DNA of 53,080 bases from Candidatus Aerophobota bacterium. Lineage in GTDB: Bacteria; Aerophobota; Aerophobia; Aerophobales; JAGGVN01. The notes under the pieces are model-generated. The model searched no databases. It worked only from the letters and a program-made list of their open reading frames with translations, and had not been told where the DNA came from. The position numbers and the translations under genes are program-made. Numbering within the stretch: the stretch's first letter is position 1; the number at the start of each line of letters is the position of its first letter. The stretch is from assembly GCA_021158005.1 (NCBI GenBank), contig JAGGVN010000096.1, forward strand, positions 1 to 53,080. Direction: 5' to 3'. Shown piece by piece: positions 1-53,080 of this stretch.

Positions 1-69
1 GGCTTAAATCTGTGATTTTAAAAATTACTTTTTTCATAATTTTAGATTGTATTTAATCTATTTTATATT

Positions 70-705
70 TTAATTTTCTTCCAACCTTCTAATCTCTTTT
101 TTGATTTCCTCAATAACTTCGGTATTATAAATTTTTTTCTTCCCACCTTTTTTAATAGAAATAACATAAAATACTTTTCCACCATATTTATCAGTAAACT
201 TCTTATGAGTAGCTTCTTGTAATTGCCTTTCTTTAAAAATTTGAGAGATATGAGATACGCCTCCAGCTGGTTTTATTTGTAAACCAATATATTTACCATT
301 TATCTTTATAAAAAAATCTACATTGAATAATCTATCCCATCTATCAGGAGCTGGTTCTATTTTTACCTTTAAAATATTCTGTAATTGTTCATAAATAGTT
401 TTCCTTTCTGTCATATATCCGTCGAATGTACGGTTTATCACTAAATTAAAAATATAATTAATACAATCTTCCTCTGTAATCTGATCTATTTCTGACACTA
501 AAACTTCGCTTATTTTAATGTATAATTTCTTGCCTAAATTTATCAGATGTTCCTTGGAACGCACATTTTTAAAATAATAATCCTGCCACTCCTTTATGGT
601 CTTGGGAGCGCATTTTCTAATCTCCTCAGATACAGGACCAACATTCCTTTTAAAATTTAATTGGAACCTGTTAGTAGCTGAATTTAAAATCCATTCTTTA
701 GCCAT
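70..705 (-). CDS. MjaI-family type II restriction endonuclease
   Basis: This is a 211-residue protein that resembles the MjaI restriction endonuclease family (known members cut CTAG). A PD-(D/E)XK-like core is visible: D130 in NVDFF, then a strand ending in LQIKP with Q143 and K145, which gives a D...QxK variant of the usual D...ExK triad. The gene starts 4 nt after the methyltransferase stop and is last in a three-gene minus-strand cassette (regulator, methyltransferase, nuclease), so modification is made before cutting. Composition is more AT-rich than the housekeeping genes nearby, which fits lateral acquisition. The specificity is inferred from the family, not visible in the sequence. A different type II specificity remains possible. 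Confidence 0.72.
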   Translation of the reverse strand: MAKEWILNSATNRFQLNFKRNVGPVSEEIRKCAPKTIKEWQDYYFKNVRSKEHLINLGKKLYIKISEVLVSEIDQITEEDCINYIFNLVINRTFDGYMTERKTIYEQLQNILKVKIEPAPDRWDRLFNVDFFIKINGKYIGLQIKPAGGVSHISQIFKERQLQEATHKKFTDKYGGKVFYVISIKKGGKKKIYNTEVIEEIKKEIRRLEEN

Positions 706-709
706 AGTT

Positions 710-1993
710 TTATTTCTTTAAATTTATAAATTTATTTTTATAGCGAAAATCCATATTTATATCTACATCTGCTAAACCATTTTTTATTAAATGGGCATTA
801 ATGAAGGTTTTATTTCTTAAATAAAGATATGCTAATAAGTCCCCATTTTTATTATGTTTAATTGTATCAAATTTCAGAAACACTTTCTGTCCCTTCAGCT
901 TCGAAATTAGAAAATTTATGGCTTCTTCTGCTTTTTCCTTTTTAGCTTTTATTCCAATTAGTTTAACCTTTATCCCTGTATTTAATACTATAACTTCTGG
1001 AGAAATAATTTTTTTTACGGAATAATACTTCTCTTTTTTGGTCTGTGATAAATCTATTTTAGAACCAAATTGTAATTTTTTAGGATCAATTTTACGATCA
1101 AACTTTACCGGATCTTTAAAATAATAAGGTAATGCCTCTATCCGTGTTTTCCAATCTTTAGGAATGTTGTTTTGTGTAATAAATTCAAACTCTGCATCTT
1201 CTAAAAAATTTGGAGTTCTAGCCCCAATTTTATCTTTTATTATTGGTAAGAATTTTTTATTGATTTCATATCCAATTGAATTACGTCCTAAATTTTTAGC
1301 CGCCAGCGTTGTAGTTCCGCTACCAAGAAAAGGATCTAAGATTGTATCGCCAATAAAACTGAACATTTTTATTAACCTTCTTGGCAATTCTTCAGGAAAC
1401 ATTGCTAAATGTTTGGTTTGTCTTTCACCATTAAAATTCCAATGTCCCGAAAAATATTCACTCCATTCTTCTTTGCTTAACTTTGACTTTTCTTTAATGT
1501 CTCTCGATACTTTTGAAGGATTCCCTGGTTTCTTAAATATTAAAATAAATTCATAATCTATTTTTAAAATTCCATTGCGAGGATAGGGGAAACTACCCAT
1601 AACCGTAGCACCCCCTGTGGTATTCATCGTAGTCTGTTTTTGCCAAATAATCGCTCCCATATAGTCAAAGCCCATCGTTTCACAGAACTTTATTATTTCA
1701 GTACGAATAGGTATAATTTTATATCTTCCATAATAAACTGAGCGAGCAAATTGATCGCCTATATTTATACACAATCTACAACCATCTTGCAGAACTCTAA
1801 AACATTCATTCCAAACTAGATTTAAGTTGTTAATATAATCTTCATAACTATCATTAAAACCTATTTGTTGATCTGATCCATAATCTTTTAACTGCCAATA
1901 AGGAGGAGAAGTAATAATAAGATGAACTGATCCATCTTTAACTTCCCTCATATCTCTTGCATCACCAATTATAATTTTATGCCTAGTTTTCAT
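710..1993 (-). CDS. DNA methyltransferase (N4-cytosine/N6-adenine, beta class) with C-terminal SNase-like domain
   Basis: This 427-residue protein is the modification partner of the neighbouring nuclease. The catalytic motif TSPPYW (residues 28-33) precedes the AdoMet motif DPFLGSGTT (220-228), which is the beta-class order. SPPY is typical of N4-cytosine enzymes, which would fit CTAG modification, but N6-adenine activity is not excluded. From about residue 322 a second domain follows with the staphylococcal-nuclease pattern: a beta segment ending VKLIGIK, a helix, GQKVFLKFD, LLAYLYL, and FINAHLIKNGLADV. The SNase catalytic positions look lost, since VRLIGIDTPE-like is replaced by VKLIGIKAKK and the downstream arginine before LLAY is D. 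This tail is therefore probably a DNA- or protein-binding OB-fold. It sits 3 nt after the Xre gene. Confidence 0.85.
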   Translation of the reverse strand: MKTRHKIIIGDARDMREVKDGSVHLIITSPPYWQLKDYGSDQQIGFNDSYEDYINNLNLVWNECFRVLQDGCRLCINIGDQFARSVYYGRYKIIPIRTEIIKFCETMGFDYMGAIIWQKQTTMNTTGGATVMGSFPYPRNGILKIDYEFILIFKKPGNPSKVSRDIKEKSKLSKEEWSEYFSGHWNFNGERQTKHLAMFPEELPRRLIKMFSFIGDTILDPFLGSGTTTLAAKNLGRNSIGYEINKKFLPIIKDKIGARTPNFLEDAEFEFITQNNIPKDWKTRIEALPYYFKDPVKFDRKIDPKKLQFGSKIDLSQTKKEKYYSVKKIISPEVIVLNTGIKVKLIGIKAKKEKAEEAINFLISKLKGQKVFLKFDTIKHNKNGDLLAYLYLRNKTFINAHLIKNGLADVDINMDFRYKNKFINLKK

Positions 1994-1996
1994 ATT

Positions 1997-2209
1997 TTAT
2001 TCAATTAAATTATCTAATGAAGTTTTTAACGCCTTCGCAATTTTCGCCACTACATACACAGAAGGCTTTTTGATAACGCCTGTTTCAATCTTGGTTAGAG
2101 TCGTATAAGGCACATCAGCTTTGCGGGCAAGTTCGTCTTGAGACAGGCCAAGACCCGTTCTTAACTTTTTGATTTTCTTCCCTAATTTATTGCCTTGATT
2201 ATTTTCCAT
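1997..2209 (-). CDS. Xre-family helix-turn-helix regulator, probable R-M controller protein
   Basis: This is a 70-residue, single-domain Cro/C1-type HTH protein. The recognition region is visible as LSQDELARKADVPYTTLTKI, followed by a short dimerisation tail ending LKTSLDNLIE. It is the first gene of the R-M cassette, 3 nt before the methyltransferase, which is the usual position and size of controller (C) proteins that time nuclease expression. No Shine-Dalgarno sequence precedes the ATG, a trait shared by several leaderless C-protein genes. A short in-frame ORF ends 1 nt upstream, so translational coupling is another possibility. The controller role is inferred from context; it could be a generic antitoxin-like HTH protein. 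Confidence 0.8.
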   Translation of the reverse strand: MENNQGNKLGKKIKKLRTGLGLSQDELARKADVPYTTLTKIETGVIKKPSVYVVAKIAKALKTSLDNLIE

Positions 2210-2250
2210 ATTATACTATCATAAAATTGTTGATATCTTCTTCTTTCATT

Positions 2251-2278
2251 ATTATACTAACAAATATAATGAAAGCAA
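2251..2278 (-). promoter_or_regulatory. Putative promoter of the R-M cassette
   Basis: On the minus strand TTGCTT (2278-2273) is followed after 16 nt by a perfect TATAAT (2256-2251). The nonamer TAGTATAAT occurs here and again at 2218-2210 directly before the regulator start codon, 41 nt apart. The repeated element could be a pair of binding sites for the Xre protein, but no classical C-box symmetry is evident. Confidence 0.45.
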
Positions 2279-2411
2279 GCAAATTTTTACAAGTCAAAGG
2301 TGAGAAAAAGCCTGCTTTTGGCCTGCATGCTTCGCACGCAAAGGTAAAAAATACTTGAAGGGAAAATTGGCTGGCGTGTCCTTTTAAATCCCCTCCCAGA
2401 ATACCAATTAG

Positions 2412-2502
2412 CGGAGAGGGTGGGATTCGAACCCACGGGACACCTTCAAAGGTGTTCAGTTGATTTCGAATCAACCGCTTTAAACCACTCAGCCACCTCT
2501 CC
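2412..2502 (-). tRNA. tRNA-Ser (anticodon CGA)
   Basis: The minus strand folds as a 91-nt serine tRNA. The acceptor arm pairs GGAGAGG with CCTCTCC and the discriminator is G. The anticodon stem GTTGA/TCAAC encloses TTCGAAA, giving anticodon CGA. A long variable arm (ACACCTT/AAGGTGT) marks class II, and the T arm carries GGTTCGAATCC. CCA is not encoded. The R-M cassette begins about 200 nt beyond its 3' end. Confidence 0.95.
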
Positions 2503-2749
2503 ACTTTACCGATTATTATTTTAGTAATAGATTAGTTTCTCTAAAATTTTTCTCCTTTTTCTGCATTGAGATTACTCTGGATTCGTCTCACAACGATAAA
2601 TACATTATTTCTTTGTTGAAGATAAACCGCAAGCGCTACCCATCTCTTGCGCATTCTTGGGAATACTTACCTCTGATTACTGCTTATATTAGCTTCTCTA
2701 ATTCTTCTCACAAAAGAAATTTCCTTAGGAGCAATAGACTTCCATTTAC

Positions 2750-3082
2750 CTAAGTTTTTTCTGGTTTCTTCGAATATTGAATTTCTTTTATGAGTAATTC
2801 GCTGAAGCGCTGACGATGTCCATATTTACGTTTATAACCTTTCCGTCTTTTAAACTTATAAACTATAATTTTTCTATCCTTTCCTTCCCTTAATACTTCG
2901 GCTATTACTTTAGCCTTACTTATTAAAGGATTTCCCCAAAAAGATTTATCTTCTTCCTTAATCATTAATACTTTATCCAGAATTACCTCCTTTCCTTCCG
3001 GTATATTTAATTTCTCTACTCTTATGACTGATCCCGGTTCAACTTTATATTGTTTTCCACCAGTCTCTATTATAGCCATCAT
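2750..3082 (-). CDS. rplU: 50S ribosomal protein L21
   Basis: This 110-residue protein is a full-length L21, which binds 23S rRNA in the large subunit. The family start IIETGGKQYKVEPG (residues 4-17) and the basic RRKGYKRKYGHRQ segment near residues 79-91 are clear. GGAG lies 8 nt before the tandem ATGATG start, so the second ATG could also be used. It follows ahcY by 17 nt on the same strand and is probably co-transcribed with it. The normal partner rpmA (L27) is not in the downstream interval, which holds a tRNA instead. Confidence 0.95.
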   Translation of the reverse strand: MMAIIETGGKQYKVEPGSVIRVEKLNIPEGKEVILDKVLMIKEEDKSFWGNPLISKAKVIAEVLREGKDRKIIVYKFKRRKGYKRKYGHRQRFSELLIKEIQYSKKPEKT

Positions 3083-3099
3083 TTTTTTTCTCCTTTAAG

Positions 3100-4350
3100 T
3101 TAAGTTCCTATTTTCCAGGAAGATAAATATATCTTTTGCTCTTCTGTTAATTCGTCTATTTCAATTCCCATACTCTCTAATTTCAATTTAGCCACCTTTT
3201 TATCAATTTCTGAGGGAACAGAATAAACTCTTCTCTCTAAATTTCCTCCTTTTTTAATTAAATACTCACAAGAGAGAGCTTGATTTGCAAAACTCATATC
3301 CATTACTAAAGAAGGATGTCCTTCAGCAGAAGATAAATTAACTAATCTTCCTTCAGAGATTAAATTTATTTTTCTTCCATCCTTTAAAGTGAACTCTTCC
3401 ACACTTTCTCTTATTTTCCTCTTTCTGATAGATAGCCTTTCCAGACCATCTAAATCTATCTCTACATTGAAATGACCTGCATTAGCTACTATTGCTCCGT
3501 TCCTCATTTCTTTAAAATGTTCCTCCCGAATAACACCTTTATCTCCTGTACTGGTTATAAAGATATTTCCCAGAGAAGAGGCTTCTTTTAGAGGCATCAC
3601 TAAATATCCATCCATTACCGCTTCTAAAGCTTTTAAAGGATCTACTTCGCAAATTATTACCCGCGCTCCCATTCCTCTTGCTCGCATCGCTATCCCTTTC
3701 CCGCACCATCCGTATCCACATACTACAAAGGTAGAGCCGGCCAAGAGCATATTAGTAGCCCGCAGGATACCATCAATAGTCGATTGACCGGTCCCATAAC
3801 GATTATCAAATAGATGTTTAGTATTAGCGTCGTTTACAGCAATTATCGGATACCTTAAAACTCCTTCATTAGCCATACTTCTTAAACGAATTACTCCCGT
3901 AGTTGTTTCCTCTGTTCCCCCTATAATAGGAAAATCTCTTTTCTCAGAATGAATAGTAGAAACTAAATCAGCTCCATCATCCATAGTAATCTGAGGTTCT
4001 ATCTTCAAAACACTGTGAATATGCTCATAATAAGTTTTTTTGTCTTCGCCTCTAATAGCAAAAACACTAATTCCATAGTCTTTTACCAAAGAGGCAGCCA
4101 CTTCATCTTGAGTAGAAAGAGGATTAGAAGCACATAAAAAAACATTTGCTCCTCCTTCTTTTAAAGCTTTGACGAGATTAGCAGTCTCCGAAGTGATATG
4201 CAAACAAGCAGCAATTCTTATCTCTCTTAAAGGTTTTTCCTTGTGAAACCTCTCTTCTATTAATCGCAGAACAGGCATCATCGATCTTGCCCATTCAATC
4301 CGCATCTTTCCTCTGTCCGCGAGACTTATATCCTTAATTTCATAATTCAT
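3100..4350 (-). CDS. ahcY: Adenosylhomocysteinase (SAH hydrolase)
   Basis: The enzyme reversibly splits S-adenosylhomocysteine into adenosine and homocysteine with tightly bound NAD, relieving product inhibition of methyltransferases in the cytosol. At 416 residues it is the short archaeal/Thermotoga-like type, without the roughly 40-residue insert of many proteobacterial and eukaryotic forms. Visible motifs are HITSETANL (51-59), GGTEETTTG (144-152), the [18 protein letters not shown] segment (173-190) and the NAD-binding GYGWCGKG (212-219). A ribosome-binding GGAGAGGG precedes the ATG. It is the first gene of a two-gene unit with rplU, an unusual pairing, and is divergent from secD. Confidence 0.96.
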
Positions 4351-4377
4351 TCATCCCTCTCCTGTATAATTTCCTCT

Positions 4378-4405
4378 ATAGTAGCAAAGAGTGAAGAAAA
4401 GTCAA
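4378..4405 (-). promoter_or_regulatory. Putative sigma-70 promoter for ahcY-rplU
   Basis: The minus strand has TTGACT (4405-4400), a 16-nt spacer and TACTAT (4383-4378). Predicted transcription starts about 20 nt upstream of the ahcY ATG, leaving a short leader that includes the GGAGAGGG ribosome-binding site. Confidence 0.5.
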
Positions 4406-4457
4406 TTTTCCAAGGATAATTAGCTCAGTAAAATGAAGGAAGTAAGCAAAAATAAAT

Positions 4458-4486
4458 TTGACATTTTTTTTCAATTATGATAAACT
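4458..4486 (+). promoter_or_regulatory. Putative sigma-70 promoter for secD-secF-murG-murC
   Basis: A perfect TTGACA (4458-4463) is followed by a 17-nt T-rich spacer and TAAACT (4481-4486). Predicted transcription would begin near 4493, essentially at the 5' arm of the 12-nt inverted repeat that reaches the secD ribosome-binding site. Confidence 0.5.
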
Positions 4487-4490
4487 TCAA

Positions 4491-4619
4491 CCTATCTATA
4501 AAGCTTCTTATAAGCAATTATTAAGACTCTCCGAAGTATTTAATAGAGAATCCGGGCAAGAAAATTATTCCCGTAGATTCTTAATTTCTGAATGTTGGCT
4601 TGTAGATTTTATAGATAGG
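4491..4619 (+). repeat. 12-nt perfect inverted repeat bracketing the secD leader
   Basis: CCTATCTATAAA (4491-4502) and its exact reverse complement TTTATAGATAGG (4608-4619) flank a 105-nt stretch. The second arm runs into GGGAG (4618-4622), the ribosome-binding site of secD (ATG at 4630). If the arms pair in the mRNA, the binding site would be partly hidden. The strand between the arms has no recognisable gene; one frame is open (4446-4625) but lacks a credible start. Confidence 0.5.
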
Positions 4620-4629
4620 GAGTAAAAGA

Positions 4630-6360
4630 ATGATAAAGTATAGCAAATGGATAATGCTCTTCATTATAGGACTGATAGTTTTATCTATCTGGACTGTCTA
4701 TCCTCCTCAAGAGAAGATAAAATTGGGTTTAGATTTAAAAGGAGGAACCCACCTTGTATTGGAAGCAGATCTTACTAAGCTTCCCCCGGGAGAAAGTCTT
4801 GAAGAAGTAGTCACTACTGCCATAGAAACTATCCGTAATCGCGTCGATGCGCTGGGCCTGAAAGAGCCTACCATTACCCGTCAAGGAAAAAAGAGAATAA
4901 TTGTAGATATTGCTGCTCATTCTTTAGATTTTAAGCTGCTGAGTGAAGAGCAAAATAATATAGAGGAAATCTTGAAAACAGGGAAAATTCCTCCGGATAC
5001 CGAACTCCTTTATGATGAAAAAGGAAATCCTTATCTGGTGGAGAAAGAAATTCTCCTATCAGGAAGCAGGGTAAAAGATGCTCGAGTAGAGATAGGAAGT
5101 AATAATAAACCTTATCTTCTTTTATTTCTCGATTCGGAAGGAGCCGATATTTTTGCTCGTTTAGCCAGTAAATATGGAGGGAGAAAATTAGCTATAATTT
5201 TTGATAATGTTGTAAAATGCACTCCCATAATAAAAAATCGGAGAGAGGAGAGAGAATCACCCGAAGATATCTTTATAAAAGTCTCTTCCCCCAAAGAGAA
5301 TCTAATTATGGAAGGAGATTTTACTTCTCAAGAAGCTTCGAACCTGCAGAGCGTTCTTAAGAGTGGAACAAGCCCGGTGGATATAATTAAACAAATGGCT
5401 CTATTGGAATTCAAATTAGTAGATGAGAAAGGAGATATAAGTAAAGCTCTTAAAGGGGAAATTCCTCCTCAAGACCAGGTACTCTACGATTTGGAGGGAA
5501 GGGCTTATTTACTTAAAAAAGAGACTCTTCTTACCGGTAAGAGTATTACTGATGTTCGTGTTCAGATAAATCAATGGGGACAGCCTTATATAGCTTTAAC
5601 TCTGGATAAAGAAGGAGCTAAAAAATTTGCGGAAATTACGGGAACACATGTAGGAGAAAGATTGGCTATAATTTTAGATAATGTAGTTAAATCTGCTCCG
5701 GTGATAAAAACCCGTATCCCTGATGGAAAAGCTGTTATTGAGGGAAACTTTGACATAGAAAGTGCAAATAAATTGAGAATTGTCTTAAAGAGCGGCGCTT
5801 TACCTGTTCCTTTTGAGATTATTCAAAATACGACTGTAGGCCCTTCTTTAGGACGAGACTCTATCCAGAAGGGATTTTTTGCAGGTATTATTGGTTTAAT
5901 AGTGGTAATTATCTTTATGGGGATTTACTATAAGAAAGCGGGGATTATTGCTGATATCGCCCTTATTCTAAACCTACTCTTCTTGATGGCAATCTTGGTG
6001 GCACTCAAAGCTACCCTTACTCTGCCAGGAATTGCCGGAATTATTCTCACTATCGGGATGAGTATCGATGCTAATGTTATTATCTTTGAAAGAATAAGAG
6101 AAGAAATAAAGGCAGAGAGGGCTCCTCGTCCGGCAGTCGATGCCGGATATAATAGAGCTCTAACTACTATTCTGGATGCAAACATTACTACCTTAATTGT
6201 TGCTTTGGTTCTCTTTCAATTTGGGACCGGTCCTATAAAAGGATTTGCCACTACTCTTTCCATAGGGATTTTAGCCAGTATGTTTACGGCTATTATAGTT
6301 ACCCGAGTTATCTTTAACCTTCTCTTAGAAAAAAGACCACTAAAGAAATTGAGTATTTAA
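4630..6360 (+). CDS. secD: Protein translocase subunit SecD with duplicated periplasmic head region
   Basis: SecD uses the proton gradient with SecF to pull preproteins through SecYEG on the outer face of the membrane. The protein has 576 residues: TM1 at about 8-25, the P1 base GLDLKGGTHLVLE (33-45) with the VDALGLKEPTI strand, then a periplasmic region, and five C-terminal TMs from about residue 414. The periplasmic region appears twice in tandem. Copy 1 is about 98-250 and copy 2 about 258-393; each has an FKL start, GxIPP, LYD, YL..KE.LL.G, LD.EGA, LAII.DNVVK and LKSG. Family members normally carry one copy. A leading GGGAG fits the ATG. secF follows after 11 nt. Confidence 0.96.
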   Translation: MIKYSKWIMLFIIGLIVLSIWTVYPPQEKIKLGLDLKGGTHLVLEADLTKLPPGESLEEVVTTAIETIRNRVDALGLKEPTITRQGKKRIIVDIAAHSLDFKLLSEEQNNIEEILKTGKIPPDTELLYDEKGNPYLVEKEILLSGSRVKDARVEIGSNNKPYLLLFLDSEGADIFARLASKYGGRKLAIIFDNVVKCTPIIKNRREERESPEDIFIKVSSPKENLIMEGDFTSQEASNLQSVLKSGTSPVDIIKQMALLEFKLVDEKGDISKALKGEIPPQDQVLYDLEGRAYLLKKETLLTGKSITDVRVQINQWGQPYIALTLDKEGAKKFAEITGTHVGERLAIILDNVVKSAPVIKTRIPDGKAVIEGNFDIESANKLRIVLKSGALPVPFEIIQNTTVGPSLGRDSIQKGFFAGIIGLIVVIIFMGIYYKKAGIIADIALILNLLFLMAILVALKATLTLPGIAGIILTIGMSIDANVIIFERIREEIKAERAPRPAVDAGYNRALTTILDANITTLIVALVLFQFGTGPIKGFATTLSIGILASMFTAIIVTRVIFNLLLEKRPLKKLSI

Positions 6361-6371
6361 GGGAGAGATAA

Positions 6372-7418
6372 ATGCGCTTATTCAAAGAAACACATATAGA
6401 TTTCATTAAATTAAGGAAGATTGCTTTTGTTGTCTCGGGAGTATTAGTAACTTTAAGTATTGTTTCTCTTTTTATAAAAGGAGGACCAAAACTTGGACTG
6501 GACTTCACCGGGGGGGTAGAAATTCATCTTAAGTTTACCAGACCCCCTTCTATAAGTCGAATAAGAACTGCTCTATCTAAAATAGGCTTAGGGGAAGCAG
6601 TAATTCAGCAATATGGACAAAAGAAAGATAACCTCATTCTTGTGAGGTTGGGAGTAGAAAAAACTTCTTCAGAATTTGCTTCAGAAATATCCCCTAAAGT
6701 TGAACAAGCTATAAGAGGAGAATTTAAAGATGAAGAGAATGAATTTGTTATTCTTAGCTCAGAGTTAATTGGACCTAAGGTTGGTAAAGAGATCCAACAA
6801 AAAGCTATAATAGCTCTCAGTATTAGCTTTATAGGAATGCTCATTTATATTGCTCTGCGTTTTGAGCTAAGATTTGCTGTAGGAGCCATAGTTGCCTTAT
6901 GCCATGATGTCTTCATCGCTGTTGGAGCTTTATCCATAGGTAACTTTGAATTTAATTTACCAATAGTGGCTGCTTTACTCACCATAATAGGATACTCTTT
7001 AAACGACACTATTGTTATTTATGACCGAATAAGAGAAAATCTTAAAATCTACCGAAAAAAAGCAGGTTCACTCAAAGATATACTTAATTCGAGCATTAAC
7101 CAATCACTTTCAAGGACTATTATTACTTCTTTAACCACTTTTGTGGTGGTTCTGGCTTTATTTTTATGGGGAGGAGAAGTCCTTCATGGATTTGCTTTTG
7201 CTCTCCTTATAGGAGTAATAGTAGGCACATATTCATCATCCTTTGTAGCTACTCCTGTAGTCTATGGATGGGAAAGAAAGACTGAAGTGGAAAAGATTCA
7301 AGTGATGAGGAAAAGAACTAAGATAATTAAAAAACCCGTTGTTTCTGCCGCAAAAAAAGATAAACCAAAGAGTAAAGTCTCCAGAAAGAGAAAGAGTAGA
7401 AAAAAGAAAAAAAGATGA
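6372..7418 (+). CDS. secF: Protein translocase subunit SecF with polybasic C-terminal tail
   Basis: SecF is the six-TM partner of SecD in the proton-driven export motor. The protein has 348 residues. The first TM is near 15-33, followed by the family motif GLDFTGG (38-44), a small periplasmic domain, and the C-terminal TM bundle containing TIIGYSLNDTIVIYDRIRE-like sequence. After the last TM, the cytoplasmic tail (about residues 312-348) is strongly basic and ends RKRKSRKKKKR. Such a tail is not a standard SecF feature and resembles ribosome-contacting tails of some membrane insertases, though that function is only inferred. The stop overlaps the murG ATG by 4 nt, so export and wall synthesis genes are translationally linked here. 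Confidence 0.96.
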   Translation: MRLFKETHIDFIKLRKIAFVVSGVLVTLSIVSLFIKGGPKLGLDFTGGVEIHLKFTRPPSISRIRTALSKIGLGEAVIQQYGQKKDNLILVRLGVEKTSSEFASEISPKVEQAIRGEFKDEENEFVILSSELIGPKVGKEIQQKAIIALSISFIGMLIYIALRFELRFAVGAIVALCHDVFIAVGALSIGNFEFNLPIVAALLTIIGYSLNDTIVIYDRIRENLKIYRKKAGSLKDILNSSINQSLSRTIITSLTTFVVVLALFLWGGEVLHGFAFALLIGVIVGTYSSSFVATPVVYGWERKTEVEKIQVMRKRTKIIKKPVVSAAKKDKPKSKVSRKRKSRKKKKR

Positions 7419-8521
7419 AAATCCTGGTGGTTGCGGGAGGCACAGGAGGACATCTTTATCCGGCAAAGGCTATAGCTTCTTATTTGAAAGAACAGAATTT
7501 AATTAAAGATATTCTCTGGGTGGGTGGAGGAAAAGAAATTGAGAGGGAAATCATTGTCCCTCAATACAAATTTAAAAGGATTAATATTCAATATTGCCCC
7601 CGGACTCTGTCCCTGAAATGGATAAGATTTATTCAGGAATTAATTGTTTCCTTCTTTCAATCTTTCTTAATTATTACTCAATTCAAACCCACCATTGTCT
7701 TAGGAATGGGGAGCTTTCATTCTTATCCTCTGGTGATAACCGCTGCTTTTAAGGGAATTCCCACTATAATTTTTGAACAAAATGTGCGTCTTTCCCTCAC
7801 TAATAGATTTCTCCTCTGGTGGGCTTCCACTATCGTTATTAGTTTCTCTGAAACTCAAAAGTTCATCCCTCTAAAAAGAAGAAGAAAAACACTCCTTATA
7901 GGCAATCCGGTTCGTAAAGAGATCATTGAAGAAGAAAAAGGAGAAGCACTCAGGAAATTAAAACTGAGTAAAGAAGTATTTACTCTTCTCTTTATGGGAG
8001 GAAGCCAGGGAGCTCATTCTTTAAATCTTTATGGAGTGGAGGCTTTAAAGTCTTTAGAAAAGGAGGAGGTACCTGAGAAGATTCAGATAATCTTCCTTAC
8101 AGGAAAAAAAGATTATCAGTGGGTAAGAGAATCTCTTAAATCCTTAAAATTTCAATCAATAGTATTTCCTTATTTAGAAAGAATGGAGTATGCTTACGCT
8201 GCTTGCGATCTCGTTATTTCCCGAAGTGGAGCTACTACTATAGCCGAAATTACTGCCCGCGGGCTCCCCTCTATTTTAATCCCCTATCCCTACGCCACCT
8301 CCTCTCACCAATTAGAAAATGCAAAGCTTCTCCAAAGAGAAGGTGCCTCCTATCTTATTTTAGAAAAAGACCTCTCAGGAAGAATAATAAAAGAGACTAT
8401 TTTGAAATTGCTAAGAGATCAGGATTTACTCAAAAAGATGGCGAAAAAGAGTAAGAATTTAGGGAAACCAGAAGCTACCAGAGAAGTAGCTAAGCTAATT
8501 TTTAAATTAGCAAAAAAATGA
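7415..8521 (+). CDS. murG: UDP-N-acetylglucosamine-undecaprenyl-PP-MurNAc-pentapeptide GlcNAc transferase
   Basis: MurG adds GlcNAc to lipid I to make lipid II on the cytoplasmic membrane face. The 368-residue protein shows the GT-B fold landmarks of GT28: the N-terminal glycine loop GGTGGH (8-13), the second glycine-rich loop GGSQGAHSLN, the UDP-sugar site SRSGATTIAEI, and PYATSSHQLENA. Length is typical. It overlaps secF and murC by 4 nt at each end, so it lies in a tightly coupled secD-secF-murG-murC unit. The usual neighbours ftsW, murD and murB are not present. Confidence 0.96.
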   Translation: MKILVVAGGTGGHLYPAKAIASYLKEQNLIKDILWVGGGKEIEREIIVPQYKFKRINIQYCPRTLSLKWIRFIQELIVSFFQSFLIITQFKPTIVLGMGSFHSYPLVITAAFKGIPTIIFEQNVRLSLTNRFLLWWASTIVISFSETQKFIPLKRRRKTLLIGNPVRKEIIEEEKGEALRKLKLSKEVFTLLFMGGSQGAHSLNLYGVEALKSLEKEEVPEKIQIIFLTGKKDYQWVRESLKSLKFQSIVFPYLERMEYAYAACDLVISRSGATTIAEITARGLPSILIPYPYATSSHQLENAKLLQREGASYLILEKDLSGRIIKETILKLLRDQDLLKKMAKKSKNLGKPEATREVAKLIFKLAKK

Positions 8522-9897
8522 ATTTATCAAAAATTCAATCACTGCATTTTACAGGAATAGGAGGAATAGGAATGAGTGGACTGGCTAAAATCTTTCTGGA
8601 AATGGGATACCGTATTAGTGGGTCGGACCTGGAGGAGAACAAACTCATCCATAACTTAAAAGATAAAGGAGCAATTATTTATAAGGGGCATTCTGGTAAG
8701 TATGTTAAAGATGTTGATGCAGTAGTGGTCTCTTCAGTTATTCCTCCAGATAATCCTGAAGTCCAGGAAGCAAGAAAGAGAAACATTCCTCTTCTCTCTC
8801 GGGGAAAACTTCTTTCCCTTTTTGCTAATAAAAGAAATGCTATTGTAGTTAGCGGCACCTACGGAAAGACTACGACCGCTTCCCTCATTTCTTCAATTCT
8901 CCTTTATGCAGGAAAAGACCCTACAATCATTATTGGCGGAGAATTAAAAGAGATTCAAAGTAATGCTCGGCTCGGAAAGGGTAAGTATACGGTCATTGAG
9001 AGCGATGAATCTGATGGTTCTTTCCTCTTTCTTTTACCAAAAATATCCGTTCTTACTTCCCTGGGGAATGACCATTTAAATTACTATGGATCTCAAGAAA
9101 AACTTTCTCAAGCCTTTGTTCAATTTGTCAGTTCTTTAAAAGAAGGAGGAGGTCTCATAACTAATAATGATGATGCCCGGTTGAGAGAAGTTGTAAGGAA
9201 GGCTTTTCTTTCTTCCGGAGTAAGAGTAATGACTTACGGAATTAATTCTTTAGCCGATGTTACGGCCACAAAGATTGAGTTTAAAAAATTTACCTCTTCT
9301 TATGTGCTCACCTATAAAGGAAAGACTCTGGGGAAAATAAAACTTCCCTTAAGTGGCCTCTACAATATTTATGATTCTTTAGCTTCTGCCGCTGTAGGAA
9401 TAACCCTGGGAATAAGTAAAGATATAATTAGTAGGGCTCTTTTTTCCTTTCAGGGAATAAAGAGAAGATATGAAAAGGTAGGACATACTGCTTCCGATAT
9501 TCTGGTAATTGATGATTTTGCCTACCATCCTGTGCAAATTAAGGCAGTATTAGAAACATCCCGTAGTTTAAACCGCCGAATAATTGCTATCTTTCAACCT
9601 CACCGCTATACCCGAACCAAACTTCTTCTACCCCAGTTAATTCATTCTTTAAAGGAAGTAGACGAATTAATTTTAACCCAGATCTATTCTGCAGGAGAAA
9701 AACCTATTCCCGGAATTGATGGAAAATTACTCTTTGATAATCTTAAAAAAGAGAGAAATAAACCTACATTTTACCTTCCTATAAAAGAAGAAATTCCCAA
9801 TTTTTTAAAAAAAAGAGCAAGGAAAGGAGACCTTATTATTACTCTGGGTGCTGGAGATATAAGAAAAATTGGAGAAGATTACTTGGCTAAAAATTAA
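8518..9897 (+). CDS. murC: UDP-N-acetylmuramate-L-alanine ligase
   Basis: MurC is the ATP-dependent ligase that adds L-alanine to UDP-MurNAc in the cytosol. The 459-residue protein has an N-terminal Rossmann-like UDP-binding domain (FTGIGGIGMSGLA, 11-23), a central ATPase and a C-terminal ligase domain. The P-loop reads GTYGKTTT (113-120), where most MurC proteins have GTHGKTTT. ESDESDGSF and the HRYTRTK segment are also typical. The H-to-Y change in the P-loop is noteworthy but does not touch the lysine or threonines. Mpl (murein peptide ligase) is a related alternative, but the position after murG favours MurC. Confidence 0.92.
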   Translation: MNLSKIQSLHFTGIGGIGMSGLAKIFLEMGYRISGSDLEENKLIHNLKDKGAIIYKGHSGKYVKDVDAVVVSSVIPPDNPEVQEARKRNIPLLSRGKLLSLFANKRNAIVVSGTYGKTTTASLISSILLYAGKDPTIIIGGELKEIQSNARLGKGKYTVIESDESDGSFLFLLPKISVLTSLGNDHLNYYGSQEKLSQAFVQFVSSLKEGGGLITNNDDARLREVVRKAFLSSGVRVMTYGINSLADVTATKIEFKKFTSSYVLTYKGKTLGKIKLPLSGLYNIYDSLASAAVGITLGISKDIISRALFSFQGIKRRYEKVGHTASDILVIDDFAYHPVQIKAVLETSRSLNRRIIAIFQPHRYTRTKLLLPQLIHSLKEVDELILTQIYSAGEKPIPGIDGKLLFDNLKKERNKPTFYLPIKEEIPNFLKKRARKGDLIITLGAGDIRKIGEDYLAKN

Positions 9898-9916
9898 GTG
9901 TCTATTTTCTTTTTTC

Positions 9917-9945
9917 TTGCTTTTTATGGGGAACTTATGTATACT
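9917..9945 (+). promoter_or_regulatory. Putative promoter for hflK-hflC-ruvB-paaK
   Basis: TTGCTT (9917-9922), a 17-nt spacer and TATACT (9940-9945) lie in the only clear gap after murC. The leader then carries an AAGGAGG sequence at about 9949-9955 with no following start codon, and a second AGGAGG (9988-9993) correctly placed before the hflK ATG. Confidence 0.5.
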
Positions 9946-9998
9946 TATAAGGAGGTTTTAAGAAGGGAACCAAAAATATTAAAAATCAGGAGGTGTAA

Positions 9999-10979
9999 AT
10001 GGTGTATAAAAAAGCTAATGAAGGTGATGCCGATTTTTCGGGTTACCCTTCTAAAAGATGGATTGGATTTGGTATTGTGGGGATTATTATCGTAATTGTT
10101 CTCTTAAGTACTTTTTACTCTGTGGGACCTGATGAGGAAGGAGTAATTAAAAGATTTGGACGATACACAAGAACAGTTGGACCGGGACTACATTTTAAGA
10201 TTCCTTTTGTAGAAACAGTAATGAAGGTTAAAGTTAAATACATCTTTAAAGAGGAATTTGGATTTCGTACCTTAAAAGCAGGAGTAAAGACTATTTATGC
10301 TCCCGGAGATTATAGCGAAGAATCCTTAATGCTCACCGGTGATTTAAATGTGGGGGTAGTAGAATGGGTGGTTCAATATAAGGTGAAAGATCCCTTAGCT
10401 TTCCTCTTTAATGTCCGAGACCAAGAGGAGACAATTAGGGCTATTTCTGAGGCTTCTATGCGGCAAATAGTGGGAGATAGAAGTATTGATGAAATACTCA
10501 CTATAGGGCGAATAGAAGCGGGACAGAAAGCCCAGGAAAAATTACAAAGTATCCTCGACTCTTACAGAATGGGTATTCAGATAGTAACGGTCAAACTAAA
10601 AGATGTTAATCCTCCAGATCCGGTAAAACCTTCTTTTAATGAGGTTAATGAAGCCCGACAGGAGAGAGAAAGAACTATAAATGAGGCCTGGCAGGCCTAC
10701 AATAAAATTATCCCCAAAGCTAAGGGAGAAGCAGAAAAGATGATTAGTACTGCCGAAGGATATGCAATAAATAGAATAAACAGAGCTCTGGGAGAAGCTA
10801 ACAAATTCTTAGCTATCTGGGAAGAGTATAGAAAATCTCCGGAAGTTACCAAAAAAAGATTTTACCTGGAAACTTTAAATGAAGTTCTCCCCAAAATAGG
10901 CAAAAAATATATCCTGGACACAGAGGAAAAAGAAATTTTACCTCTTTTGCCTCTCGGGGAAATAGGAGGTAAAAAATGA
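9999..10979 (+). CDS. hflK: SPFH-domain membrane protein HflK
   Basis: HflK forms with HflC a membrane cage around the FtsH protease and modulates its access to substrates. This 326-residue protein has a short cytoplasmic N-terminus, one TM at about 24-43, an SPFH/band-7 domain (VGPDEEGVIKRFGRY, near 46-60), and a C-terminal coiled coil rich in E, A and R (about 205-265). AGGAGG lies 5 nt before the ATG. Its stop overlaps the hflC start by 4 nt, the usual pairing. ftsH is not in the window. Confidence 0.92.
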   Translation: MVYKKANEGDADFSGYPSKRWIGFGIVGIIIVIVLLSTFYSVGPDEEGVIKRFGRYTRTVGPGLHFKIPFVETVMKVKVKYIFKEEFGFRTLKAGVKTIYAPGDYSEESLMLTGDLNVGVVEWVVQYKVKDPLAFLFNVRDQEETIRAISEASMRQIVGDRSIDEILTIGRIEAGQKAQEKLQSILDSYRMGIQIVTVKLKDVNPPDPVKPSFNEVNEARQERERTINEAWQAYNKIIPKAKGEAEKMISTAEGYAINRINRALGEANKFLAIWEEYRKSPEVTKKRFYLETLNEVLPKIGKKYILDTEEKEILPLLPLGEIGGKK

Positions 10980-11935
10980 AATGGGGAAAATGGATTTCTA
11001 TAATAATAGTAATTATTATAGCTCTCGTTGTTTTGAACGGAACGCTCTACACCGTGGATCAGGTAGAACAGGTAGTGATTACTCAATTTGGTAAACCCGT
11101 TGGAGGACCCATAATTGAGCCTGGACTCCATATAAAGATACCTTTTATTCAAAAAGTAAATCGTTTTGATAAAAGGCTTTTAAGCTGGGACGGAAGCCCT
11201 ACGCAAATCCCTACTAAAGATAAAAAATATATCTGGGTTGATACTACGGCGCGTTGGAAAATTGTTGACCCTTTAAAATTTTTGCAAGCAACAAGAAATG
11301 AGAGAATAGCTTTAGCCCGTCTTGACGATATTGTAGATTCAGCTACCCGAAACCAGATTACTAAATATATACTCTACGAAGTGGTGAGAAATACCGGGAG
11401 AGAATTTGCTATAGAAGCCGAAATGGGGGTAGAGCTTCCCGAAGAGATGGGAGGAGAAGTTAAGTATGGACGAGAAAAAATATCCCGGGAGATATTGAAA
11501 GAAGCTTCTTCCTCATTTCCTCAATATGGGATGGAGTTAGTAGATGTAAGAATAAAAAGAATTAATTATGTAGAAGATGTGAGACAAAAAGTTTATTCAC
11601 GAATGATTTCTGAGCGAAAAAGAGTAGCTGAACAGTATCGCTCTGAGGGTATGGGAGAAAAGGAAAGAATTGAAGGGTTAAAAGAAAAAGAGCTAAAGAG
11701 AATTATCTCTGAAGCTTACAAAAAGGCTCAAGAAATTGAAGGAAGTGCGGATGCAAAAGCTACCAAAATATATGCTGAGGCTTATAATAAAGACCCTGAG
11801 TTTTATTCTTTTTTGAAGACTCTGGAAACTTACAAAAACACTCTTGATGAAAATACCTGGTTAATTCTTTCTTCCGATAGTGAATTTTACAAATACCTAA
11901 AGAGTATTCCCCTGGAAAAAACTTCTCAAAAGTGA
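10976..11935 (+). CDS. hflC: SPFH-domain membrane protein HflC
   Basis: This is the HflK partner. The 319-residue protein has an N-terminal TM at about residues 7-25, then an SPFH domain with VDQVEQVVITQFGKP and GPIIEPGLHIKIPF, and a charged coiled-coil region (about 205-265) containing AEAYNKDPEFYSFLKTLE, a conserved HflC signature. The length is typical. It is 3 nt from ruvB. The ruvB neighbour is not functionally related as far as is known. Confidence 0.93.
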   Translation: MKWGKWISIIIVIIIALVVLNGTLYTVDQVEQVVITQFGKPVGGPIIEPGLHIKIPFIQKVNRFDKRLLSWDGSPTQIPTKDKKYIWVDTTARWKIVDPLKFLQATRNERIALARLDDIVDSATRNQITKYILYEVVRNTGREFAIEAEMGVELPEEMGGEVKYGREKISREILKEASSSFPQYGMELVDVRIKRINYVEDVRQKVYSRMISERKRVAEQYRSEGMGEKERIEGLKEKELKRIISEAYKKAQEIEGSADAKATKIYAEAYNKDPEFYSFLKTLETYKNTLDENTWLILSSDSEFYKYLKSIPLEKTSQK

Positions 11936-11938
11936 AAA

Positions 11939-12967
11939 ATGAAAGAAGGAATCACTACTCCCGAATTACAGGTAGAAGAGGGTAGTTTTGAGATTGCTCT
12001 TCGTCCGCGGATAATGAGTGAATTCGTAGGACAAACCAAGATAAAAAAAAATTTAAAGATATTTATTCAGGCCGCTCGTGAAAGAGGAGACCCCTTGGAC
12101 CATACTCTTCTTTACGGTCCTCCCGGATTAGGAAAAACTACCTTAGCCCATATCATTGCCCGGGAAATGAATGGTAAAATTTCCTCCACGAGCGGTTCGG
12201 CCATTGATCGACCAGGGGATCTGGCTAAAATTCTTACCAATGCTGATCTTCAAGACGGTGACATACTCTTTATTGATGAAATTCATCGTCTTTCTCCTCA
12301 GGTAGAAGAAGTTCTTTATTCAGCAATGGAAGACTTTAAAGTAGATATAATTTTAGGGAAAGGAACAGGAACACGCTCAGTAAAAATTCCCCTTCCTCGA
12401 TTTACCCTGGTGGGAGCTACTACTCGTGCTGGTCTTCTTACTTCTCCCCTGCGCAACCGTTTTGGGGTGATAAGTCGGTTAGATTTTTACGAAAACGAGG
12501 AGCTCTGCAAAATCGTTCTTCGTTCAGCTCATATCTTAAAAATAGATATAGAGAAGGAGGGAGCAGAAGAGATTGCTCGCCGATCTCGAGGAACACCTCG
12601 CATCGCTAATCGTCTTCTTCGAAGAATAAGAGATTATGCTCAGGTAAGAGGAGAAGGAACTATTACTAAAGAAATCGCCAGAGAAGCCTTAGTTATGTTA
12701 GAAGTAGATGAGAGAGGCTTAGATGCTATGGACCGGAAAATTTTGAAAGCTCTGGTCTTTAAATTTGGAGGAGGGCCTGTAGGATTAAAGACTCTTGCTA
12801 TGGTAGTCAATGAAGAGCCTGACACCCTGGAAGAGGTCTATGAACCTTATCTGGTCAGAGAAGGATTAATTAACAGAACTCCCAAGGGAAGAATAGCCAC
12901 TACCCTTCTCTATAAATATTTAGGAAAGGAAAAGGAGGAGATTAAGCAGGAAGAATTACCTTTTTAA
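11939..12967 (+). CDS. ruvB: Holliday junction branch migration ATPase RuvB
   Basis: RuvB is the hexameric AAA+ motor that drives branch migration at Holliday junctions with RuvA. The 342-residue protein has a [11 protein letters not shown] start, Walker A GPPGLGKT (60-67), Walker B LFIDEIHR (110-117), sensor 1 GATTRAG (159-165) and the C-terminal winged helix with the [10 protein letters not shown] motif. The ATG follows hflC by 3 nt. The partners ruvA and ruvC are not adjacent, so the ruv genes are scattered in this genome. Confidence 0.97.
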
Positions 12968-12996
12968 AAGAGAGATGAGAGGAGGTAAGATGAGCA

Positions 12997-14211
12997 ATGA
13001 ATAGAGAAACAATTAAGGAGTTACAATCCCGGCGACTAAAAAAGATTCTTGAATATGTCTACGAAAATAATTCCCTGTATAGGAAAAAATTTAGACTTAG
13101 AGGATTAAAACCTACCAGTATTAAGTCCTCTGAAGACTTAAGTAAATTGTTCTTCACTACCAAAAAAGAGCTAAGAGATGCTTATCCTTTTGGCTTCTTA
13201 TGCGTTCCTAAGGAAAAAATTGTTAGAATACAGATGAGTGGAGGAACAACGGGCTCACCGGTTATTATCCCTTATTCTCAGGAAGATGTTGAGCAGTGGA
13301 AAGAAATGATGGTAAGAGACTTTAAACTTGCTGGTGTTACCCGAAAGGATGTAATTCAGATAGCACCAGCTTTTGGTTTGTGGAATGGAGGATTTGGATT
13401 TCACTTCGGGGCAGAAGCTATTGGATGCTTCATTATTCCTATAGGACCCGGAAATACTAGAAATCAACTACGGTTTATGAAAGACTTTGGTACCAGTGTA
13501 TTCTGTTCTACAGCTTCCTATCCTCTTAGACTGGCTGAGGTAGCTGAGGAAATAGGATTCGATTTAAGAGAGTTAAAGCTAAAAAAGATGATTCTGGGAG
13601 CTGAACCCTGGTCTGAAGCAATGAGAAAAAAAATAGAGAATACATTTAATGTGAAAACATTTGATATTCCAGGTCTTACAGAAATGGGAGGGGTAGGTTG
13701 CACTGGTATGGAATGTGCTTTTCACGAAGGAATTCATATATGGGAAGATCAATATATCGTGGAAGTAGTCGACCCTGATACAGGAGAAATATTAGAGGAA
13801 GGGAAAGAGGGTGAACTTGTTTATACCACTCTTACAAGATACGCTATGCCCTTAATTAGATATAGAAGTGGGGAGATATCCTCTATTTTAAGTAAAGAGA
13901 GATGTAAATGTGGACTTTCATTTATGAGAATAGCCAGAATAAAAGGAAGAACAGACGATATGATTATCTATAAAGGGGTAAAATTTTATCCTTCCGAAGT
14001 AGAAGAAATTCTTGCAAAATATAATATTTCCCAATATCAATTAGTTATCTCTAAGGAAATAAAGCTCCTTATAGAATCTTCCTATAATGATATTTCAAAA
14101 ATCAATGAAGATATCAAGGAATTTATTGGTTTTATGCCTCAAATAGAGCTACTACCTCCCCGCACGTTAAAGAGATACGATGGAAAAACACCCAGAATAG
14201 TAAGAAAATAG
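12997..14211 (+). CDS. paaK: Phenylacetate-CoA ligase family protein (aryl-acid CoA ligase)
   Basis: This AMP-forming ligase makes aryl-acetyl-CoA from aryl acids, ATP and CoA. The 404-residue protein has the adenylation P-loop SGGTTGSP (81-88), AEPWSE, the GLTEMGG motif, YTTLTRYAMPLIRYRSG, and a C-terminal GRTDDMIIYKGVKFYPSEVE segment that is characteristic of PaaK. The start at 12997 is 10 nt after GGAGGT; an earlier ATG at 12990 hits a stop after four codons. It is tail-to-tail with iorB, suggesting that arylpyruvates oxidised by IorAB feed the same aryl-CoA pool. The exact acid substrate cannot be read from the sequence. Confidence 0.88.
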   Translation: MNRETIKELQSRRLKKILEYVYENNSLYRKKFRLRGLKPTSIKSSEDLSKLFFTTKKELRDAYPFGFLCVPKEKIVRIQMSGGTTGSPVIIPYSQEDVEQWKEMMVRDFKLAGVTRKDVIQIAPAFGLWNGGFGFHFGAEAIGCFIIPIGPGNTRNQLRFMKDFGTSVFCSTASYPLRLAEVAEEIGFDLRELKLKKMILGAEPWSEAMRKKIENTFNVKTFDIPGLTEMGGVGCTGMECAFHEGIHIWEDQYIVEVVDPDTGEILEEGKEGELVYTTLTRYAMPLIRYRSGEISSILSKERCKCGLSFMRIARIKGRTDDMIIYKGVKFYPSEVEEILAKYNISQYQLVISKEIKLLIESSYNDISKINEDIKEFIGFMPQIELLPPRTLKRYDGKTPRIVRK

Positions 14212-14220
14212 TGAATTTAA

Positions 14221-14814
14221 CTATGATTTATAGGTTAAGTAAAAATTTACTCCTTTTTCAAATGCTCTGAGGTTAGCTTCAATTAATTTTTCTGGAACCA
14301 ATTCTTTTATAGCTTGAATAATCGTCTTCTTCTCAAGAGGTAAATAGTTTGTCAGTACACCAAGCATAACCATATTAACAGTCATAATACTTCCCGATTC
14401 TCTAGCTAATTTCAGAGCATTCAAAATGATTACCTTTCCAAAAACCTCCTTAATTTTACTCATAAGATAATTAACATCAGGATAGGTAAATTTCCCGGGG
14501 AAAACACAAGAAGGAGGAATAATCTTTTCTGTATTAATAATGGCTATACCTTTCCTGGAAAGAAAATGAGAATATCTAAGTGCTTCTATCGGTTCAAATC
14601 CTAATAAAGCATCAGCTTTCTTCTTAGGTATAAGAGGTCCAAATTCTGTCCCTATTCTTATATGAGTTTCTACAGAACCTCCTCTCTGTGCCATTCCGTG
14701 AGTCTCGGCAGCTAAAATCTTCTTTCCTTCCTTTATACACGCTCTACCGATAACATTTGTTGTAAAAATTATCCCCTGTCCTCCTACCCCAGCAATAATA
14801 AGATCAAACTTCAT
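14221..14814 (-). CDS. iorB: Indolepyruvate ferredoxin oxidoreductase beta subunit
   Basis: This is the small gamma-domain subunit of the enzyme that oxidatively decarboxylates indolepyruvate and other arylpyruvates to aryl-acetyl-CoA with reduction of ferredoxin. The 197-residue protein has the N-terminal IAGVGGQGII (7-16), ETHGMAQRGGSVETH (38-52) and GFEPIEALRY, all typical of the family. It overlaps iorA by 11 nt downstream of it, the standard order. It would act in anaerobic degradation of aromatic amino acids. Confidence 0.94.
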   Translation of the reverse strand: MKFDLIIAGVGGQGIIFTTNVIGRACIKEGKKILAAETHGMAQRGGSVETHIRIGTEFGPLIPKKKADALLGFEPIEALRYSHFLSRKGIAIINTEKIIPPSCVFPGKFTYPDVNYLMSKIKEVFGKVIILNALKLARESGSIMTVNMVMLGVLTNYLPLEKKTIIQAIKELVPEKLIEANLRAFEKGVNFYLTYKS

Positions 14815-16597
14815 TATTTTTCTTCCTTATGGAATTGACAGGGCAAATCTGGGCACATACTCCACACCCTGAACATTGTTCATTGATTTGTGCTTTTTCT
14901 CCATTCCACTCTATTGCTGGACAACCAAATTTCAGACACTTTTGGCAGCCAATACACTCCTCTGTAACTTCAAATCGCACCCTTTTCATATCCAACTTTT
15001 TGGCAAGAAGTGCACATACTCGCTTTGCAATAACCACTCTTACTCCGCTTTCCTCTTTTACTCTCTTAAACACCTTGATAGATTCAGTTAAGTTATAAGG
15101 ATCAATTGTTTCCACATAACTAACTCCGCAAGCTCTGACAATCTTTTCAAAAGAGACCTTATGGGTTTTCTCGCCCTGGGCGGTAATACCCGTCCCTGGA
15201 TGAGGTTGATATCCAGTCATTGCTGTTGTCTCATTATCTAAAATGACGACAACTATACGGGAGTTATTATAGACAGCATTAATGAGACCAGGAATACCGG
15301 TATGTAAAAAGGTAGAATCTCCAATGGTGCATACTATTTCTCTTTTCTCACCTGATTTATATAATCCGGAAGAGATAGTAATACTTGCTCCCATACAAAG
15401 GCAGGTATCTACACCTCCCATCTGAAGGCCCAAAGTATAGCACCCAATATCACTGGGATAAATAGCTTTCTTCCCAAAGACCTGCGATATTGCGTAAAAA
15501 GTGGCTCTATGGGGACATCCTGCACAAAGGACAGGGGGTCTGGGAGGAAGTAGTTTATCTAAATCTGGTAAAATGCTTTTTTCTTCAAAAGGCCTTCGGA
15601 AAATTTTACTTAAGACTTCCTTTACAGTATCAGGAGAAAATTCCCCTGTTTCCGGAACATCTCCGGTAAGTTTTCCCCATATGTGTAAATCCTGCTTTTT
15701 TGTGTATACTCTTACAAACTCCTCAACAAAAGGAGTAAGCTCCTCAATAATTAAAACTCTGTTAAGCTTCTCCAGAAACTTATTTATCATATTCTCTGAG
15801 GGGGGATAAGCTCCGATCTTCAAGAAGGAAGCCTCTATCCCCAGAGAAGCTACTGCCTCTTTTGCGTATAAATAAGATACACCAGAAGTAATAATGCCAA
15901 ATCTTGAATTAGACTCTTCTAATTTGTTGTAAGGTAACTTTTCAAGAGCTTCCTTAATATGTTTCTGTTTTTTACTCAATTTCACACGTAGTCTCCTCGT
16001 ATGGGCAGGAATTACCACCCATTGAGACGAATTTTTCTCAAATTTACCCGAGAAATTTTTCTTTCTCTCCATTTTAATCTCTACACTGGACCTCGTATGA
16101 GAAATCCTTGTAGTTGAACGGAGCATAACAGGGATATTTAATCCTTCTGATAGCTCAAAAGAGTAAGAGGCCATTCTATTTGCTTCCTCAGGAGAAGAGG
16201 GATCAAGGCAGGGTATTTGAGCAAACTTTGCATATATTCGAGAATCTTGTTCATTTTGAGAAGAATGAGAAAAAGGGTCATCAGCAACCACAAGAACAAA
16301 ACCCCCTTTTATACCTGTATAAGCAAGACTCATAAGGGGATCGGAGGCTACATTAAGGCCAACATGTTTCATAATGACCGCTACTCTTTTTCCTCCCCAG
16401 GAGGAGCCTATTGCATTCTCTAAAGCTACTTTTTCGTTTGTTGACCATTCTACATAAAATCTATATTTCCCGGAAAGCTCAATCAATTTTTCCATAATCT
16501 CTGAGGAGGGAGTTCCTGGATAAGCATAAGCCCCTTCTACTCCTCCTTCCACTAAACCATAGGCAATAGCCTCGTTCCCTAATAAAAATTTAATAAT
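14804..16597 (-). CDS. iorA: Indolepyruvate ferredoxin oxidoreductase alpha subunit, probable ATT start
   Basis: This is the large TPP- and Fe-S-containing subunit of the arylpyruvate oxidoreductase. The ORF track begins at an internal GTG (16552), but the family-specific N-terminus FLLGNEAIA is encoded upstream in the same frame. No ATG, GTG or TTG lies between that GTG and the in-frame TAA at the ribosome-binding site. The only fitting start is ATT at 16597-16595, 6 nt after AGGAGG, which gives 597 residues. Other motifs are AYPGTPSSEIME, the TPP region CAGCPHR and GDSTFLHTG, and two ferredoxin clusters, CIGCQKCLKFGCP and CSGCGVCAQICP, at the C-terminus. polX lies 58 nt upstream and iorB overlaps by 11 nt. 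Confidence 0.9.
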   Translation of the reverse strand: MIKFLLGNEAIAYGLVEGGVEGAYAYPGTPSSEIMEKLIELSGKYRFYVEWSTNEKVALENAIGSSWGGKRVAVIMKHVGLNVASDPLMSLAYTGIKGGFVLVVADDPFSHSSQNEQDSRIYAKFAQIPCLDPSSPEEANRMASYSFELSEGLNIPVMLRSTTRISHTRSSVEIKMERKKNFSGKFEKNSSQWVVIPAHTRRLRVKLSKKQKHIKEALEKLPYNKLEESNSRFGIITSGVSYLYAKEAVASLGIEASFLKIGAYPPSENMINKFLEKLNRVLIIEELTPFVEEFVRVYTKKQDLHIWGKLTGDVPETGEFSPDTVKEVLSKIFRRPFEEKSILPDLDKLLPPRPPVLCAGCPHRATFYAISQVFGKKAIYPSDIGCYTLGLQMGGVDTCLCMGASITISSGLYKSGEKREIVCTIGDSTFLHTGIPGLINAVYNNSRIVVVILDNETTAMTGYQPHPGTGITAQGEKTHKVSFEKIVRACGVSYVETIDPYNLTESIKVFKRVKEESGVRVVIAKRVCALLAKKLDMKRVRFEVTEECIGCQKCLKFGCPAIEWNGEKAQINEQCSGCGVCAQICPVNSIRKKNNEV

Positions 16598-16655
16598 CTT
16601 CTTCCTCCTTTATTAAGAAAACCATTCCGTAAAATTAGTTAGATGGCAAAAATTA

Positions 16656-18383
16656 TTACTTTTTACAAAGTAACTTTGAAAGTTCATTTAAGGTAAGCGT
16701 ATTTATAACATCTTTTTTCTCTAACCAGCCACGGCGAGCAGTAATTACCCCAAGGGAAATCATATCTAATCCTTCTTTATGATGAGCATCAGTATTTATG
16801 ACCAATTTTATCCCTCTTTTTTTTGCTTCCATAATCCAGACATCTGTCAAATCTAATCTCTGAGGCTGAGCATTTATCTCCAGCCATATACCTCTATCTT
16901 TAGCCACCTCTAATACCTTTTCCATATTGAGAGAATAAGCTTCTCTTTCTCCCAGCAAGCGTCCGGTAGGATGAGCCAGAATTTGCGCATAGGGATTCTG
17001 CATCGCTTTAATTATCCTGTTAGTTATTGTCTCCCTGTCCTGCTTAAAACCTGTATGAAGAGCAATTATTACTATATCTAATCTTCTCAATATCTCATCA
17101 GGATAATCCAGGGTTCCATCTTTAAGGATATCTACCTCGCTCCCTTTGAGAACCTGGAAACCTTTTAAATGTGAATTTATCCTCTCTATTTTTTTTATCT
17201 GAGACAAGAGAGCTTCTCTACTTAAACCTCTACCTACTCTTAAGGATGAAGAATGGTCAGTAATTCCTATATATTCATAATTTTTCTCGCGGGCTTTTTC
17301 TATTAATTCCTCAATAGAGTTACTCCCATCACTTGCTTCTGTATGGATATGAAGGTCCCCTTTAATTTCTCTTTCTTCAATAAGATGAGGTAATTTCCCT
17401 CTCTCTGCTGCTTCAAATTCTCCTCTATTTTCTCTTAACTCCGGGGGAATATAAGAAAGATCCAGATACCTATAAATACCTTCCTCTGTTTCTCCTGCTT
17501 TCTTTTCCCCTTTTTCTGTAAAGACACCATATTCGTTAATTTTTAATCCCCTTTTTATTGCTCTTTCTCTTAAGACGATATTATGAGATTTCGAGCCGGT
17601 GAAATACTGAAGAGCTGCTCCAAAAGAATCAGGTTCTACTACCCGCAAATCTATTTGAAGCCCCTGATGGGTTAGTATACTTGATTTGGTCTCTCCCTTC
17701 GCTAAAACATCTTTAACAAAAGGAAGTTCAACAAAAGAATCTATTACTAAAGAAGGTTTTCGAGAAGAAACGAGAATATCTACATCTCCGATTGTTTCTT
17801 TTCCCCTTCTTAAACTCCCGGCGGTTGATATTCTTTCAATAAGAGAAGAAGCTTTCTTCTTTAATTCCTCCATAACTTCCTTCACCATCGGTAAGGCTTT
17901 TCCTAATAGAATGCGGGAGCGACTCGCTTTATAAAGTTCTATTCCTCTTTTTATATTCTCCTCAGTCTTTGCACCCATACCCGGTAAATGGCGTAATTTC
18001 TGGGAATTAACAAATTTTTCCAGGTCTTCAATATTTTTAATTCCTACCTTTTCATAAAGAAGCTTCACTGTTTTTGGTCCCATTTCCGGGATAGAAAGAA
18101 GTTCTACCACCCCCCGGGGAATCTCCTTTTTTAATTCTTCATAAGCAGGAAGGGTGCCTGTATGAAGAATAGTTCCAATTTTTTCTATCATTCCTTTCCC
18201 TATCCCAGGGATATTCTTAAGCTCTCCTTTTTTATAAAGATTCTCCAGATCTCCGGGAAGATGTTCTATAGCCTCAGCAGCTTTCTCGTAAGCTCTTATT
18301 CTAAAAGGATTTTCTCCTTTAATAGAAAGAAAATCCGCCATTTCTCTAAAAAGTTGACAAATTCTTCTCGAATCTACCTTCAT
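16656..18383 (-). CDS. polX: Family X DNA polymerase with PHP domain
   Basis: Bacterial PolX is a gap-filling repair polymerase with 3'-5' exonuclease and AP-endonuclease activities. The 575-residue protein has helix-hairpin-helix motifs (NIPGIGKGM near 57, LPGMGAKT near 133), the nucleotidyltransferase site GSLRRGKETIGDVDILV (189-205), and a C-terminal PHP phosphoesterase starting at GDLHIHTEASDG (342-353) with GITDHS and NTDAHH. Architecture and length are standard. It is the last of the ftsZ-fumB-rph-rdgB-coaE-polX run and its ATG overlaps the coaE stop by 4 nt. Confidence 0.95.
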   Translation of the reverse strand: MKVDSRRICQLFREMADFLSIKGENPFRIRAYEKAAEAIEHLPGDLENLYKKGELKNIPGIGKGMIEKIGTILHTGTLPAYEELKKEIPRGVVELLSIPEMGPKTVKLLYEKVGIKNIEDLEKFVNSQKLRHLPGMGAKTEENIKRGIELYKASRSRILLGKALPMVKEVMEELKKKASSLIERISTAGSLRRGKETIGDVDILVSSRKPSLVIDSFVELPFVKDVLAKGETKSSILTHQGLQIDLRVVEPDSFGAALQYFTGSKSHNIVLRERAIKRGLKINEYGVFTEKGEKKAGETEEGIYRYLDLSYIPPELRENRGEFEAAERGKLPHLIEEREIKGDLHIHTEASDGSNSIEELIEKAREKNYEYIGITDHSSSLRVGRGLSREALLSQIKKIERINSHLKGFQVLKGSEVDILKDGTLDYPDEILRRLDIVIIALHTGFKQDRETITNRIIKAMQNPYAQILAHPTGRLLGEREAYSLNMEKVLEVAKDRGIWLEINAQPQRLDLTDVWIMEAKKRGIKLVINTDAHHKEGLDMISLGVITARRGWLEKKDVINTLTLNELSKLLCKK

Positions 18384-18985
18384 TCATCATTCTCCTGAAG
18401 AATAAGACAAAATTTATTCCAGAGATTTTCTACTTTATCCCGAAGCTCTTTTATTCCCTCTTTATTTTCAATGATAAAATCAGCTTTCTCCCTCATCTTT
18501 TTCTCAGAGAGTTGAGACTTCATTATCTTCTCTATTTCAAGAATGTTAATCTGCCGACTTTTTTGTGCCCTTTTTAACTTAACTTCATCGGGAGCACTCA
18601 CCATAATAACCTTATCTACCAAAAAATCCCAGCCTGCCTCCAGTAGAATAGCTGCTTCCACTATTATTATTCCCTCTTTCGTTTTATTAATCTCTCTCTT
18701 TATCTCCTCTGCAATTAGAGGATGAAGGATGGAATTTAATTTTTCTAACTTTTCTTTTTCGTTAAAGACTATCTTCCTTAATTTCTGGCGATTTATCCCA
18801 TTCCTTTTATCTAAAATTGATTTACCAAAGATAGAAATAAGTTTTTCCTTTACATCTTCTCTTTTTAAAAGAAAATGTCCCACCTTATCTGCTTCAATTA
18901 TCTTTGCTCCTAATTCTTTAAATATATTAACGGTAGTTGTTTTTCCTGAACCAATATTTCCCGTAACTCCGATAACCATCTTCAT
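18380..18985 (-). CDS. coaE: Dephospho-CoA kinase
   Basis: CoaE phosphorylates dephospho-CoA at the ribose 3' position, the last step of coenzyme A synthesis. The 201-residue protein has the P-loop GNIGSGKTT (9-17), the early EADKVGH motif, the LHPLIAEEI segment and the VVEAAILLEAGWD strand that the family shares. It overlaps rdgB and polX by 4 nt each. The pathway genes coaBC lie elsewhere in this window (33553-34767). Confidence 0.95.
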   Translation of the reverse strand: MKMVIGVTGNIGSGKTTTVNIFKELGAKIIEADKVGHFLLKREDVKEKLISIFGKSILDKRNGINRQKLRKIVFNEKEKLEKLNSILHPLIAEEIKREINKTKEGIIIVEAAILLEAGWDFLVDKVIMVSAPDEVKLKRAQKSRQINILEIEKIMKSQLSEKKMREKADFIIENKEGIKELRDKVENLWNKFCLILQENDE

Positions 18986-19581
18986 TGGTCATCTTCTGCC
19001 CATTTTTTTAAGACCTCTCTCGCTTTTCTTAAAGCTTTACCTCGATGGCTGATTCGATTTTTTTCTTTAAGGCTAATTTCCGCAAAAGTTTTTTTAAATC
19101 CTTTGGGCTGAAATAAGGGGTCATAACCAAATCCTTGGGATCCTCTCAGATCTTCTACAATTTTCCCTTCGCAGACTCCTTCCACCACGGCTTCTCTATT
19201 TTGGGGATCAGTGATAGCTATCACACATCTAAAGATTGCATCTCGTTTTTCCCAAGGAATTCCTTTTAAGAGAGAAAGAAGCTTTCGGTTATTATCCTCA
19301 TAAGATGCATTTCTTCCAGCAAATCGAGAAGAAAAAGCTCCCGGTATTCCCCCCAGCACCTTCACTTCTAATCCGGTGTCATCTGCTAAAGATATTTTTC
19401 CCGTAAACTTAGCGATAGTTCTTGCTTTAAGGAGGGCGTTATCTCGAAGATTGTCTCCTTCTTCTATTTTAGGAAACCCTGAAAAATCATGGAAGGTGAA
19501 GATTTTTATTTTCAGGTCTTCAAGAAGTTCTTTAATCTCCTTAATCTTATCTAAATTTTGAGTAGCTATTACCACTTCCAC
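18982..19581 (-). CDS. rdgB: XTP/dITP (non-canonical purine NTP) pyrophosphatase
   Basis: This HAM1/RdgB house-cleaning enzyme hydrolyses dITP, ITP and XTP to monophosphates. The 199-residue protein has IATQNLDKIKEI (5-16), SLADDTGLEV with the catalytic acidic pair, GIPGAFSSRFAG, and the purine-recognition segment GFGYDPLF. Its GTG/ATG-type start lies inside the last codons of rph with a 13-nt overlap. The rph-rdgB neighbour pair is common in many bacteria, which supports both calls. Confidence 0.95.
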   Translation of the reverse strand: MEVVIATQNLDKIKEIKELLEDLKIKIFTFHDFSGFPKIEEGDNLRDNALLKARTIAKFTGKISLADDTGLEVKVLGGIPGAFSSRFAGRNASYEDNNRKLLSLLKGIPWEKRDAIFRCVIAITDPQNREAVVEGVCEGKIVEDLRGSQGFGYDPLFQPKGFKKTFAEISLKEKNRISHRGKALRKAREVLKKWAEDDQ

Positions 19582-20297
19582 ATACTCTCTCCTATTACTT
19601 CTTTTTGTATTTCAATAAGTTTTTTTATCCCTTTTTCAGAAAGAACGAGTAACTGTTCAAAAACTTCTCGAGAAAAAGAACTCCCTTCTCCGCTAATTTG
19701 AATTTCCACAAATTTTCCCCTTCCGGTAGCCGCTACATTCATATCTACACTTGCCTGAGAATCTTCGTAAAAAGATAAATCTAACAATTTTTCTCCTTGA
19801 TTAATTCCTACACTCACTGCCGCTAAAGAATCTTTAATAATAGAACTTCGGGTAATTCTTTTCTCCTGAAGCCACTTATCTACATCCACCAGGGCTACAA
19901 AAGCTCCGGTAATGGAAGCACATCTTGTTCCACCGTCTGCTTGAATCACATCACAATCAATCCATATAGTCCATTCTCCCAGTCTTTCTAAATCTATTAC
20001 TCCTCGTAAGGCTCTCCCTATTAATCTTTGAATTTCATAGGACCTTCCTCCCTGTTGGTTTAAATCTCGATAAATTCGCGTAGGAGTGGAATAAGGGAGC
20101 ATGCTATATTCTGCAGTAAGCCAACCCCCTCCACTTCCTCTACGAAAAGGAGGAACTCCTTTTTCTACTAAAGCACTACAAATTACTCTCGTATTCCCCA
20201 TACTTATAAGAGCAGATCCTTGAGCATATTTAAGAAAATTTCTTTCTATCACTACTTTCCTGAGCTCATCAGCATCTCGACCGTCTCTTCTTCTCAC
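19569..20297 (-). CDS. rph: Ribonuclease PH
   Basis: RNase PH is a phosphorolytic 3'-5' exoribonuclease that trims tRNA 3' ends. The 242-residue protein shows the standard start RRRDGRDADELR, the GNTRVICSA strand, RGSGGGWLTAEYSMLP, the RSYEIQRLIGRALR motif and DCDVIQADGGTRCASITGA. The initiator is the ATG overlapping the fumarase stop by 4 nt. The protein looks intact. Confidence 0.96.
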   Translation of the reverse strand: MRRRDGRDADELRKVVIERNFLKYAQGSALISMGNTRVICSALVEKGVPPFRRGSGGGWLTAEYSMLPYSTPTRIYRDLNQQGGRSYEIQRLIGRALRGVIDLERLGEWTIWIDCDVIQADGGTRCASITGAFVALVDVDKWLQEKRITRSSIIKDSLAAVSVGINQGEKLLDLSFYEDSQASVDMNVAATGRGKFVEIQISGEGSSFSREVFEQLLVLSEKGIKKLIEIQKEVIGESMWKW

Positions 20298-20845
20298 TTA
20301 TTCCTCCATAAATTTTGATATAAATCCTCGCCTCTTGCATCTATACCTACTATAGCCGGAAAATCTTCTACCCATAATTTATAAATTGCTTCTGGCTCTA
20401 TTTCAGGAAAGGCAATTATCTCAGCTTTTTTCACTCTCCGGGATAAATAAGCTCCTGCTCCTCCTATGGTAATAAAATAAATTGCCTCGTTCTTCTTTAT
20501 CGCTTCCTTTACTTCCACAGACCTTTGTCCCTTTCCCATAACTCCTCTTAATCCCCGGGAAAGGAGAAGCGGAGTGTATTTATCCATTCGTGAACTGGTA
20601 GTAGGTCCACAGGCACCAATAACCTTCCCTCTTCCGGGCGGTGTGGGAGCGGTATAATAAATGATTTGATCATCTAAAAGAAAGGGAAGGGGTTTTTTCT
20701 CCTTTATTAATCTTACTAACTTTTTGTGAGCAGCATCCCTTGCGGTATAGATAACTCCCGTAATGAGAACTTTCTCACCCGCTTTTAATTTTATTACTTT
20801 TTCTCTTTTTAAAGGAGTAAAGAGTTTAATGAATTCCTTCCCCAA
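20294..20845 (-). CDS. fumB: Class I fumarate hydratase/tartrate dehydratase beta subunit
   Basis: This is the C-terminal (beta) subunit of the oxygen-sensitive Fe-S hydro-lyase family that interconverts fumarate and malate. The 183-residue protein has the swivelling-domain features GVIYTARDAAHKKL, YYTAPTPPG and the substrate-loop GPTTSSRMD. The symbol follows common usage for the beta subunit; tartrate dehydratase (ttdB-like) is an alternative. The alpha subunit with the Fe-S ligands is not next to it, which is unusual because the two are normally adjacent. It sits 1 nt after ftsZ and overlaps rph by 4 nt. Confidence 0.88.
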   Translation of the reverse strand: MGKEFIKLFTPLKREKVIKLKAGEKVLITGVIYTARDAAHKKLVRLIKEKKPLPFLLDDQIIYYTAPTPPGRGKVIGACGPTTSSRMDKYTPLLLSRGLRGVMGKGQRSVEVKEAIKKNEAIYFITIGGAGAYLSRRVKKAEIIAFPEIEPEAIYKLWVEDFPAIVGIDARGEDLYQNLWRNK

Positions 20846-20846
20846 T

Positions 20847-21914
20847 TTAATTTTCTCCTTTTCTTAGAAAAGTAGGAATTTCTAAATCATTACTGCGAAA
20901 GAGTTTCAATTCTAACTCTTCCCGGTCCGATTCTTCTTCTTTTCCACTGATGAGGAGATTAAGAACAATCTCATCGGTTAGATTTTCATCTATTCCTACT
21001 CCTACAATAATATCTCCTCTTGAAGAAAGGTTATCCTTTACAAGATGAACAGTATCTTTAATCTCCGATAAACTTAAATCTTTTCCTCCCCGAATGTTAA
21101 TTATTATTGCTTCTGTTTTTTTTAAAAAATTTTCGGCATATAAAGAGAAAGAAAAGGCTTTTTTTACCGCCTGTTGAGGCGCATCTTTCCCTTTTCCTCT
21201 CCCGGTAAACACTTGAATGCGGTTCCCCTTTTTTAAAAGAGACTTAACATCTGCGAAATCAAGGTCAAGAAAACCTAATTGGTGAAAAAAATTTCCTATT
21301 CCCAAAATTACTTCTTCTAAAAATTTATCTACTTTTTCAAAACCTTCTTTTAGAGAGAGATTCTCTCCTATTTTCTTCAATAAGTTATCGTTAGGGATAA
21401 CCATTAAAGCGTCTACTATCTTCTCTAAATTCTTAAGACCTTTTTGAGCTTGATTTATTCTTTTTTTACCTTCGAAAAAGAAAGGAAGAATGGTAATTCC
21501 CCAGACTAAGCTGTCCATTTCTTTAACTAACTGAGCTACTATGGGAGAGACACCTGTTCCGGTTCCTTTTCCAAGACCAGTGATTATAATAGAAAGATCC
21601 GTATCTTTTAATACCTCCTTGAGTCTATCTTTTTCCTGAAGAGCCACTTGTTTCCCTATTTCTGGATCACCACCTGCACCCCACCCCCTGGTGATACTCT
21701 CGCCTAATTGTATCTTTTTTCTTACTTTACTCTTTTCTAATGAATTTTTATCAGTATTAAGAACAACGGATTCTATGGAAGGTAGAGAGATATTTAATCG
21801 GGAAACGATTCTACACCCTGCTCCTCCTATTCCCAGAAGCTTAATCCGCACAGAAGATTCCTTTAATATGTGTCCAGAAATTTGATTTGAAGAAGTAGAG
21901 TCTAATTCAATCAT
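20847..21914 (-). CDS. ftsZ: Divergent cell division GTPase FtsZ
   Basis: FtsZ polymerises at midcell with GTP and recruits the division machinery. This 355-residue protein keeps the overall fold motifs: KLLGIGGAGCR (25-35), VLNTDKNSL (51-59), RGWGAGGDPEIG (76-87), PFFFEGKKR, IPNDNLL and a C-terminal EIPTFLRK peptide (345-352) after a short linker. Key positions diverge. The tubulin signature is GLGKGTGTG (113-121) where GMGGGTGTG is usual, GGGGSN is GGAGCR, and the T7 loop reads DLDFAD (217-222) where NVDFAD is usual. The FAD and DLD acidic residues are kept. No ftsA or ftsQ is adjacent. It could be the sole FtsZ or a paralogue. Confidence 0.88.
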   Translation of the reverse strand: MIELDSTSSNQISGHILKESSVRIKLLGIGGAGCRIVSRLNISLPSIESVVLNTDKNSLEKSKVRKKIQLGESITRGWGAGGDPEIGKQVALQEKDRLKEVLKDTDLSIIITGLGKGTGTGVSPIVAQLVKEMDSLVWGITILPFFFEGKKRINQAQKGLKNLEKIVDALMVIPNDNLLKKIGENLSLKEGFEKVDKFLEEVILGIGNFFHQLGFLDLDFADVKSLLKKGNRIQVFTGRGKGKDAPQQAVKKAFSFSLYAENFLKKTEAIIINIRGGKDLSLSEIKDTVHLVKDNLSSRGDIIVGVGIDENLTDEIVLNLLISGKEEESDREELELKLFRSNDLEIPTFLRKGEN

Positions 21915-21957
21915 TAGAGTTTCCCTTTTAATTTAGCCAGAATTCTCTTATATTTTC

Positions 21958-22968
21958 TCAAAACTGATTCAAAAATCGAAGATCATTTTGAAAAAATAGA
22001 CGAATATCATCAACCCCGTATTTTAACATACAAATTCGCTCAACTCCCATTCCAAAAGCAAACCCCTGGTATTTTTCAGGCTCATAACCTACTTTCTTAA
22101 AAACTTCAGGATCTACCATTCCTGCTCCCAGAATTTCCAACCACCCTTTTCTTCCGCAAGTCTTGCATCCTTTTCCTTGGCAAATAACACATTGAATGTC
22201 TAAATCCAGGCTGGGTTCAGTAAAAGGGAAAAAACTTGGACGAAAACGAAGACGCGTAGTCTTACCAAACATCTGGTAGGCAAAGGAGCTAAGCACTCCC
22301 TTCAGGTCTGAGAAAGTAACTTTTTCATCTACGGCTAATCCTTCTACTTGATGAAACATAGGGAAATGAGAAGCATCGATAGCATCACGCCGGTACACTC
22401 TACCGGGCACAATTATCCGGATGGGGGGCGATTCTTTTTCCATTACCCTAATTTGGACCGGTGAGGTATGACTCCTTAAAAGATAACCTTTATTTAGATA
22501 AAAAGAATCGTATTCATTTCTTGCCGGATGATACCTGGGCATATTTAGAGCCTCAAAATTATAATATTCTGTCTCTATTTCCGGTCCTCTCACTACCCGG
22601 AAACCCATACTTACAAAGATTCTTTTAATTTTTTCGGTAGTTTGCGTAAGAGGATGAAGTTTCCCTATTCGGGGCTTTCTTCCGGGAAAAGTTACATCCA
22701 CTCGTTCTTCCACTTCCTCTTCACTGCTTATCTCTTTTCTCTTCTTATCCAGCAATTGCTGAATTTCCCTTTTAATCTCATTGGCTAATCTTCCTGCAAA
22801 AGGTCTCTCTTGAAGAGGGAGAGTGGTTATATTTTTCAATAGTTCAGTAATCTTACCCCTCTTTCTTCCCAAAAATTCAATCCGCACCTTCTCTAATTCT
22901 TCCTTATTTTTTATTCTCTCAATTTTTTCTTTAGCTTCCTGGCGAATCTTTTTAACTATCCTCTCCAA
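21958..22968 (-). CDS. pheS: Phenylalanine-tRNA ligase alpha subunit
   Basis: This is the catalytic alpha chain of the (alpha-beta)2 PheRS that charges tRNA-Phe. The 336-residue protein has the N-terminal coiled coil, then class II motifs: LHPLTQTTEKI (108-118), the GPEIETEYYNFEALNMP motif, RTHTSP-like LRSHTSPVQ, PGRVYRRDAIDASH, and the final GFAFGMGVERI motif 3. Length is typical. pheT is not downstream; ftsZ is, after 43 nt. Because PheS needs PheT for activity, the beta gene must be elsewhere. Confidence 0.96.
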   Translation of the reverse strand: MERIVKKIRQEAKEKIERIKNKEELEKVRIEFLGRKRGKITELLKNITTLPLQERPFAGRLANEIKREIQQLLDKKRKEISSEEEVEERVDVTFPGRKPRIGKLHPLTQTTEKIKRIFVSMGFRVVRGPEIETEYYNFEALNMPRYHPARNEYDSFYLNKGYLLRSHTSPVQIRVMEKESPPIRIIVPGRVYRRDAIDASHFPMFHQVEGLAVDEKVTFSDLKGVLSSFAYQMFGKTTRLRFRPSFFPFTEPSLDLDIQCVICQGKGCKTCGRKGWLEILGAGMVDPEVFKKVGYEPEKYQGFAFGMGVERICMLKYGVDDIRLFFQNDLRFLNQF

Positions 22969-22992
22969 TTTTCATTACCCTTTTATTCTGAA

Positions 22993-24510
22993 CTATTTAT
23001 TCTGTTTTTCTCTATAAATTAATCGATTTACAGCATCAATATAAGCTTTAGCACTGGCTTCAATAATATCGGTACTTACTCCTCTTCCACTGACTATCTC
23101 CTTTTCCTTCTTAATTTTTACCATAACCTCTCCTAAGGCATCTTTTCCTTCGGTAACTGCATGCAAAGAATAGTCTACCAGAGTTACTTTTACTCCCGTA
23201 ATCCTATCTATAGCCTTATAAACAGCATCAACAGGGCCATCTCCACAAGCTGCTTCCTGAAATACTTTATTTCCTTTTTTAATTCTTACTGTCGCTGTAG
23301 AAATAACCTGATTTCCGCTAATTGTATGAAGATAATCCAGAGAAAAAATTTGAGGAACCCGAAGAGCCTCCTCCTCTACTATAAAAATAAGATCCTCGTC
23401 AAAAACCTCTTTCTTCTTATCTGCCAGTCTTTTAAAAGACTTAAATGCATTCTCCAGTTCCTCTTCTTTTAAACGAAACCCCAATTTTTTTAATCTTTCT
23501 TTGAAAGCATGGCTTCCGGAAAGCTTCCCTAAAACCAGCTCTCCTTGCTCTACTCCTACTGAAGAAGGATTAATTATCTCATAAGTAGTGGTTTTTTTAA
23601 GTATGCCATCTTGATGAATTCCAGCCGCATGGCGAAAGGCATTTTTCCCTACGATAGCCTTGTTAGGCTGGACAGGAAGCCCTGTAAGACGGGATACAAG
23701 ACGACTGGTTCTATAAATTTCTGTAGTCTTTATATTTACCGAAAACCCGAAGAAATCTTCACGGGTCTTTAAAGCCATTACTACTTCTTCAAGAGAAGCA
23801 TTTCCTGCTCTTTCCCCAATTCCGTTGATAGTGCATTCTACTTGACTAACCCCGCTTTTTACAGCGCAAAGAGAATTAGCAGTAGCCATTCCTAAATCAT
23901 TATGACAATGACAACTGAGAATAGCCTTTTCTATATTAGAAACATTTTCCCTAATCTTTTTAAAAAGATCAGCAAATTCAAAGGGAACGGAATAGCCTAC
24001 AGTATCGGGAATATTAATTATTTCCGCCCCTTCCTCAATAACTGCCTCCAGGACTTTATATAAGAATGAAAACTCAGTCCGCGAAGCATCTTCCGGAGAA
24101 AATTCTATCTCGCAATTGAATTTTTTAGCTAATTTTACTCCTTCTACAGCTAATCTGAGGACTTCTTCCGGAGTCTTCTTTAACTTGTATTTCATATGAA
24201 TAGGAGAGGTAGCAATGAAAATGTGAATTCTTCCTTTTCTTGCATTTTTCAAAGCTTCTCCTGCTTTTTCTATATCTTTGGGAAGAGCTCGAGCCAGTGC
24301 ACAAATTACCGGATTCTTAATCTTTTCACTTATCTCTTTTACTGCTTCCAGATCTCCCGGGGAAGAAGCGGGAAAACCTGCCTCTATCACATCTACTTTC
24401 AATTTTTCTAATTGTTTGGCTATCTCCAGTTTTTCTTTAGTAGTAAAACCCACTCCTGGTGATTGCTCCCCATCACGAAGAGTCGTATCAAAAATATATA
24501 TTCGTCTCAT
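22993..24510 (-). CDS. leuA: 2-isopropylmalate synthase
   Basis: LeuA condenses acetyl-CoA with 2-oxoisovalerate, the first step of leucine biosynthesis. The 505-residue protein has the DRE-TIM metallolyase start FDTTLRDGEQSPGVGF (7-22), the HCHNDLGMA metal site (around residue 200), GERAGNASLEEVV, and a C-terminal regulatory domain ending with GRGVSTDIIEASAKAYIDA. This tail favours LeuA over homocitrate or citramalate synthase, though the latter are related. The other leu genes are not in the window. pheS follows after 24 nt. Confidence 0.93.
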   Translation of the reverse strand: MRRIYIFDTTLRDGEQSPGVGFTTKEKLEIAKQLEKLKVDVIEAGFPASSPGDLEAVKEISEKIKNPVICALARALPKDIEKAGEALKNARKGRIHIFIATSPIHMKYKLKKTPEEVLRLAVEGVKLAKKFNCEIEFSPEDASRTEFSFLYKVLEAVIEEGAEIINIPDTVGYSVPFEFADLFKKIRENVSNIEKAILSCHCHNDLGMATANSLCAVKSGVSQVECTINGIGERAGNASLEEVVMALKTREDFFGFSVNIKTTEIYRTSRLVSRLTGLPVQPNKAIVGKNAFRHAAGIHQDGILKKTTTYEIINPSSVGVEQGELVLGKLSGSHAFKERLKKLGFRLKEEELENAFKSFKRLADKKKEVFDEDLIFIVEEEALRVPQIFSLDYLHTISGNQVISTATVRIKKGNKVFQEAACGDGPVDAVYKAIDRITGVKVTLVDYSLHAVTEGKDALGEVMVKIKKEKEIVSGRGVSTDIIEASAKAYIDAVNRLIYREKQNK

Positions 24511-24557
24511 TTAATATCCTTTTTAACCTTATCGAAAAACTTTAGCCTTTTTATAGA

Positions 24558-25700
24558 CTATTTAAGATGTTGAGGATCGGTAACTCTTTTTACCTCCTTT
24601 ATCTTTTTCTCCCGAGAAGTCTTCTTTAAACTTTCCAGAAGTTCTTCGTATTCTTCGCGATCAAGAGGAAGATCGACTGTTTTACCTTTTTTTCCGGAAA
24701 GAATAAGAGCGTTGAGGAACTCTACGCTCCATAAACCCTCTTCTCCTGGAGAGATGAGCTCTTCTCCAAAGAGAATAGCACGACAGAAATTTCGAATAAT
24801 TTCTTTATGTCCTGTTTCACATTGAGGAAGTTCTAATTTTTCTTCAATCACTTTTGGAGAAGCCCACATCTCTTTAGCAGAAAAGGTAAAATTGGAGATC
24901 GAGTCTTCCAGGGAATAAAATTTTAAAGACCCATTTTGATAAACCAATTTCCCTTTTTCGCCACAGATCTCCATAAAATTAGTAGGAGGAGCTTCATTAG
25001 TAGTAGTATAATAGTAACCCCAGGCTCCATTTGGGTATTCTAATAGAGCCATAGCTTCATCTTCAACCTCAATTTTATGAAGGTGAGTGCGCACTTTAGC
25101 CATAATTTTGCTTGGTCGTCCACCTAAAAGAAGAAAGAGGTCTATCCCATGAGGAGCTTGATTTATAACTACTCCTCCCCCTTCTCCCTTCCAGGTAGCT
25201 CGCCAGGTAGCACTATCATAATAAGCCTGAGGACGATAATTTGATTGAATAAGACAGGTTCTTCTTATTTCTCCTAATTTTCCACTTTCCACAATCTTCC
25301 TGGCTACTCTCACCTCTGGTAGAGTTCTCATTTGATACATTACCGCGAAGACTCTTTTATTCTTATGAGCAGATTCTACAAACTTATCTGCTTCTTTAAT
25401 AGATACAGCAATGGGTTTTTCCGAAAGACAATGGAAGCCTTTTTCCATTGCTGCTATTCCTACAGAAGGATGAAAATAGTGAGGAGTAGCCACCAGGACT
25501 GCATCTACAAGATTACTGTCTAAGAGCTCTTTATAATCACTAAAACCCGGAACTTTATATTCCTCCGAGACTTTTTTAGTCACTTTGGGGTCAATATCAC
25601 ACACACAAGTAAGTTCCGCCTCAGGAATTTCTTTAATCTTCATAAGATGCCCTTGACCCATTCCTCCTATTCCAATTACTCCTATTCTAATCTTTTTCAT
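24558..25700 (-). CDS. Gfo/Idh/MocA family oxidoreductase
   Basis: This is an NAD(P)-dependent sugar or inositol dehydrogenase-type protein of 380 residues. It has the Rossmann motif GVIGIGGMGQGHL (7-19), the conserved VATPHYFH strand and the EKP motif (LSEKPIAVS) carrying the catalytic-site lysine, and a C-terminal substrate domain with the GGGVVINQAPHGIDL segment. GGAG lies before the ATG. It follows a DUF6807 gene on the same strand after about 200 nt. Families in this cluster often act together on sugars or sugar acids, but the substrate cannot be assigned. Confidence 0.88.
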   Translation of the reverse strand: MKKIRIGVIGIGGMGQGHLMKIKEIPEAELTCVCDIDPKVTKKVSEEYKVPGFSDYKELLDSNLVDAVLVATPHYFHPSVGIAAMEKGFHCLSEKPIAVSIKEADKFVESAHKNKRVFAVMYQMRTLPEVRVARKIVESGKLGEIRRTCLIQSNYRPQAYYDSATWRATWKGEGGGVVINQAPHGIDLFLLLGGRPSKIMAKVRTHLHKIEVEDEAMALLEYPNGAWGYYYTTTNEAPPTNFMEICGEKGKLVYQNGSLKFYSLEDSISNFTFSAKEMWASPKVIEEKLELPQCETGHKEIIRNFCRAILFGEELISPGEEGLWSVEFLNALILSGKKGKTVDLPLDREEYEELLESLKKTSREKKIKEVKRVTDPQHLK

Positions 25701-25754
25701 TGTTTTTCTCCTTTAACTCCCCAGAAAATTATATTTATAATTCGCTACCGCGGG

Positions 25755-25794
25755 TATTCCCCTGAAGAAACCCTAAGGGGATCTACTGCTCTGC
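25755..25794 (-). other. Hairpin-forming GC-rich patch in the oxidoreductase leader
   Basis: Within the roughly 200-nt AT-rich interval before the Gfo/Idh gene, TCCCCT and AGGGGA form a short stem with a 12-nt loop, and CCGC/GCGG halves flank it further out. It could be a leader hairpin or an mRNA processing site. No poly-T tract follows, so it is not a clear terminator. Confidence 0.3.
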
Positions 25795-25900
25795 GGAAAG
25801 GAATGTCCGAAGTCTCTTTAATAAAATATACTTTTTCTATTATCAGGAGTCTGTCAAGAAGTTACTTCATTTATCCTCACCCCAAAATCAGTCTATAGAG

Positions 25901-27040
25901 TCAAACAACTACTATCTCTGGAGGATTAATATAGTTATGATAAGCTTCCTTTACTCTTCCTTTCCTCGCATTTCCCTTATGGAGAAAGAGACGGTAACGG
26001 AATATTAAATTTTTACCCCGAGTAAGAATATAGGAACCATCACGACGAGAATCGTTATAGTAGTAAGAGAGCGCAAAGGGATTAGCCGTCATTAGTCCAT
26101 AATTTCGCACATGCCAGTAAGTAGGATAGCGAAAATTCAGAGGATGATCAAAGATAGATAAACCTACTTCTTCTCCCTGAATAGGTCCGGAGTAGTCACA
26201 CCAGTGGGCTCTTTTTCCCCAGGTTTCTTTTTCGTACATTCCTCCGTAAGTATTCTCAATAACCCCATTTTTATCAGCGTTGATCAGGGGATTTACTCGA
26301 ATAGAAAGAATTCCTCCCTCTTTAGTATCGCCAAATTTTACATCTCCTTCTGTAGCTCGAAAATTTATTTCAAAGTCAATTATCCGAGGAATGACAAGAT
26401 TATAAATTCTTATAGTCCTCTCTTCTTCTAAGATTTTTTTTCTATCTTTATCTGTCCAATAGTTCTTAGCTTCAATTTCTCCAAAGACAGGCCCGGAAAT
26501 TATCTCTCTAAATCCTTTATGTATCTGGTATCCGTGTTTTTCTTCCTCGCTCCAGTTATCTACCCCGTTAACGTCCCCATGGGCTATCCAGCAGGAACGG
26601 TGATGAATATGGTCAAATTTTTCCGGATTTCCCGGACTTGCCGGAGCGCGAGTAAGATTTCTTCCTTCTTCATCAGTAATAGGCCATAAATATGGACGAA
26701 CAATAGATTCGTTATAATAATAACGGGAAAAAACTTTCTCACCTATCCTTATTTCTAAATTCGATTCCTTTTTGAGTATTTCTACTCCCTTATTCTCGGA
26801 GAAAACTTTCCCCTTCTGAGGAATTAAGAGGTATCTTTTTTCTTCCCCCGGAGATAAATCTTTAATTATCCAGAAGAGAAAAGTTCCCCTTCCGTTTTTT
26901 TTCATCTGCAGAGCTACTTCCTTATCTTCCTTTTCTTCTATTAATTTTGCTCTTTTTAGCTCCTCTTTTAAGAAGAGGGTAACAGGACAATTATTTCGAT
27001 AGTGCCAGCCACTTTTCACAATTATTCTCTTTTCAGCCAT
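25901..27040 (-). CDS. PmoA-like DUF6807 family protein
   Basis: This 379-residue protein resembles the DUF6807 (formerly called PmoA-related) family found in sugar-utilisation clusters. Visible traits are the central segment RPYLWPITDEEGRNLTRA, a histidine-rich DHIHHRSCWIAHGDVNG stretch near residues 145-160, and a C-terminal half of beta strands (DYSGPIQGEEVGLSIFDHP, WHVRNYGLMTANPF). No signal peptide is seen, so it is probably cytosolic. The molecular activity of the family is unknown to me; a carbohydrate-lyase-like or galactose-mutarotase-like fold is plausible. It is flanked by an isomerase and a dehydrogenase, which points to sugar metabolism. Confidence 0.78.
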   Translation of the reverse strand: MAEKRIIVKSGWHYRNNCPVTLFLKEELKRAKLIEEKEDKEVALQMKKNGRGTFLFWIIKDLSPGEEKRYLLIPQKGKVFSENKGVEILKKESNLEIRIGEKVFSRYYYNESIVRPYLWPITDEEGRNLTRAPASPGNPEKFDHIHHRSCWIAHGDVNGVDNWSEEEKHGYQIHKGFREIISGPVFGEIEAKNYWTDKDRKKILEEERTIRIYNLVIPRIIDFEINFRATEGDVKFGDTKEGGILSIRVNPLINADKNGVIENTYGGMYEKETWGKRAHWCDYSGPIQGEEVGLSIFDHPLNFRYPTYWHVRNYGLMTANPFALSYYYNDSRRDGSYILTRGKNLIFRYRLFLHKGNARKGRVKEAYHNYINPPEIVVV

Positions 27041-27053
27041 CTTTTTCTCCTTA

Positions 27054-27875
27054 TTACAGAAACTTTTTTAAATAAATAAGGCTGTCCTTAGCAATTTTTC
27101 TTGGTCCAGGAGAGATATCAAAAACTTCCACCGAGATGAATCCCGAGTATTTAATTTCCCTCAGAGCTTCTATTATGGGTGCAAAATCTACTCTTCCAAA
27201 TCCCGGTCCCTGACCATTAGGATCATTAGCATGAAAATGGAAAAGATAATCCTTATTTTCTTTAATTATCCGGGGAATAGGTCTTTCCTCATCACTCATT
27301 GCCTTTACATCTAAATGGAGTTTAAAATTAGGATGATTAATTTCTTTAATTAAGGAGACTGCTTCTTTAGCTGTATTAATAAAGTTAGTTTCAGATCTGG
27401 CTAAGGGCTCTATGCAAATAATAACCCCTCTTTCTTTAGCTCTTTCCGCAGACTCAATAAAAACCTCCTTTACTCTAGCTTTTGTCTCTTCATAATTTGA
27501 GTCTTTTTCTATATTCCTTTGCTTTGGTGAACCAAAGATAAGCATTCTCCCTCCTATATCTGCGCAAAAATCAATAAGAGATTTCAGATACTCAGTCGTC
27601 TTCTTCCTTATCTTTTTATCAAAGGAACTGACCGAAAGCCCCGGAGGACTGACTAAGAGCCAATGAAGACCAATCACTTCCAGCCCGTAATTCTTAGCCA
27701 GAGAACTAATCTCCTTCCTCTTCGAGAGAGGAATCTCCTCTACTGAAGAAGCTAAAGTAAAGGGAGCAAATTCTATTCCCTCATAACCAAGATTGGCAAT
27801 ATATTCCATAATATCCTTCAAAGGCCAGAATTTATTATCTTCCTTAAATGTCTCGTTACAAATCCCTAATTTCAT
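27054..27875 (-). CDS. Sugar phosphate isomerase/epimerase-type TIM-barrel protein
   Basis: This 273-residue protein belongs to the AP-endonuclease-2/xylose isomerase-like TIM-barrel superfamily. Visible features are the first strand KLGICNETF (2-10), GYEGIEFAPF (31-40), EVIGLHWLL, the ICIEPLARSETNF metal-site strand, LHLDVKAMSDEE, HFHANDPNGQGPGFG and YSGFISVEVFD near the end. The E, D, H and E metal ligands seem intact. It overlaps the nucleotidyltransferase stop by 4 nt and precedes the DUF6807 gene by 13 nt, so it is part of one operon. Substrate unknown: keto-sugar epimerisation is likely. Confidence 0.85.
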   Translation of the reverse strand: MKLGICNETFKEDNKFWPLKDIMEYIANLGYEGIEFAPFTLASSVEEIPLSKRKEISSLAKNYGLEVIGLHWLLVSPPGLSVSSFDKKIRKKTTEYLKSLIDFCADIGGRMLIFGSPKQRNIEKDSNYEETKARVKEVFIESAERAKERGVIICIEPLARSETNFINTAKEAVSLIKEINHPNFKLHLDVKAMSDEERPIPRIIKENKDYLFHFHANDPNGQGPGFGRVDFAPIIEALREIKYSGFISVEVFDISPGPRKIAKDSLIYLKKFL

Positions 27876-28612
27876 TTATTACTCTTTCTTTTTAGAATTT
27901 TCCAGGCTCTTTTTAACTCCTCAGGAGTATTTACCCCCAAGACTACCAGAGAATCTTTGGTCCGCATGGCTTCCACTCTCAACCCCTTTTGATGAAAGAG
28001 CTCAACAACATCGGTGAGATAATACTCTCTACTTGCATTATTACACTTTAACAGGGGAAGAACGGGAAGAAGTTCTCTTGTATTAAAGCAGTAAATACCA
28101 CTGTTTACCTCCTTAATTTTTAACTCTTCAGAGGTAGCATCCTTAATTTCTACAATTTTTTTTATCTGTCTATATCCATCTCGAACAATTCTCCCGTAAT
28201 GAGTGGGATTAGGAAGAAGAGCAGTTAAAACAGTTGCTGCTGATTCTCTTTTTCGCTGATATTGAACCAATTCTTTCAGAATGGAGGGGGTAACGAAAGG
28301 AGCGTCACCAGGAAGGACAATTAATTCCCCTCCAAAATCTTTCAGAAGAGGAATAGCTTGCTTAAGAGCATCTCCCGTACCTCGCCTTTCCTTCTGATAT
28401 ACATACTCAAAATTATTTCCCAGAACCGATTTTACCTTTTCTGCTTGATGACCTACAACCACAATAACTTTACTCACACCACTCTTAACACAAGCACCCA
28501 CTGGAAATTTCACCAGTTCCTGGTAATCTATTCGATGAAGTAACTTGGTTAAAGGTGATTTCATTCGTGTTCCTTCACCTGCTGCCAGGACTACCGCCCT
28601 TACATTTTTCAT
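27872..28612 (-). CDS. GlmU-like sugar-1-phosphate nucleotidyltransferase (uridyltransferase domain only)
   Basis: This 246-residue protein matches the N-terminal half of GlmU, which makes UDP-GlcNAc from UTP and GlcNAc-1-P. It has LAAGEGTRM (9-17), the lysine strand SPLTKLLHRI (19-28), RRGTGDAL, the metal-binding LPGDAPFVTPSI and VNSGIYCFNTREL. The C-terminal left-handed beta-helix acetyltransferase domain of bifunctional GlmU is absent; the ORF ends cleanly after a KRKSNK tail. Acetylation may be done by another protein, or the enzyme may act on another sugar phosphate. It starts a four-gene sugar cluster and overlaps the isomerase by 4 nt. Confidence 0.82.
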   Translation of the reverse strand: MKNVRAVVLAAGEGTRMKSPLTKLLHRIDYQELVKFPVGACVKSGVSKVIVVVGHQAEKVKSVLGNNFEYVYQKERRGTGDALKQAIPLLKDFGGELIVLPGDAPFVTPSILKELVQYQRKRESAATVLTALLPNPTHYGRIVRDGYRQIKKIVEIKDATSEELKIKEVNSGIYCFNTRELLPVLPLLKCNNASREYYLTDVVELFHQKGLRVEAMRTKDSLVVLGVNTPEELKRAWKILKRKSNK

Positions 28613-28649
28613 TATCTTTTCTCCTTCTTAATTATTAACAGCGCTTTCT

Positions 28650-28667
28650 CTAAGAAAATTTTCTTAG
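28650..28667 (-). promoter_or_regulatory. 18-bp perfect palindrome, candidate operator of the sugar cluster
   Basis: CTAAGAAAATTTTCTTAG is an exact palindrome without a loop, placed between the predicted promoter and the GlmU-like start codon, roughly 15 to 30 nt past the expected transcription start. This location suits a repressor operator. The lack of a loop makes it a poor hairpin. Confidence 0.45.
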
Positions 28668-28687
28668 CATTCTTAAAGATTTAATTT

Positions 28688-28715
28688 ACTATAACATTAA
28701 TTTAAGCTCTGTCAA
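28688..28715 (-). promoter_or_regulatory. Strong putative sigma-70 promoter of the sugar cluster
   Basis: The minus strand carries a perfect TTGACA (28715-28710), a 16-nt spacer and TATAGT (28693-28688). It lies in the 157-nt gap between murJ and the GlmU-like gene, so the sugar cluster is probably transcribed separately from murJ. Confidence 0.6.
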
Positions 28716-28769
28716 CTTTCCCGCCCGTTCCCTCTTAACAAAAAATTCTATAATTCAGCGTCCTTAAAT

Positions 28770-30323
28770 TCAAATGACTTTTTTGAGTATCTGTCTAACT
28801 TTCCCAAATTCTTCTAACTTCAAAAAATAAGCTAATAAAGAAAATATTCCTATCCCTATTCCTAAACTTCCGGATAATTGGATAATTTGTAAGAATAAAG
28901 AAGAAATTTCTTCAAGCATAGAAGTGATCTTTATGAATAGATAAATTCCCCCAATCATTATAGAACTTGAAAGGCTAACTTTTAAAAGAGAAAGAAGAAT
29001 TTTTCCTCCTTCTATCTTTTTTAATCTCTTCCTCAATAGAAAAAGCAGGATAGCCATATTTATTATCATAGAAATAGAAGTTGCCAGAGCCAATCCTCCC
29101 TGTCTTAAAGGAGAAATCAGGAGAAAATTGAGAGTAACATTAACAACCATAGTAAGAAATGATATCTTAAGAGGTGTTACCATATCTTGAAGAGAGTAAA
29201 AAGCACGATTGAGAACCATCACTCCTCCCATAGCAAATAAACCTACTGAATAATAAAATAAAGCCTGATAGGTCGCCAAAGTATCTTCAAGAAGAAAAGC
29301 TCCGTGCTGGAAAATTAGAGAAATTAAGAGTTTTCCTATAATAATTAATCCCGCACTGGAAGGAATTAAAAGGAAGAAAACCATACGCAGACCCAGAGAG
29401 AGTGTTTCTCTAAATTCTTTTAGGTCCTCTCTGATATCCAGAGAAGAAAGGGAAGGAAAGATAGCTGTAGAGAAAGCAATGGCAAAGAGCCCTATAGGAA
29501 GCTGAATTAACCGCATAGCGTATTGAAGAGAAGAAATACCTCCCGGTGGAAGAGTGGAGGCAAAGACCCGATTAATAAGAATATTAATCTGTAGAGTCAT
29601 TCCTCCAAGAGCAGCTGGGCCCATCAATTTAAATATCTTTCTTACTCCTGCATCTTTAAAGGAAAGAACAAAATGGTAGCTATAACCCTTAGCTTTAAGA
29701 AAGGGGAGCTGGAAAAAAAGTTGAACTCCTCCACCAAGGACTACTCCTATAGCTAAGCTATAAATCCCGTATCGAGAGCTTAGTAAAACAGCAGAAAAGA
29801 TAATAGCTATATTAAAAAGGACAGGAGCGAAAGCAGGAGAAAAAAAATGCCTTTCACAGTTAAGTATAGCCATAGCTAAAGCAGCTATACTTATGAAAAG
29901 AAGGAAGGGAAACATTATCTGAGTAAGTTTAATTGCTAACTGCATTTGAGAGAAAGAGCCTTTGAAACCAAAGGCCAACCAGGGAACATAGAAAGGAGCA
30001 AAAAAGATCCCAACTGTTACTGTAACGATTAAGATAAGGAGTAAAATATTAAGGATATTACTGGCCAGAATTTCCGCTTCTTTTCTGCTCTTATTCCTTA
30101 ACCATTCGCTAAAGACAGGAATAAAAGCAATGCTTAACGCCCCCTCAGCTAAAAGAGAGCGAAAGAGATTAGGTAGGGTAAATCCTATCCAGAAAGCATC
30201 TGTAGCTGGAGAGTAACCGAATATATAAGCAATAACCTGAAGTCTTACCAGACCGAAGAGGCGGGAAAAAAAAGTTCCCACTCCTACTATTCCAGCAGCT
30301 TTAACTATTCTCTCTTTTTCCAA
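28770..30323 (-). CDS. murJ: Lipid II flippase MurJ (MviN family)
   Basis: MurJ flips the peptidoglycan precursor lipid II across the cytoplasmic membrane. The 517-residue protein has around 14 hydrophobic TM segments and the family N-terminus AAGIVGVGTFFSRLFGLVR followed by ATDAFWIGFTLPNLFRSLLAEGALS, with the conserved basic residues of the cavity. The start is TTG (30323) with only a weak upstream GGAA ribosome-binding signal, and it is chosen because it gives the expected N-terminus. It is divergent from rpsT. Confidence 0.95.
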   Translation of the reverse strand: MEKERIVKAAGIVGVGTFFSRLFGLVRLQVIAYIFGYSPATDAFWIGFTLPNLFRSLLAEGALSIAFIPVFSEWLRNKSRKEAEILASNILNILLLILIVTVTVGIFFAPFYVPWLAFGFKGSFSQMQLAIKLTQIMFPFLLFISIAALAMAILNCERHFFSPAFAPVLFNIAIIFSAVLLSSRYGIYSLAIGVVLGGGVQLFFQLPFLKAKGYSYHFVLSFKDAGVRKIFKLMGPAALGGMTLQINILINRVFASTLPPGGISSLQYAMRLIQLPIGLFAIAFSTAIFPSLSSLDIREDLKEFRETLSLGLRMVFFLLIPSSAGLIIIGKLLISLIFQHGAFLLEDTLATYQALFYYSVGLFAMGGVMVLNRAFYSLQDMVTPLKISFLTMVVNVTLNFLLISPLRQGGLALATSISMIINMAILLFLLRKRLKKIEGGKILLSLLKVSLSSSIMIGGIYLFIKITSMLEEISSLFLQIIQLSGSLGIGIGIFSLLAYFLKLEEFGKVRQILKKVI

Positions 30324-30389
30324 TTCCAGCTTCTTAAATTGTAGGAATCTATAATTCCAGAACTATAAAAGGAAAACTTCCCAGGTAAT

Positions 30390-30417
30390 TTGCGAATTTT
30401 TAAGAATATGGTATAAT
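30390..30417 (+). promoter_or_regulatory. Putative rpsT promoter
   Basis: TTGCGA (30390-30395), a 16-nt spacer and a perfect TATAAT (30412-30417) lie 28 nt before the rpsT start codon. A ribosome-binding AAGGAG follows in the short leader. Confidence 0.6.
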
Positions 30418-30445
30418 ATTTCCAAAAAATAAAAAGGAGATATTT

Positions 30446-30706
30446 ATGCCTCTTACAAAATCTGCAAAAAAAAGAGTGAGGCAGGACAAAAAAAGAAGAG
30501 AATATAACAGAAGCTGGAAAACAAGAATGAAAAATAAGATTAAAAAGATCAATAGTTTAATCCAGCAAGGGAAAATTATAGAAGCAAAGGAATTCTTTCC
30601 TTCTCTTATGAGTTTTATCGATAAAGTAGCATCCAAAGGAGTTATTCATAAGAATAAAGCAGCCCGAAAAAAATCAAAAATAGCTAAAAAATTAAATAAA
30701 GAGTAA
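30446..30706 (+). CDS. rpsT: 30S ribosomal protein S20
   Basis: S20 binds 16S rRNA early in small-subunit assembly. The 86-residue protein is lysine- and arginine-rich with the family start MPLTKSAKKRVRQDKKR and the C-terminal KGVIHKNKAARKKSKIAKKL motif. It has its own promoter and AAGGAG ribosome-binding site, and stops 1 nt before the convergent oxidoreductase gene ends, with no obvious terminator between them. Confidence 0.97.
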   Translation: MPLTKSAKKRVRQDKKRREYNRSWKTRMKNKIKKINSLIQQGKIIEAKEFFPSLMSFIDKVASKGVIHKNKAARKKSKIAKKLNKE

Positions 30707-30707
30707 T

Positions 30708-31442
30708 TTAACCTTCTTTAATTACTCCCAGAGGATAATAAGGAATCATTTTTTCTTCTAACCATTTTAGTGCCTCGACGGGAGAAAGTTTTAAGTTAGT
30801 AGGACAGGGGGAGAGGACTTCTACCAGAGAGAATTTCTTCTCTTCTATTTGGGTAACAAAAGATTTTTTAATAGCCTTTTTTGCTTTTCTTACATTAGCA
30901 GGATTATTTACCGCTACCCTTTCTAAATAATAAACTCCCTCTAAGGAAGAGAGTAATTCCGGTATTCTTAGCGGGTAACCACTCTCCTTTACTTCTCGTC
31001 CAAAAGGAGTAGTTGTAGTCTTTTGGCCTATTAAAGTGGTAGGTGCCATCTGCCCGCCAGTCATTCCATAATTAGCATTATTAACGAAGATTATATTAAA
31101 GGATTCTCCTCGAGAAGCCGCATGAATAGTCTCTGCTATTCCAATAGAAGCAAGGTCTCCGTCTCCTTGATAAGTAAAGACTACTCTATCTGGATAAACT
31201 CTCTTTATTCCTGTAGCTACAGCCGGGGCCCGGCCGTGAGCTACTTCCACCATATCAAAATCAAAATAATCATAGGCTACTACCGCGCATCCTACCGGGG
31301 ATATACCTATCACTTTCTCTCTAATACCTAACTCATCTATTACCTCACCTATTAAACGGTGGATTATTCCATGACCGCACCCCGGGCAATAATGCATAGG
31401 AACATTTTTCAGAGAGAGCGGTCTTTTATACCTTATCTTCAT
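30708..31442 (-). CDS. 2-oxoacid:ferredoxin oxidoreductase, TPP-binding beta subunit
   Basis: This 244-residue protein is the TPP-binding subunit of a KorB/VorB-type 2-oxoacid:ferredoxin oxidoreductase. It has [11 protein letters not shown] (16-26), [28 protein letters not shown], the TPP-Mg motif GDGDLASIG and [11 protein letters not shown]. The GTP-like pattern and length fit the family. The alpha and gamma subunits needed for a working enzyme are not adjacent; upstream genes are slipin and nfeD. Specificity (2-oxoglutarate, branched-chain or another acid) cannot be read. Its start lies 18 nt after the slipin stop, behind a GGAGAG. Confidence 0.9.
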
Positions 31443-31460
31443 ATTTACCTTCTCTCCTTA

Positions 31461-32252
31461 TCAGGGGTTATCCGATGGGGAATCTTTCTTGGTATCTTCT
31501 TTATGAGCCGAAGATACTCTCTGGGTAAAGGTATTCAAGAAGTCAATAGGAACAGGGAAAACAATAGTAGAACTGTGCTCAGTAGATATCTCGGAGAGAG
31601 TCTGAAGATATCTTAATTGAATAGCCTGAGGATATTTACTGAGAATTTCTGCGGCTTGAGACAACTTCTCAGATGCCTGATATTCTCCTGTTGCATTAAT
31701 GACCTTAGCTCTTCTTTCTCTTTCCACTTCAGCTTGCCTGGCCATAGCCCGTTTCATAGTGTCGGGAATTTCAATCTCTTTTATCTCCACCACGCTCACC
31801 TTAATTCCCCAGGGGTCAGTCTGCTCGTCTATTATTGCCTGGAGTCTATCGTTTATTTTTTCTCTTTGTGAAAGAAGCTCATCTAATTCTATTTCTCCAA
31901 CTACTCCCCTTAGAGTAGTTTGAGCTATCTGGAGAGTAGCGAAACGGAAGTTCTCAACTGCTACCACCGCTTTACAGGGATCTATAATTCTAAAATAGAT
32001 TACCGCGTTTACTTTGACGGGAACATTATCCTTAGTCATTACCTCCTGAGGCTGAACATCAAAGTTTATGGTTCTTAAGCTCATTTTTATCATTTTATCC
32101 ACAATAGGAATAATTAAGAAAATCCCGGGACCCTTTGCTCCTACCAATCTTCCTAATCTAAAGATTACTCCCCTCTCATACTCATTGACTATTCTAATAG
32201 AAGCCATTAAAATAATGAGCAATACTATTATTAGAAATATTATTAACCCCAT
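31461..32252 (-). CDS. Slipin, stomatin-like SPFH protein
   Basis: This 263-residue protein has an N-terminal TM (residues 1-20), then a band-7 domain with [15 protein letters not shown] (24-38), [14 protein letters not shown] and [15 protein letters not shown], and a short C-terminal helical region ending in a charged tail. Slipins oligomerise in membranes and are paired with NfeD, a site-specific protease whose archaeal homologue cleaves stomatin. It starts 3 nt after nfeD. It is separate from HflK/HflC in this window. Its physiological role is inferred. Confidence 0.9.
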
Positions 32253-32255
32253 CTT

Positions 32256-33551
32256 TTACACCTCCTTTTTCTTTACTATCAATCTCATTCCTTCTAATCC
32301 TCTTACCTCTACTTTCTCTCCTTTTTTAATTATCTCTTCAGGAAATTCAGCCCTTGCATTCCACATCTCTCCCCATATCCAGATTTTTCCATAAGGATTA
32401 AGATTAGTCTTAGCTACTCCTTCTCTTCCTATCATTCCCTCTGGCCCTGTAACCGGTCTTTTTACACGTGCTTTGACTACATAGGTAATAACAAATACAA
32501 AAAAACCGGAAATAAGAGCAGCAGCAAGAATAATATATTTTAAAGATATAGAGATATAAAGGGCAGAGGGATCAATCAGCATAAGAGAACCTAAGATTAG
32601 AGCAATTACCCCTCCAATAGTTAAAGCTCCATAAGAGGTAACTTTAATCTCTAAAAGAAATAAAATAACAGCTAAGATGATGAGAAATATCCCTGCTAAG
32701 GTAAAAGGAACAACCTGGAGGGAAAAGAGAGAGAGAATTAAGCAGGTTGTTCCGACAACTCCAGGAAGTATTGCTCCCGGATGAAGAAACTCCATAATAA
32801 TCCCGAGTATTCCTATCATCATCAGAATATATGCTATATTGGGGTCGGCTAAGGTTTGAAGAAACTTTTCCTGAAAGGAGGAAGGAATAAAACAAATTTC
32901 TGCTTTCTTTGTCTTAAGCACAACTATTCTTTTAGGAAATTCTATCTTCTTCCCGTCTATTTTCTGGAGAAGTTCGGACAAATCCTCAGCAATAAGGTCT
33001 ATTACTCCCAATTTTAAAGCTTCTGTTTCTGTTATAGAAACACTCTTTCTAACAGCTTCTTCTGCCCACTGAGCATTCTTTCCTCGCTTCTGAGCGATAG
33101 ATTTAATATAAGCAGAAGCATCATTGAGAACCTTTTCTTTTGTTTCTTCATCCATTTGCATTCCCATAGCTACCGGATGAGCTGCCCCAATATTAGTCCC
33201 CGGAGCCATTGCCGCTATGTGAGCCGCTAAAGTAATAAAGACCCCGGCTGAGGCTGCCCTTGCCCCTTTAGGAGATACATAAACTACTACAGGAATTGTA
33301 CTATTAAGCATTGCTTTGGTCATCTGACGCATAGAAGTATCCAATCCTCCGGGAGTATCCAGTTCAATGACTAAACACTCACTCTTTTCCTTAATAGCAA
33401 TATTGAGTGCTTTTTCCAGACGATTAGCTGTAACCGGACTTATAGGCCCATTAATAGTTAAAACCTGCACATTCTCTGATTTAGCTGGTAAACAGAAGAT
33501 AAAAGAAACTAAAATAATTAGCAAAATTATAATTTCTATCTCTTTTTTCAT
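32256..33551 (-). CDS. nfeD: NfeD family membrane protein with ClpP-like serine protease domain
   Basis: This 431-residue protein is a full-length NfeD1b. An N-terminal signal segment (5-22) precedes a ClpP-class domain: DTPGGLDTSM (65-74), the nucleophile serine in GARAASAGVF (S101) and the lysine in DASAYIKSIA (K150), the Ser/Lys dyad of the family. Several TMs follow at about 236-350, then a C-terminal OB-fold (about 370-431) with GMIGREGVAKTNLNP. It lies 1 nt after coaBC and 3 nt before slipin. Confidence 0.92.
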   Translation of the reverse strand: MKKEIEIIILLIILVSFIFCLPAKSENVQVLTINGPISPVTANRLEKALNIAIKEKSECLVIELDTPGGLDTSMRQMTKAMLNSTIPVVVYVSPKGARAASAGVFITLAAHIAAMAPGTNIGAAHPVAMGMQMDEETKEKVLNDASAYIKSIAQKRGKNAQWAEEAVRKSVSITETEALKLGVIDLIAEDLSELLQKIDGKKIEFPKRIVVLKTKKAEICFIPSSFQEKFLQTLADPNIAYILMMIGILGIIMEFLHPGAILPGVVGTTCLILSLFSLQVVPFTLAGIFLIILAVILFLLEIKVTSYGALTIGGVIALILGSLMLIDPSALYISISLKYIILAAALISGFFVFVITYVVKARVKRPVTGPEGMIGREGVAKTNLNPYGKIWIWGEMWNARAEFPEEIIKKGEKVEVRGLEGMRLIVKKKEV

Positions 33552-33552
33552 C

Positions 33553-34767
33553 TTAACTTATATCCTTTTCCAGCAAATTCTTCACCTTATCCCATATCTT
33601 TACCGCTATTTCTCTTTTACTTCTTTTAGCAAGATACTCTATCTTACCATTTTTATCAATTAAGGTAACTATGTTAGTCTCTTCCTCAAAACCTGCCCCT
33701 TCAAGGGTGATATCGTTAGCTACTATCAAATCAAGATTCTTCTCTTTCAATTTCTTTTTGGCTTCCTCTTCTATATTTTCTACTTCTGCACAAAACCCTA
33801 TTAGAATTTTATCCTTTTTTCTTTCTCCTAATTCTTTTAGTATATCCGGATTTTGGACTAACTTTATAGTAAGCTCTTTTTGAGAATCTTTCTTTATTTT
33901 TCCTTCCCTTCTTTTCTCTGGTCTGTAATCCGCGACAGCCGCTACCATAAATACTCCATCTACCTTAGAAAAGTTATCCATTACTTTCTTTTCCATGTCT
34001 TTTGCCGACTCTACTAAGTAAAACTCTGCCTTTGCCGGAGGAGTAAGAAAAGTAGGCCCACTAATGAGGATAATCTTTGCTCCTCGAGAAATTCCTTCTT
34101 CAGCCAGTGCATAACCCATTTTACCACTGGAATAATTGCTAAAGAACCGCACTTCATCTAAGGGTTCTCTTGTGGGACCGGCAGTAATCAGGAAACTCTT
34201 TCCCTGAAAGTCATTAAGAGAATTCATTACTTTTTCAAGATATTTTACAATACGAGGAGGATCTACCATTCTCCCTATTTCTGCCTCCCCGGAAGCTAAA
34301 ACTCCCTTCTCAGGACCAATAAATTTAAAACCAAAAGTCTTTAGCTTATTCATATTAGTCTGAAAAATAGGATTTCTGAACATTCTATAATTCATTGCTG
34401 GAGCAATAACTACCGGTGCCCTCGTAGCCAAGACCGTGGTAGTAAGAATATCATCGGCAATTCCGTTAGCTATTTTCCCTATTATATTCGCTGTAGCGGG
34501 GGCAATTAAAAGAAGGTCGGCCAATTTAGCCAGAGAGAGGTGAGGTATTTCTTTCTTTTCTTCTTTAAACATCTTCCGGGTAACTCTCTGGGAAGAGAGA
34601 GTCTGAAAAGTAAGTGGATGAACAAAATAAGTAGCTGCTCTGGTCATTACAGGGTAAATTATGGCTTCTTTTTTTCGAAGCAGTCTTATAATCTCCACTG
34701 CCTTATAGGCAGCAATACTTCCCGTTATTCCCACTACAATATTCTTATTTTTCAGCACAGAATTCAT
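33553..34767 (-). CDS. coaBC: Bifunctional phosphopantothenoylcysteine decarboxylase/phosphopantothenate-cysteine ligase
   Basis: CoaBC makes 4'-phosphopantetheine from phosphopantothenate and cysteine in CoA synthesis. The 404-residue protein has a flavin-containing CoaC domain (GSIAAYK near 15-21, the active-site PHLSLAK histidine, APATANIIGKIANGIADD) and a CoaB ligase domain (ITAGPTREPLDEVRF, SSGKMGYALAEE, VKLVQNPDIL-type). Its first codons overlap the MBL hydrolase end by 23 nt. coaE at 18380 is the other CoA gene in the window. Confidence 0.95.
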   Translation of the reverse strand: MNSVLKNKNIVVGITGSIAAYKAVEIIRLLRKKEAIIYPVMTRAATYFVHPLTFQTLSSQRVTRKMFKEEKKEIPHLSLAKLADLLLIAPATANIIGKIANGIADDILTTTVLATRAPVVIAPAMNYRMFRNPIFQTNMNKLKTFGFKFIGPEKGVLASGEAEIGRMVDPPRIVKYLEKVMNSLNDFQGKSFLITAGPTREPLDEVRFFSNYSSGKMGYALAEEGISRGAKIILISGPTFLTPPAKAEFYLVESAKDMEKKVMDNFSKVDGVFMVAAVADYRPEKRREGKIKKDSQKELTIKLVQNPDILKELGERKKDKILIGFCAEVENIEEEAKKKLKEKNLDLIVANDITLEGAGFEEETNIVTLIDKNGKIEYLAKRSKREIAVKIWDKVKNLLEKDIS

Positions 34768-35386
34768 TTATAAAAAGATTATTTCTCCTTTCTTCACCTA
34801 TAGTAGTTTCTGGACCATGTCCGGGGTAGACCTTTATCTCATCAGGAAGAGTTAACAGTTTCTTCCGAATAGAAAGTTCTAACTCCTCCCTGTTCCCCAT
34901 TGGTAGGTCTACTCTCCCTACTGAACCGGCAAAAAGAGTATCTCCCGTAAAGACTTCCTTTCCATTATAAAGACAGATACTACCCGGTGTATGACCAGGA
35001 GTATGTAAAACTCGCAAGAGTATCTCCTCTACCTCTATCTTATCTCCATCTTCAAGAGTCCTGGTAGGAGGAAGAAATTTTTTCCCCTTATTACTCATCA
35101 TTATTGAGAGATTTAAAAAGGGATTTCTTAACGAATTATTTTCCAAGAAATGAATAAGAAGAGAAGCTCCTGTTTCTTCTCTAATTATATCATTTCCCCC
35201 CGTATGATCTATATGAGCATGAGTATTGATAACATAGATTACCTTTAATCTCTCTTCATTAATCACTTTTAGAATTTTTTCTGCTTCATCACCGGGATCA
35301 ATAATTATTGCCTTTCTATTTTTTTTACTAATTAATATATAACAGTTAACTAACAATTCTCCTACTATCAGTTTTTTTATAATCAT
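34745..35386 (-). CDS. MBL-fold hydrolase, glyoxalase II-like
   Basis: This 213-residue metallo-beta-lactamase-fold hydrolase has the di-metal motif NTHAHIDHTGG (around 54-64), the GHTPGS segment around 130 with its histidine, and the later FTGDTLFAGSVGR and YPGHGPETT motifs. This pattern is typical of hydroxyacylglutathione-hydrolase-like proteins (YcbL/GloB family) of bacteria without glutathione. The substrate is uncertain; a thioester or small metabolite is likely. It lies 86 nt after apt and overlaps coaBC. Confidence 0.87.
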   Translation of the reverse strand: MIIKKLIVGELLVNCYILISKKNRKAIIIDPGDEAEKILKVINEERLKVIYVINTHAHIDHTGGNDIIREETGASLLIHFLENNSLRNPFLNLSIMMSNKGKKFLPPTRTLEDGDKIEVEEILLRVLHTPGHTPGSICLYNGKEVFTGDTLFAGSVGRVDLPMGNREELELSIRKKLLTLPDEIKVYPGHGPETTIGEERRNNLFINEFCAEK

Positions 35387-35472
35387 CTTTTCAAGCCAAC
35401 AATTTTTCTTACCTACCTGAATATCTCTCAGGTTTCTTATCTTAATTTTTTAGGTGAAGTATCTATTTTAGA

Positions 35473-35985
35473 TCAATATTTAATGAGAGAAAAAACATTA
35501 TACTCTTTGATTTTCTCCCTTCCTTTTAAAGGGGTTAACTCAATTAAGAAAAAAACTCCTTTTATTTCTCCTCCTAATTTTTCTACAAGGTCACAAATTG
35601 CTCTGGCTGTTCCTCCGGTAGCTAAAAGGTCGTCAAAGACCAGAACCTTATCTCCTCTCTTAATAGCATCTTTGTGGATTTCCACCACATCTTCTCCATA
35701 TTCCAGTTCATATTTTACCTTCTCTGTTTCATAAGGAAGTTTACCGGGTTTACGCACAGGAATAAATCCTACTCCCAGTTTATAAGCAAGAGCTGCTCCC
35801 AAAATGAATCCTCGAGCTTCCACACTTACTATTAACTTAATCCCTTCCGGAGATTGTTCTGCCAGGAGATTTATAGCTTTCTTGAAAGAAGCAGCATCCT
35901 GAAGAAGAGGAGTAATATCCCTGAAGAGAATACCTTTTTTTGGAAAATCTGCAATATTTCTAATTTTTCCTGATAGTTCCTCCAT
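35473..35985 (-). CDS. apt: Adenine phosphoribosyltransferase
   Basis: Apt salvages adenine to AMP with PRPP. The 170-residue protein begins with the family signature IRNIADFPKKGILFRDITPLL (8-28), has the VSVEARGFILGAAL segment and the PRPP loop VLVFDDLLATGGTA (113-126). An ATG with AGG-rich upstream sequence starts it 38 nt after recJ. It appears complete. Confidence 0.96.
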   Translation of the reverse strand: MEELSGKIRNIADFPKKGILFRDITPLLQDAASFKKAINLLAEQSPEGIKLIVSVEARGFILGAALAYKLGVGFIPVRKPGKLPYETEKVKYELEYGEDVVEIHKDAIKRGDKVLVFDDLLATGGTARAICDLVEKLGGEIKGVFFLIELTPLKGREKIKEYNVFSLIKY

Positions 35986-36023
35986 TTACCTCTCCTATAA
36001 TTTTTTAGTTTGCAATTTTTTAC

Positions 36024-37700
36024 CTAATTCCTCTCTCGATAGTCTTTAATATTCAACTGATAGAGTTTTCTTCCTCCCTGATAATTTATCTGCGGAGAAA
36101 AAATTATATCCACTCTGTTTGGGGCTTTTATCTCATCGCTCTTTAAATTAAATCCTATACCTTCAAATCTTTTCCCTCCCGGGGAACAGAGAGAAATTTT
36201 CATATAGCCCTTTCTTACCTTCCGAAAAGAAGAAATAGACAAATCAGTAGTTAGAAAAAGAGGAAGAGGATTCTCTACACCATAGGGAGAGAGAAGCTCC
36301 AATTCCTCAAAAATTTTTTCTTCCAGCTCCTCTAAATTAATTCTGGTGTCTATTAATAGTGAGGGAATGAAATCTGAAGGAGAGAGAGACTTATAAGCTA
36401 TATAATTGAGTCTTTCTCTTAATTTTTCTATATTTTCTAAAGAGACTTCCATCCCTGCAGCCATTTTATGCCCCCCAAAACTAATAAGTAAATCTTCACA
36501 TTCCTTAAGAGCATCAAATACAGAAAAAGAAGGAATACTCCTTGCTGAACCTCTGGCATTCTTCCCGTCAAGAGAAAAAATAAATGTAGGACGGAAATAT
36601 TTTTCCTTTATGTAAGAAGCAACCAGACCAATCACTCCTGGATGCCACCCTTTTTTATAAAGGAGAATTATAGGGTCCTTTTCTTTCGGTAAAATCTCTT
36701 CTGCTTCCCGGCAAATCTCCTCCTGTAATCTCTGCCGAGAGATATTCTCTTTATTTAACTCCTGTGCTAACTTGTGAGCTTCCCCAAAAGAAGTAGATAA
36801 AAGAAGTCTAACCCCTTTCACTGCCAAAGAAAGACGTCCGCAAGCATTAATTCTGGGAGCAAGGATAAATCCTATTTCTCTCTCTCCAATCTTCTTTCCC
36901 GAAAGACTGCTTACATTAATGAGAGCCTTAAGACCCACATTATTAGTTTTTCTTAAACACTCTAATCCTAATTTTACTAATGTTCTGTTTTCGTCTTTTA
37001 AAGGAACAATATCAGCAATAGTGCCTATTGCTACTAAATCTAAATATTTTGTTACCTCTATCTTTTTATAAGAGAATCTTTCTGAGAGACCCTGAATTAA
37101 CTTAAAAGCTACTCCTACCCCGGCCAATTTTTTGAAAGGATAGGGACAATCTGATTGTTCCGGATCAAGAATTATACAAGAGGGAAGAGGGTCTTCTGGA
37201 AAGTGATGGTCAGTAATGATTATTTCTAATCCTTTACTTTTTGCATATTCCACTTCTTTAAAAGAGGAAATACCGCAATCACAGGTAATAATAAGACTAA
37301 TTTTTTTCTGAAGTGCTTTGTCTATAGCTTCTTTATTTAATCCATATCCTTCGCTCTCTCTTTTGGGGATATAAAAATAAACATTAGCTTTTATTTCCCG
37401 CAAAAAAAGAAGTAAGAGAGAAGTAGCTGTAATTCCGTCTACATCATAATCCCCATAAATTAATATTTTCTTCTGTTTATGAATAGTCCTTAAAATGACT
37501 TGTATTGCCTCTTCCATTCCCTTCATCAAAAAGGGATTATAGAGGTCTTCCCGGCAAGGATATAAAAATTTTCTAATCTCTTTCCTTACTCCTCGATTAT
37601 GTAAAAGCTGGACCATCAAAGGAGATATACTCCATTTTTGAGAAAGAGAATGAATTTCTTCTTTTCCCAGACTCTTTTGCACAATCCACTTCTTTTCCAT
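36024..37700 (-). CDS. recJ: Single-stranded-DNA-specific exonuclease RecJ
   Basis: RecJ is a 5'-3' ssDNA exonuclease in recombination and mismatch repair. The 558-residue protein has the DHH-phosphoesterase motif YGDYDVDGITATSLL (82-96), the TCDCGIS strand, the namesake ITDHHF with DHH at 164-166, and a DHHA1 domain with SFGGHKMAAGM near 410, then a C-terminal OB-fold. Length is standard. It follows apbE by 30 nt and precedes apt by 38 nt. Confidence 0.95.
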   Translation of the reverse strand: MEKKWIVQKSLGKEEIHSLSQKWSISPLMVQLLHNRGVRKEIRKFLYPCREDLYNPFLMKGMEEAIQVILRTIHKQKKILIYGDYDVDGITATSLLLLFLREIKANVYFYIPKRESEGYGLNKEAIDKALQKKISLIITCDCGISSFKEVEYAKSKGLEIIITDHHFPEDPLPSCIILDPEQSDCPYPFKKLAGVGVAFKLIQGLSERFSYKKIEVTKYLDLVAIGTIADIVPLKDENRTLVKLGLECLRKTNNVGLKALINVSSLSGKKIGEREIGFILAPRINACGRLSLAVKGVRLLLSTSFGEAHKLAQELNKENISRQRLQEEICREAEEILPKEKDPIILLYKKGWHPGVIGLVASYIKEKYFRPTFIFSLDGKNARGSARSIPSFSVFDALKECEDLLISFGGHKMAAGMEVSLENIEKLRERLNYIAYKSLSPSDFIPSLLIDTRINLEELEEKIFEELELLSPYGVENPLPLFLTTDLSISSFRKVRKGYMKISLCSPGGKRFEGIGFNLKSDEIKAPNRVDIIFSPQINYQGGRKLYQLNIKDYRERN

Positions 37701-37730
37701 TTCTCTATTATAAATTATTTTAAAATAAGG

Positions 37731-38717
37731 TCAATTTTGAAACTGCCCCCATCCCCGAGATACTTTTACCTCCATCCCCTCACTTATAACCATTCCTTCT
37801 ACTCCCGGCAGAGTATTTATTAATTCTATTCCTTTTGTAGCTCCTAATACAAAGATTCCTGTAGCTAAAGCATCGGCAGTAGTAGCATCAGCAGCGACAA
37901 TAGTTACACTCATAGGAACATCCTGAACAGTTTCCCCCGTTTTAGGATTAATAATATGAGAATACCTTTTTCCTTCAATAGTATAGTATCTTCGGTAATC
38001 TCCGGAAGTGGCTACTCCCTTATCTCTTAATTTTATAACCGAAAAAAGCTCATTTTGATTCCGAGGATGCTGAATACCTATTGACCACTTCTTTCCTTCC
38101 GGAGGCTCACCCAAAGCATATAAATCTCCACCGGCGTTAATCAGTGCTCTCTTTATTCCCTTTTTCTTTAAAACCTCTATAGCTTTATCTACGGCATACC
38201 CTTTAGCAATCCCCCCAAGATCAATCTCCATTCCTCTCTCTTTAAAGGAAACGAGATTCCCTTCCAGTATTATCTTTTCATAGCCTACCAGAGAAAGAGT
38301 TTTATTTATTTCTTCCTTGCTGGGAACTTTTCCTTCTTTTCTTGCCTTCTTCCAGAGGTCAATCAAAGGTTTGCAGCTAATATCAAAAGCTCCTCCAGTT
38401 ATCCGGGAAAATTCAAGAGCCCTTTTAATTACTTCTAGAGTCTCCGGGGAAACCTTCATTTCTCCCTGACGATTAAGAGAAGAAACTTCACTATCATTCT
38501 TATAAATGCTCATTAAATTATCTATTTTCTTAATCTCATTAAAAGCGGCTTTAAGAGCTTCTTCGTCAGGGGGATATATACTAATTTCCACATTCGTTCC
38601 CATAATTATCTGAGTAGACTTAAGGAATTTACACCTTCTCAAAATGATACCCAAACTCAATCCTAAAAGAACAATTATTCCCAGAGAAGTTATAAAAATT
38701 AATTTTTTTCTTGACAT
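37731..38717 (-). CDS. apbE: FAD:protein FMN transferase (ApbE)
   Basis: ApbE covalently flavinylates target proteins such as Rnf/Nqr subunits outside the cytoplasm. The 328-residue protein has an N-terminal membrane segment (about 5-26), followed by MGTNVEIS (around 39-46), DLGGIAKGYAVDKA (around 168), NAGGDLYALG and the HIINPKTGE motif, then AADATTADALATGIFVLG. The signal segment ends in LRRCKF, which is not a convincing lipobox, so a membrane anchor is more likely than a lipoprotein. No Rnf genes are in the window. It is divergent from lpd across a shared -35 palindrome. Confidence 0.93.
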   Translation of the reverse strand: MSRKKLIFITSLGIIVLLGLSLGIILRRCKFLKSTQIIMGTNVEISIYPPDEEALKAAFNEIKKIDNLMSIYKNDSEVSSLNRQGEMKVSPETLEVIKRALEFSRITGGAFDISCKPLIDLWKKARKEGKVPSKEEINKTLSLVGYEKIILEGNLVSFKERGMEIDLGGIAKGYAVDKAIEVLKKKGIKRALINAGGDLYALGEPPEGKKWSIGIQHPRNQNELFSVIKLRDKGVATSGDYRRYYTIEGKRYSHIINPKTGETVQDVPMSVTIVAADATTADALATGIFVLGATKGIELINTLPGVEGMVISEGMEVKVSRGWGQFQN

Positions 38718-38763
38718 CTCTACCCTCCAGAATTCATTTATAGATTATCAAAAAGAAATTAGG

Positions 38764-38801
38764 TGTCAAATTTTGACATTTCTTCAAAATTTGAATACGA
38801 T
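38764..38801. promoter_or_regulatory. Divergent apbE/lpd promoter region with back-to-back -35 elements
   Basis: TGTCAAATTTTGACA (38764-38778) is a near-perfect 15-bp palindrome made of two opposed TTGACA hexamers. The plus-strand promoter is good: TTGACA (38773-38778), 17-nt spacer, TACGAT (38796-38801), driving lpd and tsaD. The minus-strand -10 for apbE is less clear. Simultaneous use would be mutually exclusive. Confidence 0.5.
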
Positions 38802-38840
38802 ATTTCAAAAGAGAGAATAAACAAATGAGGAGGAAAAACC

Positions 38841-40223
38841 TTGGGTAAAGAGAGAGTTATCATTATAGGAGCAGGTCCTGCGGGATATGTTGCGGCTATT
38901 CGAGCCTCTCAGTTAGGAGGAGAGGTTATTCTTGTAGAAAAAGAAGAAGTAGGAGGAACATGCCTTAATCGAGGATGTATTCCTACCAAATCACTTTTAA
39001 CTTCTGCCAGAATCCTTAATCTTGTAAAAAATGCTCAAAAGTTTGGAATAGAGGTAGAAAAGGCAAGTTTTAATTTCTCGCGGATAATGGAGCGAAAAAG
39101 TAAGATTGTAAATCAACTTCGAGGGGGAGTCCATTACCTTCTTAAAAATTATAAGGTAAAATTAATTAAAGGAAAAGCAAGTTTTTTAAACTCTCAGAAA
39201 ATCAGGATTGAAACGGACAAAGAAAAAGAAGAGATTGAAGGAAGGAAAATTATTATTGCTACCGGCTGTGAACCTTCTTTGCCCCCTGAGCTCGATACTT
39301 CTAACTCCTTAATCCTGACAAGCAGGGAAATTCTTAAGCTTAAAACTCTCCCTGAGTCTTTGCTTATTGTTGGAGGAGGAGTTATCGGTTGTGAATTTGC
39401 TTCTATTTTCAGTGAACTGGGAACAAAAATTACCCTCGTGGAAATGACAGAACGTCTTCTTCCCAATGAAGACAAAAGAATTTCTTTAATAATAGAAAAA
39501 ATTTTTAGAGAAAAAGGAATAAGAATTCTTACTAAAACCAGATTTAAAAAAATGAAAAGGAGTGGAGAAGAAGTTAAAGTCCAGTTTGATAATGGAGAAG
39601 AAGTTAGTATTAATAAAGTTCTCTTCTCTACAGGAAGAAAGCCTTTGACCTTTGACCTTCATCTTCAAAATGCAAATTTAAAGAGAAATCAAAAAGGATA
39701 TATTTCGGTGGATGAAAAGATGCAAACAAATATTTCGGGAGTATACGCTGCCGGAGATATTACGGGAGAGCCCCTCCTCGCCCATAAAGCTTTTGCTGAA
39801 GGAATTGTAGCCGCTGAAAATGCCTTAGGAGTGCCATCTAAAATGGACTCTAAGGCTATTCCCAATTGCATCTTCACTTCTCCTGAAATTGGCACAGTAG
39901 GATTAACCATAGAACAGGCGAAAGAGAGAGGAATAAACATAAAATTAGGCCGATTCTCTTTCTCCGGCAACGGAAAAGCACAAATTCAAAATGAAACAAC
40001 AGGTTTTGTTCAACTCATCTTCGAGAAAAAAAGTGGAAAAATTCTCGGAGGACAAATTATTGGACCAGAAGCTACGAATTTAATTCACGAAATAGTTCTC
40101 TCTATTAAATGGGGATTAACCATAGAAAATATGGCTAATACTTTTCACGCTCATCCTACTCTTTCCGAAACTATTATGGAAGCAGCTCGCTCTGCCTTAA
40201 AAAAACCAATTCATTCTATATGA
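38841..40223 (+). CDS. lpd: Dihydrolipoyl dehydrogenase
   Basis: This FAD flavoprotein reoxidises dihydrolipoyl groups of 2-oxoacid dehydrogenase or glycine cleavage complexes with NAD. The 460-residue protein has the FAD motif IIGAGPAGYVAAI (8-20), the redox disulfide GGTCLNRGCIPTKS (C41 and C46), the NAD motif VGGGVIGCEFAS, the FAD motif YAAGDITG and the C-terminal HAHPTLSE with the catalytic His-Glu. The initiator is TTG (38841), 8 nt after GAGGAGG. No lipoyl partner proteins are in the window. tsaD follows after 9 nt. Confidence 0.94.
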   Translation: MGKERVIIIGAGPAGYVAAIRASQLGGEVILVEKEEVGGTCLNRGCIPTKSLLTSARILNLVKNAQKFGIEVEKASFNFSRIMERKSKIVNQLRGGVHYLLKNYKVKLIKGKASFLNSQKIRIETDKEKEEIEGRKIIIATGCEPSLPPELDTSNSLILTSREILKLKTLPESLLIVGGGVIGCEFASIFSELGTKITLVEMTERLLPNEDKRISLIIEKIFREKGIRILTKTRFKKMKRSGEEVKVQFDNGEEVSINKVLFSTGRKPLTFDLHLQNANLKRNQKGYISVDEKMQTNISGVYAAGDITGEPLLAHKAFAEGIVAAENALGVPSKMDSKAIPNCIFTSPEIGTVGLTIEQAKERGINIKLGRFSFSGNGKAQIQNETTGFVQLIFEKKSGKILGGQIIGPEATNLIHEIVLSIKWGLTIENMANTFHAHPTLSETIMEAARSALKKPIHSI

Positions 40224-40232
40224 GGAAAATTT

Positions 40233-41237
40233 ATGCTTATTTTAGGAATAGAAACATCCTGTGATGAGACAGCATCAGCTATTATCAAAGATGGAAGAGA
40301 AATTCTCTCCAATGTAGTCTCCTCCCAGGTAAAATTTCATAAAAATTTCTGGGGAGTAGTTCCAGAAATAGCTTCAAGAAAACATATAGAGATGATTCTT
40401 CCTGTAATTCAGGAATCTCTAAATAAAGCAAAAGTCTCTTTAAAAGACATAGAGGGGGTTGCGGTAACTTTTGGACCCGGACTCTTAGGTTCACTACTAG
40501 TAGGATTAACCGTAGCTAAAGGAATAGCTTATGCTCGTAATTTACCCTTTATAGGTATTAATCATCTGGAAGCTCATCTTTACGCTTGCTTTTTTAAATA
40601 TCCCCATTTAACTCCTCCTCTTATAGGTCTGATTATCTCTGGGGGTCATACGGAACTAATTTATATCTCTAAGGATAAAGAATATGAATTGTTGGGAAGC
40701 ACCAGAGATGATGCTGTAGGAGAAGCTTTTGATAAAGTAGCCCGAATTTTAGGGCTTGAGTATCCGGGAGGACCGGTTATTGAAAAAATAGCTAAAAAAG
40801 GAGACCCCTCTTCTATCTCTCTTCCCTTAAGTCACTTTAAAGATAATGAGACTTTGGACTTCAGCTTCAGCGGAATAAAGACCGCGGTGCTTTATTATGT
40901 GGAAGATTTAAAGAGAAAGAATAAACCCATTCCCTTAGAGAATATAGCTGCTAGTTTCCAGCTAAAAGTTGCCGAAATGCTTTTAAAAAGGATAGTTCAG
41001 GCAATTAATTTACGAGGAGTAAATAAGGTAATTGTTGCCGGCGGCGTTTCCTCTAATCGTTTCCTTCGCTCTTTTTTTAAAGAGAAAATATCCCGGGGAG
41101 TAGATTTTTTCTTCCCTTCAATGGAACTTTGTACGGATAACGCGGCTATGGTAGGTATCTGCGGATATTATAAACTCAAAGAGGGAAAGACTTCCCCTCT
41201 TTCCTTGGATGCTAATCCTTCCCTGAGGATAATTTAA
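40233..41237 (+). CDS. tsaD: tRNA N6-adenosine threonylcarbamoyltransferase
   Basis: TsaD transfers the threonylcarbamoyl group to A37 of ANN-decoding tRNAs, with TsaB and TsaE. The 334-residue protein has ETSCDETA near the start (7-14), the metal ligands HLEAH (111-115), the ISGGHTELI loop, DDAVGEAFDKVAR and GGVSSNRFLR with the final DNAAM motif. The length is standard. GAGG lies before the ATG. It ends 23 nt before the convergent phoU. Confidence 0.96.
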   Translation: MLILGIETSCDETASAIIKDGREILSNVVSSQVKFHKNFWGVVPEIASRKHIEMILPVIQESLNKAKVSLKDIEGVAVTFGPGLLGSLLVGLTVAKGIAYARNLPFIGINHLEAHLYACFFKYPHLTPPLIGLIISGGHTELIYISKDKEYELLGSTRDDAVGEAFDKVARILGLEYPGGPVIEKIAKKGDPSSISLPLSHFKDNETLDFSFSGIKTAVLYYVEDLKRKNKPIPLENIAASFQLKVAEMLLKRIVQAINLRGVNKVIVAGGVSSNRFLRSFFKEKISRGVDFFFPSMELCTDNAAMVGICGYYKLKEGKTSPLSLDANPSLRII

Positions 41238-41265
41238 TTTATCTTACAGATAGAATATCCTCAGG
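41222..41265. terminator. Inverted repeat between convergent tsaD and phoU
   Basis: CCTGAGGATA (41222-41231) and TATCCTCAGG (41256-41265) are exact complements around a 24-nt loop. The arms overlap the last codons of both tsaD and phoU. It could act as a weak bidirectional terminator, though no clear poly-T tract follows on either strand. Confidence 0.35.
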
Positions 41266-41929
41266 AATTATCTTCTCTTTCTTCCCGATGATGTTTTATA
41301 ATCTCACCCTTCACAGTATAAACAACATCTTCAGCAATATTTGTAGCCAAATCGGCTACTCGTTCCAAATTTCTGGCTATAGAAATTAAGTGAATAGAAC
41401 GTTCTATTGTTGAAGGGTCACTAATCATATAAGTTATAAGTTCTCTAATAATCTGATCGCGAAGAGAATCAACTTCTTCATCTTCTTTGCAAACCAAAAT
41501 TGCCAGATTTATATCTTCTTTCACAAAAGAATCAAGGCTTTTCTTTACCATCTCCCGGGCACTTTTACTCATTCTTGGAAGGTCAATTAAAGGCTTAACG
41601 AAGGGTCTGGGTATTAAATAGAGTGCTCTTTCAGCAATATTAACCGCATGATCTCCTATTCTTTCCAAATCATTATTTATTTTAATTATGGCTATTATAA
41701 TCCGAAGAAAAGAAGCTTCTGGTTGATACAAAGCTATAAACTCTACTCCTTTTTCTTCTATTTCTATTTCCAGGTTATTTACTCTAAACTCATCTTTTTC
41801 AATAACCTCTTTTGCAAGATTCTCATCTTTATCTATAAGGGAATTTACGCTCTTTTCAAGCATTGATTCAACTAAAGAAGCCATAATAAAAAGTTTCTCC
41901 TTAATATCAGTAATTTTTTGTTCTAACAT
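41261..41929 (-). CDS. phoU: Phosphate transport/signalling regulator PhoU
   Basis: PhoU bridges the Pst transporter and PhoR and switches PhoB signalling off when phosphate is plentiful. The 222-residue protein is two tandem three-helix repeats with the family pattern of E and D metal-binding residues: LERIGDHAVNIAE (around residues 92-104) in repeat one and LERVADLATNIAED (around 195-208) in repeat two. It is the last gene of the pst operon, 12 nt after pstB. Confidence 0.95.
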   Translation of the reverse strand: MLEQKITDIKEKLFIMASLVESMLEKSVNSLIDKDENLAKEVIEKDEFRVNNLEIEIEEKGVEFIALYQPEASFLRIIIAIIKINNDLERIGDHAVNIAERALYLIPRPFVKPLIDLPRMSKSAREMVKKSLDSFVKEDINLAILVCKEDEEVDSLRDQIIRELITYMISDPSTIERSIHLISIARNLERVADLATNIAEDVVYTVKGEIIKHHREEREDNS

Positions 41930-41941
41930 TTTTTCTCCTCC

Positions 41942-42694
41942 TTATCCGAATTTACCCGTTAGGTAGTTCTCTGTGCGTTTATCCCGGGGAGCAGTAAATA
42001 TTTTCTCTGTCTTATCAAATTCAACAATTTCTCCCAACATCAAAAATGCTGTCCAGTCAGATATTCTTGCAGCTTGCTGTAGATTATGGGTAACTATAAC
42101 AATAGTATAATTTTTCTTTAGTTTTTCTATCAATTCTTCAAGTTTTGCTGTAGAAATAGGGTCTAAAGCAGAAGCGGGCTCATCGAATAAGATAATCTCA
42201 GGTTCTACGGCTAAAGCTCTGGCTATACAGAGTCTCTGTTGTTGCCCTCCGGATAAATCAAATGCTGAGGAAGAAAGTCTATTCTTTACTTCCTCCCAGA
42301 GATTAGCATCCCGGAGAGCTTTTTCAACTTTTTCAGAGATTATTCTCCTATCCTTTACTCCATGAATTTTAAGTCCATAAGCTACATTTTCAAATATCGA
42401 TTTAGGAAAGGGGTTAGGCTTTTGAAATACCATTCCTACTCTCTTGCGGAGGTCAAAAACATCTATATTATTATAAATATCTCTTCCATCTATGAGGATA
42501 CTTCCTGAAATTTTAGTCCCTTCAATTAAATCATTCATGCGATTAAGACAACGAAGAAGGGTAGATTTTCCGCATCCAGAAGGTCCCATAATAGCTGTTA
42601 CTAATTTTTCCGGGATAGAAATATTTATATTCTTTAATACATAGTTCTCTTTAAACCAAAGATTTAACTTCTTTATGATCACTTTATTCACCAC
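41942..42694 (-). CDS. pstB: Phosphate ABC transporter ATP-binding protein
   Basis: PstB is the cytoplasmic ATPase of the high-affinity phosphate importer. The 250-residue protein has Walker [10 protein letters not shown] (37-45), the PstB-typical Q-loop [20 protein letters not shown] signature [10 protein letters not shown], Walker [14 protein letters not shown] and the H-loop VTHNLQQA. The QKPNPFP segment separates it from other ABC ATPases. Its start overlaps the pstA stop by 7 nt. Confidence 0.97.
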
Positions 42695-43560
42695 TTCTTT
42701 TTCCTCCTTATCTGAATCCTCATGAGTATAGCTACAAAGTTTATAGCGAAAACTAAAAGAAGAAGTACCAGGGCAGTTCCATAAGCAATAGGAACCTGGA
42801 GTTCCGGTTTTGTTCCCTCGCTCATCAAAGCATATATATGGTAAGGAAGAGCCATAACTTCATCAAAAATTGATCTGGGAAGATAACGGGTATAAAAGGT
42901 AACCGCTGTGAAGAGAATAGGAGCTGTTTCTCCGGCAGCCCGGCCTAAACTCAGGATAGCTCCGGTGAGAATACCTGGAAGAGCTACAGGTAAGATTATC
43001 TTCTTTACTGTCTGCCACTTGGTTGCTCCCAAAGCAAAAGATGCTTCTTTAAAAGAGAGAGGAACCGAGCTAATAGCCTCCTCAGATGCTCTTATTATTA
43101 CGGGTAGAATAAGTATACCTAAGGTAAGAGAACCTGAAAGTAAGGATATACCAAACCTAAAAAATTTGACAAATATAGCTAATCCAAAAAGGCCAAAGAC
43201 CACCGAAGGGACTCCAGAAAGATTGTTTATTCCAATTCTTATTATCCTTACCCATTTTTTTGCACCAGCATACTCCTTCAAATAAATTGCTGCTAAAACA
43301 CCCAGAGGCAGAGCGAATAGTATAGCTCCCACAGATAAGAGAAGGGTTCCTATAATAGCGGGAAATATCCCTCCCTCTGTCATTCCCCTTCGCGGAAATT
43401 CTAAAAGGAAGGATAAACTCAGCACTTTAAAACCTTTTAAAAAAATAAACGAAAGAAGAAAAAGAAGAAAAAGAAGAACGATAAAGAGAGAAATTTTTAA
43501 GAGAATAAACCCAAATGTTTGCTTTAATCTTCTCGTCATCTTCTTTTTAAAGATATCCAA
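42688..43560 (-). CDS. pstA: Phosphate ABC transporter permease PstA
   Basis: PstA is one of the two membrane permeases of the phosphate importer. The 290-residue protein has six TM segments and the EAA-like cytoplasmic loop around [32 protein letters not shown], with the start segment [19 protein letters not shown]. It overlaps pstC by 25 nt and pstB by 7 nt, which fits obligate co-expression. The order pstC-pstA-pstB-phoU is the usual one. Confidence 0.95.
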
Positions 43561-44390
43561 TCAACCAAAAGATTGAAGATCAATACCAATAAGAATAGAG
43601 CCAGCGCAATAGCAAAAAGAGCATGATAATGAGGACTACCCATTGGAGCTTCTCCCATTTCAGCAGCAATTGTCGCTGTCATTGGACGAACAGGCTGAAA
43701 AATAGACTTAGGTATCATAGTAGCTCCTCCAGCCACCATTAAAACAGTCATTGTCTCTCCCATCGCTCTCCCCATTCCCAAAAGAATCGCGGTAATAATA
43801 CCTGAAGAAGCTCCGGGAACAACTACTTGGGTAATCGTTTCCCATTTAGTTGCTCCTAAAGCAAATGAAGCCTCTTTTATCTCTCTCGGAACTGCCGAAA
43901 TAGCATCCTCAGTCAAACTGGCAATGGTAGGGACTATCATAATACCCAAAATTATAGAAGCTGTAAGAAAAGTTAAACCCGTAGGTAAATTAAACATCTT
44001 CTGAACCAGAGGGGCAAGGAAGACTATTCCGAAGAAACCATAAACCACAGAAGGTATTCCTGCTAAAAGTTCTATTATGGGTTTTAAAATTTCCTTTATC
44101 CGGGGTGAAATTACTTCGGAAATATAGATAGCTGAGCCAAGACTAAGAGGAATAGCAATGATTAAGGCAAAGAAAGTAACTCCTAAAGAACTCAGAATAA
44201 GCGGTAATATTCCAAATTCCGGAGGCTCATGCGTAGGATGCCAGGATTTACCAAAAATAAATTTCCAAAATCCTACAGCTTTAAAAGCTGGTAATCCCTC
44301 AATAAATAGAGTGAAAGTTATACCCAGAAGAAATAAACAAGATAAAAAAGCGAACAGAGGAAGCAATTTTTCTATAAAATTCTTCTTCAT
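43536..44390 (-). CDS. pstC: Phosphate ABC transporter permease PstC
   Basis: PstC is the partner permease. The 284-residue protein has six TM segments, the W..P..EPPEFGILPL segment after TM1, the family motifs PSVVYGFFG, and the cytoplasmic loop [25 protein letters not shown]. Its ATG lies only 7 nt after a TATAAT (44403-44398) and no ribosome-binding site precedes it, so the message from its own Pho-type promoter should be leaderless or nearly so. Read-through from pstS is a second possible source. Confidence 0.95.
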   Translation of the reverse strand: MKKNFIEKLLPLFAFLSCLFLLGITFTLFIEGLPAFKAVGFWKFIFGKSWHPTHEPPEFGILPLILSSLGVTFFALIIAIPLSLGSAIYISEVISPRIKEILKPIIELLAGIPSVVYGFFGIVFLAPLVQKMFNLPTGLTFLTASIILGIMIVPTIASLTEDAISAVPREIKEASFALGATKWETITQVVVPGASSGIITAILLGMGRAMGETMTVLMVAGGATMIPKSIFQPVRPMTATIAAEMGEAPMGSPHYHALFAIALALFLLVLIFNLLVDWISLKRR

Positions 44391-44397
44391 ATATTTA

Positions 44398-44451
44398 ATT
44401 ATAAAACCCCATTATTAAGAAAATATAAAGAGATTGTTAAGAATGTATTAA
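44398..44451 (-). promoter_or_regulatory. Pho box and -10 element of the pstC-pstA-pstB-phoU operon
   Basis: On the minus strand four hexamers TTAATA, TTAACA, TTTATA and TTAATA (44451-44413) recur at an exact 11-bp period with 5-nt gaps. Nine nt later comes TATAAT (44403-44398). The layout matches PhoB/PhoP-type direct repeats that replace the -35 element. Confidence 0.75.
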
Positions 44452-44584
44452 TTTACCAGGGACATAAAAGCAGCTCTTCTTTATGTAGTTAAGATGCTTT
44501 AAGAAGAATATCCTGAGGCTAAACTTAACCCGAATTTCTATTGAATCTCCAAAAATAAGAAACAAAATAAATTTATCAAGGACC

Positions 44585-44612
44585 GAGGCGAGAGCAAAAA
44601 AGCTCTCGCCTC
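44585..44612 (-). terminator. Strong stem-loop between pstS and pstC
   Basis: GAGGCGAGAGC and GCTCTCGCCTC form an 11-bp perfect stem with a loop of six identical bases, just downstream of pstS. No poly-T follows the stem on the minus strand, so it may be an mRNA-stabilising or attenuating hairpin that raises pstS over pstCAB. It is the strongest hairpin I saw in the window. Confidence 0.6.
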
Positions 44613-44649
44613 TCTTACTTAAATTTAACCAAAATTTTTTAAATTAGAT

Positions 44650-45513
44650 TTACCCTAAGGGTACAAATCCCAGGTCTTTAACGACTCTCTGCCCCGCAAG
44701 GGAAAGAACAAAATCTATAAACTTCTTCGTCATTCCCTTAGGTTCTCCATGGGTATACATAAAGAGAGGTCGAGAAAGTTTATAATCTCCATTAACGACT
44801 GTCCTCTGTGATGGTTCTACTTTGTCGATTTCTAATGCCTTTACTCTCTCCGATAGATAACCTAAACCCACATATCCTATTGCTCCGGGTGTCTTAGCTA
44901 CTGTAGTAGCCACCGCTTGATTAGAAGCAAGCATGAGAGCATCATTCCTAACCTTCTCTCCTTTAAGAACAAGTTTTTTGAAAGTCTCAAAAGTTCCCGA
45001 AGCTGTATCTCTGGAAATAACCACAATAGACTTATCCTGCCCACCTACTTTACTCCAGGTACTTATCTGACCGGTATAGATTGCCTTAAGCTGCTCTATA
45101 TTTAGCCCTTTTATTGAATTGGAAGGATGAACAATTACAGCAATTCCATCTTTAGCTATTATGGTAGGTACCGGATTAAATCCTTTTTTCCTGGCTCTCT
45201 CAATTTCTCCGGGCTTTATCGGCCTTGAAGCCATAGCGATATCTATAGTCCCATCAAGAAGAGCGGTAATACCAACTCCTGAGCCTCCGCCTCTAACCGT
45301 GATATCCATTTCTGGGAGAAGACCTCTATCCGCAAGGTCCATATATTCCTCGGCTATTGCTTGAGCTATAGGAAGAATAGTAGTCGAACCCTGGATAGAG
45401 AGCCGCTCTCTACTTTTTGTTCTCGCTCCGGATAATCCACAAAAATAAAATTGTGTAACTATCACCAACGCCGCTGCGAGGACTACAGGTCCCCACAATC
45501 CTCTTACCTTCAT
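44650..45513 (-). CDS. pstS: Phosphate-binding protein PstS
   Basis: PstS is the extracytoplasmic phosphate-binding protein. The 287-residue protein has a positively charged start, a hydrophobic segment (about 9-23) and then the mature domain: SIQGSTTILPIAQAIAEEYM (39-58), GGGSGVGITALLDGTIDIAMASR, IVVHPSN, and SRDTASGTFETF for phosphate ligation. A cysteine in FYFCGLS suggests a possible lipoprotein site, but the lipobox is weak. A GGAGGAGG-type site precedes the ATG. A Pho box lies upstream. Confidence 0.93.
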   Translation of the reverse strand: MKVRGLWGPVVLAAALVIVTQFYFCGLSGARTKSRERLSIQGSTTILPIAQAIAEEYMDLADRGLLPEMDITVRGGGSGVGITALLDGTIDIAMASRPIKPGEIERARKKGFNPVPTIIAKDGIAVIVHPSNSIKGLNIEQLKAIYTGQISTWSKVGGQDKSIVVISRDTASGTFETFKKLVLKGEKVRNDALMLASNQAVATTVAKTPGAIGYVGLGYLSERVKALEIDKVEPSQRTVVNGDYKLSRPLFMYTHGEPKGMTKKFIDFVLSLAGQRVVKDLGFVPLG

Positions 45514-45595
45514 TTCCTCCTCCTTTCTGCAGAGACAGAAAGAACCTTTTTGCTTCCCTCTGCCTCCTTATTTTTATAGTATCTTATATTATCAT

Positions 45596-45634
45596 TATTA
45601 ACTCTGTATAAGGAAAATATTAATTTTCTGTTAA
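45596..45634 (-). promoter_or_regulatory. Pho box upstream of pstS
   Basis: The minus strand reads TTAACA (45634-45629), TTAATA (45623-45618), CTTATA (45612-45607, degenerate) and TTAATA (45601-45596), each 11 bp apart. A TAAGAT -10-like hexamer starts 9 nt later, with TATAAG an overlapping alternative. The spacing equals that of the pstC and metallophosphoesterase sites. Confidence 0.7.
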
Positions 45635-45659
45635 GTGTGTAATTCTTTGATAAATATCT

Positions 45660-46385
45660 CTAAATTACCCCATTGTAAATTAATTCTTTCTTAAAAGTTC
45701 GGGAAGAGAGTCGTTCGACAAAGATATTTCTTTCCTCCTCAATTTTTATTACATTAAACGATGCTTCTACTCTCGCTTTAGTCCTCCTTGTAGTTGCTGT
45801 TCCTGCATTTATCATCAAGATTCCATTTAGCTTCCAGAACCAGGGGACATGTTTATGACCACAGAGAACAAGATTAACCTTTAACTGGCTAATAAGTTTT
45901 AAAAAATCTCCCGCATCCATGGGGATATTTCTCTCTCTTCCTGTTTCAGGAACGGGAATTAAATGATGGTGAAGAACTACTATTTTTACAGGAAATCCTT
46001 CCAATTCTTTTCTTACAAAATCATAAATTGACCTTCCTATATGCCCATCATCTAAATCTGGCTGACTGGAATCTACTCCCACTATTTTAAGATTCCCTAT
46101 TTTCATAACCGGGTATCTTGTCTTGAAAAATTCTTCAAATAATAGATATCCTGCGTTCCTGGCATCATGATTACCCGGAACAATGAGTTTCCTTTTACTC
46201 TCTAAAGAATCTATAAACTCCTTTGCCTCCTCATAATCCTCAAGATAGCCAGAATTAGTTATATCTCCAGTGATTATAATAATATCAGGTTTTATCTCCT
46301 TCATCTTCCTTAAGACATTAGTCCCTAATTCTTTAACATATTCTGGCATTCCAAAATGAAGATCTGATAAATGGATAATTGTCAT
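45660..46385 (-). CDS. Metallophosphoesterase (calcineurin-like), Pho-regulated
   Basis: This 241-residue protein has all the metal-binding blocks of the family: HLSDLHFG (5-12), ITGDITNSG, VPGNHDAR, VVLHHHLIP and CGHKHVP. No signal peptide is seen, so it is probably cytosolic. It may cleave phosphodiesters or phosphomonoesters such as cyclic nucleotides or phospholipid-derived esters; the substrate is not visible. It sits between phoR and pstS and has its own Pho box, which argues for a role in phosphate scavenging. Confidence 0.88.
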   Translation of the reverse strand: MTIIHLSDLHFGMPEYVKELGTNVLRKMKEIKPDIIIITGDITNSGYLEDYEEAKEFIDSLESKRKLIVPGNHDARNAGYLLFEEFFKTRYPVMKIGNLKIVGVDSSQPDLDDGHIGRSIYDFVRKELEGFPVKIVVLHHHLIPVPETGRERNIPMDAGDFLKLISQLKVNLVLCGHKHVPWFWKLNGILMINAGTATTRRTKARVEASFNVIKIEEERNIFVERLSSRTFKKELIYNGVI

Positions 46386-46416
46386 AAAACCTCCTTTAAA
46401 GTTTTTATTGTTAGCT

Positions 46417-46470
46417 ATTATAAACTCTAATTGTTAACTTTGTATAAGAAAAAGGTTAATTTTCTATTAA
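46417..46470 (-). promoter_or_regulatory. Pho box and -10 element of the metallophosphoesterase gene
   Basis: On the minus strand TTAATA (46470-46465), TTAACC (46459-46454), CTTATA (46448-46443) and TTAACA (46437-46432) repeat at an exact 11-bp period. TATAAT (46422-46417) follows 9 nt later. A GGAGG ribosome-binding site lies before the ATG of the gene. Confidence 0.75.
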
Positions 46471-46662
46471 CCATTTGTTTTTTCTCTCATCCTGGTGAAC
46501 TTTCCTAAAATTTTTTTCTTTTTATCATCAGGCTGGGAAGTCCGTGTTAAGCCTGTCTCATTATTACTCAACGATGAATTAACTGAGGAGAGTTACCCTC
46601 ATTAATATAAAAAGATGTTCAGGAAAAGAGTGAATTAATTTATGATTAAAAAGGAAAGTAAA

Positions 46663-48405
46663 TTATACAGGAAGGAGGACGATAAAAGTAGTTCCTTTAC
46701 CTAATTTACTCTCAACAGAAATTTCCCCATTATGGAGAAGAACAATATGCTTTACTATGGAAAGTCCCAATCCTGTGCCTCCGAGCTGTCTTGAGCGAGC
46801 TTTATCCACTACATAGAATCGCTCAAATATCCTGTTAATATGCTCTTCGGGGATTCCTATCCCTGTGTCAGAGACTTTAATTTTCACTTTTTGATTTTGA
46901 GAGATAATTTCTACCCTTATTTCTCCCTCTCGGGTATACTTTATAGCGTTATCTATAAGATTTATAAATAACTGCTCTATAAGAAAGGAGTCTGCTTTTA
47001 CTAAAAGAGGACGTTGAGAGATAATAAGTTTTAATTTCAAATTTTTTTTCTTCAGTTTACTCCTAAAAATTTTTAAAATATCTTCAAGGATTCCTTGCAA
47101 ATCAACATTCTCTACTTCTAACTTCTTTCCTCTCTCTTCTATTTTTGAAAGTAAGAGTAAATCAGAGACAAGGTTTATCAAACGGTCTGTATGTTTTTTG
47201 ATGATTTCCAAAAAGTGCTTTTGCTCTTTATTTGCATCTTCTTCCAGAGTTTCTACAAAACCTTTAATAGCGGTAAGGGGAGTTCGTAGTTCATGGGAGA
47301 CATTGGCGACGAAATCCGCTTTTACCTTCCCTAATTGTTTTATTTCTGTAATATTATGGAAAACAATGAGAAGCTCCTTTTCCTTTATTTTCGATAATAA
47401 GGTAGCATTTACCAAAAAAATTTTATCCTGATGGTGAATTTCAGAAGTTTTGCTGTCTTCTCCTTTAAAAGCTCTCTCTATCAACTCCTCAACATCAACA
47501 TTTCTCAATACTTCCCAATAGGGTTTTCCTATAATAGAAGAAGAAAAACCACATATTTTCTTAAAGCTCCTATTGCTAATAATAATTCTCTTCTGAGAAT
47601 CCAATACTACTACTCCTTCTACCATTGTTTGAAGAATTTTTTGAAGTTTTCCTCTCTCTACACTAAGAGCAGTAAATAATCTTTGAAGCTCGGAGGCCAT
47701 TTGATTAAGAGCAAAAGAGAGTTCTCCTATTTCATCTTTACTCTCCACTGAGATCCGACTCTTAAAATTTCCCTTAGCTATTTTTTTAGTAGTAAAAACT
47801 ATTTCTTTAATGGGTTTTGTGATTCTCTTTGCTGAGAAAAAGGACAGCAGGAGAACAAAAGCTGTTAAAATAAGAGCAAGATAAATAATTTTACTATTTA
47901 CATTCCCTATAAATGCCTTTATTTGACTAAGAGAAAGACTTACTCTTACAATCCCGATCCCGGAAGATTTACCCTCTTCCTTTACAAGAAAAGCAAAATA
48001 AAACATTTCTTCTTTTAGAGTAGTGCTATAACGAATACTCTTTCCTCTCCCTTCTTCTAACGCTTGTTCAACTTCCGGTCTACTCAGGTGATTTTCCATC
48101 TTTCGGGGGTCCTTCTCAGAGTCTCCTAAAACTTGTCCATCCATTGCAATGATTGTAATTCGGGTATCTATTGTTTTTCCTATTCGTTTGGCAAGCGCAT
48201 CAATCTTCTCTATTTTTTCAGAAGGCAAGACTTTTTTAAAGATTTCGCTGAGCAATTCGGTTTGATGCTGGAGATTATCCTCTATTGTTTTAAAAAAATA
48301 GTTTTCTATTTCTCTTGAGGTAAAAAAGAGGAGAGAAGGAACTATTAAAAGAATGATTAAAAGATAGTAAAAAAAGTGTTTCCACATTATTCCCCATCGG
48401 GGCAT
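46663..48405 (-). CDS. phoR: Phosphate-regulon sensor histidine kinase PhoR
   Basis: PhoR senses phosphate status through PstSCAB/PhoU and phosphorylates PhoB. The 580-residue protein has TM1 (about 9-28), an extracytoplasmic sensor domain (about 35-165), TM2 (172-191), HAMP (193-245), PAS (about 250-350), a HisKA region with the autophosphorylation site VSHELRTPLT (H371) and the HATPase domain with LIDNAIKYT, SDTGIGIPEE and GGTGLGLSIVKH. This is the full-length Gram-positive/Thermotoga-like form. It is 5 nt from phoB. Confidence 0.93.
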   Translation of the reverse strand: MPRWGIMWKHFFYYLLIILLIVPSLLFFTSREIENYFFKTIEDNLQHQTELLSEIFKKVLPSEKIEKIDALAKRIGKTIDTRITIIAMDGQVLGDSEKDPRKMENHLSRPEVEQALEEGRGKSIRYSTTLKEEMFYFAFLVKEEGKSSGIGIVRVSLSLSQIKAFIGNVNSKIIYLALILTAFVLLLSFFSAKRITKPIKEIVFTTKKIAKGNFKSRISVESKDEIGELSFALNQMASELQRLFTALSVERGKLQKILQTMVEGVVVLDSQKRIIISNRSFKKICGFSSSIIGKPYWEVLRNVDVEELIERAFKGEDSKTSEIHHQDKIFLVNATLLSKIKEKELLIVFHNITEIKQLGKVKADFVANVSHELRTPLTAIKGFVETLEEDANKEQKHFLEIIKKHTDRLINLVSDLLLLSKIEERGKKLEVENVDLQGILEDILKIFRSKLKKKNLKLKLIISQRPLLVKADSFLIEQLFINLIDNAIKYTREGEIRVEIISQNQKVKIKVSDTGIGIPEEHINRIFERFYVVDKARSRQLGGTGLGLSIVKHIVLLHNGEISVESKLGKGTTFIVLLPV

Positions 48406-48410
48406 TTACT

Positions 48411-49085
48411 TTACTCCTCTATCTTATAACCGATTCCCCGGATAGTTCTAATTAATTCTCCGGCTTCTCCTAATTTTTCTCTTAAGTTTTTAATATGCAC
48501 ATCGATAGTTCTATCGAGAACAATCTTTTCATCTTCCCATAAACTCTTAAGGAGTTGATTTCTGGTAAGAACCCATCCGGGTCTTTCGGCAAGGATAGCC
48601 AAAATTTTAAATTCTGTGGCCGTAAGATTAACTTTCTTATTATTAACCTTTGCCTCATATTTTGTTAGATCTACTACTAAATTGCCTACTTTGAAAATCC
48701 TGGTCTTTTCTCGGGATTGCGTCCTTCTTAAAACAGCCTTTATCCGGGCTATAAGCTCTCTTGGACTAAAAGGTTTTACTACATAATCGTCCGCTCCCAA
48801 CTCCAGACCCACTACTATATCCGTTTCTGTACCTTTAGCAGTAAGCATTATAATAGGAATAGAGGACATCTTTTCATTACTCTTAAGTACTCGACAAACT
48901 TCCAATCCATCTATTCCTGGCAACATCAAATCCAGAATTACCAGATCGGGAAGAGTAATTTTTACAAAAGTAAGAAAACTCTCACCATCATAGAATCCTT
49001 TTGTTTTAAATCCTTCTCTTTTGAGATGATAACTTATAAGTTCTACAATATCGGATTCATCATCAACAATAAATATCATCTTCAT
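48411..49085 (-). CDS. phoB: Phosphate-regulon response regulator PhoB/PhoP
   Basis: PhoB activates phosphate-starvation genes when phosphorylated by PhoR. The 224-residue protein has a receiver domain with acidic pair DD (8-9), the phosphoacceptor D52 in VILDLMLPG and the conserved VVKPFSPRELIARI, then an OmpR-type winged helix with LTATEFKILAILAERPG and the recognition region RTIDVHIKNLREKLG. It lies 36 nt after uvrA and 5 nt before phoR. No Pho box is seen directly before it, so autoregulation is not supported. Confidence 0.94.
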   Translation of the reverse strand: MKMIFIVDDESDIVELISYHLKREGFKTKGFYDGESFLTFVKITLPDLVILDLMLPGIDGLEVCRVLKSNEKMSSIPIIMLTAKGTETDIVVGLELGADDYVVKPFSPRELIARIKAVLRRTQSREKTRIFKVGNLVVDLTKYEAKVNNKKVNLTATEFKILAILAERPGWVLTRNQLLKSLWEDEKIVLDRTIDVHIKNLREKLGEAGELIRTIRGIGYKIEE

Positions 49086-49121
49086 AGAGATTTCCTGGCC
49101 TCTCCATATTTTCCAAAAGCA

Positions 49122-51983
49122 TTAGCTACAACCCAGTATCTCTTTTAATATCTTCCCCGTATGGGAACGGGGATTTTGAGCTATTTCTTCCGGAGTGCCC
49201 ACAGCTACCACTTCTCCTCCTTTCTCTCCTCCTTCAGGCCCTAAATCAATAATATAATCAGCTACTTTTATTACATCAGGATTATGCTCGATAACTAATA
49301 CCGTATTCCCTTTATCTACTAATTTATTTAAGACTTTAAGAAGTTTCTCTATATCAGCAAAGTGAAGACCAGTAGTAGGTTCGTCCAGTATATAAAGAGT
49401 CTTCCCTGTTCCTTTTTTAGATAACTCCCGCGAAAGCTTTATTCTCTGCGCTTCTCCTCCTGATAAAGTAGTAGCCGGTTGGCCCAATTGAATATATCCT
49501 AAACCTACTCCATAGAGAGTCTCTAACTTTTGACGAATGGGAGAAATATTTCGGAAAAAATCGAGTGCTTCTTTTACCGTCATTTCTAATACTTCAGCTA
49601 TGTTCTTTCCCTTATACTTTATTTGTAGAGTCTCCTTATTATATCGTTTACCTTTACAAGCATCGCAGGGAACATATACATCTGGAAGGAATTGCATTTC
49701 AATCTTAATCTGACCCTGCCCTTTACAAATTTGACACCTTCCTCTTCTCATATTAAAACTAAATCTACTTTCTGTATACCCTCTCATTCTTGATTCCTCT
49801 ATTTTAGAAAAAAGTTCTCTTATCGGGGTAAAAAGACCGGTATAAGTAGCAGGATTAGAACGGGGAGTTCTTCCGATAGGAGACTGATCGATTACTACAA
49901 CTTTATCGATATATTCAATTCCTCTTATTTCCTTATATTTCCCGGGTTTTTCTTTGCTTTTATAAAAATGTTGACTTAAAGCCCGGTAAAGTATCTCCTC
50001 AACTAAAGTGCTCTTACCAGAACCGGAAACACCAGTTACACAGACAAACATACCTAGAGGGATTTTAACATTAATATTTTTAAGATTATGTTCTCTTGCT
50101 CCTATAATTTCCAGATATTGATTATTTTTAGGAAGACGACGTCGGGGAGGAAGAGGAATCTTTAATTCTCCTTTTAAATATTTACCCGTTAAAGAAAGAG
50201 GAGAAGAAAGAAGCTTACTTAGAGAACCACTAACTACTACTTCTCCTCCATATTCTCCTGCTCCTGGTCCCAGATCGATTATATAATCTGCAGCTTCTAT
50301 GGTAGATTTATCATGTTCTACCACCAGAACTGTGTTTCCCATATCTCTAAGATCTCTTAAAGTATTTAAAAGTTTTTGGGTATCTCTCGGATGTAAACCT
50401 ACTGTGGGTTCGTCCAGAATATAAATTACCCCTACCAAACCTGAACCTATTTGAGTAGCCAGACGAATACGTTCGGCTTCTCCTCCCGAAAGAGTAGAGA
50501 CTCTCCTCTCTAAGGTAAGATAATCTAATCCCACGCTCACCAGAAACCTTAATCTTTTTTTTATTTCTTTGAAAACTTCTCCGGCGATAAGTTCCTCCCG
50601 GGGAGTAAGCTTCAAATGGGAGAAAAACTCCTCGCTCTCTTTTACACTCATTTTTACCACATCAAAGATAGACTTACCTCTAATAGTTACCGCTAAACTT
50701 TCCTTACGCAGACGAGCTCCTTTGCATGCTGGACAAGGAGTTTCCCTTATATACTTAAATATCTCTTCCTTTACATACTCAGAGTCGCTATTCTTAAATC
50801 TTCTTTCCAGGTTAGGAATTACTCCTTCAAAAGGAGCCCAGTAAGAATAAAATTCTCCTCCTTTCCGTTCGATAAATTTAATTTCTTCAGAATTTGAGCC
50901 ATAAAGAATAATTTCTTGAAACTTTTGGGGAAGTTTTTCAAAGGGGGTATCAAGAGAAAACTTATAATGTTCAGCTAAAGAAGAAAGTTGCCGGAAATAA
51001 TATCGGGAAGCAGTTCTTGCCCACCGATAAAATCCCACTCCTTCTTCCCAAGGAGCAATAGCCCCCTCTCTTAAAGATTTACTTTTGTCAGGAACGACCA
51101 ACTCCGGGTCTATTGTCTGCTGAGTTCCCAACCCATTACACACTGGACAGGCTCCATAAGGACTATTAAAGGAAAACATTCGAGGAGAGATTTCTTCATA
51201 ACTAATTCCACATATTGGGCAGGCAAAGTGCCTGCTGAAGATATACTCTTTCTTTTCCCCTTCCATTTCCTGAATGACAAGAATTAAACCCTTGGATAAT
51301 TCCCCGGCAATTTCTATAGAATCGGCTAATCTACTTTCTATACCTTTTTTTATCTTTATTCTATCTACTACTACTTCAATGGTATGCTTTTTATTCTTAT
51401 CCAGAAAAATATCTTCTTCTAAAAGATAAATCTCTCCATCTACTCTCACCCTTAAATACCCCTGTCTTTTTATATCTTCTAAAAGATTTCTATATTCTCC
51501 TTTTCTTCCCCGGATTAAAGGAGAAAGAATCTGAATTGAAGAGCCTTCAGGCATCTTCATAATTTGACTTATAATATCTTCCACGGTTTGAGGCTGAATT
51601 TTTCTTCCACACTTATAACAATGGGGTTCTCCAATATGAGCAAAGAAGAGTCTCAGGTAATCATAAATCTCGGTAAGAGTAGCTACTGTAGAACGAGGAT
51701 TACTGGAAGCTTTACGCTGTTCAATGGAAATAGCCGGTGACAACCCTTCAATATAGTCTACCTTGGGTTTGGACATTTGCTCTAAAAACTGGCGGGCATA
51801 ACTGGAAAGAGATTCTACATAACGGCGTTGACCTTCTGCATAGAGAGTATCAAAAGCTAAAGAAGATTTTCCTGATCCACTCAACCCGGTAATTACCACT
51901 AGCTTATTTCGAGGAATCTCTAAGTCAATATTTTTAAGATTGTGCTCCTTAGCTCCCTTTATAATAATCTTATCTTGACTCAT
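49122..51983 (-). CDS. uvrA: Excinuclease ABC subunit A
   Basis: UvrA is the damage-recognising ABC ATPase of nucleotide excision repair. The 953-residue protein has two ATPase modules: Walker [10 protein letters not shown] (33-41) and a second GVSGSGKST, each with LSGGEAERI or LSGGEAQRI signatures. Zinc fingers are visible as CPICG...CPVC and CQICKGQGQ...CDACKG, along with the KRYNKETL segment. The length is typical. phoB lies 36 nt downstream, suggesting read-through transcription into phoBR. Confidence 0.97.
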
Positions 51984-52009
51984 AAAGATATACTCTTTTT
52001 AGTTTATTA

Positions 52010-52037
52010 ATTTTATTTTTTTCATTCCCATTGTCAA
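52010..52037 (-). promoter_or_regulatory. Putative sigma-70 promoter of uvrA
   Basis: TTGACA (52037-52032) is perfect; a 16-nt purine-rich spacer leads to TAAAAT (52015-52010), which matches TATAAT at five of six positions. It lies about 30 nt before the uvrA ATG and back-to-back with the dehydrogenase promoter. Confidence 0.6.
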
Positions 52038-52050
52038 ATTTTTCCCTTTT

Positions 52051-52079
52051 TAGACCGCTTGTATTATTTTGATTATAAT
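52051..52079 (+). promoter_or_regulatory. Putative sigma-70 promoter of the zinc dehydrogenase
   Basis: TAGACC (52051-52056), a 17-nt spacer and a perfect TATAAT (52074-52079) lie about 70 nt before the start codon, which is preceded by GGAGG. Confidence 0.55.
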
Positions 52080-52149
52080 GGTAAAATTAGTGTGAGAATA
52101 AAGATATTCTCAGGATAAACTCTAAATAAACAAAGAGAGGAGGATATTT

Positions 52150-53080
52150 ATGTTAGCAGCGGTATTAGAGGGGGTAAGAAAGATAACTTTGAAAGATATT
52201 CCCAAGCCAGAGCCTGGATACGGGGAAGCATTGGTAAAAGTAAAAGCTTGTGGTATTTGCCAAACAGACTTTAAAGCATACACCGGAGAGAGAAAGAATT
52301 TTACTCCTCCTATAATTGTGGGACATGAGATATCTGGTATTATTGAGAAAACTGGTAAAGGAATTAAGGATTTCAAAGAGGGAGAGGAAGTAATAATTTC
52401 TCCAGCAATTTATTGCGGAAGATGTGAATATTGTAAGAAAGGATTAGAACATTATTGCAAAAATGGAGCCGTTATTGGTGGAGATGGATTTGAGAATGTA
52501 AGAGATGGGGGATTTGCAGAATATGTCCTGGCTCCTCAAAGTGTTTTATACAGAAAGCCAAAATCTATCTCTTTCCCAACAGCTGCTCTGGCTGAACCTT
52601 TAGCGGGCTCTTATAAAGGGATGATTGAGTACAGTCAACTTAAATTAGGTGAAGATGTCGTCATTATAGGGGCAGGATCAATGGGGCTTTTACTCGCTCA
52701 AATTGCTTCGGCAGGAGGAGCAGGGACACTTATCCTTATTGATATTGAAGACTACAAGTTAGAGTATGCTAAAAAGTGTGGAGCGACTCACTTCATTAAT
52801 TCAAAGAAAGAAAACCCCAAAAAGAGAGTCTATGAAATAATTCCCCAAGGTCCTGACTTGATATTTGAATCTGCCGGAGTTTTAAGCGCGGCTTCTTTGG
52901 CTTTCGAGCTTTGCCGCAGAGGGAGTAGAGTTAATATGTTTGGGGTGACCACGCCGGGGACAATTCCTGTATCTCCCGCTCATATCCACTTTACAGAAAT
53001 TAATATGAGTGCTTCTTTCTCCGTAACTCCAAAAGTGATGTTAAAGTCCATTAATCTAATGGAGAAGGGATTAGTAGACC
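52150..53080 (+). CDS. Zinc-dependent medium-chain alcohol/polyol dehydrogenase (3' end beyond the window)
   Basis: This gene is not in the ORF track because it runs off the end; 310 codons are visible. It encodes an MDR-family dehydrogenase: the catalytic zinc region CGICQTD (34-40) with GHE (58-60), the structural zinc cysteines C89, C92, C95 and C103 in CGRCEYCKKGLEHYC, and the NAD-binding GAGSMG (174-179) followed by an acidic D in LIDIEDYK that favours NAD over NADP. Sorbitol-, threonine- or L-iditol-type dehydrogenases are the nearest relatives; the substrate is unknown. GGAGG lies before the ATG. It is divergent from uvrA. Confidence 0.9.
   Translation, partial: MLAAVLEGVRKITLKDIPKPEPGYGEALVKVKACGICQTDFKAYTGERKNFTPPIIVGHEISGIIEKTGKGIKDFKEGEEVIISPAIYCGRCEYCKKGLEHYCKNGAVIGGDGFENVRDGGFAEYVLAPQSVLYRKPKSISFPTAALAEPLAGSYKGMIEYSQLKLGEDVVIIGAGSMGLLLAQIASAGGAGTLILIDIEDYKLEYAKKCGATHFINSKKENPKKRVYEIIPQGPDLIFESAGVLSAASLAFELCRRGSRVNMFGVTTPGTIPVSPAHIHFTEINMSASFSVTPKVMLKSINLMEKGLVD

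Follow-up and report, generated by a model that had tools for sequence, protein, structure and literature searches.

A SecD protein of the Aerophobetes in which the periplasmic P1 head is present twice

The secD gene of an Aerophobetes genome encodes the P1 head twice, each time with the base strand that precedes it and the base helix that follows it. This gene lies in the 53,080-nucleotide stretch of DNA that was analysed as a whole and is called the window here. The gene is an intact open reading frame of 576 aa (4630-6360, + strand), and its product is the sole SecD found in the source genome, which is 92.5% complete. It matches the SecD family model TIGR01129 with 494 bits (cut-off 244), and because this family score is retained despite the two heads, we file the protein as a SecD variant. 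Instead of the single P1 head that is usual for the family, and that TIGR01129 does not itself demand, the frame contains two matches to PF22599 (SecDF_P1_head), of about 69 bits for head 1 and about 118 bits for head 2, both above the cut-off of 27 bits. The doubling is evident from sequence, from family matches and from predicted fold. Its probable explanation is one tandem duplication within the lineage, with copy 2 serving as the working head and copy 1 as an auxiliary head.

Compared with itself, the protein gives an alignment of residues 99-250 and 259-392 that spans 152 aa, with 42% of residues identical and 60% similar (E=3e-37). The Smith-Waterman score of copy 1 against copy 2 is 282, whereas 1000 shuffles average 30 and reach 54 at most, which rules out chance similarity; as a control, the N-terminal part and the head of 18 single-head SecD proteins score only 23-46 against each other. 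The first-pass annotation had proposed a tandem duplication of the SecD periplasmic head at 4920-5810, and the self-comparison and the two PF22599 matches confirm it, with the span right to within a few bases (Table 1) and with the motifs FKL, GxIPP, LYD, KE.LL.G, EGA, LAII.DNVVK and LKSG found in both copies in the same order.

Table 1. Features of the secD locus, with residues of SecD and positions in the window.
Feature	Residues	Window positions (strand)	Basis
N-terminal half of the P1 base: GLDLKGG motif, first helix, strands 2 and 3	30-96	4717..4917 (+)	PF07549, PF21760, model
Repeat copy 1: base strand, head 1, base helix	97-250	4918..5379 (+)	self-comparison, alignment gap, model
Head 1	125-247	5002..5370 (+)	PF22599
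Extra loop inside head 1	~204-222	5239..5295 (+)	head alignment, pLDDT
Junction between copies: TSPV-DIIKQMA stands where single-head SecD has base helix 2 (...AIDIIGKTA)		5368..5400 (+)	alignment with relatives
Repeat copy 2 (orthologous copy)	256-395	5395..5814 (+)	identity to relatives' head, head alignment
Head 2	284-393	5479..5808 (+)	PF22599
Transmembrane part with conserved motor motif SIDANVIIFERI	397-576	5818..6357 (+)	PF02355 SecD_SecF_C
secF, ordinary, directly downstream of secD		6372..7418 (+)	TIGR00966, 318 bits (cut-off 160)

The repeat unit consists of a head, the preceding base strand (LDFKLL / LLEFKLV) and the following base helix (ASNLQSVLKSG / ANKLRIVLKSG); the division of individual strands and helices between head and base follows published SecDF structures. 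When the protein is aligned with 18 single-head SecD proteins, copy 1 stands out as a single, clean insertion, about 140 residues long, that separates base strand 3 (RIIVDIAA) from base helix 2 (DIIKQMALLEF), the latter corresponding to xDIIGKTALLEF in the relatives. Base helix 2 precedes copy 2 only, copy 1 having lost its own copy of the helix. On the N-terminal side of the repeats, PF07549 (Sec_GG) matches residues 30-47 and PF21760 (SecD_1st) residues 62-95, and on the C-terminal side the membrane part carries the motif DANVxIxERI, with D480, N482, E487 and R488 invariant in the alignment with relatives. SecD is paired with a SecF, the C-terminal tail of which is strongly basic over about 40 Lys/Arg-rich residues (window 7290-7418).

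An AlphaFold2 model of SecD (pLDDT 77, pTM 0.54), in which the mutual placement of the heads is poorly predicted, gives an identical order of strands and helices in copy 1 (E99-104 H106-117 E124-129 E134-144 E148-155 E161-167 H169-182 E186-191) and copy 2 (E259-264 H270-274 E282-287 E292-302 E306-313 E319-325 H327-339 E344-349). When modelled by itself from aligned head sequences, copy 1 is predicted to adopt the head fold (pLDDT 84, pTM 0.80), and this model matches nine PDB chains at E<=0.001, all of them SecDF, with TM-scores of 0.52-0.60 normalised to the query. By this predicted fold and by a score above the curated cut-off, copy 1 belongs to the PF22599 heads. The first-pass annotation had named a repeat that is not a head domain as grounds for giving up its claim, and the predicted fold and SecDF matches of copy 1 speak for a head. 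The extra loop in head 1 is 13-15 residues longer than in any other aligned head and is of low confidence, with pLDDT <50 at residues 205-216 and 218-224.

Three parts of the protein are close to the SecD of Aerophobetes relatives, namely the N-terminal part (54-67% identical), copy 2 (57-75%, measured against the one head that the relatives have) and the transmembrane part (77-83% identical), while copy 1 reaches only 38-47% in this comparison. Judged from sequence, copy 2 is the original, orthologous copy and copy 1 the derived one. In a tree of heads, copy 1 has a long branch, of 1.37 changes per column, within the group of Aerophobetes heads (node 100/99); this group also includes one genome from outside, G053, in the sister phylum of which both of two genomes are single-headed. 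Neither the sisterhood of copy 1 and copy 2 (p-AU 0.09) nor a placement of copy 1 outside the other Aerophobetes heads (p-AU 0.155) is rejected, and the event is therefore undated by the tree alone. The copies share no exact DNA match longer than 11 bases, so that synonymous change between them is taken as saturated and silent changes give no date for the duplication. The simplest reading, which we infer from the relatives, would be a single duplication in the source lineage followed by rapid change of copy 1. The two crossover sites, PFEIIQNT behind the head and xIDIIGKT in front of it, resemble each other, which may point to an unequal exchange there.

It is improbable that copy 1, instead of being copied from copy 2, entered the gene by recombination from elsewhere, for instance from another SecD or from a P1-head protein that stands alone. 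Copy 1 is 42-47% identical to copy 2, no closer than to other Aerophobetes heads (38-53%), and stand-alone head proteins do exist in an Aerophobetes relative, as would suit such an origin; however, copy 1 falls within the Aerophobetes group of the head tree, and the boundaries of the unit match those of a tandem copy. The stand-alone protein of the relative (L041, G004:C28) has 281 aa, a signal-like N-terminus and a P1-head match of 71 bits, without the SecD membrane part. It is far more distant, at 28-29% identity to copy 2 over 76-91 aa and with no hit to copy 1, and is rejected as the donor for this reason. In three genomes of two families, at G329:C10:120527-122463, G136:C61:7793-9197 and G273:C60:2968-4289, the SecD-like frame has another P1-head frame about 1 kb away on the same strand, and these adjoining frames are possibly neighbouring head proteins or split genes. 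One Aerophobetes genome has a second SecD of a different type (L009/L046, G001:C76), 524 aa long, on a 4-kb contig, which groups with other phyla in the head tree and may be contamination or a second SecDF.

To place the doubling among other bacteria, we draw on a survey of 386 genomes, 376 of which have a PF22599 match, a family model that a strongly diverged second head could escape. Among the approximately 375 other genomes with a match, no second SecD has two recognised heads in one open frame. More than one head match occurs in 21 of these genomes, always in separate open frames or on separate contigs, the placement having been checked for all 21 (G001, G004, G009, G012 and the other 17). 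Of 17 Aerophobetes genomes, 15 give a match to copy 1, and all of these except the source genome have a single-head SecD, complete or partial. A peptide-pattern scan of about 85,000 genomes, with two peptides from copy 1 among the patterns, yielded 8 loci, none with a two-headed SecD; the scan reaches close relatives only and may omit the source genome itself. A common two-headed architecture, which the first-pass annotation had named as fatal to its reading, is rejected by the survey, and the annotation's statement that single-copy SecD is the norm is upheld, with no second case. A literature search, with most subscription journals outside its reach, found no paper describing a doubled P1 head.

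The same distribution bears on the age of the event. An ancient duplication in the Aerophobetes, since lost in all other families, would be consistent with the rough equidistance of copy 1 from all Aerophobetes heads and with the unrejected placement outside them, but the second head would then have to have disappeared from all other families of the order, f2-f7 being single-headed throughout, and the distance of copy 1 is explained by its long branch; we regard it as highly improbable. Another rival is an assembly artefact joining two secD genes. In its favour, the whole case comes from one metagenome-assembled draft, fragmented into 165 contigs, no second assembly was found, and the contig scan returned no other two-headed secD. 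Assembly error is nevertheless unlikely, to the point that we assign it an almost negligible probability: the copies share no exact match over 11 bases and so give an assembler nothing to overlap, the reading frame is preserved, the flanks on either side of the copies are those of an Aerophobetes SecD, copy 1 is too unlike any single-head SecD to be a neighbour's gene, and its GC content of 0.37 is that of the gene and equals that of the window (0.37).

Whether copy 1 is under constraint can be judged in part from the residues that it has kept. It retains 45 of 66 positions (68%) conserved in >=80% of other heads, compared with 29 of 74 less conserved positions, although part of this difference is to be expected, given how uncertain the ancestral residue is where positions vary. 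It also retains 26 of 38 nearly invariant head positions and 19 of the 28 that are invariant in all other aligned heads. This pattern of retention favours constraint on copy 1, as far as the sequence can indicate; its open frame is not evidence of function, since any stop codon in copy 1 would cost the protein its membrane part as well. A somewhat unlikely alternative is that copy 1 is a tolerated leftover of the duplication, which folds and has no role in export, drifting within the limits set by folding and frame. The long branch of copy 1, the change of 9 of the 28 invariant positions, the altered motifs (SAP to CTP, KSGALP to KSGTSP), the new low-confidence loop and the retention of such a copy in no relative would all fit this alternative. 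Against it stand the preferential retention of conserved over variable positions and the mildness of several of the losses (R to K, V to I, I to V, L to F).

The P1 head of known SecDF carries the substrate-binding pocket and moves with ion flow, pulling the chain (PMC7793623, PMC9508474, PMC11470409), and in E. coli the periplasmic chaperone PpiD contacts this head (PMC7793623). Under the reading that we prefer, the doubling of the P1 head with its preceding base strand and following base helix arose by a single internal tandem duplication in this Aerophobetes lineage. Copy 2 has held the original position, connected to the base and the membrane motor, and is most likely the working head; by analogy with known SecDF, it most likely grips the chain leaving SecYEG and swings with ion flow. 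Copy 1, inserted in the loop from base strand 3 to base helix 2, has lost its copy of the helix and diverged fast, and is most likely an auxiliary domain beside copy 2, probably a head riding on the P1 base. There it may offer the exported chain a further point of grip, or serve as a docking site for a partner, for example a periplasmic chaperone. An unlikely extension is that both heads of the motor bind the exported chain, one holding while the other moves, or together giving a longer or more processive grip than single-head SecDF has.

Most bacteria possess SecDF, and the way in which a single P1 head pulls a chain is under debate. With two heads on the same base, the natural variant described here lends itself to testing whether the head is a gripping element whose number matters, and it shows that a second head can be accommodated by the P1 base in the loop from strand 3 to helix 2.

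This SecD shares with known SecDF (TIGR01129; PF21760, PF22599, PF02355; 3AQP, 3AQO, 5XAN, 5YHF) the usual order of domains, a secF directly after secD and the motor motif, but the matched structures have one head, whereas here the head and its flanking strand and helix occur twice. Longer SecD proteins with an enlarged P1 (e.g. L003, L004, L038 and L009; 510-530 aa) also have additional sequence in P1; in contrast to copy 1, this additional stretch precedes the first base helix and is no head copy, the part before the head scoring only 24-28 against the head. The single-head SecD of other Aerophobetes resembles this one in the N-terminal part, copy 2 and the transmembrane part alike, yet none of these proteins, which have about 430-455 aa (429-436 aa when counted from the first Met used) compared with 576 aa here, has copy 1, and all 18 aligned relatives show a clean gap of about 140 columns in its place.
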